This document shows positions 1 to 64,000 of a stretch of DNA of 64,000 bases, piece by piece. Made by a program: the position numbers and the translations under genes. A model generated the notes under the pieces. That model was not told where the DNA came from and did no database searches. It saw only the letters and a program-made list of their open reading frames with translations. Positions within the stretch are counted from its first letter, which is position 1; every line of letters begins with the position of its first letter. Source of the stretch: Dryococelus australis (lineage: Eukaryota > Arthropoda > Insecta > Phasmatodea > Phasmatidae); assembly GCA_029891345.1 (NCBI GenBank), contig CM057005.1, positions 60,219,760 to 60,283,759 on the forward strand. Direction: 5' to 3'.

Positions 1-91
1 CGACGCATGAACAAAGTTACCGAGACCCTTTGGAAATTATAATTTTACATACGGTGTAAGAATACACTATGTGCATACAAGCATATCTTAA

Positions 92-567
92 GGTGGCAGC
101 CTGAGTAGGCCGCCGACGGTGTACAGAGCTCCAGTAGAAAATATTTGATTAAAAACCCGTCTAATATGCCCGAGTGAGGTCTGCTTACGAATAGCATTTA
201 AGAAACGTTGCTTGTCTGTATACGTTTTTCAGTTCCCCCAATTCTCTCTAAAGTATGTTTTTGTGGCAGTGAAAATGGCACAAACGGGTGTTTTCACGGT
301 CATTTTTAGGTATTATAATTCCTGTAAGAAACATTAAAAAAGGGATAGGGACGTGCATATAACCTTTATTTTTATTATTACGTCCTAAAATAGAAGGGTC
401 TCTGCTGAAAGTCCCCTAGAGGCGCGTTATCAACTGCAAGACTGCACCAGTTCAGTGCTTTGCGCGTAGAGGCGATGAGAGCATTGATTCGCATGTCTCT
501 GTTGCCCCTAGCGCTCCCACGCTTTTAGGCCTCAGATGTGCAAAATTCCTTTAACCAGGAGGCCACC
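92..567 (+). mobile_element. TTAA-flanked non-autonomous element J1 (piggyBac-like by target only)
   Basis: Flanked by TTAA at 88-91 and 568-571. The ends are inverted: GGTGGC at 92-97 and GCCACC at 562-567. The 476-bp interior has no convincing reading frame. A diverged inverted copy lies at about 44680-45157. The element carries the TTGCGCGTAGAGGCGATGAG module (456-531). TTAA duplication is typical of piggyBac and some Kolobok elements; no transposase is present, so the superfamily is an inference. Confidence 0.75.
456..531 (+). repeat. Shared 75-bp module, copy 1
   Basis: GC-rich segment of the form GCTTTGCGCGTAGAGGCGAT, followed by a CGCATGTCTC block and CTAGCGCTCCCACGC. Similar segments occur at 7581-7650, 14774-14850, 43421-43491 and 44721-44802, in at least two otherwise different elements. 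Confidence 0.6.
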
Positions 568-571
568 TTAA

Positions 572-922
572 GGCTAGGCCACACACGCCATGATGAATTA
601 TTGGTTCTAGCTTATTTCAGTTGTATACCGACGCTTATTACGAAACTGCTACCATACAATCATGACAATATACGTTACGCTGAAGTACAGACATAAATTC
701 TGAAAATTCGTTAAGAAGTTATGCCGTATTTTTTTCGAGAATTATGAACAGATTAATGCCATTTTACAATCACCATATCACACGTGGATGAAGTTTGACG
801 ACTAAATTTGGAGGGGATTGTCAGTTCTGATAATGCTATAGTAACAAGTATCTGGTTATTTCACTGTAAAGGAAGTTATGAAATATAAATGGAAAATTCA
901 ACATGACGGGCGAGGCCGAGCC
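572..922 (+). mobile_element. Second TTAA-flanked element with a different inverted repeat
   Basis: Bounded by TTAA at 568-571 and 923-926. The left end begins GGCTAGGCCACACACGCC; the reverse complement of the right end begins GGCTCGGCCTCGCCCG. The similarity extends about 32 bp (both reach CATGNTGAATT), so these are real terminal inverted repeats. The 351-bp interior is AT-rich and non-coding. It shares the central TTAA with element J1, so one inserted at the very edge of the other. I saw no other copy in this window. Confidence 0.72.
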
Positions 923-968
923 TTAAGCAGGGCTTTCCAAAGTACTCAGTTTACCGTGAACACCCTAC

Positions 969-1430
969 AAGCTGCTGTTTCACTTGTATGTATTTACCTA
1001 CTCGGTGGTTTTTTTCGTATTTCCGTAGCTATCCCGCCGCTAGCGACATGACTGCTCCGGGGAACCTCCCACTCCCTGAGTAAACACACGGCCTTCCAAG
1101 TCGTCTTGCCCGCGGCGCCCCGGACACCACAGCTCAGAGGACGCGGCGAATACAACCTCGACGCAGGCTTTTCACATAGCCACCAACAAATTTCTGGCTC
1201 TGTAAAGGCTTTTTTACAACTGTCCGACAGTTCGTCGGCGACGCGACACTCTGCGACTTCCGCAATATACCTGTCGTCCGTCGATTTTACAATAGCGGGA
1301 TTTTGTCGTTGCATTGATATGCGCTTACTTCTCACTATCGTCAGTAGTGGAAAAATTGCGAGTTGTGAGCAAGGGCGTGAGGGCGCGGAGCGTCGGAGAT
1401 GTTCATGCTCTGTCATTCCGGCCGGCGGCC
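969..1430. other. Unassigned GC-richer block
   Basis: Moderately GC-rich sequence between the split family A copy and an AT-rich repeat block. Overlapping open frames exist on both strands (for example 994-1416 minus and 1106-1456 plus), but none shows a recognisable domain or a codon pattern favouring one strand. I see no gene I can support. Confidence 0.3.
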
Positions 1431-1930
1431 ATCTTGTCCACCATGTCCACCTTTGACTTTGACCTGGTGATGTTTAAACTTGAAAACCCCGAAAATTAAA
1501 ACAAAAAAAAAATCCCAATAATTCATAACAAATATGATTTTAAAAATTATTCAAAATTAATTTTAAAAATGTATAAAAATTTTATTTAAAAAATTCTCAA
1601 AACATTACTAAGGAAATATTAAAAATTAAAATTTAGTATGTTTGGTCCTAGAGGGGACACGGTAAAGGAGCCAAGGCGCCAACCAGTTGCCTTGTTATTA
1701 CGTTACCCAACCGCCATGTTAGAATTAGTAACATTGTCCTGGTGACCTTTGACCTTGACCCGTCCACCTTGAATGAACTTTGACCTTGAACCCAAAATTC
1801 GTCAAAAATCCCAAACAATTTCCTAAAAATTTATTACATAGTTTCACCAAAAATTTTATAAAAATCATGAAAAATTAAAAAATATATATTATTAGAAATT
1901 ATTTTTAAAAATTATTTTTAAAACCTATAG
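1430..1930. repeat. AT-rich block with two related TTTGACCTTGACC segments
   Basis: Two related units begin with a CCATNTT / GTCCACC segment, followed by TTTGACNTTGACC and then a long A/T stretch (about 1430-1640 and 1710-1925). They look like an imperfect duplication of one AT-rich repeat. The second contains TGACCT-T-TGACCT at 1743-1755, an exact inverted reading of a nuclear-receptor DR1 site. Confidence 0.45.
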
Positions 1931-2029
1931 TTTACGGAGGTCTCCCAGAGCACAACGTCCAGCAGACGACTGTCCACTCTCTAATAAATCACATTGCTTA
2001 ACATTCCCCTCCCCTACTCACTCATCATT

Positions 2030-2395
2030 GCACAGCAGCAGTGCATCAGCAGTCACACCAATCCACACCAAACCACTCCAATACATACATGAATCTACGC
2101 ACCAATCCACAACAATCCACATACCAATCAACTCATGAATCCACACACCATTCCACACCAATCCACACGCCATTCACACCAATCCATACCAATCAACACC
2201 TATCCTTTGTAATCGTCCTCCACAATACATAGCAATCCACGACAATCTTTCACAATCCTTCTCCCCAATCCACAGCAACCGACGACAATCCTTCGCAATC
2301 CTCTTCCACATCTCACAGCAGCCCACGCGAATCCTTTAATCAATCTCAATCCTTCGATCAATTCCAATCCTTCGATCAATCCTTCAGATTGTCCC
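2030..2395. repeat. Degenerate minisatellite built on CAATCCACACCA
   Basis: Many imperfect repeats of CAATCCACACCA or CAATCCACRACA run from about 2040 to 2330. They then grade into repeats of CAATCCTTCGAT near 2345-2390. The short open frame at 2041-2232 is a by-product of the repeat and gives a low-complexity His/Thr/Gln/Ser product. It is not a gene. Confidence 0.75.
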
Positions 2396-2861
2396 CCATC
2401 CATATGTATAGAAATTACATTCGTTCGATAACTGTCTCTAAATTTGTACATGTCGACAGAATTAATGTTTTGTATGCAGTCAATTATCCATGCATTCGTA
2501 TACTAACTTTTTATCATCATTCTATATGCAGATTTTTCCGTTAATAGTCGAGTGCTCATAGCACCACTTAAAAGTTGTGAGGGAAAAAAGCATACGACAC
2601 ACGAAAACAAAGAAAAAATTAGAAACACTTAACACAATCAGTCATATAAAAACTTTCACAAATTGTGAAGTTGTAACTCACTCAGAAAATACGCGTGTGC
2701 GACAAAGTTCTCGGTGGCGTGGCGCATGAGTTTAATATACAGGCCACAACTAAAAGTTAACGTATAAGTCACTCGCGAACGTGTGGAAATTGGCTCTCAA
2801 CTCCATACTTCATTTAAAAAATGGCCAGCGTAACGTTAATATCCAGTCCTGCTGCACATAA

Positions 2862-3132
2862 TCGGCACGTAACGAAGTGTTGCAAGGTTAGATGTAATTC
2901 GCTCTGTGCTATACCTAATCGATTAATAGTTTACACATCGACCACTAAAATGTGGGAGCGCATTTGACGTCACAGCATGTTTGCAACGGGTGCTTCGCCG
3001 CTCTCTCGTGAGCGGCGGCAGTTAATCGAGTTTCTCTCGTCTCCACTCTGGTTACTGGTTCCTGCTGCATGCGCTGAGTGTGCACAGCACTGAGAAAGCA
3101 CCAACTTACCTTGCAACTTTTCACCACACGCC
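2862..3132. mobile_element. Element H, copy 1 (inverted-repeat element)
   Basis: Begins near GAAGTGTTGCAAGGTTAG and ends near CTTACCTTGCAACTTTTCAC, which are inverted repeats. A second copy lies at about 14040-14309, matching through TAGTTTACACATCG, GCCGCTCTCTCGTGAG and CTCTGGTTACTGGTTCCTGC. It is non-coding, and no target-site duplication was resolved. SINE E follows directly. Confidence 0.6.
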
Positions 3133-3356
3133 ACTGCCTCCCGCCTAAGCGAACAGGGTTCAATTCCCGGTGGGGGTGGCTCCCGGATTTTCGCATGTGG
3201 GCATCGTGCCGGACGATGCCGCTGGTCGGCGGGTTTTCTCGGGGATCTCCCGTTTCATTACGGTGATGTTCCGTACTCCCCTCAATCACCCTCATCGGCT
3301 CTCAAGACCTCGCTGTTACGGAGCCCGCCCAATCTCTTCACACACACACACACACT
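3133..3356 (+). mobile_element. SINE E, 5'-truncated copy
   Basis: Contains the B-box part of a tRNA-like head (AGGGTTCAATTCCCGG) and the family body: GGATTTTCGCATGTGGGCAT, CCGGACGATGCCG, GGGTTTTCTCGGGGATCTCC and GGCTCTCAAGACCTCGCTGT. It ends in a short (CA)n tail at about 3337-3355. The A-box part is missing. Open frames here are translations of the SINE. Confidence 0.8.
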
Positions 3357-3876
3357 AAAAATAACATATTAATACTGTTTCTTGAAGAAGTTCTGTCATC
3401 GTTTACGAGCGATAACCGCTAACAGCATTGCTGGCCATACACTAAAGAAGATGCTAACGCGGGAGTAGTTAGGGTTCAGTTCATTGTCACCAAAATTTCG
3501 TATTACACTATTATTTCCATTGTTAAGTTGGTAACGCTGCGATAAAATAAGTAATAGTTTTTAAGTTTTATATTAATAAAAAATTGGGAACATACATTTG
3601 TTTCCAAAATTTTACACTCAAACTTCATTTGCATGTGTTCCAAGTTATCTGGTTCTTGGCAATGTTAACTTGACATGCGGTGCAAGCACGAAGCAAACCC
3701 TACGCAGGACTCTGAAAAGTGGTCGCTTAACTTCACCCCGTACACGGGACATGCAGGGTAACTATTCAGACAAACCGCGCGAGCAGCTATTAAAACGATG
3801 TTAATCTGTAGCTTTACGCTTCGTAGGCTTTAAATATTTCAAATGATTACTCATCATACTGTTCTGGCTCAAGCTG

Positions 3877-3940
<64 letters not shown>

Positions 3941-5434
3941 AATGTTGTCTAAAATATTTACGTGGCTAAATGACGGGTTACCTTTAAATCAGTACGTAGA
4001 ATCGACAAAATTGCTACCGCCCGTGCTTAATTACGAGTATGGTTGCAATTAATCTGATAATTCTTGCTGTGTTTTTAGAGGGAGACGTCTAGCTAAAAAT
4101 AAATCTACTCTATTTTGGAAATTTGTCTTCCCAGAACTAAATTGCGCCAGTTGGTGTCTAATGCTACAATGATAAAGAGAAAAAACGTATACCACTAACT
4201 TCCACCACCTTTATACCTCTGTGTACTGAATACGGCTCATTAAGAAAGTTCTTGGCTTTTCGACGCTAATACAACCACAAAATATCAAAGTTACGTAGTT
4301 ACCAAAATTTCGATGTCCTTTGTCGTTTGAAGGATACTTATGAAATGATAATTATCGTTTATATCTCACGTGTCGAAAAACTCGAAATTTGTAAGGTAAA
4401 CGACACACAAGTAATTAAGCCTTACATCTGTCGAAGGACAGTTATGCGTGCTCAAGTCAAAATTTCAATCAAGAGCCTTTTGTAACTAAGGAACTTTCCT
4501 TTGATCAGAGTGGTAAAAAATTTTTCTTTAAGGGAATGTACGGAATGTCGTCAGAGCGAAATGTTGTAGTTTTGGAAGTGGAGGTATCGTATTTCAATTT
4601 GCGTAAGCAATTTTCCACGCTCGTTTTGTCTCGGGTTTTCCTGTCATATTGACATATCAGGGCTTCTGTTCATATTCCCTGCCTGTCCGGTACTGACGGA
4701 ATCGATTCTGAAGTAATTTGAATCCGACGAACATAAAGGCGAGTGGTTTCGACCCAACAACTTTACAAAATGTGACTTCCAGTTACGAATCAGAAAAATC
4801 TCACATTAAGTTCGATAATTGATTTTAAGTATATTTTTTAATTCGCGCGATAAGGTTAGAGAGGCAAGTTAGGGTTTTACATAGATCATTTAAGGGTGCT
4901 TATCACCAAAAAAATTCTTTCGAAATACTGTCATATTTGCAGACATTATTTAAAAGTAATATTTCCTCGCATAAAAAAATGCTCTATATTTTTTTGCGTA
5001 AAGACGTGACTAAATTAGAGTTTTAGCAATTCTGGGAAGAACAGAAACTAACTTAACTCCGAAATTAGATAATTCACATTGAAATAAGATACACTAGTAA
5101 CTTAAAGAAATATTTAAAATTATACTATGGAATATATTCGCAATTTTAAAAAATTGTTCGAAAAAAAGGACATATTTGCGTATTTGTGGTTTGTTACAGT
5201 ATATAGTTTTGTTTGTAAAATAAATGTCGCTAACAATATCCGCAAATGAATTAAGACCCGAATTACAATAATGGTAGTCGGATTTTCTACAAATGTATTC
5301 GGTTGTTAAATTTTTACGCCCAAAAATATGGTTTGCCATGCCATGATGCAAAAAAATTATACATTTAATTTTTTTTTTAATGCCAGAGAAAAGAATTTAC
5401 AAGTTAAACGGTATTTCGTAGAAATATAATTCAT
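3357..5434. other. No gene seen; AT-rich DNA
   Basis: AT-rich sequence with one AT microsatellite (3879-3937). The open frames at 3598-3804 (plus) and 5094-5351 (minus) are short and show no domain, signal peptide or coding bias. I see nothing else. Confidence 0.5.
3879..3937. repeat. (AT)n microsatellite
   Basis: About 59 bp of uninterrupted AT dinucleotides. Confidence 0.98.
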
Positions 5435-5822
5435 TGTCCATTCGCTGTTACTGCTAACTTTTCTGATGCTCTTCTTAAGTTCTACGTCCGGGATATCCCT
5501 CCGCACGGATGGGCCAACGCACTGTATTCGTGCGCACTCAGTGTAATAATATTTTGCACGAGAACTATTTCATATTAGTCATTACAAACACACGCATTTT
5601 CTCTCCGTTTTAATCGATATTGATAATAAATGAAATATTATAATTCATAGATAAAATATGAGTAAAAGGTCGTTTTGAAAAGAAAGGTAATTTTACGTTA
5701 ACAGACGCATAAAAAGCTTGCAATACATGGAATATTAAGGAAAGAACCAAACAAGTCATGCATGTTTAATATTTTTCAAAGGTTTGTTTCAAAAAGAGTA
5801 AATAAACCGCGGTTCGACTATA
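5435..5822 (+). mobile_element. Family C MITE, copy 1
   Basis: Starts with TCCATTCGCTGTTACT and ends with ACCGCGGTTCGACTATAG. Between them it has the family landmarks AACTTTTCTGATGC, TTCTACGTCCGGGATAT, AATAATATTTTGCACGAGAACT and TTTTTCAAAGGTTTG. The inverted ends TCCATTCGCGGTT / AACCGCGAATGGA and flanking TA suggest a TA-targeting element; no coding capacity remains. Confidence 0.75.
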
Positions 5823-7575
5823 GTAACTTTTTCCGGTGAAGAGCGTCCTTAAGTACAGAATAGCTCAAGAGGGGATCACCTTACGCTATTCAGGGCTTCG
5901 AACCAATTGATTACTTTTTCGGCGGTCATAAATTGTCTGTCTCGAACTACCACCCTCCCGACCTTGCCAGGTGCGCGTGACTCCTTTGTGATTATGACCA
6001 CACAGGGACTCCACCCATACACGACTTTAAAGATTTAACTAAGCCGATTAAGGTAATGAATCGCGCGACTTCTAAATGCTTAATTTATTTCTTTCTGAAG
6101 AGAAGGATTCTTCATCTATCTCCAACACAAGAATGAACCATTTCCTAGTAGTGCTATTTTTAATGTGACTCACGAAAATACGCAGGTGTCAAAGACCAGC
6201 ACAAATAAATCGATCAGGAAGCACTCGTTAGGTTGTATAATGTTCTAAAGTACACGTCTTTAAATTATCGGTCGCGTTACAGTAAATTGCATTACTAATT
6301 GTACTAACAGTATATTTACGATATTCTCGAAACTCTACGAGAATAAAGTTTTCCAGTAACATTAATGTTAGTCACTGTTTAAGTAAACAACTTTAATGTC
6401 TTCCGTTAATATTTACCTGTAGGCCTATTTTAGCAGGCCACGAATATTAGAACTTAATTATTCCGTTGTTGCGTGGCAAACTGTTTATGGTGTATTCATT
6501 GTTTTGATTATGATAATATTAGGCCTAGAACTTACTTCTTTTTGTAACCTGTTACAAAATTAAATAGGTTCTAATATTTGCATAATCGATCAAATAAATA
6601 ACACACAAATAATTTGCCACGTAATAACTAACTTCAAATATATGTCACCTGCTGAAATAGTTATATGTAATTATGTTACACATACAAGCTAATTATGTTA
6701 CACATACAACAGATGGAAATCTCGGTCAGTAATTTATCAACTAAAACAAATTAAGTGTCTGAAGATGATAAAGATGCAGGCATAATAAAAAGTTTTGACA
6801 AAAACGAATTAATGTTCTATGCTCTTTGTGATCTATAATTCGTACACACGTGTACTTGGAAGAGTATTTTCCCGGTGCTGTTGCACCAGGTGTCTTTGGA
6901 TAAAAGATATTCGGTTTATAATGAAATCTTATGTTTCAAATGTTGTATTTGTAAAACATGTAATGACGGTTTCCGGGATATTAAGCTCATACGTTTGTAT
7001 TAACGTCACGTAAATATTTTGCATTTATTTTGAAATGTTTTCGCCATAGAAATATTTTCGTCATAGAAGTGTATTCTTAGATATATCTACAGTGTTAATA
7101 TTAGTGCATTACTTTCCAGAATATTTACCCGTGAAAATGATAACTGCATGTTTTAATTTGGTCTACGAAAAGTTTATATTTTGTATATAGGCCTGACATA
7201 ATCCTATCAATTATTACAGCTATAGGGGTCTGTAAACCTGGTGCATCAACTGCATTTCAGTGTGTTCAAAATCCATTCTTTAAAGCGAAATTATTAAACG
7301 TGCGCCCAGTGAGCTGGTGTACGAAAATAACAAACACTTCATACGATGCCTATAGATTACATTCCAAAAATGACGCACGTTGGACACACTATTTCGGGAC
7401 ACTCCAAAAGAGGTGAAATAGCTTTATCTCAGCACTGTATCTCAAATTATTTGGACTTGAAACACACTAAAGTACCCGAGGGAACTGCATCGAACCTTGC
7501 TACGGAATTCGCACCAATAAATATGATAGGATCACCGCTTGAATTCCCATAGCTATACGCGTCACGACGAGAACA
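5823..7575. other. No gene seen; AT-rich DNA
   Basis: AT-rich sequence with no recognised repeat family and no convincing reading frame. The open frames at 6819-7013 and 7346-7552 are short and lack domain features. Confidence 0.4.
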
Positions 7576-7655
7576 CAAGAGCCTTGCGCGTAGAGGCGAT
7601 GGCGCACTTGATGCGTGTGTCAGAGTCTCCCTTATAGCTCCCGTGGCCCCAGCCG
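7576..7655 (+). repeat. Shared 75-bp module, copy 2
   Basis: GCCTTGCGCGTAGAGGCGAT at 7581-7600, then GCGTGTGTCAGAGTCTCCC and a diverged TATAGCTCCCGTGG. It matches the module at 456-531 and elsewhere. The surrounding element was not identified. Confidence 0.5.
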
Positions 7656-7814
7656 CAGGTAAACAAGCCCCATTTAACCCTCACGCGAAAAATGTCCGAA
7701 AACGCGTATATATTGCAACTTCATGAAACCTATCCATTCGCCCGTACACCGCAGTAAATCACTGCTAACTATTTCAGGAATCGATCGTGCAAACCAATAC
7801 CATTTATCGATAAT

Positions 7815-8068
7815 GGCGGGGCTACATTGGTGTGGTAATCAGGCCACTCGTCTGCCGTCAAGACAATACAGGGTTCGATTCCGGGTGAGGCCACCGGGAT
7901 TTTCGCACGTGGGTATCGTGGCGGACGTTGCCGTTGGCAGGCAGGTCTTTTCTCGGGGTACTCCCGTTACCTCCATTACTTGCATTCCACCATTGTTCTA
8001 TCTTCACCTCACTTAACATTCACAGGAGCTCAAGACTTTTGCTGGTACGTGCCAACCAACACCTCTGG
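7815..8068 (+). mobile_element. SINE E, diverged full-length copy
   Basis: A tRNA-like head starts near GGCGGGGCTACATTGGTGTG, with a B box in CAGGGTTCGATTCCGGG. The body matches the family: GGGATTTTCGCACGTGGGTA, CTCGGGGTACTCCCGTTACC, CATTCCACCATTGTTC and AGCTCAAGACTTTTGCTG. It is more diverged than the copies at 3133 and 38471. Confidence 0.75.
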
Positions 8069-8932
8069 ACTCTCAACACGATGTGTCGTGTTGTTCCCTA
8101 ACTGGTAACAGTCATAACTGTTTACTGCTGTCAGTGATATATACCACCACAGAAGTTATCTTGTTGGTTTTGAGAGCTAAGGGACCGTTACGCATCTGCA
8201 AGTACAGCATCCACAAGGCACTTTATCGGTTTTTAACACGTCTGACAGATTAGGCGCGGGCCAGAAAAGGGTTATTCGATTCTGACATATAGCTTACCAA
8301 GTACAACATTATACATTTTTTTTTTTTGCTTTCTTGTTCTTATGGTGTGATGCTTATTAACTTATTGGCAACATGGTTCACTACAAATGGTCCCGGAATA
8401 AACTAGAATAGAAATGAAAATGTTATAATATTTAGAAATTATATGGCCAAGTAGAATAACAGAACTATTCTATGGTTAAAAGCAATTTTAAATTTAAAAA
8501 AATGAAAGTTTAATTGTCTGGTGGTATGACGCGTATAAACATACGGGATGCAGATTGAAATTGCAGTTAGCTGTTATGATTTGTTAAGAAATTGATGAGC
8601 TTGTTCAGTTTTTACGGGTACTTTTTTTTAGTGCAGTTTCTATTTGATGTTGACATAAAACTTGAAAACGTGTAACTACAAATATTGATAATTTGTTTTT
8701 GTTTACTGTTACAGATTCGTCGTGTATAACCAGAGGACCAGAAAACAAAACATCGTTAAGGTAAGACTTTATTATTTTTCTGATCTATCCATTTGTTTAT
8801 CATGTAGAAACTGTAATTTTCGCGTGTACGTGTTTGTGTGTATATGTATATGTGTGTGTGTGTGTGAGAATGTATGTGTTAGTGTGTGTGCGCGCGCGTG
8901 CGTGATATATTTACAGCGTAGTATCTTATAAC
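8069..8932. other. No gene seen; (GT)n-rich end
   Basis: AT-rich sequence that ends in a (GT)n/(GC)n stretch at about 8826-8903. The open frame through it at 8722-8931 gives a cysteine/valine-rich translation of the microsatellite. Confidence 0.5.
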
Positions 8933-9205
8933 TAGAGACGTGAAGAATTCGCGGATTTATTTTGGGTCAAGCTAGAAATCTAAAACTCGTACCTTCACGT
9001 TTCTTTTATAATTGTGCTGCGTGTTATTTGACACCTCCTGAACAACCCAGAGCCAATAAGAAACGTGCAACAAAATTTATGCCCAACCATAGTCTTCTAA
9101 GGTGGCAGCAAGCAACCAATGAGTTTTATTTATCTGCTTTATTGTACACAAGTATGTAATTTCTACCGCACAGGTCACTGAACCTGCGAATTCTTCCTGT
9201 CTGTA
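8933..9205. mobile_element. hAT-like MITE G2, copy 1
   Basis: Ends are TAGAGACGTGAAGAATTCGC and, inverted, GCGAATTCTTCCTGTCTGTA. Flanking 8-mers CTTATAAC (8925-8932) and CTTACACC (9206-9213) match at 6 of 8 positions, consistent with an aged 8-bp duplication. A 273-bp sister with the same landmarks (ATTTGACACCTCCTGAA, ACCAATRAG) lies at 41967-42239. The length and duplication suit a hAT-derived MITE. It has no transposase. Confidence 0.8.
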
Positions 9206-12200
9206 CTTACACCATAGTCTAATGCTCGAGAATTTTTTTTTTTATCTTCTGAGTTGATGCCAACGAGTCTTTGCAGAGAATAACTGCGAACTGCAAATAG
9301 AAGCGAGTTTTTAATTTCGTAGGAAAAATATTTATAACCTCAAAATGACTATTCATGACCTTAATTAGCTCGCCACAGGCTCATGAAACCGTGTTTGTTC
9401 AAGCCCCTACTGATGTTATGAAGGCCTCCATTGAAATTAACCCCCCATGTACAGTCTGATTACGCTTACAATGGGATTCCTGGTTTTGTAGTAACTTTCG
9501 TATCATCTCTGACAAAACTGAGGTTACTTCATCTTACTATTTTTTAATGCAATTTCCCCTTCAATATCCAATATATTTGAATATGTGCAGTCGGGCTGCG
9601 ACAGACATCAAAAGGTAACGCAGTTTGCAAGGAAGGAAGTTATTGTTCTAAGAAACTAAAACATTTACACAGATTTCAAAAGATGACAAGAACAGGTTGT
9701 AGCTTAACGATGCACAGATCAACACACGTCCTTGATTAACACTAATTAAATCACTATAATTTCAGCACAAATACTGCTTTTGCTTGGAAGTGGTTAACTA
9801 GCCCAACGTTTCTTAATTTGAAAAAAACCTCGTAAAGAATTTATTAAATGTGACTTTGAAGTGACGGAGCGATTTTATTAATTTGCCATGTTCAGACGGT
9901 AGCACTTTTGTACTTCCTAAGACTGACTGTAGGTTTAATAATACCAAGCTTCCGGAATTATAAACGTAATAGTCATTAGGATTCCGGAGACTTTCATTTT
10001 ACACTAGTGTGTGTGTGTGTGTGATGTGTGTAGAGCCGTAGAGAAGACGGTCACTGGAAAAAATAATATGCTTCCTACTCCCTTGTAAAAACGAATTTTC
10101 GAGTACCTTCGGTGTTACTACATGGTTCCGGAAAAGCTAAACCTGCCAAACACATCAGTTGTTATTTATTGTGTGGTAGGATAATAATTATAATCTTCGC
10201 TTCCATAATAAAAAATATTAATTATTCCTACTGTAATTGTAGTTAGTGTAATGAAAATTCCTCCGGAGAGGGATATGTGAGGGTGTATGGGTAAAACATA
10301 ATTTCCCTTGATGTTAATAAGAACGGGCGATTATCAACAAACGGCCTAACACGAGTACAAAACTTTTATATTTTAAAGCTGAGAGCATTTAGTTGTTTTT
10401 TCCCCGGGGGATTATTCTATACGTATTTCCAGTATCCGATATTTATCATGAGGTGTTTCTAATGAGATAAAGTTTTTAATTAATGCACGACTAATGCAGA
10501 TGTATAAAATACTTTTTGCCCTCTGACAAAGTTTATTATGTACCTGTGAACCTTGCGATCACTAATATATAACGCAATATTATTTCCAAATAAACAGAAT
10601 ATTTTCTTTCTGTACCAACAAGCGAGAAAATAATTTCTTGTTTTTCTGAAGAGAAACACTTTTCTTTTTATGCCCCAGCAACCTCTAAAATAATTTGAGG
10701 CGCTTAACTTTAGTGAGGAGTTTCCTTGTCTGAGAAATTATTTCCGTTAAATATTAAGCTGATATGATATCAGGGGTATTAATATAAGTGGAATACGCCG
10801 ACTCTCCGAGTCCGGAGCAAATAAATGGACAGAAAGTTGGCACAGATCACCACTTGCTAAATCCTTCAAGACCAGTCAATGAACCAGTAAGATTTCGGTA
10901 ACTCGACTGGAACAGTTTTACTAACTGATTTTCAGCTAAATTCCTTTTCGCAGTATTAGCAATTTATCAAATGTGATTCGTATTCTATACCTTACATTAT
11001 ATCCGGTATTGAAGAGGGGGACGTTTATAAGTAAAATCTACTGTAAAAATAATAGGCTCTACCCGTTTGCATAAAACCGTCAAGTATGTAATTTTAGTGT
11101 TATTATTTTGTTTCAATATAGCACTTTATTCGAACTGAGTTACTTGCAAAAATTCAAGTACTTTGCTTGGGATTATAAAATATTCATTCATTAACATATC
11201 CCATTTAACGTTCAACGGGCATTCTATATTTACACCTGGGGGAATAACGAGGGACATAATAAAATCAGTATCAGTGTGTTTACATGATATTCCTGTAATA
11301 CAGTAACAAACACTAGGACTGGATTACATATTCCACTACTGAACAAATCACGCTGTCATATGATTTTAAATACATCAACTTTTGCCATTTAATGCAATGA
11401 AAATAGAAAAAGGTCGAAGTAGCGGATAAAGTCTAAGTGAAGGTCAATTTGAAATATCGCTGTGGTGCCGGAAGGGGAGAGGAGGGTGTTAGAGGGGTAA
11501 GGGCTGGTGGTGGTGGGGTAGGGGAGGGAGGTCGATATCAGCGCATGGGCTAGCGCGAGACTTTTTACGTCAGGTGAAGTCAAACATTCACCGATTTCAG
11601 TATTACGCCATGCAGTTACGCATGGTGTCCTATTCCAACACCTCGTATTATTATAGGATTGACTATTAAAAATATTATAGAAGTAAAAGTTATTATAAAA
11701 CTATTCCGCACTTTCGGAGCTAATTTTCCGACTCGACTCAAGGTAGCGCTGTAATCGCTTCCGTAAGCACGTGGCGCCATCGTGAGCCCGACAAGTAACT
11801 TTCACAAGCCGTCGGCCCTCCTTGTTCTGAGAGAGTCAAACAAACATGCCCAAATATGGTGTCCATGAAAGAAAGAGGAAGGACCATGTTTGAATACGGA
11901 GAAATATATTCGTTACTTCAAATGTATTCTTTATGCTCAATTACTCTATTAGGCTCGAAACCAACTGAATACAGGCTGTCTGCAGTATACTGAAAACTTT
12001 AAAAATTCCTGCCTAGGATCAACTCTACCGCCCATCCTTTCGCTACACGTAAAAACATAATTGCCAATGACCACATCACTTTATTCATGCGCCGATCAGG
12101 AATAATTGTAAGATTGCTATGCTTGTAAATATCTTACCAATATACAAATTTTTATAATTGCGTTCATAAAACTAATAGAATCAATATTAAATAAATTCAT

Positions 12201-12217
12201 AGCCAACGATTAAACGC
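9206..12217. other. 3-kb stretch with no recognised feature
   Basis: AT-rich sequence with a short (GT)n at about 10008-10028 and a G-rich patch at about 11475-11535. I see no shared repeat family, tRNA-like head or protein-like frame. The minus-strand open frame at 11389-11583 is low-complexity, reading through the G-rich patch. Confidence 0.4.
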
Positions 12218-12511
12218 TAGGGATAAGAACATTTCGCGAGTTCATTTCGGGACAAGATACACGTCAAACACGTGGACACTCAAGTTGACTGTGCAATTGG
12301 ATAGCAGTTTATTAGATACGCCCTTTACGACTCTGAGCCAATAGCGGACTGGAAAGGAAGCAAATAGCGAATGCCATATTGCCAGGTGAGAAGTAACGCT
12401 GGATACTCTTTGGGGCAGCAACCAATGAACAAACATCTGAGGCTGCAGTATACACATGACTGTGTAGTCTAGCCTACAGGTAATTGAACTCGCAAATTTT
12501 GCCTATCCCTA
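12218..12511. mobile_element. hAT-like MITE G1, copy 1, perfect 8-bp TSD
   Basis: The 294-bp element begins TAGGGATAAGAACATTTCGC and ends with the inverted form GCCTATCCCTA. It is flanked by identical 8-mers TTAAACGC at 12210-12217 and 12512-12519. A sister of nearly the same length sits at 50967-51261. The 8-bp duplication with TAGGG-type ends indicates hAT-superfamily mobilisation. It carries no protein. Confidence 0.9.
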
Positions 12512-12559
12512 TTAAACGCAACACTTTCATTACTGCTATAAGGAGTGAATATACAGGAG

Positions 12560-13395
12560 GAGCAAGAATTCGACCGAAAGTGCACATGATGGTGGGTACG
12601 AGCACATGAAAATGGATTCTGAGAATGGATTTAATTAAAGATATCAGAAATGGCTTGAGACAAAGCAACAATTTTCTTTGTACTTTTCTGTCGATAGAAG
12701 ACTTCATACCCCACCACGTTAGGTTCGTAATTATCGTCCCTCTTCATCAAGAAATTGGGTCTTGCTAGATTCCGATCACATGTCATTTCGTGACCGTAGA
12801 GTTGTATTGTCTTCCGGACGTGCCCGACAATCCACGGTGTGTCGTTGCGAAATCTGTGTGCAATATGGCGGCCGTTGCATCGAACCTTATGTGTGTATCG
12901 TGTAAATAAAATGCAAGGACACGCAACTTCGTGTACGTTTCTCACCGACTCCACCCCACCATTCACGCGTGTTTGTGACGGGTGACAGACGTGTTGCATA
13001 CTAGCACAGGCGTTGGGTAAAGGCTCTTCACTCCACCCGCTACTTCGATCGCTGTGTTTGGGAGAACCGTTGGCCGGATGCTGTGTAACTAAGGCAACCG
13101 TTTATTGTTGATTTACACATGCTCCTAAATAAACAATCATCCAACTACGGTACAACCCTACAGTTACGAAATGGCATGCGATCGGATTCTAGGAAGCCCA
13201 ATTTCTTGCTGTAGAGGGTTGATAATTACGAACCTAAACTGGTGGTGTATGAGGTCTTCTATGACCCAAACTGTAAACAGAAAATTTTGGTTTTATATGA
13301 AGCGAATACTGGTATTTTTTATTTAATCCATTCTTTAAAATCCATTTTCATGTACTCGTACCTCCCGTAATATGCACTCTCGCCCACATTCCTAA
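12560..13395. mobile_element. Foldback element with ~240-bp inverted arms
   Basis: The left arm (about 12560-12814) and right arm (about 13152-13395) are inverted copies. Shared blocks include TTAGGTTCGTAATTATC, AAGAAATTGGG, ATAGAAGAC and ATGAAAATGGATT, each seen once directly and once as its complement. The loop of about 340 bp is GC-richer. The 122-aa minus-strand frame (12631-12999) spans arm and loop and matches nothing I know. No target-site duplication was resolved. Confidence 0.7.
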
Positions 13396-13530
13396 ATGTA
13401 TACCCTGCCTAATTTAGTATAAAAAATCTCCCCACTATGTCGGTGGAATCCACACTCACCGTGTAGTTTTCCTGCTCTACTACCGACTTTACTGTGCGCT
13501 TTTAATTCGCTGTGTTACTTTAAATACGCG

Positions 13531-13596
13531 CAGTTAGGGGCAGGGAGATATTTCGAAAGCTGATTTTTAAAAGTACTCGTTTGACCATCAACAGCG
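13531..13596 (-). mobile_element. Family A terminal fragment
   Basis: Matches the outer about 65 bp of family A in inverted orientation: AGTTAGGGGCAGGGA, then TGATTTTTAAAAGTACTCG. It is decayed at its very end. Confidence 0.6.
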
Positions 13597-13623
13597 TGTA
13601 CCAACTCGTTGCTCGTAATATAG

Positions 13624-13773
13624 AGGCTATTCACTGTAAACCGAGAATTTTTAAAAGCCCTGCTCAAACTTGTATGCCGAATGTGTATCCTTCCACCGTA
13701 TGTAAAATTAGCAATGTCTTTGGCCCGATCGCTTAATTCATGTGCATCTGTGAAATTAAAAGTAAAGTAAGTA
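13624..13773 (-). mobile_element. Family A fragment, other end
   Basis: Begins AGGCTATTCACTGTAAACCG, then AAAAGCCCTGCTCAAACTTG, GTGTATCCTTCCACCGTATG and AAAATTAGCAATGTC, as in the right half of family A inverted. It is truncated after about 150 bp. SINE E follows 13 bp later. Confidence 0.7.
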
Positions 13774-13785
13774 TTTAATAAATTG

Positions 13786-13972
13786 TCTTTGAGGACCGAT
13801 GAGGGTGATTGAAGTGAATATGGAGATCCCCAAGAAAAGCCACCGACCAAGGCATCGTCCGGCACGATTCCCACTTGCGAAAATGAGATGACCCAGCCGG
13901 AGATTGAACCCGGTTCGCCTAGGTGTGAGGCGAGCGTGCCAATCGCTCAGCCACCACGGCCTTTGCAATACG
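13786..13972 (-). mobile_element. SINE E, minus-strand copy, 3'-truncated
   Basis: Read on the minus strand, the head runs GGCCGTGGTGGCTGAGCGAT, then GCTCGCCTCACACC and a B box GAACCCGGTTCGCCT complement near 13905-13920. The body includes the GGACGATGCC and GGATCTCC landmarks. The head differs from other copies in its A-box side, so it may be a subfamily. Confidence 0.8.
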
Positions 13973-14039
13973 TAGTGAGAAGGACGTTGTTCTCCATGGA
14001 AAACCTAATTTTACGCTCTGCCAAACGCTTAAATACAGC

Positions 14040-14309
14040 GGGGTGTGGTGAAGTGTTGCAAGGTAAGCTGCGTTTTGCTGTGTGTTACACCCAGTCTTAC
14101 TAGTTTACACATCGGCCAAGTAAACGAAGTAGTGCTGTTGGTGCCACAGCACGTGTGTAAATGAGTGCCTCGCCGCTCTCTCGTGAGTGGCCGCGATGCA
14201 TTCAGTTTCTCCCGGCTCCACTCTGGTTACTGGTTCCTGCTGCGTGCGCCGAGTGCGTACAGCACTAAGCAAGCACCAACTTACCTTTGCAACATTTCAC
14301 AACACGCTA
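14040..14309. mobile_element. Element H, copy 2
   Basis: Starts GTGTGGTGAAGTGTTGCAAG and ends with inverted CTTACCTTTGCAACATTTCAC followed by AACAC. It matches the copy at 2862-3132 in ends and interior (GCCGCTCTCTCGTGAGTGG, TCCACTCTGGTTACTGGTTC). Flanks contain TACAGC on both sides, but alignment of the ends is uncertain. Confidence 0.65.
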
Positions 14310-14399
14310 CAGCTTAAATATATGTGTGATCATGTCGAAAAATAAATGAACGGTGCGGAAATAAAAAAGGGTTTTGCGTCTTGACCTGTCTTTACCCGT

Positions 14400-14870
14400 T
14401 CACCGCAAAAAAAAAAAATAGTGTTAAGAGGAGTGTGAAGTGAAACATTTTTGTGAAATCGTTTGCACGTATTCGCGTATCTCGGTAAACGTATGTTCTC
14501 TAAACACGGCATTTTGCCAGAAAAGGTAAAAAATTATTATATATGACTATATTTTTACTTTTAACATATTAAGTATATTCAAGGAGAAAAAGATTCGTGA
14601 AAATGGTCAAATATCGCATTTCTGAAGCTTGCCTATGCAGTTTTCTTAAGCGGCAAGAGGAAAGTACAAACATACGGACGTAGTTTAATCTGTGGGCTTT
14701 AATCGCGTGTGATGAAATCCCACCGTTGCATGTCTGGTTCGCGGAGTACAGGACCACGACGTAAACACTGCGCGCCTTGCGCCTAGGAGCGATAAGTCAC
14801 TAGGCGTGAGTGTTCGTGTCGCCCGTATCGCTCACTCGCTTCTTGATCTTGGACGCGCAGGTTCACACTC
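14400..14870 (+). repeat. Family B repeat, copy 1
   Basis: Shares with the inverted copy at 43400-43800 these landmarks: TTTTTGTGAAATCGTTTGCA, CGTATTCGCGTATCTCG, GTCAAATATCGCATTT, GCTTGCCTATGCAGTTT and a 75-bp GC-rich module at 14774-14850. Its boundaries were not resolved and it has no open frame of note. Confidence 0.65.
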
Positions 14871-15141
14871 CTCTCACGTGTCGGTGATTTGCACCGTGCG
14901 AGCGAACGAAGAGTAAGGTGGAGAGTGATAAAGGGAAGTTTGGATGACAGGAGAACGATAATCCTATCAGCGGTTTTATTTGCAAAGCGTGCCTGTTATG
15001 CTTACCAGGCCGTGTGTCGCTTCCGACCTTGGGTATCCGGTGTCTTTATGATATAATTGAAGGAATGTTTTGGTCATTAGTACTGCCCTAGTTTCTCTCA
15101 GCGCGACTCGGGGGTGCGTTTAACCTTCCAGATCAAGGCCA

Positions 15142-15871
15142 CACGGTTAAAAATTTTTCCATAATGTTGCGGAAAAGTGCCGGCAAAAATTGATCCACAA
15201 TTGTCCGTAAATTCTCCGTAAAATTACGGACACATTGATTTTCAGAAACGGACTTTCCGTAAATTTCGCAGAACCTATCCGTCAATTTGCAAGTTAGTTT
15301 TCTGTGCTTTCCGTTTAAAGTAAAAAGAGATAGTAAGAATGTCTTTAATTTTCGATATATGGGTGTTCTACCGTGTATAAAAAATTATATTAAACAGTTA
15401 AAATATTTCGTACTAAAGCAAGGTTTGAACTCGAGTCAAAAATTACCAGTCCACGACTCTAACCAGTAACCAACAATTCTCACTTGAAAGTTGCATCATA
15501 TCTTTTATATTTGTATTTAAAAGTCAGAAGAAAACGTACAGTTTCCATTAAATGTAGCGTATTTTTAGTGTTGCCAAATGTTACAGACGCCTGATGCTAT
15601 GTTTTAATGTTTGAAATAATAGGTTATAGTCGCGTGGATAACCTTAACTGACGCAGAAACGATAATTTTCTCGTTACAGTGGTGAAGAAAGCTTCGTGTA
15701 GAATTGTCATTGTTCGTCCACGTAACTCCAAGCCAAAAGGAATACGGAAACTTTCCGTATTTTTTATTTACGGACTCTACTCCGTTTTTCGTCATTACGG
15801 ATTGCCTTTCCGTATATACACTGTACATTTCCGTAAAACACTCCGTAAATATACGGAAATTGCTAACAGTG
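15142..15871. mobile_element. CACTA-like (EnSpm-type) non-autonomous element
   Basis: Begins CACGGTTAAAAATTTTTCC and ends with the inverse of CACTGTTAGCAATTTCCGTA. Both subterminal regions are dense in CCGTAAA or its complement (15205-15270 and 15735-15860). CACTG-type ends with subterminal CCGTAAA repeats are characteristic of animal EnSpm/CACTA elements. Two bases (CA) flank each side, a weak target-site duplication. The 730-bp body has no transposase. A tRNA-like stretch lies inside. Confidence 0.65.
15420..15468 (-). repeat. tRNA-like fragment
   Basis: On the minus strand it reads TGGTTAGAGTCGTGGACTGG, then GACTCGAGTTCAAACC, resembling an A-box region, an anticodon arm and a B box. It does not close into a complete cloverleaf, so it is more likely a tRNA-derived repeat than a tRNA gene. 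Confidence 0.35.
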
Positions 15872-17459
15872 CAGCTATAGTATGAAAGTGCGACGTGCCT
15901 CCGAGCCGGGAGTGTATGAGAGTCGGGAGCCTGGGCGCTTGTGCGACGTTAAGCGACCAGCTAGAAGAGCAACGGGTCGCGCGGGAAGTGGCCAGCAGGA
16001 GGAATATCTGCGACCTGCGAGCATCACAGCAGTGAAGGGTGCGACTGGCAGGCTGGACTATTGGACTGGATGCGTGGCTGAAAGATGTTAAACGACGATG
16101 GCAACAGACAGACTGAACGTGTATTAATGATGAACATGAGTTAATTGACAAAAAGAAAACGGAGACATTGAGGAGGACGTTAATTGGAGTTGAAATAACG
16201 TTAAATATTGCCCACATTGAGAAACAAAAATAATTTAATGGTGTAAATAATACCTGTGTGAATAAATTAGAAATTCAATTTATTTCTTTTATTTTTATTA
16301 AGACCTCCGTCCCTCAAGAATTTCATAAACGCCCCTCGGGCATATTGCAACAGTGGGGAAACATGTTTTTCGACACCATCGTATGCAAGCTTCTAAAAAC
16401 TGAAGAGTCACCTAGTTAACAAGATAATAATAATTTATTAGATAAATGGTACTATCTAATTTTATAAATGACGGCAGAATACACAAATACAAAACCGTGG
16501 AAATATAATGTGAAGAAGGGGGGGGGGAAGGAAACAGGAATACCTGTCATATCTTCAATAATTGCCAGCGTCTTTCATGCATCAGTGTACAGGCGCAATG
16601 AGAAGCGATGAATCGTATTTTTTGCTACAAATCCCGGCTACCTTTCTTACATTGGTTCAGGAAATATTCAAATGCAAGAAAATTTCCCGATTTTGTTTAG
16701 TAGCGATGCTCAGATTTTCTATATTCGCAGCCTGATATGCGATAAGTTCCCCATAATGTCTATAAGGTTAAAACTTCCATTAGATTTTAGGAAGTTCACC
16801 CATAAATATCTGAAACCAACATGCCATTAAATGTGTTTCTACTAAGCTAATTATTACTACAATGTCTTCAAAACACGTAATGTCTGTGCTTGTATTAAAT
16901 TCTTTGAATATACGGGGAAGGAACTTTTCAAAGTTTAATTTGAAAGTGCTGATGCAGATGCGGAACAGCCTTTAACACACAACACAATGTTACATCTTTT
17001 TTTTCGAAGTTTTCTACTTTGTTTATTTACATTTCAAATTTCGAACTCAAAATATATTAACTTAGTCGTTATTCGAATGTCTGTACATCATAATATAACG
17101 AATGTTATGTAATGTAACATCATAACGAATGGAATAACGTTTTTGGCTGAAATTAACTGAAGTAATCTTGTTCCAGAAATTTACCAATATTAATGAATGT
17201 CCGAGTATTTATTTTTCTGTAGCTAACTGGTTGAACACTACCGTTAAACAGATTGGAGTTAATTATAGTGACTTGATCCTTTCTGATGTGCCGTAATTCC
17301 AGGACAGTAACCGGACGATAAGAGTTCAATCCTCCTTCAGGGCACAAATGTTCAGCTCCAGACCCAGATCTGATTAGTTTAAAGCTAGTTTGTTATTAGG
17401 ATGCCTTGGTACCTAAGTTGACCCCTTCATAGCCTTGAGCTGAATTAATGGCGGGTTGT
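15872..17459. other. GC-rich block then AT-rich DNA, no gene seen
   Basis: A GC-rich block at about 15885-16100 is followed by an AATAAA-containing, AT-rich stretch to about 16300, then plain AT-rich DNA. Frames at 15795-16217 (minus) and 15882-16091 (plus) overlap on opposite strands without a domain. The pattern could be a decayed repeat end or a gene tail; I cannot tell which. Confidence 0.3.
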
Positions 17460-17461
17460 TA

Positions 17462-17891
17462 AAGGCCGTTCACCATAAAGTGAGCACTTTTAAAATCAAT
17501 CTTAGAAAAATAGGTCACTTCCCAGGCCTGCATATATTTTAACGGGCGCACTGAGTGACATACGCCGTGTAAAGTTGGTAATTATAGCATATAAAGTTTT
17601 ACCATATCTCAACGTTAAATATAAAGTGTTAAGTAATCATTTGTGCTAACTTAAATTATTTCTTCCGTTTACTGTTTTTTTTTTTTTTAATTTATCAATT
17701 CTAAAAATGACCAGATTGGTAACATATTTACTTTTCTAATAATTCCACAGCTTCTCCTGATCGACGCATGTATACAGTGATGAGACCCGTGACAATGATA
17801 ATTTTACATAAGGCGGAGGAATACACAACGTGCATACAAGTAGATCTTAAGCAGGGCTTTCAAAACTGCTCATCGTAGCATGAACGGTCTA
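17462..17891 (+). mobile_element. Family A MITE, complete copy
   Basis: Starts AAGGCCGTTCACCATAAAGT and ends CATGAACGGTC before TATA. It contains all family landmarks in order: GCATATATTTTAACGGGCGC, GAGTGACATACGCC, AAAGTTGGTA, CTTTTCTAATAATT, GACGCATG, ATTTTACATAAGGCGGAGGA, GTGCATACAAGTAGATCTTA and GCAGGGCTTTCAAAA. Flanked by TA. It has no coding capacity. Confidence 0.85.
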
Positions 17892-19094
17892 TAGTAAGCA
17901 TTTTCCTCGGACATGCAGTACCAAAACAAAACAATGAAAGATTGCACACGTATATATATACCGGAAGAGTGAGCAGATATTTATAAATTAGTCCTTTTTC
18001 GATTCATATATTTATACACGGCCTTAGAATTTTGCTACGTTTGGTTATTTCAGAAACGTTGAACATATATTTGTAAGTAGGCCTATCATTTTGTCGATTG
18101 TCCACTGAAGTGTCCTTCTACCCAGAAAAAAACATATAGATCGGCCGTTTTCGCGGCAATATAACACACTTTAGAGTACTTCAGTAACATAGAGGAAACT
18201 TTAATTTTTATTACGTCTCAAAGTAACTGAGCAGCTATTTTCTAGTCCCATATTTATACGCTGCACATTTTCAAGACTGCGCGTTAGTTGCAGACCTTTA
18301 TATTTAAAAAAATATTCAAATGACCATTTTTAAATGTGACAATTTTGCATTTTTGCTACGTTGCTTCGGGCGCTGAAACAAGGGAAATAGTTACAATCTA
18401 GCAGTTAGAGTCGTAAAAGGTAATATATGTAATATTAATTAATTCCTACGACATGTATTTCTAAACACAAAAAGCTTTACTGATGAGTTGGTTTCAATAA
18501 CTAAGTTTTGAAGCCATTTCTATACCGTGCATTAAAAACATAGGTAAAAAATTCCCCCATGAAAATTTTTATTATTTTCAAGTTAGCACCTATTACGCTT
18601 AACAGCTTTAATCCTATACTTTATTTATGAAAAATAAGCTGTTACTCGAAATAATGAGGAGCTATTAACATGTCATGTCGCGTGACCGAAAAGATTTGGT
18701 ATCGTACTTTGGTAACCCGATTACACGAAAGTTTCTACTTCCAAATTAAAAGAGTAGTTTAACTCGCTTATTTTGTAATTAGTGACGAAAAACTTTTGCA
18801 TTAATTTTTATTTTCCACGAAACCATTTAGTGAATAAATCTGAAAACAGGTCCGTAACTTTTCGCGGGTAAAACTTATCTCCCCCAACCTTCTTTTTCCA
18901 CCCCTTTTTCACAATAATCACCCATCTGAAGCCCTAATATAGGACTGATTCTTGGGTTTTTTTTTTTTTTTTTTTTTTTTTAAGAATGGGGACTTACATA
19001 GAAACTTCTAAATTATAAATAGGCTATTTAGCTTTACGCGTGTCGATATTCAAAGAGATTAATAATTTATATCCGATAGTACAGTCACTGAAAA
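17892..19094. other. No gene seen; AT-rich DNA with poly-T
   Basis: AT-rich throughout, with a 20+ base poly-T at about 18958-18981. I see no repeat family or protein-like frame. Confidence 0.4.
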
Positions 19095-19250
19095 TATAGA
19101 GGAACACTTTGACTAAGCGGTAAAGTGGCTGACTCGTATTCAGAGAGTTGTGGGTTAGATCCCGTTTGATCCTTTAGGTAGAAGTAATGTAGCTGAATAA
19201 CTTGCAAAATTTCATTAAAAAAAGTTGTTTACTATACCAAAATTGTCAGG
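19095..19250 (+). repeat. tRNA-derived repeat (SINE-like)
   Basis: ACTAAGCGGTAAAGTGGCTG followed by CTCGTATTC and GAGTTGTGGGTTAGATCCC resembles the A-box, anticodon arm and B box of a tRNA. The 3' side does not pair into an acceptor stem and runs on as AT-rich sequence. A SINE head is more likely than a tRNA gene. Confidence 0.4.
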
Positions 19251-19848
19251 AAAGTACGATTTATGATGCGTAAAAATAATACTTGCTTTCTAATACTGTA
19301 AAATATATTTCTAGAATTTTTTTTAATGATTGAAAAATTAATAAGTTTTTATTGATTAAAATTTAAGCTTATTTACGTAATGGAGGCTTCATAAAGCACA
19401 TTTTGCCAGAAAAACTTTTCCAAGTTAGGCTATCATAATAATAGCAATGGTCGTATTTAAGAAAATATTTAACTTACGTTAAACACTTTTTTTAAATTAT
19501 TTGGGGTACGTTTAATTTAGTTGTAAGAATTACAACTTTCGTGGCAGAAATATGTGTGCTTAAATTAATTACTAAATATATTTATTAACATTATTACTAA
19601 TATATTATTTCACAAAACCACAGTAACTATTGCTAGAGCCTTGCATGATAAAGGTTTTTTTAAATGTGATTTTTAAAGCATACAAAATGGAAAACACTTC
19701 ATTATTACTCAAAAATTAACTCCTATCAATTGATTCTCAAAAATTTTAAATAAATAAATTTTAGTAATATAGTTTAGAGCGTTGAAAAATACACGCAGTC
19801 CTGTTTCAAATGCAACGTAAAACATACTAATATTACAAATTTGGTATG

Positions 19849-20238
19849 GTATATTAGCGATTTATTCGCACATCATGCAATTAAACCTTTGAAAAAACAC
19901 CCCATGTAAGTTATGACGTGTTTGGTTTTTTTTTTTTAAATAAATATGGCGTGTATCACAAGCGTTGTATACTTGTGTTAACATAAAAGTATCTTATTTT
20001 TGGTTAAAATAAACTTTCAGATACATTTTGTCGATAAACGATAATATTTCATTGGCAACTAAAATGAATTAAACAGAGAGAAAACATGTATGTTGGCAAT
20101 GCGCAGTGAAAAATTAGTTCTTTTCCAAAATATTATGCTAAATGCGCACGTCTGGTGAGCTTTTCTAAGCTTTGTTTGTAATAGGAGTAGAAATATCCTG
20201 GAAGTGGAACTTCATCAGGACATCAGAAAAGTTGGAAG
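19849..20238 (-). mobile_element. Family C MITE, copy 2
   Basis: Minus-orientation copy with the landmarks AATTAAACCTTTGAAAAAAC, CACCCCATGTAAGTTATGAC, TTGGCAATGC, TTTTCTAAGCTTTGTTTG, GAAATATCCTGGAAGTGGAA and CATCAGAAAAGTTGG. Its last bases are replaced by a family A copy that begins immediately afterwards. Confidence 0.75.
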
Positions 20239-20240
20239 TA

Positions 20241-20383
20241 TAGACTGTTCACGGTAAACTGAGCACTTTTTAAAGACCTTCTTAAGATCTACTTCTATGT
20301 ACGTTTTGTATTATTCCCTTTATGTAATTTACTATGCCACGGGCTTCATCCCTTTATTCACGTGTCGATCAAGTAAAACTGAT

Positions 20384-20441
<58 letters not shown>

Positions 20442-20693
20442 TTATTCCAATCGCTCAGTTCTACACTTCGATGCATAAAAAAAATAAAGCTTAAGAAATA
20501 AATTAAGGTATTACAAATGGTTACCTAACACTTTTTATTTGACGTTAAGATATGGAACTACTTTCCCTCCAACGTTACCAACTTAACTGGGCGTATGTCA
20601 CTCAGGGCGCCCGTTAAAATATATGCAGGTAGAGGTAGTGACTTTCTTCTGAGCTTGTTTTCAAAAGTGCTCACTTTATCGTGAACAGCCTTT
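20241..20693 (-). mobile_element. Family A MITE with internal (TA)n expansion
   Basis: Inverted copy from GACTGTTCACGGTAAACTGA to CTTTATCGTGAACAGCCT. The interior landmarks are present: ACCTAACACTTTTTATTTGA, CGTTAAGATATGGAACTACT and GTCACTCAGGGCGCCCGTTA. A (TA)n run at about 20384-20437 interrupts it. It abuts the end of a family C copy, so it probably inserted there. Confidence 0.85.
20384..20437. repeat. (TA)n microsatellite inside a MITE
   Basis: About 54 bp of uninterrupted TA dinucleotides within the family A copy. Confidence 0.95.
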
Positions 20694-20784
20694 AACCGCA
20701 AATGGAGTACAGTGTGTGTACTCCATTTTAATGTGTTCTGCATGTTTTACGGTCGGCCCCAGTTCACCTTCAGGAGTCTCCCTA

Positions 20785-21050
20785 TTAAAATATTTTCAGT
20801 AAAAATCTGTGTTTGCGCGTATACGTGTATCTCCGTATATAAATTTTCTTGGGATACAACTTTTTTCTCAGGAAAGGTAAACAACTGTAACTTACTGCCG
20901 CTGCTTTTAATATCATCCGTATGCAAAGACAGAAAAAAAAAATTGTGAACATAAAAAAAAAACATTTTCAGAGCTTCTCTGCGCAGTTTTCTTAAGGGAA
21001 AGGGAAAATGTACAAAGAGGCATCTGCAGTTTTATCCACTGGCTTATAGG
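20785..21050 (+). repeat. Family B repeat, diverged copy
   Basis: AAATCTGTGTTTGCGCGTAT and CGTGTATCTCCGTATA correspond to the family B segment near 14450-14490. CTGCGCAGTTTTCTTAAGGG with AAAATGTACAAA corresponds to 14635-14680. The GC-rich module is absent. Confidence 0.5.
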
Positions 21051-21312
21051 CTATTGATGGCATAGATAGCACTTTTGAAAGCCCTGCTTACGATATGCTT
21101 GTGTGCGTATTGTGTATACTTCCGCCTTATGTAAAATTAATATTGCCATGTGCGTCATCACTTTATTCAGACGTCGGTCAAGTAAAATATGTCAAGTTAT
21201 TAGGAAAGTACATATTTTACAAATCTGCTAATTTTTACACATCGACGCTTAAAAAATAACTGAAAGCGAAAGAAATAATTTAATTTATTACAAATGGTTA
21301 CCTAACACTTAC
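21046..21312 (-). mobile_element. Family A MITE, inverted and truncated
   Basis: Runs from TAGGCTATTGATGGCATAGA through GAAAGCCCTGCTTACGATAT, CTTCCGCCTTATGTAAAATT and TTACAAATGGTTACCTAACACTT, where it stops. The last about 150 bp of the family are missing. A complete copy in the opposite orientation begins 23 bp later. Confidence 0.8.
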
Positions 21313-21334
21313 TTAAACTTACGCCCGAGGATTA

Positions 21335-21762
21335 AAGGCTGTTCACGATAAAGTGAGCACTTTTGAAATCAACCTTAGAAAAATGTCACTGCCCATGACT
21401 GAATATACTTCAACGAGCGCACTGAGTGATATGCGCCCGGTAAAGTTGGTCAAGATGGAGGAGAGAGTAGTTCCATATATTAACGTCGAAAAAAAGTGTT
21501 AGATGACCATTTGCGATAATTTTAATTATTTATCTCGCTATCTCGCTTTCTGTATTTTGTAATGCCGGGAAGTGTAAAAATGAGCGGATTTATACAATAT
21601 TTACATTTATAAAAATTTCACTGTTTCACTTGACCAACGCATGGATAAAGCAACGAGGCCCATGACAATGTTAATTTTACATAAGGTGGAAGAATATACA
21701 ACATGCATTCAAGTAGATCTTTAGCAGGGCTTTCAAAAGTGCTCATTTTACCATGAACAGCC
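21335..21762 (+). mobile_element. Family A MITE, complete copy, TA-flanked
   Basis: A 428-bp copy from AAGGCTGTTCACGATAAAGT to CATTTTACCATGAACAGCC. TA lies on both sides (21333-21334 and 21763-21764). It is a good reference copy for the family. With the truncated copy at 21046-21312 it forms an inverted pair. Confidence 0.9.
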
Positions 21763-21775
21763 TATACCTGTGATT

Positions 21776-21836
21776 TGAACTCGAGAGCCTCCCGTGCCCC
21801 AGACCGACTGCGCCACGAGAGGTCGGCTCCGATATT
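21776..21836 (-). repeat. tRNA-like head
   Basis: The minus strand reads CTCGTGGCGCAGTCGGTCTG, then GGGAGGCTCTCGAGTTCAAA. These carry A-box (TGGCGCAGTCGG) and B-box (GAGTTCAAATC) similarity. The outer stems do not pair convincingly, so a SINE head or tRNA pseudogene is more likely than a tRNA gene. Confidence 0.45.
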
Positions 21837-23749
21837 ATCCTTCACCACTAATTCCAGGTAAGAGCTGCGAGTGCAAGAGATAGTAAAGTCTACTGGTCTA
21901 AATTGTTGGTCTTTTCAGATACGTGTATTTTACTTTCGTTAGTCTCGTGGTTTTTGCGAATGAACCTGATCACAACCAGGAAAGGTGACATTTTCTTACG
22001 TAGTAAAGTAGGCTTAATTACATCCTTACCAGTAGTAGGAGCGAGGCCATTCTGGCCCACTTCATTAGAATGATAGAGGATGGAGGGGAATTGCTTAGTT
22101 TGCATATGCAAATGAGATTTAATAATTTTTTATTGATTAATTCTATTAATTAAATTGATTAATCAGATAATCGATTAGTAAATAATGTTTTGATTTCAAT
22201 TTATTATATTAAAGAATTCTTTGATATCAACATTTTTTATTATTTTATTGGTGTCATAAGGGTGATATTGATGGAGCAGGATCGATGTGTATTCTGTGAC
22301 GTCCTGTGGCCGACTTACCATAGTAGTGAGGTAATGGTTTAAATAGGAGTTAATGTTGGTGTAAGAGTGGTATAAGGAACATTTTATGCGTTTTTAGTTG
22401 GTGACATATGCTAATAATGAGCAGGTTGCTCTCTGATTGCATACTGAGGATTTAGGTACGGGAGAAATGGTGGGCGAAGTAAATATTTTTTTAATGAAAA
22501 GAGATTTTCAAATAGGTTACTGAACTTCAATCCTCAATCAAAAGACTTTAACTCTCTGACTGAAATGCCACAAGCTGTTCGTACTGTAGAGTTTCATTGA
22601 AATAATATATATTTTTTCTGGATACAGTATTTTTAATAAAAATATTTCACATGCCTTCAGTTATTTTTATCATCGTGTAGTCTGTTGAAATTTGTTAAGC
22701 ATTTTGGGGAATATTTCTTAGTAATATGTTACATCTACTTTGGTCATTTCTATTTAGTGGGCTTATCTCATAGTTGATATATATGTATAATATATACACA
22801 CTCTCTGTTTTACACTGATTGAAAACTACCTGCATGCTCGGTTCGCAAACATGTCTTGCAATAAAATTTGTGGATAAGAGGGTTCACTCTGAAACTTTAA
22901 ATGTAAAGGGCTAAAGATAGTTTTAAATTACTTTGTTAGGGCTTTATGCAGAAGCCCTTTTAACATTAGACTTTGGAATTGATGTACAGCATTTGAGCTC
23001 TCTTGTTAAGGATGGTATAACATTTAAAAACTGATATTTGTTTAGGCATGAATGCACCTTAGTATTTTTCTTGATATTGTGATTGACTATTTTTTTTTAT
23101 TCTTAAGACACTAGTTTGTGTTTTCTGGAAAAAAAACTGTCTGTTCACTGTCTCATAGTATATATTATTCACAGTGACTGAATTTCACTAATTTTCATAT
23201 GACATTAAATTTTTCACTATTTGTTGACAAGAACCAGTCACAATTTTTTCTCTTTTTTATTTATCACAGTAATTTTTTTCTTGTTTCTTAAGGTAAACAA
23301 AAACCTTTTTGTAAAGAGAACAAGGTATAATAAATATGCAAATTTGTCCAAGTATCCACCTTTCTGGTATATTTGGGCGTTAGAAATTGCAAAATAAACT
23401 TATAACAGACATAATTTGTGTTTAGTAGAAAAATATATACATTAGTTAGCTTCAAAAAATCGTATCAGGGTTTAAAATACAGTATTGTAATGTGTTAATT
23501 TCAATTTTGAAATGCAGTGTTTTGCTCAAATATATGTTCATTTGCTATAAATGTTAGTTGGTCGCCTTAGATATGAAGATTGGTGTAAAAACTTTTAGAG
23601 AATATTTATGTAAGTACGTTTAAAAATGTTTGAATAGCAAAACTTTTTAATAGCAATTTGTTTGGTTTCAAGTTGTTTGGTATCAGAAAACATTACCTAA
23701 CAAAAATGTTGGGTGAGAGTTTCCTGGACTTGAAATATTTTTTTATGGA

Positions 23750-24560
23750 ATAAATGTGCTTTGCTGGAGATGTGATATTCTCCTGGATGGGGCAAGCCTG
23801 CCTCGAAAGGCTTGGGTCGGCAGGCATGTGCTGGTCGGGCGAGATGGTTTCCACGGGCAGGCAACTGGTGTCCGCCGACTCTCCCACCTGTCGCAAGGCG
23901 AGAGATTGCGATTTACTCTTTGTCAGTATCGGGAGCCGTGCTGGGGAGCTGGTGTGAGGTTGGACTGCACAGGCTTTGTTGAGCGCTCGGCAGACGATAG
24001 CGAATGGTGTATTGTCGGCCTCGCGATGTGGAGTTCTTGGAGTGGCATGGGTGGGGGGAAGTGTCGGTCATAATTTTTCGGGTTGGTGTTTAGCACAGGC
24101 AAAGGCTTCCATGCAGGGAAAGGGGTGGGTTGATAAGGTGGTGTCAGAGGAATGTGCATGCCCAGTAGAACTCTTCAGGGAAAGTCGGGGGCAGGGTTGG
24201 GGATGGTCTCCAATAGCTGGTACTTTCTGAGTGCAGCAGACGAAACTGTAAACTCTGTGTTCCTCCTTGTTCTGTGTTGTCTTCATGTCGCTCGAAGCCG
24301 TTAGATGAATGATCTGTTGCTTTTTTTTGGTGGTTTGAGAGGTTTCTCCTTGCTGACTTCACATTGGAGTAGGTGGGGTGAAACAGCGAAATGGGTGGTC
24401 TAGAGCATCATGAGAACTTGCAGGTATATCTTCGACCGTGTCTTGCGCGCGGTAGAGGAGGCAGGGGCAGGCAGAGAAATTTTCAGGTTTCAAAGAACTT
24501 TCAGTTACAAACGAGCTGCCGGCCTGTCTCGTTGGGTACCACAAGGCATTGAACATTGAT
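23750..24560. other. GC-richer core of the 3.6-kb element
   Basis: The GC content rises sharply here relative to the flanking AT-rich interior. Overlapping frames of 65-105 codons exist on both strands; none has a recognisable domain, start context or consistent codon bias. It might be a decayed gene carried by the element or a separate insertion. I cannot decide from sequence alone. Confidence 0.3.
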
Positions 24561-25314
24561 CACATCCCATACACTTACAGTTTTCTCTCACATGTTCGGA
24601 TAAATACATCGGTTTTTATTTAATTATGCGATCATTGAGAGTTATGCGACTATCGATAAAATTTCGAGGAATTACTGCGATTTTAACGTGCAGTAAGAGG
24701 TAGGTCAATTTCTTGGATAGTTGTGTGTGGCTAAATTAATTTCTTGGTGTATTCATTTAGTTTTGTAAGGTTTTAGGTAAAAGATTGTTCATCTAGTTTA
24801 ACCTATATTTTGTTGCATGTTTACAGAGCCGATGAGGGGGAAGCGAGCAAAGTATGTGTACTTTTGATGAGAGGGGATCTTTGTCAGTGGAGGGGGGTTT
24901 ATGATACCTGTAGTAATGGTGAGATATTATTTTATATTGGTTGGGCACTTGTTTAGCTTAATTAAATTTGTTTAATGATAAGTTAGCATTTGAAATATAA
25001 TATATTTCGTTAAAATATTAATATAAATTGCATGATTGAAGTCGGTTTAATGTTATCTGATTAATCATTAACCAGAAGACTTTAAAGTTCGATAACCTAT
25101 TTGAACATATATTTTAATTTAAAAAATATTTACTTAGCTGAAAGAAAACATTTTTCCATGTCCAAATCTTCAGTGTGCAACCAGAGAGCAGCCTGTTCAT
25201 TATTCACATGTGTCACCAACAAAAAAAAAAAAACATAAAATGGTCCTTATACCACTCTTACACCAACATTTGCTCCCATATAAACAATTAAAACCCACTC
25301 CTCTGGTAAGTCCA

Positions 25315-25326
25315 CCCCCCCCCCCC
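25315..25326. repeat. Poly-C run
   Basis: Twelve consecutive C within the right arm of the large element; one of about a dozen such runs in the window. Confidence 0.95.
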
Positions 25327-25708
25327 TACGACGCCACAGAGTACACATGGATCCTGCTCCGCCAATATCACCCTTATGAGAACAATAAACTAATTAAAAA
25401 ATTGGTGTTAAAAAAATAATTCTTTAATATGAAAAAAATTTATCTCAAAACATGCTTTTCTTAATCGATCAATCCAATCAATCAATTTAATTAATCAATC
25501 CATCTAATGAATCGAGTTAATGAATCAAACAATTATTTATACTCATTTGAACATGCAAATTAGGCAATTATGCAAACTAGGTCGCTCCATCCTCATGCTA
25601 TTCTAATAAAATGGGCCAGAATGGCCTCGCTCCTATTACTATTACCTTTCTGTTTTAATGCCTTAGTGAATTGAGTATGATCACACAAATCTTTATACAT
25701 TAGTGATC

Positions 25709-26113
25709 TAGATTTTTCACGATTAATTGAGAACTTTGTGAAAGAAACCTTCGGAAAATGTCACTGCCCCTAACTGCATATATTTTTAACATGCGCCCAA
25801 TAAAGTAGGTAATGCCGGGGGGGAAAGTAGTTTCATGTCTTAAACGTTGAATTCATAGTGTTAGATAAACATTTGTGAATACAAAAATAATTTTTTCTCC
25901 TTGCATTTTTTTTCCCGTGTTAGTGTAAGAATTTGCAAATTCGTAAAGTATTTACGTTTCTAATAATTGAATAGTTTCACTTGACTGGTGTGTGAATAAA
26001 GTGATCAGGGCCGTTGCTATGTTAATTTTACGTACCGCGGAAAAATACACAATACGCACGAAAGTAGAATTTAATCAGGGCTTTCAAAAGTGCTCAGTTT
26101 ACAGTGAACAGCC
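25709..26113 (+). mobile_element. Family A MITE, diverged copy
   Basis: The left end is decayed (TTTTTCACGATTAATTGAGA). The landmarks AAAATGTCACTGCCCCTAAC, ATGCGCCCAATAAAGT, CTTAAACGTTGAATT and GGGCTTTCAAAAGTGCTCAG are clear. It ends ACAGTGAACAGCC. It is more diverged than neighbouring copies, so probably older. Confidence 0.75.
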
Positions 26114-28030
26114 AATACTGTCTAATGACCACAATTTTTTTTCTTTGAAGCGTCGCAAAATATTTATTTACGACTCCGTAAAGGCGAAGCAATCATTTAC
26201 AAAGGTAGGATGAATGCAAAACATAGAGCGCACACCAGGGAATTTTTTTTCTCGCGAACTTTACCCCCCCCCCCCCCCATTATTTTTGACGGGGGAATAT
26301 TGACTGTTCTACGCGGGGAAAGTGAGTTATACTGGGAATGGTACGCGGCCGTATTCCGAGGACCGGACAGATACAGAGGGCATCTCACTTCCCGCATAGA
26401 AGTTTTAGCGGTAATATTTCATTTCAGTGTTTCGCGCAGTGGTTGGAAAAGGTGTCTGTGGCGGGTGGGGGGGGGGAGGGAGGGGGACGTGGCGGACTAG
26501 TTCGGAATGAAACAGAGCCGGTGTAGAGATATATATCGCGCGAGCCGTATCAGCTGGAATGACCACGGTTTTGCTCACATAACCGACGACCTGCCATTTG
26601 TATCGCTCGTGACGCGACGTGTAAACACGCACATCTACTCCTGCGCCTGTTCCTCCCCCTCCCCCCTACAAGTGTCGTAAATTACACTAAACGCGCAGAT
26701 AACGTCGGATGCGAAAGGTCGAGCCAAAAAAAAAAAAAAAACTGAAACAAGAATGACACGGATGTGTACGCGCGCGCTCGCACGGCTCGATATGGGAGCA
26801 TGTCTATGCGCATCCTAACTGATAAATATGAGAAAAAAATATCGTGCAGGATTCCAGTTTTACAGTAGTTAAAGCCAGCTGGTAAAATACTGAGTTGTGT
26901 GAAATCTAGACATTTTATATTTCATACGTATATACATATATGCGAAGAGGAAATGATGGAAGTTACATACTGGTGGGGTGGGTACACATTATTCATTGTG
27001 CAATCTATCGCCGTTTCCTCGTCGTCATGTCATTTGCACGACGCTAAAACAATGATGGAGCTCTTGGAAACACGATTGTTTTGTCCGCTGTAGTTTAATT
27101 AGCCGAACCGTTCAAAGAAACAACCGATACGGCATCTTCTTGGGTTCAATGAACTTTTGAGGAGTTCTCGAAAACACATGTTCCCGTTTGCACCCTCTTA
27201 GGGATTGAATTTTAAAATACATTTTCTTAGTGGGCGGCTCCTGGATCCTAAGGGGAAGCCATTTCTATGTTTTCGTGCTTTTATGTCAAGCAGTTTGGCC
27301 TGTGCGTTGTTGAGTGAGTGATGCCAGTTAGTCAGTCGGTCACTCCACATTATACATAGAGTTATAGGGCGGTTAGTTAACAAGTTGTAGCAGTGATTTC
27401 AGCCTTGTTACCAATTTGAAAAACTCTTGCCATAAAGCCTCTTCTTAAAATTTAAAAAATCCCGGTGATCGATTTTAGATTGATGTTTCATTACGTCGCA
27501 CTGAGAATATTGAGCGGGAGGAATGATGATGATGACTGGATCGAGGTCGCATACGCTACCTTTTTATCGGCTTTAGTGACGTAGCAAAAAAAAAAAAAAA
27601 AAAAAAGCCCGACATTCAATGCATACTGAAACAGAAATTTCAGGCGTGTTTTTTTTTCCACTCCGACATCGTTTCACATATAAATGCCCTACATACCTGG
27701 CCAACTGTTAAAAGCTGACGGGTCGGTTCTATTAATATGGATTTTCCTACAAAATAATTTGCATTACAATTGTTTATTTCGTTTCTATAGGAGTTGTATT
27801 CAATCATGATTTCACAATTTAATAGCACAAAGTCATATTAACGTTTGTTGCATAACCATTGTTACTTAACAAGTCTTCGTAGCGTTTTTATTTGAAGTTT
27901 TATTAAGTTATGCCACTAAAACGCATTTGGTAAAAATCGGTCGACAAATTCCATAACTTTTCACAGACCCTAACTTACCTGCCGAAATGAGATAATTCAC
28001 ACTGTAAGAAGAGTCACGATCTCCTTCAAG
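26114..28030. other. No gene seen; homopolymer-rich DNA
   Basis: Holds a 15-base poly-C (26264-26278), a G-rich patch at about 26460-26490 and poly-A runs at about 26727 and 27586. The many overlapping short frames (26197-26632) are translations of these runs and of GC-richer DNA on both strands. No domain was recognised. Confidence 0.4.
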
Positions 28031-28227
28031 GCGATCGTGCCGGACGATGTCGCTGATCGATGGGTTTTCTGGGGTTGGTAAGGAAGGGAGCGAAGGGGGG
28101 GGGGGGATGCTACTTTTCCCCCGTTCCTGAATTCTGGCAGTGCTCCATACCCTATTTAACCTTCATGGGCTCTCACGACCTCGTTGTCAAGAGCCGCCCA
28201 AATATCTCAACTCAGCTCAACTCAACT
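28031..28227 (+). mobile_element. SINE E, 5'-truncated, with poly-G insertion
   Basis: The family body starts at GCGATCGTGCCGGACGATGT and includes GGGTTTTCTGGGG, CTGAATTCTGGCAGTGCTCC, GGCTCTCACGACCTCGTTGT and AAGAGCCGCCCAAATATCTC. It ends in CAACTCAGCTCAACTCAACT. The tRNA-like head is missing. A run of 12 G (28095-28106) interrupts the body. Confidence 0.8.
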
Positions 28228-29417
28228 ACTTCAAGACCTATATAAAATCGTACAAGGATGTTTTTCGCGATTTCAAAAAACTAACAGATAATAAGGAAAA
28301 CATTTTTTTTTTTTTTTTTTACGGTGGCCCCTGGATTTTTGTAACATATCTTTAGCTAATCATGCCTAAAAATGAACTAAGACAAGGCCTTGAAGTTACC
28401 CCTGTTTAATTTCCTGCAGATGATTTAGTTAATTGCATTTGTTCATTATGAAAACAGTAGAATTTTGACTTTAACATGTAATTTTACAAAAACCCTTGGT
28501 GGCCTATAAATATTTTCAACGTACTCCATTGCTACACTATGTTCTCCCAGACAGAAAACCAAGTCGGAGTCATAAAACGTGCCTACACGAAAGCTAGCCG
28601 AGAGTGGACGTAGTCAAAATATATACGTAAAACGTATACTAAATCCCATCAGGATAATTAAACGAAAAAACTGAAAAACCGAAAGGACTACTCGTTCTTA
28701 GTGTTTGTTTCATGACTCGAAACTTGGTTTTCCGTGATGACATTCTGTGCCAATACAGTATGTTTGTACAGCCCCATTGAAAGAATCTTTCAAGACAAAA
28801 AGCCACAGATTTTATTTTTCAAAAGATAAAATCCCGAATTGCTTATGCACAAATAACGAAAACTAACCTACCCAAAGAAATGAGATGATTTCTAAAATTA
28901 AAGGAATTCTTGCAAATTTTTTATTTGTCGCTACCCCTGAATTTTTTTAAATATAAATTTGCTAGGCATGCTTTAAATGTAAACTAACACAACACTTGTA
29001 CATTACAAAAAGAGTAGAGTTTGACAAGTCAGTTTGCCAAGAAAAAAAACACGCGTTATAAACAAAATTTCTCTGAGGAAAAAGCAGTCGCAGATAATGT
29101 CTACAAGTTGATTAGTATAAGGTACAGTTATAAAATAAATAAAAAAAAATTTTTTTCGTGGTTAACGTCAGGTTTTTTTTTTTCTCTCTCTCGCTCTCTT
29201 TCTCTCTCTCTCAAAAGATGTAATCGCGAAGTGCTTATGCTGCGCGAATAGGCTACACGAACGCTTCGCCACTCCACGTCGCGTAGCGTTGTACCGAGCG
29301 ACGGAGCGAGCTGGTCAGCCTTACGTACTCTTATCGCCTCACAACTATTAATGAGGAAGCACGTCCCAGGCTCAAGTGGACCTTCCGACTCCCACTTCGC
29401 GCCTCTGGACCGGCGCG
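28228..29417. other. AT-rich DNA with unnamed diverged repeats
   Basis: Poly-T at about 28303-28320 and a (CT)n patch at about 29177-29213. Two segments (about 28320-28500 and 28915-29035) share a CGNTRNCCCCTG-ATTTTT block and later words, suggesting a diverged repeat. The frame at 29128-29520 runs through (CT)n and the 38-bp repeats, so it is not a gene. Confidence 0.35.
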
Positions 29418-29531
29418 GTGACCGACCGGCTCTCATCTGCGCATGCGTGTCGCGTGTGACCGACCAGTTCTCTTCTACGCATGCGTGTCGCGTGTGACCG
29501 ACAGGCTCTCTTCCGCGCATGTGTGTGCAAT
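29418..29531. repeat. 38-bp GC-rich tandem repeat, three units
   Basis: Units start at 29418, 29456 and 29494 with GTGACCGACCGGCTCTCATC and continue with TGCGCATGCGTGTCGCGT. Two further diverged units lie at 30245-30310. Each unit holds the palindrome GCGCATGCG, close to the NRF-1/ewg binding motif. Confidence 0.85.
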
Positions 29532-30236
29532 GTTGCCAACACGGAAAGAGGCAATTTCGCTACAGCTGTAGTAAAATTCCGCTACATTACGCTACACAAC
29601 TAATCTCTTTCTTTTTTTTAACTTTATTCTAATAATTCGGCGGAAAATGTGCCTGGTCTAAACACCGAAGCTTGTACAGCCCGAAATACAATATAAATCT
29701 CGGAAAACAACTAAAAGCGTGAACAAACACGACTATAAACTCGCCAAAATACACACGCAAAATTACATCACAACCCCAACGCCGAGGTCCAAAAATCAGA
29801 ACCGTCACAGACGGCAAGAACTTCTGCTACTCAACTATTAATGGGAGAAAAAAATACCTTTATGATAACAGGTGATAAAATCAGAAGGGTGAAGATGTCA
29901 GAGATTCATTAACGATAAAGGTGTATTCTGAACATTATGATGTCTTCAGCGCAGTGGTGATATTGATGGTAGCAATAGTACATGGTCGCCGAACAAATTA
30001 TATGTTCACAAAATTAGAATATTATTAGAATATTAACAAATAAAAAATGTTTAAGCTTTAAAAAGTAAACCTAACTCTGCTACGAATAGTTTTGAAGCCC
30101 CAGTGGCTTTTTTTGCGGGTGCCAGCGGCATGCTAGAAAGTCGTTACATTATCTATGTTTATAATGTTTCGCCGCTTTGTTTCCCCAAGGTTTGAATGTC
30201 GCTATGCGTAGCGGAATTCCACTACTGTTGGCAACA
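29531..30236. mobile_element. TIR element (ends TGTTGCCAACA) inside the 38-bp repeats
   Basis: The left end, TGTTGCCAACA at 29531-29541, is mirrored by TGTTGGCAACA at 30226-30236. Further in, AAATTCCGCTACATTACGC matches the inverse of GCGTAGCGGAATTCC. Units of the 38-bp repeat lie on both sides, as if the element had split an array. The interior is AT-rich and non-coding. No clear target-site duplication was found. Confidence 0.55.
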
Positions 30237-30244
30237 CTATGCGC

Positions 30245-30310
30245 GTGACCGACCGGTTCTCTTCTGCGCATGCGTGTTACCGACCGGGCTCATTTCTGCG
30301 CACGCGCAGC
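30245..30310. repeat. 38-bp GC-rich repeat, two diverged units
   Basis: GTGACCGACCGGTTCTCTTC with TGCGCATGCGTGT, followed by a unit that has CGACCGGGCTCATTTCTGCG. It is the same family as 29418-29531. Confidence 0.75.
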
Positions 30311-30387
30311 TACCTTCCCCGCTTGGGGTGGCGTTCCAAAACATTAAGGTCTGTTTCCGATTAAAGACTGAAAAATTAAGACGTGTA

Positions 30388-30811
30388 AAGGCTGTTCACG
30401 ATAAAGTGAACACTTTTGAAATGAACATTTAAAAAATGTCACTACCCCTGCATGCATATATTTTAATGGGCGCTCTGAGTGCCATTTGTCCAGTAAAGTT
30501 GGTAACGGTGGATGGGAAGTAGTTCCATATCTTAACGTCGAATAAAAAGTGTTAGGTAACCATTTGTGATTACTTGAAATTAGTTCTTTCGATTAATGTT
30601 TTTTTTTTTAATCCAGCGAAGTGTAAAAATGAGCAGATTTGTACAGTATTTATATTCTTAATACTTTCACAATTTCATTTGACCGACGGATGAGTAAAGG
30701 GACGAGGCCTATAGAAATGTTAATTTTACACAAGGCGGGGGAATACACAACGTGCTCACAAGTATATCTTAAGCAGGGCTTTCAAAAGTGCTCATTTTAC
30801 CGTGAACAGCC
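30388..30811 (+). mobile_element. Family A MITE, complete copy, TA-flanked
   Basis: A 424-bp copy from AAGGCTGTTCACGATAAAGT to TTTTACCGTGAACAGCC, flanked by TA at 30386-30387 and 30812-30813. All interior landmarks are present. Confidence 0.9.
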
Positions 30812-30868
30812 TATACTTATTTCCCGTATATTTAACGAGTCATCAGCTTTGCAGTTTGTGAATGATCA

Positions 30869-30975
30869 TACAGGATGAGTCCTTTAAAAGAGGCCCCGTG
30901 AGACGTGTGTGTAACGGAGCGAGGGAATAAGGAAATATAGTCCCACGGGTCCTCTTTTAAAGGACTCACCTTGTA
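30869..30975. mobile_element. 107-bp near-perfect hairpin MITE
   Basis: The left arm, TACAGGATGAGTCCTTTAAA with AGAGGCCCCGTG, is mirrored by CACGGGTCCTCTTTTAAAGG followed by ACTCACCTTGTA. The arms of about 32 bp differ at about four positions and enclose a loop of about 43 bp. It lies 58 bp beyond a family A copy and is non-coding. Confidence 0.75.
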
Positions 30976-31956
30976 GCAGCTGTTAAGTATAGAGAATCAG
31001 ACTCGATTAGGAGACGAACGCAGCCGACAACCTGGAAAAATGGACAAGATTTAGATTAGTTACTATATTTCATTATTTGCGGTAACTGCTTGTGTAATCA
31101 GTTTGGAAAACTCGTGCTATGTTATAGAAGGGGAAGCCGGTGTCAACATTGGGCATTTACGTCAATAAATCTGAAAATGTTAATTAAAGCGAATTAAAAA
31201 ACTTCTTCCAAGAAATAAAATATGATGATGAACTATTCTTTAAATTAAGAGGATACTATCTCTCGATAAAAATAATTCACTGAATACGATTTCAAAATAC
31301 CACATAACCTATATCCACGAGGTAAATACAGCTTCCCGCCAACAGCAACTGTCACTGTGCTCTGATTGGCTAATTCGTCTTGCCTTGTACGTAATAAAAT
31401 ATAACACTCTCTTAAGTAAAGCCATGAACGCACACGACCCATGGGCGACCTCACACTGCAGCCATAAACCAATACCTTTGAAAACTTTCGTTTATATTCT
31501 AAGCACACTGCTTAAGGTTTCTGTCAAGTCAATCGTAAACCCACCCTTACTCTGCGAGTAAACTGTACTCTTTGGTTGTCCCAAAACACTTTGAGTAGAT
31601 GTTTTACTCTCTCTCGGCAGTGTCCCAAAACTGCAGAGTAATAATTACTTCGAGCATATCGCAAGAGCAAAACTTTTACACGCACTATTTCAGCGAGTAA
31701 CGAGTAGTAAACTGAAAATTGCGGAAAGTTTAGTAGAAATAAACAAATTGAAAGGAAATGCAGACATTCGTTTTACAGGCACACACGGGAAAATTACAAG
31801 TACCGGGTGATAACTTTTTTATTTATATTTAATAGTTAACTAATATTTTTATAAATCGCATGTCAAGCTTCTTATGTGTATAATCAATATTTTGAAAAAG
31901 AGAGAATTTGTGGAAAGGGTCAAATATAGTTTGAAATTTACATTGGTTGCTTAATC

Positions 31957-32006
<50 letters not shown>

Positions 32007-32155
32007 ATAACACAGAATGCTATTTACATCATGCTCGTTCGAAAACCAAGTTTAGATATGCTTTCCTCGGCTGTTACTCTAGTATATTATCGGAGTAACG
32101 TTTTGAAATGCCATCCTGGTCTTGTTACACCTATGAGTCACGCAGTGCCCAGGAC
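30976..32155. other. No gene seen; CCAAT-like motifs and a microsatellite
   Basis: AT-rich DNA with a (TG)n(TA)n microsatellite. A minus-strand frame at 31245-31508 lacks any domain. TCTGATTGGCTAATTCG at about 31360 looks like an inverted CCAAT/Y-box. Words GTCCCAAAAC and GAGTAA recur around 31545-31710 without a clear unit. Confidence 0.35.
31958..32007. repeat. (TG)n(TA)n compound microsatellite
   Basis: About 32 bp of TG followed by about 18 bp of TA. Confidence 0.95.
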
Positions 32156-32157
32156 TA

Positions 32158-33706
32158 GGGTTGCCAACATTTTTTTTTGTCAAAATTTGCCATACGGGAC
32201 ACTTCTAATAGATTTGACACTCGACGTCTGACCGCAATGAAATTATCAAGGAAACTTGTAATCCATTCTCGGTTACTTCCAACTTTTCTAAAGCCTTGCT
32301 GAAGTTCTACGTCCAGTATATTCTTCCACTTTATGCAAAGAATGCTCAGCCAAGTCTAGAAGATGACACCAGATGGAAAACACACATCATTCATGCCCAC
32401 TCACTTTAGTAATATTTCGAATAAGAACTATTTTTTACTAGGCATTGCCAATATACCTACCCCCCCCCCCTGTTTTTATTCACATTAATTATAAATCAAG
32501 TTCTACAATTTATAGAGAGAATATAAGTAAAAGTTCAATTTAACCCCAAAAATTAGGTTATTTTACGTTAACAGAAGTATAAAATGCTTGTGATACGTAA
32601 TTATATTTAGGAAACAGCCGAACACGTATCACATGGGGTGATTTTTCAAGGGTGTAAAAGTGTGAAGAAAGAGCGAATGGACTATATATGAGAACCTTCT
32701 GAAAACAATCTGTATTGTGCAAAATTCAGTATCGCACTTAAGTCGATAATTTCACGAGAACATAATACAAGAAAAAATATCGCAAACACAAAATAATACT
32801 ATCACGTGACAAATGGAGATATCCGCAAAGAAACCTACCCAAAAGACGGATAAAAACGCTATTTCAACTCAAGGATGACTGAAGATGTTACAAGTTAGTA
32901 ATGTAATGTAAGCTGACTGCAAGCTGTACGACTAGAAAGCGAAGAAGGAAATCTATATACCAAGGTATGCTCCGGACTTCATTGTCTCGTGCGACTAATC
33001 GATACATAAATCGAAAGTTGAGAAAGAGATATGATAATTCACTAATTAAGTTTTTCATTTTCATAACGGAAGTGAAGAATGTGCACAATATTATGAACGT
33101 AAATAAATTATAAGTATTAAGAAAATTAATTTTTTTAACAAAAGTAAAAAATATAATAAACATACATATTTAAACATTACACAATTTTCAGATGATAAAG
33201 TTTGTTTTACCACATCAAAGTGAATGAACAAAAATATTAAGCATAGCTAACTAGAGCACGTTCCACTAGGAAAAAATAATTATTTGGCGAAATACCAAGC
33301 AATTAAGAAAGAAATGAATGGAATTACATAGCCACGAAACAAGTGCAAACACAACTGGCACAGGACCTATAGTCATATTTCAGTGTGCTTCTGACTCTAT
33401 TTTAATCGACTTCAAAACAGACGATAACACACCCTGAAACAAAATATACCCTACGCATCTCGGCAAGCGGTACTTCGACGAACGTATTTGTTGACGAATG
33501 CCATCATCTGCGGTGATTGGGTTAGAGCATCAGAATAAACTTATATAAAGGTGTATTACTGACACTGCCTGTATTAATACTCGGTTCATTTTCAGATAAA
33601 TCTGGGATACGGGCTGCGTCACGTCACGTCGTGTGTCCGTACGAGAAAATTCTTTCAGCTCCAAGATACGGGAAATCCCGCACCAATACTGGACAGTTGG
33701 CAACCC
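32158..33706. mobile_element. Inverted-end element (GGGTTGCCAAC) enclosing a family C copy
   Basis: The left end is TAGGGTTGCCAAC at 32156-32168. The right end is GTTGGCAACCCTA at 33696-33708, its exact complement over 12-13 bp. TA may be the target. CCATACGGGAC inside the left end resembles the inverse of GATACGGGAAATCCC inside the right end. No transposase-like frame remains in 1.5 kb. Confidence 0.5.
32261..32683 (+). mobile_element. Family C MITE, copy 3
   Basis: From ATCCATTCTCGGTTACTTCC to GAGCGAATGGACT, flanked by TA on each side. Landmarks: AACTTTTCTAAAGCCTTGCT, GTTCTACGTCCAGTATATTC, TACTAGGCATTGCCAA, ATTTTACGTTAACAGAAGTA and CACATGGGGTGATTTTTC. An 11-base poly-C interrupts it at 32460-32470. 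Confidence 0.85.
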
Positions 33707-33708
33707 TA

Positions 33709-34414
33709 CGGCCAAGACTTATTGCAATGTGAAGAAAGCAGCTTTGAGGGGTACTGATGGTTTACATTTTGTATTTCATTATTTTGGACACCAAGTCGTA
33801 TCAAAATTTTTTGTCATGGCACAGTTTTACAATGTTACTTGAATTTATATACATTCACTGTCTTGTTTTTTTTTTTTTTTTCCCCCCCTTGTAACTGACA
33901 AGAACAAATGTGCGGGCAGTTACACACTGTGACAATAGTAAAAACAGTCAAACAATACCAACTTCAGAAAATACACTATTAAGCTCTGCCCCGTGCCCTG
34001 TTGTTTAGTACAGCTAAATAACGGATATGTATTGGCAGGCTGTAGAGGAAAATTCAAAATTCCGAAATGGTAAAGATTTTTATGACAATTTCCGCAAATA
34101 AATTAAGTTACGCGGAAATAATATTTTCCAGATCTATTCAAAACACATTCATCCCAAACGACCTGCATCGAAGTTGCTACCGTGATTGAACAGCATAACC
34201 GTATATTATATTACATAATAAGGACAGATAAGACAGAATATTATCCTGTACATTTAAGCCTTGAAGAAAGTATATTGTAGTCTATATTTTTTTCTGTACG
34301 GTTAGTGAATTCCAATGCTTGGAATGCTCTCTGAATCAACACGTGTAGCACATATCACGTAGACGCGTCACGATCTAGGAATTTTCAATAGATCATCGTT
34401 AAACTAGGATGCTG
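33709..34414. other. No gene seen
   Basis: AT-rich DNA with a T/C run at about 33867-33888. The short frame at 33633-33842 begins inside the preceding element and is not gene-like. Confidence 0.4.
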
Positions 34415-34416
34415 TA

Positions 34417-34658
34417 GGCCATTCACGGTAAAGTGAACACTTTTGAAAGCTCTCTCATTTGGAATAATAAACAATAAATGCATTTTATTTTAGCCTTAGA
34501 CGTTAATTTCCGAGTGCGGTGGAATATGCACACTGTGTTTATAACTTACACGTCAATATTTATTTTAAAAAAATTTTTTAAGTCTTAAAAAATGACTGAA
34601 AGAAAAAAGTAACCACGGCCTCAAAAGTGCTCACTGCTCACTTTACCGTGAACAGCCT
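34417..34658 (+). mobile_element. Family D MITE, copy 1
   Basis: A 242-bp element from GGCCATTCACGGTAAAGTGA to TTTACCGTGAACAGCC, preceded by TA. The ends match family A over about 25 bp, but the interior (TAAACAATAAATGCATTTTA, TGCACACTGTGTTTATAAC) is different. Sister copies lie at 46979-47201 and 60054-60288. Confidence 0.85.
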
Positions 34659-36134
34659 ATAGTAAACGGTATATGTGGCGAAGAGAAAAAATTACTTTTT
34701 GTCACTAGGGCTTTGCGATATCCAATTTTCGAGACTGTTTGATAAATGATACCATTATGAACACCGATGTGAAATATCGATTCCGTACCGTAACTAAAAT
34801 ATATGAAATTATATCGCAGATATCGATTGTATTAAAAGACTACGTAAATAATATCGGTATCGAAAATGCCTTAAAAACGATAAATTCTCGCAATAATTGA
34901 ATACTTAATACATCAGTATCGGAATATCCCCAGGACCAAAATTTCCTTATCATTCACGCTATCACCATTATCGCAATGAAACGTAAGCGTAAATGATAAT
35001 CCATACTGTATTGTATTAGCGATATTTAAAACTATCTCACTTATTTTATATATGTATACATATTTGTGTATATATACATATTATATATTTGTATATTATA
35101 TCCATGTCGTTCATTGAAGTAATAACAATTAAAATATATGTTATCCTAATTTTTCTATCAGTAAATATTCGGAATTCAATTTAAATGTAATGAGTTGAGT
35201 TTACATTTTTTTTTATCCTCATCGCAAAATTAGATGAATGTTTTCACAAGAAATTAACTGAAAAATCTTAAGGTTATTCATAATTTTCCGTGCGTGGGTG
35301 ATTTTCCGTGCAAGAATTTTCTCACAGTAATGGACAGAAATCGAATAATTATTTTCAGTTGATAGCCGACTAATCTGAGCTCAGTATTATGGGTGTAATT
35401 TAAAATGACATAATACGAGTTTTGAATTGCATTTCGACTCTCGCGCCGTTCTTATTAACGTTACGGTAAATTAGACTGAGTCCTTAACTGGTTTTCAGAA
35501 CCATGATAATGCGTGTTTGCAGAATTATTGTTATGTTGTTTACTCAGCAGAGAGAGGGAGGGTAAGAAAGGGGGGGAGGTAGAGAGAGAGAGGGGGAGGG
35601 GGTGGTAGTAAATCCAAAGATGAATAGAGGCACGTTATGAAATCTTATTCCTTCGTGTGGGTTTAATTAATATGGTTTTACGAAGCGTGGTAAATTCGGA
35701 ATGACATGGCACGAAACGAGGCCGGGCGACAGAATATGCGTTAACAACAGAAATAATTACCAAATAGGTGTGGTATGAAACGCAGAAGAGAGAGCTGAGG
35801 AACGGTAACGCAAGGAAGGGAATAAAATCACAAGGGCAGCGAGTAAAACATTTGGTTATTTTGTGCGGATTTGTGAACTTTTGTAAAGGGCGCAGCGTGT
35901 CAAATTATAACGTGAAGTATATCTGTCGTAATTCTCAATTTATTACAACTTTGCGAGCAGGAAAGCTTCGAATTACTTGAGCTACCAATAACTGTGGCCT
36001 CCTATAAACATGGAAAACTGCTCGATGCCGAATCTGAGTTTGTTGCTGTATTTGGAGTTTGGCCGCCATTTACGGAACCTTTACTTTTGTACGGGAAAGC
36101 GTGTATAGTCTCAACCAATGAAAATCTTCTGCTA
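34659..36134. other. ATATCGAT-rich and GA-rich DNA, no gene seen
   Basis: About 34705-35010 is rich in ATATCGAT-like words without a fixed period. A purine-rich patch (GA)n(G)n lies at 35550-35608. The open frame at 35768-35980 has no domain. Confidence 0.4.
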
Positions 36135-36545
36135 TAGTCTACTGACGGTTTCTTTACACTTTTCGAATCAAACCTTTGAAAAAAACACATCATGTATGAC
36201 ATTTTTCGGTGGTTCCCTAAACATGTGATATATCACAAGCCCTTTAGACTTGTTATAAGATAAAATTACTTCAATTTTGGCTAAACTGAACTATTACTTA
36301 TCTATAAGTTATATTTCATTTAAAAATAATAAGAATAAAACAGGGAGAAAATAGGTGTGTTGGTAATGCCTAGTAATAAATAGCCCTTATGCAAAATATT
36401 ACTATTACACTGTGTGCGGACGTATGCGGTGCGCTGTCCCTCTGGTGTAATTTTCTAAGCTTTGTTTGGGTGAGGCGGAGGAATATCCTGGAAGTAGAAC
36501 ATTTCCAGGGCTTCTGAAAAGCTGAAAGTAACAGTGAATTGTGTA
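36135..36545 (-). mobile_element. Family C MITE, copy 4
   Basis: Inverted copy from TAGTCTACTGACGGTTTCTT to AAAGTAACAGTGAATTGTGT. Landmarks: AATCAAACCTTTGAAAAAAA, TTGGTAATGCCTAGTAATAA, TTTTCTAAGCTTTGTTTGGG and GGAATATCCTGGAAGTAGAA. Minus-strand frames across 36405-36727 are read-through of this element. Confidence 0.8.
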
Positions 36546-38470
36546 TACCTTGGCGATTGGTGTATTTTCGAAGTGAAGAAGGAATGAAAAGTCGAGGTCT
36601 TGGGAGCCGATGAGGGTGTTTTTTTCGAGTTCATTCTTGCCTGTATGGCGGGAAAGTAGAAATTTGCGGTGAAAATACAAGTGTCAAAGCAGCGTATCAG
36701 TGTCCAGGGGATATTTATCTTACGCATTTTTAAAAGCTCCGAGCGATACGGCTGGAGTTTGTACGACGATAAAAATCACGTTTATTCTAGCAGTCTGTTG
36801 AATGTACTGCTGAATGGTTTCTACGGCCGGTATTTCATGTAAAATAAAAAAATAAAATAACTTACGTTTAGTGTTCAAACGGCTGCCCCAAGCGCACACA
36901 CATGCCGAAGGGGGAAAAAAACTACCCCCCCCCCTGGTTGATAGTAATTCGCATGAATTGATAAATATTTCATCAAATGCACTATTTTTCAAGTGTCACG
37001 AAACGAAATGACTGCACGTTGCTTGGCTTTGGGGAAGGGGGGGGGGGGGGGGTGAAAAGTAAATGCTCACTGCAACCGAAAGGAATGGATGTAAATGTGT
37101 CTTCACAGATGAGAAATGAATATTTGGTCTGAAAGAACTCTTGGAAGGAGCCTTCTTTTGTGCATGTGAATAACTTACGCGGTTGTGCGTAAGTATCGGC
37201 CTTTCATTAAACAGCGCCTTTGGAATTGTCTTTTTTTTTCAAACGGAAACCTAGTTAGTATCACGTTGTTTGACTTTTTTTTTTATAGAAGACGTATCGC
37301 AACTTTTTGAGGCAATTTCGAATATATTTTTCACGTTGCCGAATTTAAACAACACTGTAGTTAATGTTATCATTCGCAGTTTTTTTGTAGTTGCTATGCA
37401 ACTGAAACCGCAAGGAACATACTAAGAATGAATACGCTATCTTAAAATTATCACAATCTGTGTGAATTTTAAGTCATCACATTGAATCTTATTAAATAAA
37501 AATGACCTTAAAATTTTTTTGAAAATATAGTTTTTGTTTTCTTTTTTAACAAAGTCCATGTTTTACTGTGAATTTAATGTATGGCTAATATATACATTTA
37601 AAGCGGGAAGGAGGCTTAAAAGCTTAAACAAACGTACTCGTAGTGTCTAAAAAGACACGCGCACGTGACAATTTCATATCCAGGACTTCGAACCTGGGAC
37701 CTGCTGAACACATCAGCAGTCTCGGTCGCCGAAGCATACTTTACGCGTTATACAGGAAATCTCCACCGAAGAAACATTGTGGAAGAGATGAAAAGTACTG
37801 TCTCTGTTGTGCTGGAGTCACATAGGCCCGACAAGCTCGAAACGACAGCCCCGACACGACACGTTAAACTAAAAAGTCAGTGAGATACAAGATAGATCTG
37901 ACGTAAGTCCCACAAATACTGTCGTCCGACCAGTAACTTTGGATTAGAAATGATTTCTATTTTCGTCGTGCCGTGCGGCACGACAAACAGAGCGTACAAC
38001 CTTGTAAAATGAAATTGTACAAGCTTTCCCTACAATGGCAAATGCGCAACTTAAATTTTTTTTTTTTTGTTTCTGTATTTAACTCTTAAAAATAATAATG
38101 TTATATATGTATGCATGAGCGATACACTGTATCACCATCATGTATTCCAAATTTCCCGTCTGCCAACCGCCTTTGAAACTAGCGTAGTTAATCAGCGGCT
38201 TCTAAATGGTTCCGACAAATTCTACTCTTCGTGTCGCATCAGTAAACTGCTGGGTTGTAAAATATAAATGTTGTGTCGTGGTTGCCGTTTTTGTCGCGTC
38301 GTGCTATGTTTGTCGGGGCTATGTTACTCTCGCATTACGGCCAGGAAATTTCTAGTCGTGCTCGACGGCGAACTGCGACTAGCTAGGCACCCTCACGCGG
38401 ATGTTACGGTTAATGACGATAACTATCGGTTCCTCTCCCCCCCCCCCCACTTCACTGGTCTGCATCGTTG
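36546..38470. other. No gene seen; poly-G run and a tRNA-like stretch
   Basis: Contains a 16-base poly-G (37037-37052), poly-C (38437-38448) and a palindrome CGTGCCGTGCGGCACG at about 37967. Around 37675-37730 the minus strand has CCCAGGTTCGAAGTCCTGG after AGACTGCTGATG, resembling a tRNA B-box arm. No supported gene. Confidence 0.35.
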
Positions 38471-38722
38471 GGGCCGCGGTGGTGTAATGGCTAGACTACT
38501 CGCCTCCCACCTAGGCGAACCGGGTTCGATTCCCGGCGATCTCGCTTCCGGATTTTCACATGTGGGAATCGCACCGGACGATGCCGTTGGCCGGGGGGGG
38601 GGGGGGGGGGTTCTCAGGGATCTCCTGTTTCGCCCGTACTTGAATTCCGGCGTTGCTTCACTCTCACAGACTCTTAAGACCTCGATGTTAAGAGCCGCCA
38701 AAATTTCTTCACTCACTCACTC
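38471..38722 (+). mobile_element. SINE E, full-length reference copy
   Basis: The tRNA-derived head, GGCCGCGGTGGTGTAATGGC, leads into CTCGCCTCCCACCTAGGCGA and a B box in CCGGGTTCGATTCCCGG; it is closest in style to tRNA-Glu or Asp. The body has GGATTTTCACATGTGGGAAT, CCGGACGATGCCG, CTCAGGGATCTCC and GACTCTTAAGACCTCGATGT. It ends in a (CACT)n tail. A poly-G run of 18 (38593-38610) lies inside. Flanks CTGGTCTGCATC and CTGGTTCGCATC suggest an aged target-site duplication. Frames at 38268-38777 and 38423-38716 are SINE translations. Confidence 0.9.
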
Positions 38723-39077
38723 TGGTTCGCATCAAGTTGCTTCCGCATTTTATAAATCTTTTATTGAACTACTCTAGGGCGTTCTGTGCCTTCGTAATTA
38801 AAGGTTTTTTCCCCCAGAAGTTTGAGCGGCAACAGTGGGGGATAAAATTTCGAGTACCTAAGATATTTATAATGACTACTATGCTTCTAGTGAACCAAAT
38901 TCAAGAAAATACGAATCGAGATTTGTAGAAAAATAGTCTATTATGCAACAGAATATGTTATTTTAATCACAAATAAATACAATATTTACATGAAAATCGC
39001 ATAGTTATGTGCGTTATAAAGGATTATTGAAACATTTTATACTGGTTGGCCATAAGGAAATGTTCCTACATATGTGC

Positions 39078-39505
39078 GTATAGCCTATTCCCTGTATTTT
39101 CATACGTTCTGAACCAAACATTTGAAAAATCACCACACATATGACATATTTGCTTGATTCCTAAATATGACTTGTATTACCAGCATTTTATACGTCTCGT
39201 AACAAAAGTAGCTTATTTTTGGTTGAATTGAACTTTCGCTTACATTTTATCTATAAGTTATATTATTTCGTTCGTAATCATAATCAATGTGAATAAAACG
39301 AGGATAAAATAGGTATATTGGTAATGCCTAGTAAGCAATAGATGTGGTGCGAAATATTATTGAAGTAAGTGCGTATAAATGTGGTACCTTGTCACTTTGG
39401 TGTAATTTTCTGGACTCTGTTATGCTTTACTTGCATGATGCGGATGGATACCTTGAAAGTAGAACTCTAGCATGGCTTCAGAAAAGTTGGGGGAATAACC
39501 GTCTC
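39078..39505 (-). mobile_element. Family C MITE, copy 5
   Basis: Landmarks in inverted order: GAACCAAACATTTGAAAAAT, CACCACACATATGACAT, TTGGTAATGCCTAGTAAGCA and ATGGCTTCAGAAAAGTTGG. The right end is blurred next to a 17-base poly-G (39516-39532). Confidence 0.75.
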
Positions 39506-39532
39506 CTGTGGACCCGGGGGGGGGGGGGGGGG

Positions 39533-40079
39533 TGGCGGTATTCTACCTCTCGGTCGCACGCTTCCTAATACTGACTCACTTGTGATATTTACTTTTGGGA
39601 AATTTTAATTCGTAATTTAATATCGCTTGGTGCTGAAGGAGGGAGAGAGGGCGTTAGGCGCCTCCGCCACTTGCTGTGACCCCGCCCTTAGCTGTCAGGT
39701 CACGCACTATTAAGGGGGTGATGTGCTGAACAAAAAGACGGGACTCTCCTTAAGCGTCTTTATGTAAATCTCTGTAACTCACGAGAGTGCAACACTTTAC
39801 AATAATTACGTTATGACAAACGGGAAAGTAATTATGCTTTATTTCTATTCAACTACGTTAAAGCCGCTTGTGTTGATTACCAAACTAAAGTCTCTCCGAG
39901 GTAAACGCATGGAACCAGTTCACCTCAGTCCTTGTTGCCGAAGGCTGCGTCTCCTCGACGTATCGGCAGTGGCGGTCCCCGGTACACACCTCTCGTGGCC
40001 CTTCTTGGGAGGTCGGCTCCTGGCTGACGTCCTGACGGCGTCTCGCTGGCGTCTGGCCCCGCGACGAACCTCGCGTTGT
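39533..40079. other. GC-richer DNA upstream of the LINE remnant
   Basis: Rather GC-rich at about 39930-40080, possibly more of the decayed LINE, but I cannot see a conserved motif. Frames at 39813-40094 (plus) and 39885-40240 (minus) overlap on opposite strands. Confidence 0.3.
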
Positions 40080-40330
40080 CCTATATGTATGTAGGTGTGT
40101 GGCGTGGATGATACGGTACAACATGTACTGATGGACTGCCCTAAAATTGAAGATCTAAGAGACTGGTTGCAAGGAGTGGCAGAACATAGATGATTGCAGC
40201 TGGAAATGGGAAGAGTAATGGAAGGATAGGAACTCCACAAGTCGTGGAACAGATTTGCAACAAAAGTTGGGAAAATGCTTGAGGAGTTTGACTGGTGGAA
40301 ACTAGAGCATTCCGGTGACCCATGAGGGAG
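40080..40330 (+). pseudogene. LINE (non-LTR retrotransposon) C-terminal remnant
   Basis: The frame 40095-40193 translates to VCGVDDTVQHVLMDCP, then KIEDLRDWLQGVAEHR, ending in TGA at 40191-40193. The Cys-Gly .. DTVQHVL .. Cys-Pro pattern is the C-terminal zinc-knuckle signature of many jockey/R1/I-like LINE ORF2 proteins, downstream of reverse transcriptase. The stretch just upstream has CPICM before a TAG stop, so the reading is broken. Further degraded LINE-like sequence may continue to about 40330 (for example LEEFDWWKLEH in a nearby frame). No reverse transcriptase core was found. Confidence 0.55.
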
Positions 40331-41336
40331 TGGCTCGGGTAAAGGCTTAAATGTTTAAAGTCAGGGGCATAACCGATAGGCGAGGAGGCAGGTTTGACTG
40401 AGAAAACCGGCAGAAAGTCGTGCGAGACAAAGAAAGAAGGCACACGGCACTTACACAGGAGAGGAGTAAGTGCTGTGCACTGTCTTACTCATCCGAGTAC
40501 ATTTGCAGTGCGGGAGGATGGAGGGTGTGCCAGCCTCCAGGACGTTGAACCTCGCCTATATCCGTACGATGTTTGGTGTATCGCCATACTGTTTACTGTC
40601 TACAGTTTGTCGCAGTCCCTGGCGTCCTGATTCCCCGCTTTGTGTGATGCTAGGTTCACGCGAGCGTCAAGTAAGGGCTTGCTCAGATCACAGCCAGAGT
40701 CTACAGTGGACAGTTTTAGCAACTGTGATGAATCCTAGTGGGATCGCGAAATAAGTCTTGTGATGAGGCTTCTAATGCGTATGGCTCAGAACGCTTATTA
40801 TCTTCAAAGTGTGAATAATCCTTATTTCAAGAAGATAGGTCCAAGCTCACAATGATTTACGACCAGATTTTTCACTATAAAAATGACAGCCCGGAAATAC
40901 CGATAGCGATATCGGCTTGATTCAGGTCTTGACTAATATTGTAAATACAAGCCTGTAAGCTTGCAGAATGCCTGCAAACTTGAATCAAGTTTGAATCAGT
41001 TCCCACTTGTCAAGCTGAAGTAGCAAAACTTGCCTGCAAGCATCCTTTGGAAAACTTCAAGCGTAATTCAGCCCATCTGCTCTCTTGATATTAGCAAGCA
41101 TGCGAAAGTCTTTGGGAGTTTGGTATGTTTCGAGCTTTAATCACGTGTTATACTACAAGCTCGCTCGGCAACGCAAATTAAAGCAAATAATTTCAGACCC
41201 AGTGTACATAATTGCGTACACGACGCACGTTAAGGATTTTATTTTGGCCGGTACTGTATTTTGCGAGGCTCAATCGTCAATGATCTTTGCTGTTGGTAAC
41301 TTATCAGTAAATCATACTGCTGGACTTGTTCATGAT
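40331..41336. other. No gene seen; self-similar CAAGCTTG-like words
   Basis: About 40930-41060 is rich in words such as CAAGCCTG, AAGCTTGCA and GCAAACTTG, without a regular period. The frame at 41085-41339 (84 aa) has no recognised domain. Confidence 0.35.
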
Positions 41337-41623
41337 TAGAGACCCGGAATATTCGCGAATTCTTTCGGCAACGCGCTAGACTCCACAATCCTTTGTGCAT
41401 TCGTGCATCAGTTAGTTGTTTATTGGCTGTTACTCAAGTTAAACCTCAAGACCAGATAACACAGGATTCTGTTCTTACTTTCCTTGCAGGTTCGTTTTAG
41501 TTGAAAGTCGTTCGGGGCGTGTCTAACAAACTATGGACCAATGGAAACAAAAAAATGCTCTCGTGAATGCAGTTTAAATTGTCCTCAGACGAATCCAGAA
41601 TCCTCGAAATTTCCCGGTCTCTA
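41337..41623. mobile_element. hAT-like MITE G3, copy 1
   Basis: Ends TAGAGACCCGGAATATTCGC and, inverted, CGAAATTTCCCGGTCTCTA. Flanking 8-mers TTCATGAT (41329-41336) and GTCATGAT (41624-41631) differ at one position. The sister element at 42719-43002 shares CAGTTAGTTGTTNATTGGCT, TTTCCTTGNAGGTNCGTT and AAACTATGGACCAATGGAA. Confidence 0.88.
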
Positions 41624-41966
41624 GTCATGATTCGTTCATATTCCTCTAGCCGAACACAACTCCTACATCTCAGTGGCGATGGTAACCAAACAAGTATAGT
41701 GTCGACGTAAGTACAGTACTCTTTATAACACTTCTTGTTCGCAACACCTGCTACTGGAAATTAAAAAGTTTCGAGTTCGGTATAGATTTCATGCCAATTA
41801 TGAGAACCTATAAGTGAGTCACCTTCATTTACGGCTGTGTGACAATGAATTATGTCTGTCTATGCATTCCCATCTACAACCCTCCTATTGGTTCACACAC
41901 CATAGGGCATGTCCTAATAAACTGTACAACTTTCGTTACTGATCGGCTGCCTTCTACCCGTATAGC

Positions 41967-42239
41967 TAGAGACGTGAAGAATTCGCCAATTAATTTAGGG
42001 TCAAGCTAGAATTCAAGAACAGTTATGTTTAGGTTACTATTGCGATTGGTCCATGCATTATTTAACACCTCCTGAAGATCACTAAAACCAATAAGAAATC
42101 CGCGACAAAATGCAGGCAGAACCATCGTCTTCCGTGTGGTAGCAAGCAACCAATGACGATTGTTTATCTACGTTATTGTACACAAGACTGTGGAGTCTAG
42201 CCTATAGGTCACTGAACTCGCGAACTCTTACGGTCTCTA
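41967..42239. mobile_element. hAT-like MITE G2, copy 2
   Basis: Same ends as the copy at 8933-9205: TAGAGACGTGAAGAATTCGC and, inverted, CTCTTACGGTCTCTA. The length is also 273 bp. Flanking 8-mers CGTATAGC and CATGTAGC agree at 6 of 8 positions. Confidence 0.82.
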
Positions 42240-42718
42240 CATGTAGCACATGGACAGTCACAACATACCTATCGGATGTCACTTTATGACATTTTGGATA
42301 TCCAGGGACATACAGGAATAGCAAATTTATATCCAAAAATTTCCCAAAAGATATCCAAGTTTCTGTCCAGTATCCAAAATGTGATATAGATATTTTGGAA
42401 TCTCTATAGAAATTTTTAGTTAGTCACACACTAAAAAATATTTTTTGGTTAACTTCCTAAACTGCAATGGAAGTTTTTAGCCTATACACTGTATATAAAT
42501 AATACCACACATCAAGCTGCAGATAAAGTAATGTTTAGCGTCGCTACTATGCAACGTTGGGAACTTTCCCACGCATTTTTCTGTTTCCTGGACCAATATA
42601 GGAACGCTACAATGATTGTATAAGGGAAAAACTTGCCTTTCCCGCTTTCTTACTAAGCGTAGGCCTATACGCTGATGGTAGAGTTCCTAATCTTAGAGTA
42701 GTAGACCTATACCATAAG
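42240..42718. other. GATATCCAA-rich DNA between hAT-like elements
   Basis: About 42290-42400 repeats words such as GGATATCCA, AAGATATCCAAG and GTATCCAAAATG irregularly; similar words recur at about 43040-43100 beyond the next MITE. No fixed unit and no gene. Confidence 0.35.
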
Positions 42719-43002
42719 TAGAAACCAGGAAATTTCGCGGATTCATTCGGCAACAAGCTAGACTCCACACTCCTTTATGCATTCGTCCATCAGTTAGTTG
42801 TTCATTGGCTGTTACTCCGGTTAAATCACAAACCAGTCAGCACGGGATTTGGTTACTACTTTCCTTGAAGGTCCGTTGTTGGTTGAAAGTCGTTCGAGGC
42901 GTGTATAGCAAACTATGGACCAATGGAAGCAAATACACATATGTACACGTGAATGCAGTTTAACTTATCCTCAAATGAATCCACGGAAATTCCGGGACTC
43001 TA
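42719..43002. mobile_element. hAT-like MITE G3, copy 2, perfect 8-bp TSD
   Basis: The 284-bp element starts TAGAAACCAGGAAATTTCGC and ends GGAAATTCCGGGACTCTA. Identical 8-mers ACCATAAG flank it (42711-42718 and 43003-43010). It is closely related to 41337-41623. Confidence 0.92.
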
Positions 43003-43389
43003 ACCATAAGTAATGACCATCGGTGGTTTTCTAATATCTAATGGATACCCAGTAAGTGGTACAAATTGATATCTACTATTGGATATCGAAAGGCTATCCA
43101 TAAGTGTTTCACTTTAGGACTTAGATGTTATGGAAATAGAGTGTCTGGTGCTGTATGGGCAGTATAATGGTGAGTTCTAAGCGTCCCCATTAAATGTTCT
43201 TTCATGCGTAGAATAATACACAATATAACCTGTTCATTTGAGAAATGTACACTTTCGAGTGTCGCTGACGTAGTATGTCACAGCGAACTTAGTGAAAACT
43301 GCTAGCAAAAGCAATATATATTTCTTCGTCAGTGTTTGCAAAACTAAGCGGAAGTCGTAAGTCACGGCAAACTCCACACGTCTCAGTTA

Positions 43390-43800
43390 ACAGTGGAATG
43401 GACCCGGGCATCCAAGGTCAAGAAGCGAGGGAGCGATACGGGCGGCACTAACACGCACTTCTAGCGCCTCATCGCACCTACGCGCAAGGCGGCAGTGTTT
43501 CCGTCATAACGCTATACTGAGCAAATTGGACCTTTAACACAGGGGTTTTATTACACGCGATGAAAGCCCACAGGTTAAACTACGCCCTTATCTGTGTACT
43601 TTTCTCTTGCCGTGTAAGGAAACTGCATAGGCAAGCTTTTGAAAATGCGATATTTGACTATTTTCAAGCATTTTTTTCTCCATTGTTTCTTTGATCTTTT
43701 ATTACAAAATGTCGTATTTGCAGAACATTTATTTAACGAGATACGCGTATTCGCGCAAACAAATATTTCACAAAAAAAAAAAAAAACGCTGAGGTCCATC
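43390..43800 (-). repeat. Family B repeat, inverted copy
   Basis: Inverse of the copy at 14400-14870: GGTCAAGAAGCGAGG with the shared module, GCATAGGCAAGCTTTTGAAA, GCGATATTTGACTATTTTCA, GAGATACGCGTATTCGCG and a poly-A stretch. The frames at 43575-43875 are read-through of this repeat. Confidence 0.65.
43421..43491 (-). repeat. Shared 75-bp module, copy 4
   Basis: The minus strand reads GCCTTGCGCGTAGGTGCGAT, then GCGTGTTAGTGCCGCCCGTA and TCGCTCCCTCGCTTCTTGAC. It is very similar to 14774-14850 and also related to 456-531. Confidence 0.65.
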
Positions 43801-44679
43801 CCACTCTTAAGTTCAGTCGACGTAGTATTACTTTATCAGCACTCAAGAGTGTTGAAGAGGGTTTGGAAAGAGTAAATTGGCAACTAGCTTACTCACTTAC
43901 TATCTTGGAAATTAAGTTGGCGCCGTGCTTCTCTTCGCAGCTGCAGCACGTGACTGCGACAGAAAATATTTGCTAATAAGAGTGGGGTGTCTGCGGCGAC
44001 CCAATGATCTCGACGAGTTTCGTCTGGCCTCATTACAGCGAGGGAAAGGAAGGGGATTGGAGCGCAGTGCGGCCAACTCGTAGATGAGAATTCCCTCCAT
44101 CCCTCTCCCCCATATGGCAGTGCAAATCCCTCTACATGATGCATGAAACCCCCAAAATTTTAAATATAAAAAATGTATACCAAACCAATATATTTTAGTT
44201 ATTTAAGTGAAGTCAATTTGTGTATGTCAGTTATCTATCTAACGTAGGACTAATTTCATCCTGAATCAGTTATTTGTTTTGCAACGCAGAAGTGACCCAA
44301 CAAAGTCATTAAGGATTTCAGATCCTAGAGTCCTAGAAAGCAAAACAAAGAGACTTTAGTGCGAAAATACGCTTAAATTCTGAAATAAACTCGCCTAATC
44401 AAATATAAGTATTCCCCCCAAACACTCCCCTAAACTAACAAGGAAACCTCTAATGATCCCACTAGCCCCAGATGCGAAAATTTTCCCCCACAAGCAGGGC
44501 CACCTGTTTTTCGCCAGCAGAGCTATGCTGATGCTAGACTTAAATTTCTTACGTACGAGACTGCAAACTTCCTTCGGCTATTGACGCGTATCTGTGTTGA
44601 AAGAGACACTCTACCCGACTGGGCCAATCACAGTACAGTTGCCCTGAGACTGAACGTCAATGATTGACAGGCAGACACT
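43801..44679. other. No gene seen
   Basis: A GC-richer patch at about 43915-44110 has opposing short frames (43893-44144 minus). The rest is AT-rich. No domain or repeat family recognised. Confidence 0.35.
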
Positions 44680-45157
44680 TAGGTGTCCGCCTGGTTGAAG
44701 TAATTTTGCACGTCTGTGGCCTAGAAGCGTGGGAGCGCTAGGGTCGATCGAGACATGCGAATCAACTCTCTCATCGCCTCTACGCGCAAAGCACTGAATT
44801 GGCGTGCAGTCTTGCCGTCTATATCGCGCCTCTGAGACTTTAAGGGTAGATAATACCATTTTATGACATAGTAATGAAAATAAAGGTTTCATACACTTTC
44901 CTATTTATTTTTTAATGTTGTGTACCGGAATGTTCATACCTAAAAATGACTGTGAAAACACCCGTTTTACAAAATTGTCGCCGTCACGAAACATGCTTTG
45001 GAGAGAAATGGAATAACTGGAAAACGTATACAGACGCGTAACGTTTCGTAAATGAAGCAGACCTCACTCAGGCAAGTTGGACGATTTTCTTATAATACTT
45101 AATTTTTGCTGGAACTCTGCACACCGTTCGGCGTCCTACCCATGCGGATTCCCACCC
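44680..45157 (-). mobile_element. Element J, second copy (inverted, decayed ends)
   Basis: Inverse of the TTAA element at 92-567. Shared blocks include TAGAAGCGTGGGAGCGCTAG, CATCGCCTCTACGCGCAAAG, ATGACTGTGAAAACACCCGT, GAAAACGTATACAGAC and CAGACCTCACTC. The left border reads TTAGGTGTCC instead of TTAAGGTGG, and the right border has no TTAA, so its duplication is lost. Confidence 0.75.
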
Positions 45158-46254
45158 ACCATCTTGGATTTATCGATTTTTCACCAAAGCTTCTATTTCA
45201 GAAGGTGTATTGAAATTTCCCGCGCGACATATCCTAAATAACAGCTTCATAAACTTTATCGAACTGCCAAAGCTTCGCTGCATTTATTAATTTTTAGGTG
45301 GCAACTGTCAAGGCGAAACCCGAAGTTATTTCTTGCGAATGATTGCGCTAGGGCATGCTCTATGTTCTGTCGTTCCAAATAACATGATACAAAACCGTAT
45401 TTCCAGAGTATGGCAAACATTCCATGCCAGGCTTTACCATTCATGGGGGCATAGGGAATCAGGCTAAATTCAGACAAAGATCTCTCTGTCTTTTTAGGAT
45501 AGTAGTTTCAACTAAGGTTTTTTTTTTTTGTTTAAGACTGAACTCATTTAGATTTGTAAACCATTCAAATTATAATTTTTAAATTTTAAATGCACTTTTT
45601 AATTATTTATAAAACATCAGAATTTTATAAATAATGAAAACGTACATTTTAAATTTAAAAAATTAATATTTGGAAGCTTGGCCGTAAGACACGTGAGAGT
45701 TAAAATCATCCAACCGCAATATTATATCACACACTGTAATCTGATATCCTTCAAATCCGAAGTAACACCGGCCAGAGGTCAGCGAATGAAATCCTTTATT
45801 TAGGCTCTTATCAGAGTTTCAACGTTGCAGAGTTCAAAGTACAGAGTTCAATGGATAAGCTGTCAAAAACACGTTATCTGAAGTAAGGTTATCACAGGTC
45901 ACATGGTACAAAGTATAATTGTTTGAGAAATACATACAATATATGGCTGTTATCGCAACTTTGTTCTCTTGCCTCAGCAGCGGCCCTACCCATAAGTTAC
46001 GAAAAAAAAAAAATCTCTGAATCTAGGGGAGAAGTCCCAAAGTTGGCAACGGCGGTTGTCGGGTAGCAGTGGAGAAGGTTCCCATGGGCGGCAGAGGACG
46101 GTATTTTAGGTCAGGGAGAAGAAGACTGCTGTCCCCGCCAAGACGCTACGAACCTCCGTGGCGCACTGCCAGCCCCGAGATGCGACAAGGTGACTCTGCA
46201 TCGCGAGAAAGAGAAAGAGAGACAGAGAGAGAGAGGCGCCCGCTGGCGTCCCAC
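45158..46254. other. No supported gene; GA microsatellite at the end
   Basis: A minus-strand frame at 45256-45477 (73 aa, containing YAPMNGKAWHGMFAILWKYG) is complex in composition, but I do not recognise it. A (GA)n patch lies at about 46205-46235, just downstream of the exon candidate on the minus strand. Confidence 0.3.
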
Positions 46255-46383
46255 CGTCCGGCGTAGATGACGCGGTCAATAAAGCCATCTGCATGCCGCA
46301 GATACTTGCCCCTGGCGTCGACGACGATGCTTCTACGCGAGGCTTCTCTCACCACCTTCAATATGATGTCTCTCCAGTGTGCA
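46255..46383 (-). CDS. Candidate internal exon of an unidentified gene
   Basis: On the minus strand a strong splice acceptor (TTTGTTTCTTTTCTCTCAG) ends at 46384, and a plausible donor ACG|GTGGGA begins at 46254. The 129-bp interval is open in one frame: HWRDIILKVVREASRRSI, VVDARGKYLRHADGFIDR, VIYAG. Codons favour C or G at third positions (ATC GTC GTC GAC GCC; CGC GTC ATC TAC GCC), unlike the AT-rich surroundings, which fits a conserved host exon. I do not recognise the protein. Flanking exons were not found; a family A copy lies about 130 bp upstream in gene direction. It could be chance or a transposon fragment. Confidence 0.35.
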
Positions 46384-46515
46384 CTGAGAGAAAAGAAACA
46401 AAGTTCGTTTTCCGCAACTGAATATAAGATAATGGCGATGGAATGTTTTGTTGCTGAAACCAAATTATTTTGTTGTTTTTATTTGGTTTCCCAAAACAGT
46501 GAGGCTTGGTATATA

Positions 46516-46939
46516 AAGGCTATTCACGGTAAAATGAGCACTTTTGAAAGACCTGCTTAGCATCTATTTGTATGCACGTTGTGTATTCTTCCGCCTTATG
46601 TAAGCTTAAAATTGTCATTGACCTCATCACTTTATTCATGCGTCGGTCAAGTGAAACTGTGAAATTATTAGAAAAGTAAATATTTTACAAATCTGTTCAT
46701 TTTTTTTTACTCTTCGATGCATTAAAAAAAACAAAGAGAAATAAATAGTTTTAAATTATAAGAAGTGGTTACCTAACACTTTTTATTCAACGTTAAGATA
46801 AGGATGTACTTCCCATCCATCGTCACCAACTTAGCTGGGTACATGTCACTCAGGGTGCCTGTTAAAATGAGTGCAGGTAGGGGCAGTGACTTTTTTCTAA
46901 GGTTGATTTCAAAAGTGCTCACGTTATAGTGAACAGTCA
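46516..46939 (-). mobile_element. Family A MITE, complete inverted copy
   Basis: From AAGGCTATTCACGGTAAAAT to CGTTATAGTGAACAGTCAT, preceded by TA and followed by TA. All interior landmarks are present, including ACTTCCCATCCATCGTCACC and TGCAGGTAGGGGCAGTGAC. Confidence 0.88.
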
Positions 46940-46978
46940 TTAGGTAGGTAGGCAGCTCTTAACGACTCGTCGACAGCG

Positions 46979-47201
46979 AGGCCGTTCACGGTAAAGTGAG
47001 CACATTTTAAGGCCCTCGCAACATGTATAATAGTAAATATATGCATTTTATTGTAACCTCGTATGTTTACTTCTGAAAGTGTTGATATGTATACACTGTA
47101 TTTATTAGGAACATAGCAATATTTACACCAACAAGTGGCGGAAAGACAAAGGAAATTTGACAAGGGCCTTAAACTGTGCTCGCTTTACCGTGAACAGTCT
47201 G
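46979..47201 (+). mobile_element. Family D MITE, copy 2
   Basis: From AGGCCGTTCACGGTAAAGTG to CGCTTTACCGTGAACAGTC. The interior TATGCATTTTATTGTAACCT and GTATACACTGTATTTATTAG corresponds to the copy at 34417. It lies 40 bp from a family A copy. Confidence 0.82.
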
Positions 47202-47221
47202 TAGAGACGGGGCAAGTTGCT

Positions 47222-47403
47222 CAGATAGGCAGGAACATGGCAGAGATCGGCCATGGTCTGAAGTAAGGTACCATCCCAGTATTCGCCTGGAGTGATTTCG
47301 AGAAACCGTGGAAAACCGGCATCAAGATCGCGGGACCGGGAATCGAACTCGGATCCTCTCGAACGCGAGTCCGATAGTTAACCTCCGCGCCACCTCGCTC
47401 TGT
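47222..47403 (-). mobile_element. tRNA-derived SINE of an orthopteroid-like type (family F)
   Basis: On the minus strand the head reads GAGGTGGCGCGGAGGTTAAC, then GGACTCGCGTTCGAGAGGAT and a B box GAGTTCGATTCCCGGTCC. The body has GCCGGTTTTCCACGGTTTCT, CACTCCAGGCGAATACTGGG, ATGGTACCTTACTTCAGACC and ATGGCCGATCTCTGCC. From memory the layout resembles SINEs abundant in locusts, crickets and cockroaches. The 66-aa frame here is a SINE translation. Confidence 0.8.
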
Positions 47404-48434
47404 AAGATTTGGCTGCTGCAATTAAAGATTTGTTGGACTCTATGTGCGTTAAAATATTTCGGTTAATATAAAAGAATATCTGAAATAACCGTTAGAATGT
47501 ATGGAAAAATTTGTAGGCAACACTGTCATTAACCCATTGCACGTCAAATTTCGAAGTCATAAAGAAAGAGCATATGTTAATTTGCCTGTACACAGAATTA
47601 TCACAATGATTTAAAATTATTTTATGCATTGAATTTACTAGAATCTCAGTCTAAGGAGTGAAGTGTGCCGTATCAAAATACCAGTTATTTAAATATAAAT
47701 TATATTTAAATTTCAGTAAAATGTTACGCTATTGAAACAGTTAAATGATTTCTTTAAGTGTCTCGTTTTATTTATTCACTATCAGTGTGATCAATAACTA
47801 AAATTTATTTTATTTTGAATTAGTTCAATATGCAAAGTAATTTTACGAAGCATTTTTTAAATTAAAATTTAAGTTTCTAGATTTCGATTTTATCTTTAAC
47901 AAAATGTAATTTAATCAATTACAAAATTTTGGTTTGTTGATGTTCTATTAACCCAGATATTTACGATTTTATTTACCTCTGTAGTTTTGTTTTATACTTG
48001 AATTAATTTCTTTCTACAAGTTACTTTGAAGCACGGTACGTTTGTCGCCAGCCGAGCCAAGCTTACTTGCAGATTGTTCAACTGTGTACCGGATGCTGCA
48101 GCCAAAATCCTCCGGGAGTTGGTTATTGTAACCTCTCTCGCATCCGTGATTCTGCATGCTTGCCTACATGTGATTTCCTGGCCGTTGCCACGCATTCAGT
48201 GTACGATTTTTGCAGAGAAATGGTCGTACGATCACGTGATTTCACACCCATTCTCTTTTTGCCGGGTAATGAGTCGTCTGAATTGGAAAGCGTGCACTTT
48301 ATAGCGGCAGCTTTGTCATAAATTTGTTTGTCGTTTTTCTATATGACTGCAAGTTTCGCGTAGCTTAAAGCACTTTTTACCTCTGCGTGAAGACATCATG
48401 ACGTGTGGCGGTGGTGCAATGGCCCTGGTGGTGT
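47404..48434. other. AT-rich DNA, then an unassigned GC-richer part
   Basis: 47404-47990 is AT-rich with nothing recognised. About 48010-48310 is GC-richer with two overlapping plus frames (48026-48304 and 48067-48321); neither matches a domain I know. Confidence 0.35.
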
Positions 48435-49050
48435 TTAAAGGGCCTGGGAAATGTTGTAGTGAGTAGAAGGAGCGGTAGGTTCCTGGACCACTTGTAGAAT
48501 GACATGTTGATGGAGCGGATAACCGATTGTTCGATATATCTAATATTCGATAGAGTAGATTAATATCTGATTAATCGAATTAATTAGTATAATTAATCAA
48601 ATAAATTAAAGAATTCTTTAATTAATTTTTTATTAGTTGGATATGAAATTTCTTTGTTTTTCATTGTTGTTGAAAGGGTTAGGGGTGATATTGGCGGAGC
48701 AGCATAGATGTGTTCTATGTGATTTTCTGGATCCGACTGACCAGAGGGATGGGTTGTAATTACTTATAGAAGTTGATGTTGGAGTAAGAGTGGTATAAGT
48801 AGCATTTTAAATTGTGGATGGAGTGAGAGCCAGTGGCGGGTTACCGGACCACTAGGCGAGTGAAGGGTGGATGGAGCGAGAACCAGCGGTGGGTTCTTGG
48901 ACTATTGAGCTATGAAAAGGCCTATACCTAGTCCCATAAGATTAACCTGGGGGGTGGGGGGATTTCTGGGCCACTTAGCGAGTGAGGAGCGGATAATCGA
49001 TTGTTCGATTAATCGATAATGAGCGAGGGCACTCATGTCACTTCTGGACC
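48435..49050. repeat. Single arm of the 3.6-kb element with tandem units
   Basis: 48505-48810 matches an arm of the element at 22035-25648 (GTGATATTGGCGGAGCAGCA, TTGATGTTGGAGTAAGAGTG). Around it, units resembling GGATGGAGNGAGANCCAGYGG followed by GGACCACT and GCGAGTGA recur at about 48455-48500, 48817-48865, 48870-48910 and 48965-49000. ATCGATTGTTCGATTAATCG-like words mark both edges. Confidence 0.6.
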
Positions 49051-49915
49051 ACTACAATTTACGTTCAATTAGCCAACTGAAATAAGTATGAATCATTAAA
49101 AAATTACTTTAATCACGGGATTACCACACACAACATTAAATCGAATTAATATAAAGACGTTATATTAAAAATTACTTTAAATCATGCGTAACCACGAGAC
49201 AAATTCATTAAAACGACTTACCCCGAACACGACAGGATGCAACACAAAATTTATATTAATGCTGTAACGAAATTCCTTAGCAATATTTCAGTTTAATGAG
49301 TTGTCGCTTCCAATTTCATGTCTCGTTTGAAGCACCCTTTGGTACTTGCTTATTCTTGTCGTTTGCCACTTGAAGTGTTATTCGGGGCTGTTCTGTGTTG
49401 TTTGGTGCCAGAAACGTACTGCGTTTGTTTCATGATAAATAATTGTTTTCTTATGGTCTTTTGTTGTATATGGGTACAGAGGAAATGTGAATGTTCGTAT
49501 TATGAGCATTCAGCAAACGCTGTAAATAATTAGACCACAGCCACCAAGGATCATCTACTGTGGAATTTATATTCAAGGACGCAAAATTAGCGTGTGCCCT
49601 CGTTCCCTTTCTCTCATTATGTTTCTACCATGTTCCTTTCAATACTCTTCCCTTATAGTGTGCAACACCTTCGTAACTATCGTTTATCTCACAGATTTCA
49701 GCAAAGGCAATGGGGGATAAAAGTGAGAAAAATTCTTCATTAAGAGTACAAGTCTCCTGCATAGAAATACAGACACTGTACAAATATTCAATAGAAATGA
49801 AACTGTTTATATAAGTTACGAACGAAAATAATTTAAATATTAATTTAAAATAATTTTACTGTATAATTTTTGTCGGTGTATTTTTTATTGAGTAGTTAGT
49901 GATAAAAATAGTATA
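49051..49915. other. No gene seen
   Basis: AT-rich, with short local echoes (ATTAAAAAATTACTTTAAT recurring at about 49095 and 49165). The frame at 49318-49533 is 71 aa, hydrophobic and cysteine-rich; no domain recognised. Confidence 0.35.
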
Positions 49916-50337
49916 AGCTGTCCATGGTAGAATGAGCACTTTCGAAAGCCCTGCTTAAGATCTACTTGTATGCACGTTGTGTATTCTTCCATCTTGTGTA
50001 ACATTAACATTGCCATGGGCCTCACTACTTTATTCATGTGTCGGTATATCGAAACAGTGAAAGCATTACAAAAGTATTTATTTTATCAATCTGTTCATTA
50101 TTACTCTTCGATACATGAAAAAAAAAAAAAAAAAAAAAAGCGAAGGAAGTAATTTATCACAAATGTTTACCTAACACTTTTTATTCGACGTTACGATATG
50201 GAACTTCTTTCATTACATCGTTACCACCTTCACTCGGCGCATGTTACTCTGTGCGCCCGATAAAATATGTGCAGGTAGGAGCGGTGACTTATTCCAAGGT
50301 TGATTTCGAAAGTTCTCATTTTATCGTGTACAGCCTT
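49916..50337 (-). mobile_element. Family A MITE, inverted member of a pair
   Basis: From AAGCTGTCCATGGTAGAATG to TTTTATCGTGTACAGCCTT, TA on both sides. A poly-A run at about 50120-50138 interrupts the interior. It is followed after about 22 bp by a copy in the opposite orientation. Confidence 0.88.
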
Positions 50338-50359
50338 TACTTAGAAGTACAAGTATCTA

Positions 50360-50780
50360 AAGGCTTTCCATGATAAAGTGAGCGCTTTTGAAATCAACCT
50401 GAGAAAAATATCACTGCTCCTACCTGCATATATTCAAAGAGGTGCCCTGAGTGACATACGCCCAGTAAATTTGGTAACGATGGATGGGAAGTAGTTCCGT
50501 ATCTTAACATCGAATAAAAAGTGTAAGGAAATAATTTCTGATAACTTAAATTCTTTCTTTGGCTTTCTCCATTTTTTCAATGCATCGAAGTGTAAAAATG
50601 AGCAGATTTGTTAAATATTTACTTTTCTAATAATTTCACAGTTTCACTTGACCAATGCATGAAAAAAGAGATGACGCCCATGGCAATGTTAATCTTACAT
50701 AAGGCGGAAGAATACACAACTTGCATACAAGTAAATGTTAAGCAGGTTTTTCAAAAGTGCTCATATTACCGGCAATAGCC
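50360..50780 (+). mobile_element. Family A MITE, direct member of a pair
   Basis: From AAGGCTTTCCATGATAAAGT to CATATTACCGGCAATAGCC, flanked by TA. With 49916-50337 it makes a palindrome of about 865 bp. Confidence 0.88.
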
Positions 50781-50966
50781 TATAACACACTTGACTGCAC
50801 TGTTGTGAAAGTCTATAGTTTGTGTACCTTCAGCATGAGCACTTCAGAAGCTACACAGGCATTTGTTTGCAGTATGGATACATAACTGATCTTGGAAAGT
50901 AATTTTTAACACAGTCGGTAGGTGCTGAAACCGCGAACTGCTGGATGCATATTGATGTGGTATCGC

Positions 50967-51261
50967 CGGGGATAGGAATATTTCTTGAGTTCATTTCAGG
51001 ACAATATATACGTCAAACATGTGCACGCTAGAGTTGACCTCGCAATTGGTTCGCAGTTTATTAGGACACGCCCTGGTCTACTCTGGGCCAATAGTACACT
51101 TGCGAGGAACCACGTAGCGAATCCCACACTGCTAGGTGTGAGGTAACACTGCCTATCCACCAGGGAAGCAGCCAATAAACAAACAACTGAGGCTCGAGTG
51201 CACACATGTCTGTGGAGTCTAGACAACAGGCCATTGAACTCACGAACTTTTCCTATCCCTA
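50967..51261. mobile_element. hAT-like MITE G1, copy 2, perfect 8-bp TSD
   Basis: The 295-bp element starts CGGGGATAGGAATATTTCTT and ends CTTTTCCTATCCCTA. Identical 8-mers GGTATCGC flank it (50959-50966 and 51262-51269). It matches the copy at 12218-12511 through ACGTCAAACA, GCAATTGG, GCAGTTTATTAG and AACAAACA. Confidence 0.92.
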
Positions 51262-51560
51262 GGTATCGCGTGTCCGAACAAGTCCTATTTTCGGATTATT
51301 TTTACTAATTTGTTAATGCACCGCAGTGCTGAATTGGGGAAATTATTAACATGATTAACATTTTTGTTATTGAATTAGGGTTGAAGTGTTTAATCAGTTC
51401 GTCAGCAGTTGTGAATACTTCTCAGCGACTAAATTATATTAGCTGTCGCGGATGAATTTATATAGAAGAAATTGCCCTGTTGTACATTTCACCCACTAAC
51501 TGTAATATAGCGTCAATGCCGAAGGAATATGGTATACGGTTTTTACCTACATTTTAATAT

Positions 51561-51984
51561 AATCCATTCATGGTTACTTCTCACTTTTCTGAAGCCGTGA
51601 TAAAGTTCTGCTTCCAGGATATTCCTACGCCTTGTGCAAACTAAGCTTAACTAAGTCTATAAAATTACATCAAAGGACATCGCACCGAATTCGTGCGCAC
51701 TCCGTTGTAATAATATTTTGCATGAGAACTATTTCTTACTAGACGCTACCAACACACACGTTTTCTCACTGTTTTTATTCATACTTATTATAAATAAAAT
51801 ATTGTAATTCATAAATAAAATGTGGGTAAAACTTCAAAATAAGGAGAAATAAGATGATCTTACCTTGAAAGAGGTATAAAACGCTTGTGATAAATAACAT
51901 ATTTAGAAAATAACTAAATATGTCATACATGGGTATTTTTTCAATGATTTGATTTTTAAAATGTGAAGAAATCTCGAATATACT
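51561..51984 (+). mobile_element. Family C MITE, copy 6
   Basis: From ATCCATTCATGGTTACTTCT to CTCGAATATACTA next to TA. Landmarks: ACTTTTCTGAAGCCGTGATA, GGATATTCCTACGCCTTGTG, ACATCAAAGGACATCGCACC and TATTTTGCATGAGAACTATT. Confidence 0.85.
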
Positions 51985-52373
51985 ATAGTAATCAATCCTA
52001 TAGAAAAATCGATACGGATTGTATTTTACGCGGACTGATCGGTTCTTTCCCAAAATTTTTGGTCAAAATTGCTTTCGGCGCCTTCAATTAATACTGAAAA
52101 AATTGTTCAGTTGCCCTACAATGATTACCAAAGTTCGGTGCATACTTTACAGTGGTGTCCAGAACTTAGATCTTTTGCACCGACAACAATCGTAAATTTA
52201 ATAAATTTTCATGAATTAAACTTCCGATTCATTTCAGTAGCGTTGGCAGACGAATATAATATAATTAACAGTTATAAACATTACATGTATGTCTATAACC
52301 GAGTTGAATCTTGAGCCTACAGCCGTCTTTGTTACAAGTAGGCTTCGTGAGAGAGGGCAGCTTTTTATTTGAC
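51985..52373. other. No gene seen
   Basis: An 81-aa frame (52069-52314) is open, but it has no recognised domain and normal AT-rich composition. Confidence 0.35.
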
Positions 52374-52815
52374 ACTAGCTGATCCCTGAGAAAGTTGTTT
52401 TGCCTCTTTCACATTCGGTTTTGCCTTCTCATGGCATCCTCTCTATTACGCCTGACCGCGGTATCGCTGGCATTTCTCTCTTTTAGATTAACAAACATTT
52501 CCTGCAAAATCAGCAAAATCGGCCCATAAATATAGAAGTTAGACTCCAGAGCCACCTATCGGAACATAACCTACAGAAAGCAAAGCAGAATTAAACTATT
52601 TATTTTAGATCAACAAACATTTCCTTAATGTACGAGCATAATCGGCCCATAAATGTAGCAGTTAGACTCCAGCGCCACCTATCGGAATAAAACATAACCA
52701 GAAACCTTACTCGCCACCTCAATAACATATGGTGTGAATATGATCTCAATTGGTCCAGTGGTTTGTCAGTGATGATGCGGTTTGGTCACGCACAAAGGAT
52801 TTTATTTGTAAAGAA
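52374..52815 (+). mobile_element. LINE-like 3' tail with an internal 86-bp duplication
   Basis: Starts ACTAGCTGATCCCTGAGAAA and GTTGTTTTGCC, a stock opening of arthropod non-LTR 3'-end repeats. It ends with CTCAATTGGTCCAGTGGTTT, a further GTGATGATG, and TTTTATTTGTAAAG. Two related units (about 52485-52570 and 52608-52693) share CAACAAACATTTCCT, AATCGGCCCATAAAT and GTTAGACTCCAG, then GCCACCTATCGGAA. No protein remains. The LINE clade was not determined. Confidence 0.6.
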
Positions 52816-52969
52816 GATTGTTTCGAGGATATTGTAGTGCCCGTTTGCGGAATTAATTTGAAAACAATTCCTTGAGCGAGATATGTAAACATTGCGCAAA
52901 GGTTATCACTTTCTGTTTACAAAAAATGTTACGCAAGGTACCAGTTTTTATTAATAGGTTGTCGTTATA

Positions 52970-53378
52970 GATTGTTCACGGTAAAATGAGCACTTTTGAA
53001 AACCCTGCTTAAGATCTACTTGTATGAGCGTTGTGTAATCTTGCGCCATATATAAGATTAGCATTGTCATGGACCTCATCACTTTATTCATGCTTCGGTC
53101 ATGTTAAACTGTGAAGTTATTAGGCAAGTTAATATTTTATAGACCTGATCATTTTTACACTTCGATGTATGTAAGAAAAACTGAAAGCGAAGGAAATAAT
53201 TTAAAGTATCACGTCACTTTTTATTCGACGTTAAGATACGGAACTACTTCCCATCCATCGTTACCAACTTCACTGGGCGCATTTCACCCAGGGCGCCCGT
53301 TAAAATAAATGCAGGTAGGGGCTGTGACTTTTTTCTACTGTTGATTTTAAAAGTACTTACTTTATCGTGAACAGCCTT
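52970..53378 (-). mobile_element. Family A MITE, inverted, small internal deletion
   Basis: From GATTGTTCACGGTAAAATGA to TTTATCGTGAACAGCCTT, TA on both sides. It lacks the ATGGTTACCTAAC segment present in other copies (jump near 53208). Confidence 0.85.
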
Positions 53379-54141
53379 TACCTATTTTATTGGCTTGTAA
53401 ACTTGCGACGTTACTAGAACACCCCCCCCCCCCACACACCGGTTCTGAATTTTGGCTTTAAAATCGAGTAAAAAACTGACGTAAGCGTGTGTTATACGAT
53501 ACACATGTCAATTCTGCACGGAATATTTAAGTCACCTGCCTACACGGGAAACTAATAACCGGATGCATAAACAAGAACAGGACTGCTTAAACTGCTGGAA
53601 ATTTCCAAACTATTGAAATGCATGCGAAGAAAATGTACTTCGTTTTAAGTAAGGAAGGACTTTTGTATGTGCCACTTGGCAGATAAATAATCATTGTTAC
53701 AAAATATACTCGTACCAAAATTGTATTTTTACACCTATTTTGTTACGCGTTAGAAAAAAAATGATATGATAAAACCCTTTAATTTGCGTTAGAAAAACTC
53801 ACAACACAAATTTTGGTTAACTCTTGTTGATAGATTTTTAGGAAAAAGGAATTCATCATTTTTTTTTTGGAACTGGTTTCATTCTTTTGTGAAATGTTAT
53901 TTTCCTTATATTGTCGTACTTTTCTCAGACTACTAATTCATATCACAACGGAGAAAGTATATAATATGCCAAATATGTAATAATAATACACATATTTTCG
54001 CCTCTTAAACGTTCTTAAAACAAAAATGTTTTCTTAATTTAAATTGCCAGTAATATTTTTAAAAATATGTCTTGTACAGCAAAATACTTCTTCGAGTTAA
54101 GGTGTATTAGTCTTATCTGAAAGTATTCGTTTATATGTTTA
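53379..54141. other. No gene seen
   Basis: AT-rich, with a 12-base poly-C at 53422-53433 next to CACACACC. No repeat family or gene recognised. Confidence 0.4.
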
Positions 54142-55160
54142 AAGGCTGTCCATGATAAAGCGAGCACTTTTGAAATTAACAGTAGAAAAAAATTACTGCC
54201 CCCACCTGCATATATTTTAACGGGCGTCCTGAGTGACATGCGCCTAGAGAAGTTGTTAATGATGAATGGGAAGTAGTTTCGTTTCTTAAAGTTGAATGAA
54301 AAGCGCTAGGTCCCATTTGTGATAATTTTAATTATTTCTTTCTCTTTCTGTTTTTATTTATTGCATCAAAGTGTAAAAATTAGCAGATCTGTACAATATT
54401 TACTTTTCTAATAATTTCAAAGTTCACTTGACCGACGTATGAATAAAATTATGAGGCCCATGACAATGTTAATGTTGCATAAGGCGGAAGAATACACAAC
54501 GCGCATACAAGCAGATCTTAAGCAGGACTTTCAAAAGTGCTCATTTCACCGTGTCAGTGGCGTGTAGTGATTTTTTTTACAGGGTAAACAATATAATAGC
54601 CCAAAATATCTGAGTCTTTTAAAAAACATTTGCTCGTGCCGGTCTGTGGTTCCATTTTCAATTTCTTTTTACAAACGCAACATTCAACTTTGCTTACCCT
54701 CGACATGTATTTACCGTTTTATAACACATAACATTAGTTATAAAAGCGGAAACGAAATGAATGTAGCCTAATACTGAATATTATTTAGAGAGCACATTAA
54801 AAATTACAAGAAAACTCCCGAACACTTTCATCCACTTTCCAAGGAAATGAGGATTGGAGGACGCAAACAGAACGACTGCTTACCCTGCCGCGTTCCTTCG
54901 GCAGGGTAACTCGCTTGCGAGTTAGATTCACCGCTAGTCGCTCACGTTTGTGGAAATAAATACTAGATAGCAGCACTATGCGTGTACAGTACGGGAGTTA
55001 CGAAAACTGTTTCTCGACTCGGAAACGGGGCTCAGGCTTAAACGTGTTCAAATTTAAAGTTAAGGCGGAAACTATGAAGGGTCAAGCATTTCCAATATGC
55101 ATGGGGTAAGCACTGCTTACGTTGCGTCTACGGAATATACGCCACTGACGTGAATAGCTG
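54142..55160 (+). mobile_element. Family A MITE interrupted near its right end
   Basis: 54142-54553 carries family A from AAAGGCTGTCCATGATAAAG to TTTCACCGTG; 55153-55160 (AATAGCTG) completes the end next to TA. The 595-bp element in between inserted with a 4-bp duplication CGTG. Confidence 0.85.
54554..55148. mobile_element. Non-autonomous element with TCAGTGGCGT ends and 4-bp TSD
   Basis: Begins TCAGTGGCGTGTAGTGA and ends with the exact inverse ACGCCACTGA. CGTG lies at 54550-54553 and again at 55149-55152, and the interrupted host element reads correctly when one CGTG is removed. Interior: a palindrome CCTGCCG..CGGCAGG at about 54884-54907 and AT-rich DNA; no transposase. A 4-bp duplication fits Chapaev-like or Sola-like elements, but CAGTGGCG ends also occur in hAT elements, so the superfamily is open. 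Confidence 0.82.
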
Positions 55161-56310
55161 TATGAACCTAGCGATGGCTGACTGCCTGGGCAAACTTCCC
55201 AGTGCGTGGTGCACGTCAGAAACTATTCAGGTCAGGCGTAAAATCTGTGCTAATCTTACAACTAGTACCAAGTTCTGCGCGCGCACAGCCAGCCAGCTTA
55301 GCGGTAGGCATTGTCCTGGTTTTCGAGCCAATTGTTAGGGCGTCGGTTGACCTGCGAGCGCCGATCAGTCCACGGATCCCGACGCCGGATGGTCCGCGGG
55401 CCAGCCAAAACGCGGAGAATTATCGCCGTCATCGGATTACCGTTTTCAAATTGTGGGACGCCGCCGCCGCCCCCCCCCCCCTCCCTCCTCCCGCATAAGG
55501 CGACCGGCGTTGATATCCATAGTTAGGAGCGGCTTTGTGAACCCGTTTTCCACTGCATTGTTGGCAAACAGACCGTGCTAATTACCTATCTACCCCAGTT
55601 CTACTCACATCCATACACACACTTCTGTTCCTGTTCGATCGAAAACCGCGTCTCTTGCATCGCAATGAAGATTGCAAACGGGACGCAAAAAAATGGGGGA
55701 AATGATAAAACCCCATTCTAGTTATAAAGATCTCATCATCATATTAAAAATACGTTATCATATATAATTAATTTCTCTAACACTACAAATTATTATTCCA
55801 CGTGTGCTTATACACAGTTCACGCATATTTGTTTTGAAGTGCGTCACGAAATAAATTAAGCCGAATATACAGGTAAATAAGTCAAGACCTCTCCTCTGAA
55901 GTGGTTCCTAAGTATGGTATGTAGCTTTGAAGTTGGAGTAGAAATAAGACTTTGTTGGGAACGTTAGCGAGGGAAAGTCCAGGAAATGGCTGATTAGAGT
56001 AAGCTCTTCTGCCATTTTAAAACATGTTGCTACTGCCTAATTGTATTATCGAAATAACCTATGTCGCCACTCTAGTTTTGCGTTTCGTTTATAAATAACT
56101 TATTTTCGCTCTGGATTTTTAATCATTGTCGTAATTGACAAAAATAAATTTTACCTTGTGTCACTTCCTTCAGCCACCAAGTTTTTTTTTTAACGCAATC
56201 CATTCATAAACTTGTTTAAAACACATTTTATAATGCTAATGAGAGCCTGAATGCGCTTAACTCGCTGTTGTCTTGCCGGGAGAGCAGGTAGATATTCTAT
56301 GTGCGCTCGC
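55161..56310. other. GC-rich then AT-rich DNA, no supported gene
   Basis: 55161-55560 is GC-rich with overlapping plus frames (55150-55338, 55202-55498, 55311-55526) and a 12-base poly-C at 55470-55481. No frame shows a domain. The remainder is AT-rich without features. Confidence 0.35.
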
Positions 56311-56547
56311 GAGTGTAGAGGTTTTGGTGGCTCTTAACAGCGAGGTCTTGAGAGCCGACGTGGACAAAGCCAGGTGAGTATGGAGCAGCGGAAGAAACGG
56401 GAGATCCCCGAGAAAACCCGCCGGCCAGCGGTATCATGCGGTACGATTTACACATGCAAAAATCTTAGGCGGGGGGACCCGCTGGGAATCGAACCCGGTA
56501 CGCCTTGGTGAGAGGCGAGTAGCCTAACCACTACACCATCGCGGCCT
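56311..56547 (-). mobile_element. SINE E, full-length minus-strand copy
   Basis: The minus strand reads GGCCGCGATGGTGTAGTGGT, then CTCGCCTCTCACCAAGGCGT, a B box GGGTTCGATTCCCAGC, GGGTTTTCTCGGGGATCTCC, GGCTCTCAAGACCTCGCTGT and TAAGAGCCACCAAAACCTC. It is among the best-preserved copies. Confidence 0.9.
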
Positions 56548-56759
56548 CATACAGGTGCCGATGTTTTACGGTATCGTAGTTCTTTCAGTGTTTTAAGTTT
56601 TGCTCACCTACAGGCACAGCCCTTGTGAAATAGTGTCTACGCCAACAACAGTAGACGACCATTTTACAAAAAAAATTTTTTCGTCGTCTGGAAATGAGAA
56701 TTCACCATTTAAACTAAATAAACGTCGATCGCAGCCGAAGACAGATTCGAAGAAGCTGA

Positions 56760-56952
56760 CAGGCGAAGGAACGCAACAGCAGAATGATCGGGGGGAGGGG
56801 GGAAACAGGGGCGCCCCTAAGAAACCCCACACGGCACCGGCAACGTCTGCTATGTTTCCCTCGTGCGAAAGTCCGGAGCGAGCCCTGCTGTAACCGACCC
56901 CGGATCGCCTCGGTGGGAGGCCGGTTAGCTAGCCGCTCAGCCACCGAGGCCC
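56760..56952 (-). mobile_element. SINE E-like, diverged minus-strand copy
   Basis: The minus-strand head reads GGGGCCTCGGTGGCTGAGCG, then GGCCTCCCACCGAGGCGATC and a weak B box. The body is strongly altered (CTTTCGCACGAGGGAAACAT). Frames across 56600-56944 on both strands overlap this SINE. Confidence 0.6.
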
Positions 56953-56992
56953 CATAATTCAGTTATTCATATTTCTCACGCATATGCAAGTA

Positions 56993-57670
56993 AAGGCTGT
57001 TTACTGTTAATGGCCCTGTTTACCAAGCCCGTGACGACCGCGTTTAAAAGGGAAATTAATGTTAAGTATCAATTTTAAGAATAATTGTTTCAAACAGAAA
57101 CATATCCAACGCAACTTTCTCAGAGAATACTGCCATGATAAGAACAATTTTTTTTTTTTTTTGCAAAATTTAAATTTTAATATTAAGAAATTCAGAATAA
57201 TAAATATTATACACCAAAATTGACAGGGTTTCTTAACGTGCCACTATTCCTCAAGAAACATCACGTGCACATATTATTTACGTGACTGCAGGCTTGGTAT
57301 ACGGGGCCCTTAACCGAGTACTTTCTACATCAAACCTTTGAAAAATGTCACTGCGCCTACCTGCATTTGTTTTAAACGGACACGCTGACAAGTATGGGCC
57401 CAGTAAAGTTGGTAACCGACGGAGAGAAAGTAGTTCCACGTCTTAACGTTGAATTAGCAGCTTTACGGAGACGTTTATGAATACTACAATAATTTCATTT
57501 TGCTTCCTGTTTTTTATTGCAGACTGTACGCGTAAGAACTAACGAATTTGTAATATACGTACTTTTTCTAAAAATGTGACAGTTTCGCTTGACCGACGTA
57601 GGAATAAAGTGATCAGGCCAGTGGAAGTGTTAATTTTACATGTGGGGGAAGTCATTCAAGTATGGTCTTG
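56993..57670 (+). mobile_element. Family A MITE split by a TTAA element, right-truncated
   Basis: 56993-57010 (AAGGCTGTTTACTGTTAA) continues at 57314 with CCGAGTACTTTCTACATCAA and the landmarks AAAATGTCACTGCGCCTACC, GTAAAGTTGGTAACC, CGTCTTAACGTTGAATTAGC, TCGCTTGACCGACGTAGGAA and TTAATTTTACATG. It stops near 57670 without the right terminus. Confidence 0.8.
57011..57309. mobile_element. Third TTAA-flanked element
   Basis: A 299-bp element between TTAA at 57007-57010 and 57310-57313. Left end TGGCCCTGTTTACCAAGCCC; the inverse of the right end reads GGGCCCCGTATACCAAGCC. These are inverted repeats of about 25 bp that continue into CGTGAC/CGTCAC. AT-rich, non-coding. Its repeats differ from those of the TTAA elements at 92 and 572. 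Confidence 0.85.
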
Positions 57671-57861
57671 CTTAGTTTTCCTTTAATAGCATACGATAGT
57701 TCAAATTTCCCCTTTAAAATAGTTTATTAAATTATACGAACTATTTTAGTGGATAATGTGTTTTGGAGAATTAAACTGAAGTTAAACGCTGGTAAAGGGA
57801 TTCCAGATTAAATATGTATTAATGAAGGCAAGTCAATATCACTGAGTAATATCATAGCTTC

Positions 57862-58060
57862 GAAAGAGCGAAGCGGGGTGGGGAATGGAGGTGCTACGGA
57901 ATGCAATTGCGGAGGAACAGGAGTACCGCGAGAAAACCCGTCGACCAATCGCAGGGTCTGTCAAGTTTCCCATTTAAAAAAAAAGGATTTTTTACTTAGA
58001 AGCGGTTGAGCCCGGTTCGCTGTGATGGAATACAACTGGTCTGACGACTGCGCCACAGCA
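57862..58060 (-). mobile_element. SINE E-like, diverged minus-strand copy
   Basis: On the minus strand: CTGTGGCGCAGTCGTCAGAC, a B-box-like GCGAACCGGGCTCAACCGC, and the body words CGACGGGTTTTCTCGCGGTA, CTCCTGTTCCTCCGC, ATTGCATTCCGTAGCACCTC. Its A-box side resembles the head at 21776-21836 more than standard family E. Confidence 0.6.
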
Positions 58061-58339
58061 TTCGTGTTTTATTTGTGTTGGGCAATGATGACCTTTCTCA
58101 CATTGGTCAAAACACAGCGTGGGAATTGTAAATAATTGCAAAAAATTTTAGCATTACATTAAACATCTTCATTTAATTCCCCCTTGGCCTATTTAACCAA
58201 AGGCACGAGTTGAAATATTAGAATTAGAACGCCAAGCTGCCACTTTAAGGCGCTCAGACATTTTCCAGTCTTGGACGAATTTGAAAGTTAGTTTTTTCCC
58301 CTACTCGCCCTTTCAGAAAAATTTTAATTTATGATTATA

Positions 58340-58760
58340 ATCCATTTACGGGCACTTCACACTTTTCTGATGCCTTGCTAAAGTTCGACTTCCAGGATAT
58401 TCTTCCGCCTCGTGCCAGCTGAGCTTAACTAAATCTGGAAATTTACACCAGAGGACAACGCACCGCTCTCCTGCGCTCTCAGTTGTAATATTATTTTGCA
58501 TGAGAACTACTTATTACTAGGCGCTACCAACGTAGATTTTTCTCGGGGTTTTTATTCGTGTTTATTATAAAATAAGTACTACAATGTATAAATAAAATAT
58601 AGGCAAAACTTCAATTTAACGTAAAATAAGGTACGTGTGTGTTTACAGAGGTATAAAACGCTTGATACGTGGCGTGTTCAGGAAATAACTAAATACGTAA
58701 TACATGGGGTGATTTTTCCAAAGGTTTATGTAAAACGTCCGAAGAAACAGTAAACGGACT
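58340..58760 (+). mobile_element. Family C MITE, copy 7
   Basis: From ATCCATTTACGGGCACTTCA to CAGTAAACGGACT, flanked by TA. Landmarks: TTTTCTGATGCCTTGCTAAA, TCGACTTCCAGGATATTCTT, TTTTGCATGAGAACTACTTA and TACATGGGGTGATTTTTCCA. Confidence 0.85.
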
Positions 58761-59142
58761 ATAAGTACATGTGTTGCAAATGAGAAATGTTGCGATGCGC
58801 GCTGTTTCCGAGCAGAGCACGCTTGTTTCGTTCCTACAGCCAGCGAACCGCGGGCTTTGTGGCAGACTGTGCAAGCACGAACCACTCACAATCTACAGCA
58901 GTGGCAAGTTTTTGCGAATCGGTCACTCATAGGGCAGATCATTGGGTATTGAGCCACGTCGTATAGTCCATTCGCGGTTTATTCACACTTTTTGAATCAA
59001 ACCTTTGAAAAATCACCCCACGTGTGACGTGTTTTTTTTTTTTTTTTGGACGTTTCCTAAAAATGTCATGTTTCGCAAGAGTTTTAGTGTAGGCTATGTT
59101 GACAGAAAAGAAATATTATCTTTGGTTAAATTGAATATTTAC

Positions 59143-59853
<711 letters not shown>

Positions 59854-60053
59854 TATAATATTTCATTCGTAATTAATAGGGTCTGCGTTTAAAAAAAAAA
59901 GAAAAAAAAAAGTGTGTAGGTCTAGTAAGAAGTAGTTCTCATGGAAAATAATATTAAATTATTACGCATGATCGTGGTGCGTTTCCCCTTTTGCGTAATT
60001 ATCTAAATTTGGTTAAACTTTGTTTGCATGAAGTGTAAGAACGGCCTCATATA

Positions 60054-60288
60054 GGCGGTTCGCGGTAAAGTGAGCACTTTTGAGGCCCTAGTTACTTTTT
60101 TCCTTTCAGCCGTATTTCCACCTTTAACCACATTTTAAAAACATACATTGTCACATAAGTAATAAACGCAGTGTGTACATTCCATCTCACTCGGAAACTA
60201 ACGTATAAGGATAAAATAAAATATATTTATAGACTATTATTCCGAACGAGAGGGCTTTTAAAAGTGCTCACTTTACCGTGAATAGCCT
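60054..60288 (-). mobile_element. Family D MITE, copy 3
   Basis: From GGCGGTTCGCGGTAAAGTGA to TTTACCGTGAATAGCC, next to TA. Its interior is the inverse of the copy at 34417 (TTTTTCCTTTCAGCC, AACGCAGTGTGTACATTCCA, TAAAATAAAATATATTTATA). It splits the end of family C copy 8. Confidence 0.85.
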
Positions 60289-60675
60289 ATAATAGAACTT
60301 TATACCAGGGCTTCAGAAAAACTGGTTGTAATCGTGAATGGTATATAAACAGTACTGAACAAAGATAAACCCTTTCTGCCGTTTATGTACACAATTGTGT
60401 GCACTGAATGAGTGAAAGATGTACATTTTATGCAACAAATCCGGTTAAACGAACAAGTGGAAGATTTTTCGAACTCTCCACACGAGCAAGAAAATTATAT
60501 TTTTTTCTGGCAGGTTACGTCACGGTCAATTAAGCAGTTTATTTTGTAGATACTCTAAATTATTTTCACGCCAGCTACAAAACAAATTTTAAGTTTACTG
60601 GCGAGTTAGCGTCTCGGAATTCTCTGCGACAGCAAACAGCGAGAAAAATTTTGGGGCCTTGCACACACACGTATA

Positions 60676-61279
60676 AAAGCTGTTCACGATAAAGTGAGCA
60701 CTTTTGAAATGAACGTAAGAAAAAGTCACTTTCCATGCCTTCATATATTTTAATAAGCGCACCGATTCATATTCGCCCAGTAAATTTGGTAACAATGGGT
60801 GGAGTGTAGTTCCATATCTTAACGTTGAATAAAAAGTGTTAGGCAACCATTTCGACAACTTAATTTTTTTTTTGTTTGCTTTCTGTGTTTTTTAATGCAT
60901 CGAGATGTAAACATTAGTGGGTTTGTAAAATATTTACTCCCTAATAATTTCACAGTGAAGCGAATTTAAAATTAACAAACCATCAAGTAAATGAGATTAT
61001 ATGATTCGTTCACTATAAAATAATAGTGTCTTTTGAATTGTTTATTAAAGCAGAACACGAAAAACATTAAAGGTAAAGATGCTTAAAAAAATAAATTCCG
61101 ATTTGTTTGTACAATAATTTGGGAGTTACAGAGTCATTGATCAAAATCTGTGCGTTAGGCCTGCACAACTGAGACCTGTGGTGATGTTAATTTTACATAA
61201 GGCGGGAAGAAGACACAACGCGCAAACAAGTAGATCTTAAGCAGGGCTTTGAAAAGTGCTCGTTTTACCGCGAACAGCC
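60676..61279 (+). mobile_element. Family A MITE with ~210-bp internal insertion
   Basis: From AAAGCTGTTCACGATAAAGT to TTTACCGCGAACAGCCT, TA at both sides. Landmarks are normal to TAATAATTTCACAGTG (about 60957). About 60958-61170 is foreign AT-rich DNA, after which GATGTTAATTTTACATAAGG resumes the family. The insertion shows no clear repeat ends. Confidence 0.82.
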
Positions 61280-61410
61280 TATACATAGAAACTGTTACGT
61301 AACATTTTGGCAGTTGCCGCTTGAGTTGATAAACTCTAGCATTGCCAGTTACGAAGAGTTTAATTATAGCAGGTCGTTTGCGTGCGTCTTAAAGTCGGCG
61401 TAAATCCGGC

Positions 61411-61800
61411 AACGCTGGTACAACTCCTGAAGATCTACGGACAAGTTTAACCTCGAGTAACTACACGTTCTTCTCGACGCTGGTACAACTCCTGAAGATC
61501 TAAGGACAAGTTTAACCTCTAGTAACTACACGTTCTTCTCGACGCTGGTACAACTCCTGAAGATCTACGGACAAGTTTAACCTCGAGTAACTACACGTTC
61601 TTCTCGACGCTGGTACAACTCCTGAAGATCTACGGACAAGTTTAACCTCGAGTAACTACACGTTCTTCTCGACGCTGGTACAACTCCTGAAGATCTACGG
61701 ACAAGTTTAACCTCGAGTAACTACACGTTCTTCTCGACGCTGGTACAACTCCTGAAGATCTACGGACAAGTTTAACCTCGAGTAACTACACGTTCTTCTC
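61411..61800. repeat. 65-bp minisatellite, six units
   Basis: Units start at 61411, 61476, 61541, 61606, 61671 and 61736, exactly 65 bp apart: GACGCTGGTACAACTCCTGA, AGATCTACGGACAAGTTTAA, CCTCGAGTAACTACACGTTC, TTCTC. Units differ at only two or three positions (the second has TAAGG and CTCTAG; the first begins AACGC). The partial start GACGCTC at 61801 marks the end. Confidence 0.98.
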
Positions 61801-62203
61801 GACGCTCTTTGTTACTTTGCCCTCTTCGTCGTGTCAAGACCCGCGGGATTTTCGTACCGACGGTTATAAAAATATATTTCCCTCCTTATCGCGGTATATC
61901 ATATTCCACGGTTATAATAATGAAAATGGAGAATCGCCGAAATCTTCCACGGGGTATTTTGTAACAAATTCGAACGCCACCCTTATAGACGGAATTTTCG
62001 TGACAACTCGTGAGGGTTATTGCCGGTAGTAGTACCGATAGCAAGTTCGATCACATCTTTGACAACGTGTTAATATTGCATACCACTTCTTTCCCCCCCC
62101 CCCCCCAACACCTCCTGCCAAACAACCAATGACTATGCAACGTTTTTGAAACAAGCATATATAATATGCAATGTTTGTGTACATGTGCAGTTTGCTTTAT
62201 AGG
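61801..62203. other. No gene seen
   Basis: A 70-aa plus frame (61817-62029) has no recognised domain. A 14-base poly-C lies at 62093-62106. Confidence 0.4.
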
Positions 62204-62216
62204 TTCTAACTTGAGT

Positions 62217-62433
62217 GAGTGGGCGAAGAGATTTGGGTGGTTCTTAACATCGAGGTCTCGAGAGCCGATGAGGGTGAAGCGAGATTAGTATGGAGCAGCG
62301 CCGGAATGCAAGGGCGGCTGGAAAGAGAGATCCCCTGGAAAACCCGCCGACCACCGGTATCGTTAGGCACGTTTCCCACATGCGAAAATACGGGGAGGCG
62401 AGCAGTCTAACCACCACACCACCGTGGTCCCCT
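62217..62433 (-). mobile_element. SINE E with perfect 13-bp target-site duplication
   Basis: Minus-strand SINE with GGGACCACGGTGGTGTGGTG, GTGGGAAACGTGCCTAACGA, GGGTTTTCCAGGGGATCTCT, GGCTCTCGAGACCTCGATGT and TAAGAACCACCCAAATCTC. TTCTAACTTGAGT flanks it at 62204-62216 and 62434-62446. Much of the region between A box and B box is deleted near 62395, so the copy derives from an incomplete template or was damaged after insertion. Confidence 0.92.
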
Positions 62434-62446
62434 TTCTAACTTGAGT

Positions 62447-63166
62447 TATTACTCGTACGCTAACTGGATTTTGAGATGTGACATAATTTCGAACAAGCGT
62501 GTTTTATTTTTTAAATCTAGAGTAACTGGAAGTTGTGAAACAATTAATAATGAAGGACTTTGTTCCTGTTCATTCTAGACAAACATAGAAAATAATTCTT
62601 AATTGCCCCTCTTTAAGTAAGCTGATAATGTAACGCAATGTCATTTAGGCCTACCTCATGTACGTTTTCTATAAGCTAATTTACTTTAATTTACACAGAA
62701 ATGGGACTTATAACTAAACAGGAAACAAATGAACAACTCATTCAGCGACGTCAGTCCGAATGTTTTCTGGTTGTCTTTATAATATTTTTTAGCTGAAGTG
62801 CTAAATTTCTGCTAACTGTATTTTTGCTATTTCTTATTAAGTAATGGTTATATCTCCATTACATTGCACGGGAAATTTCTCATAAAATACTTTATTTTAA
62901 AAGTACAACAGGATTGATTGTACGTTGGTACTGATTGAAAAATGTTGCCGATTTCATTTGATTAAAGCGTGTCTGCTTCTCTAACATCGTTTATGCACAA
63001 AAATGTGGGTTTTGACAATTTGCGAGCATTTTAAAAATTGTTTTTATTATATTTATTCCATTAACGTTATTCACATATTAATGTCGGCTATTGCGTTGAA
63101 AATTACCGTACTCTCAGTATATGAAAATAAAGAAACGAACCCTGTACACATTCGGTTTTGCGGTGA

Positions 63167-63199
<33 letters not shown>

Positions 63200-64000
63200 G
63201 GAAACCAGACATATCGATATATTTTCCCACCTTTAAAAGTTTAAACTGCTATAATCTAAGGAAACACGACGAATCTTGTCAATGAAAAACTAGAGGTATA
63301 ATTTCAGTTGAAACTCGGTGATGAAAATCGTTATAATTTTCTTTAACCGAAATACAGGAAAATATATCTCTTAAAAATATGCGTTCACTTATGTCGATAT
63401 ACTAATTTCAGTTTTATCACCTTACATGTTGTTCAGATGTAATGTTCACACATTAAAAATATTTTTCAAAACGAAAGTAATGTCACAGAAACTAATCAGC
63501 TAAAATCATCGATGTCCACACTAAGTAATATTCTAAGACCGGTTTAACAGTTTTAAATATTCAGGCATTGAAAATTGTTAGTTTAATCCCTACTGTACAA
63601 TCTGACATAGAATTAATTAAGAAGTTATAATTGGTTCTATACGACGTGTACAGCTGTATAGGCCCTACCATTCTAGGACCGAATGGTAAAACTGGTGATA
63701 AAAACTGACGTTACATAAATCATGTAGTAAACTGAAAGTTGAAGATTTATACTTCATTATTTTTAAGGTTATGAAATGGCTTTTTGCACCTTATAGGAGT
63801 GTCAACTTATAGTGACAGACACATGAATACATAAGGATTGGGGTATCTGGAATAACAGTGTCACTACTAGCACATTTCACTTCTTTCATTTCCTGTGTTT
63901 TTAATCTTTAGACATATTTTACATCTATATATATTTAGAATATTTCCTAAATATTAATAGATTAAGATCATAACTGTACCAACACTATACTGTTATGCGC
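62447..64000. other. No gene seen; AT-rich DNA to window end
   Basis: AT-rich, with a 30-base poly-T at about 63169-63198 followed by ordinary sequence. The frame at 63003-63236 reads through poly-T. I see no repeat family or protein-like frame. Confidence 0.4.

Follow-up and report, generated by a model that had tools for sequence, protein, structure and literature searches.

What is the 3.6-kb structure with long inverted arms that stands out in one stretch of the Dryococelus australis genome? The window studied here, meaning the whole stretch of DNA that was analyzed, covers 64,000 nt (positions 60219760-60283759 of its contig, CM057005.1). An initial annotation had described there an element with inverted arms and a GC-rich centre, without a clear family, and had considered it the best candidate for something undescribed. 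Self-comparison of the window upheld a single element with long inverted arms, spanning 22031-25640 (3,610 bp); the element itself is thus real, but the ends first proposed, 22035 and 25648, were off by a few bases. The arm pair, 22031-22530 (+) against 25640-25082 (-), showed 74.1% identity over 560 aligned columns (E = 1.4e-94), and a second self-comparison recovered this same arm pair as several ungapped pieces, with the outermost 41 bp at 93%. Global alignment of the two arms gave 80.8% identity over 499 ungapped columns. The arms are about 500-560 bp long: the left one, beginning with AGTAGTAGGAGC, was placed at 22031-22551 (+) from the arm pair, its copies elsewhere and their ends, and the right one at 25082-25640 (-). 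The hexamers bordering the element, CTTACC (22025-22030) and ATTACC (25641-25646), are equal at five of six bases.

The centre at 23750-24560 (+) has, as initially described, a distinct base composition, with 52.5% GC; its flanks have 29.7% (one side) and 32.9% (the other), and the whole window has 38.4%. A search of 10 of the element's ORFs against Pfam, those of the core included, returned no family above its cut-off, and a PyrI_C match below its own cut-off (0.007) was taken as chance. Rfam at gathering thresholds and a tRNA scan both gave zero matches in the window. The third, single arm that had been reported at 48505-48810 is present and longer than claimed, occupying 48460-49172 (+) as one part at about 48460-48813 and another at 49074-49172, past an interruption. 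By eye, this interruption (48814-49073) seems to repeat arm-end-like motifs.

Several other repeats were observed in the window. A repeat of about 430 bp, dispersed and in part self-complementary, is present in at least 10 copies that share roughly 67-80% identity; those at 21333-21767 and 25716-26119 flank the 3.6-kb element in equal orientation, and others lie at 17459-17893, 20238-20695, 30386-30816, 46514-46942, 49911-50339, 50358-50784, 52966-53380 and 54139-54553. The top-scoring tandem array, a 65-bp unit repeated 6.1 times with 98% matches, is found at 61412-61806, and two GC-rich arrays with 38-bp and 32-bp units, alike in their units, are found at 29414-29526 and 30239-30307. The region 568-927 was considered as part of the element family and rejected; since it matches L012 only in a stretch absent from L014, it was taken as another repeat.

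Is the arm found elsewhere, and with what between its copies? A search of the 3.4-Gb genome with the left arm yielded 40 scored places (the window and 39 others) from 2,279 loose candidates, in agreement with the earlier claim that the arm is dispersed, and five pairs among these places were inverted and 7-17 kb apart. We fetched 20 stretches around arm places and then 11 more, which are referred to by L numbers. All 20 stretches of the first set matched the arm and at least some of the interior of the window element, and arms were present in six of the 11 stretches of the second set; another two of these 11, L038 and L039, supplied outer flanks only. The search for relatives with longer interiors, as the initial annotation had advised, was fruitful. 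Besides the window element, the shortest two-ended copy was L009 (7.4 kb) and the longest L014/L015 (17.6 kb), the long ones being L014/L015, L031/L020 and L025/L037 (both 17.2 kb), L029/L016 (16.4 kb) and L032/L021 (about 17.4 kb, its right end falling at the edge of the fetched stretch), and the other two-ended copies being shorter (7.4-11.3 kb). The arms of L014/L015 are about 1 kb long and 84% identical. A further 10 kb (L030, L033, L035) did not reveal a left arm for L017, L022 or L024, and L018/L036 terminates in a truncated arm. The GC-rich core is present in the long copies as well, as part of the segment adjoining the right arm. The middle of the longest copy (L015 388-2300) contains internal repeats that have diverged from each other, about 150-500 bp in size.

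If these copies were inserted as units, their flanks should resemble each other. For 13 two-ended copies, the window element included, we set the end at an AGTAG-like twelve-base terminus, with termini and register picked by eye, and compared the flanking hexamers. Six of the 13 copies had identical hexamers and four more, among them the window copy, had a single mismatch, so that the target-site duplication proposed for checking was seen at five or six of six bases in 10 copies. Among mismatched flank pairs used as control, only 1 of 156 reached five of six and none reached six of six. The results for L011 and L027 depend on the choice of register, with the register fixed, three copies (L010, L031/L020, L028) lacked a duplication, and L032/L021 and L018/L036, which were not readable at both ends, were left out of the 13. 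Target duplications of 6 bp with no fixed sequence are thus found in most of the arm-bounded copies.

How does the window copy relate to its longer relatives? Aligned to L014, it is made of separate blocks that keep their order. L014 448-2754, reversed, aligns with element positions 3540-1286, L014 7008-7400 with 1315-932, and L014 7513-7684 with 693-506. In the window, these blocks correspond to two interior segments common to long copies, one at 22552-23320 (+; L014 about 7008-7684, reverse, in two aligned pieces) and one at 23335-25081 (+; L014 about 998-2754, reverse). Between them, at 23321-23335, the alignment skips about 4.3 kb of L014, which hold conserved, decayed coding pieces that we call the left module. 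A genome search with this first junction (40 places scored of 307 candidates) showed that 19 of the 39 other places cross it and 20 start at it. The 19 include L016, L018 and L019, each of them retaining other parts of the interior, and L016 and L018 are contiguous across the junction. Many copies therefore appear to be without the left module, which suggests a subfamily that multiplied in its absence. As to direction, we infer that a deletion was inherited, rather than that the other copies acquired the module.

The second junction, at 22551-22552 between the left arm and the interior, looks private to the window copy. In a search with it, which scored 40 places from 1,022 candidates, the 39 places other than the window all failed to cross, the furthest reaching 8 bases, and the sequences to its left and right align to L014 and L015 at positions apart from each other. 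Relative to L014/L015, about 9.7 kb are absent at the junction, the polymerase half included. The layout and the sizes point to a second deletion, with no intermediates among the scored copies: 17.6 - 4.3 - 9.7 = 3.6 kb, compared with the 3,610 bp measured.

The initial annotation had named two independent arm insertions as the outcome that would refute its reading. Two insertions of a short arm repeat, facing each other by chance across unrelated DNA, could claim for themselves the solo arm at 48460 and the private junction of the left arm among the scored places, but we hold them to be extremely improbable. The interior segments are shared with other copies, collinear and in unchanged order, and in L014, L020 and L022 one alignment covers the right half together with the right arm that it runs into. 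Moreover, both arms belong to the same end variant (over the outer 41 bp), which extends to the end in just 3 of the 39 other scored arm places. With the interior order kept, the right half contiguous with its arm and the outer flanks matching at five of six bases, two independent insertions are not what is seen.

To what kind of element, then, do the long copies belong? Their right half contains fragments of a family-B DNA polymerase of viral type. The Pfam family PF03175 was recognized in the two-ended 17.2-kb copy L031/L020 (8.6e-13, L031:5955-6590), in the two-ended 10-kb copy that contains L023 (2.5e-7) and in L041 (1e-14), a polymerase place taken without an arm check. The L041 piece shares 36% identity (241 columns) with a 1313-aa polymerase encoded by the 15.1-kb viral contig IMGVR_UViG_3300007522_001028, of which 6,872 bases were covered by the comparison. 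Judging from its family, this polymerase would be protein-primed. Six pieces searched against PHROGs gave two weak matches, one to a DNA polymerase (2.7e-5) and the other to an entry of unknown function (0.0059). A comparison of one polymerase piece with solved structures (E up to 1) had no hit. Stretches resembling Endonuclease_7, one barely over its cut-off, accompany the polymerase in 3 of the 150 ORF pieces of our largest scan. In the left half, a likeness of the left-module proteins to exonuclease-like insect proteins is not claimed here. Neither the polymerase nor the left module was found in the window copy. What this copy retains is its two arms and segments that are non-coding and in part rich in GC.

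The two modules also occur together beyond the fetched copies. From loose first-look candidates across the genome (20,794 for the polymerase piece and 5,417 for the left-module piece), 150 were scored for each. On ten chromosomes chosen by eye, these genome-wide scored lists held 13 polymerase/left-module pairs at most 20 kb apart, compared with 0.23 expected at random; arms were not part of that count. The left module lay upstream on the same strand in 12 of the 13, and 10 of those were 8.9-11.6 kb apart. This recurring layout, even with arms unchecked, bears on whether a cut-and-paste DNA transposon of another superfamily might have received its polymerase from an inserted viral element. No transposase of any kind was recognized, so no enzyme fixes the superfamily, but given a polymerase that is repeatedly found downstream of the left module, we consider such an origin very unlikely.

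The enzyme that integrates these elements is harder to find. Three scans comprised 304 ORF pieces (80, 74 and 150), the last one being the longest 150 of 319 pieces (at least 84 aa) from 21 loci, flanks included. An rve integrase, a packaging ATPase, a C5 protease and a double jelly-roll capsid were recognized in 0/80, 0/74 and 0/150 pieces. Since the polymerase itself was recognized at an equal cut-off in just 7 of the 304 (0/80, 1/74 and 6/150), these absences are weak evidence. Other matches were scattered. A zf-MYST match in two scans (6.3e-6 and 8.8e-6) perhaps reflects a zinc-finger-like stretch in the front part of the polymerase, where a weak one shows, and matches to RT_RNaseH (1.2e-9) and RT_RNaseH_2 (3.4e-13) presumably come from a nested or flanking retrotransposon. 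Single matches among the 304 pieces were to Rhomboid (5.3e-5), Xre-MbcA-ParS_M (0.00083), 7TM_GPCR_Srw, Ureidogly_lyase, zf-Vps39_C, Gag_FV_central, Somatomedin_B, YrhK and DUF5543. A codon-position test on the polymerase, the left module and the GC-rich core was flat in most stretches, even in the polymerase, which served as positive control, and so does not discriminate; we do not present the long ORFs of the core as genes.

Could the parent be something other than a Polinton proper, such as a polymerase-bearing element or an endogenous virus lineage without an rve integrase, relying on an unrecognized enzyme of the left module or on integrases acting in trans? We see this as rather unlikely. 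It would agree with the 0/304 count for integrase, ATPase, protease and capsid, and with a left module whose pieces stayed below the cut-off of every Pfam family. Three alignments of this module had no match among solved structures (E up to 1), and two of the three had none among viral contigs. However, decay limits a search in which the polymerase surfaced in so few pieces, and the combination of 6-bp duplications, a family-B polymerase and long inverted repeats typifies Polintons and viral kin that bear an rve integrase, according to a section of PMC12220804; PolB and integrase also occur together in Polintons in the portion of PMC6431247 that describes them. A bolder version, in which an abundant family of giant, polymerase-encoding transposons without rve integrase is mobilized by an undescribed left-module protein and still makes 6-bp duplications, strikes us as doubtful, and less probable again.

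We therefore file the family, provisionally, as Polinton/Maverick-type, since polymerase, arms, duplication and size fit, with the integrase not recognized. The window element is most likely a dead, non-autonomous transposon of this type, a deletion derivative of a polymerase-bearing parent of about 17 kb. It fits a family that looks abundant in D. australis, and neither its lack of a clear family nor its standing as the best candidate for something undescribed is supported.

The parent, about 17 kb long, would have had inverted arms of roughly 0.5-1 kb at its termini. One half would have encoded the viral-type family-B DNA polymerase, and the other half at least one left-module protein. By analogy with its class, it would have replicated from the arm ends with a protein-primed polymerase and inserted through an integrase making a 6-bp staggered cut. 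A 4.3-kb deletion would then have taken out the left module, and the shortened form would have multiplied, with full copies presumably supplying in trans the enzymes that mobilized it. A later deletion, about 9.7 kb in size, would have removed the polymerase half from the window copy or a recent ancestor. Arm-to-arm K2P divergence came to 0.136 in L014/L015 and 0.225 in the window copy; six other copies gave 0.166-0.216, and a ninth pair, L034/L023, gave 0.255 from only 65 comparable sites. Values of 0.14-0.26 across the nine pairs, the last of which is short, mark the measured copies as old. The copies examined also look dead: the reading frames inspected are fragmented, and in most stretches the codon positions vary to a similar degree.

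What had been the window's largest structure without an explanation is now placed in a known class, and its layout is explained in two steps, by a junction common to many copies and a private one. The absent integrase is the chief lead toward something new. As the family looks abundant, it could potentially serve as a case for how Polinton derivatives move in trans and what integrates them.

As defined in part of PMC12220804, the Polinton/Maverick class has a protein-primed PolB, an rve integrase that typically gives 6-bp duplications, and terminal inverted repeats. A typical length of 15-25 kb, with PolB and integrase, is given in an excerpt of PMC6431247, and a core of PolB, integrase, C5 protease and ATPase in one of PMC3671162. 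Our family resembles this class in its long copies of 16.4-17.6 kb, in inverted arms of hundreds of bases (window copy and L014/L015), in 6-bp target duplications of no fixed sequence and in its viral-type family-B polymerase, here with an endonuclease-VII-like stretch. It differs in that integrase, ATPase, protease and capsid were not recognized in the 304 pieces from decayed copies, and the window copy, at 3.6 kb, has no recognizable coding sequence. The contig IMGVR_UViG_3300007522_001028, which we read as a Polinton-like virus or kin, is likewise close in polymerase and of similar total size, whereas two left-module alignments found no relative among viral contigs. Bidnaviridae, whose genomes are much smaller, share a polymerase of the protein-primed type and long terminal repeats. 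Their polymerase is thought to be Polinton-derived, as put in a passage of PMC4061559. Non-autonomous Maverick/Polinton elements are said to exist in the text seen of PMC6327564, and the window copy is like them in having kept its arms and lost its coding part, with a junction common to many copies. The element is thus not new in kind and belongs to a known general kind of transposon.
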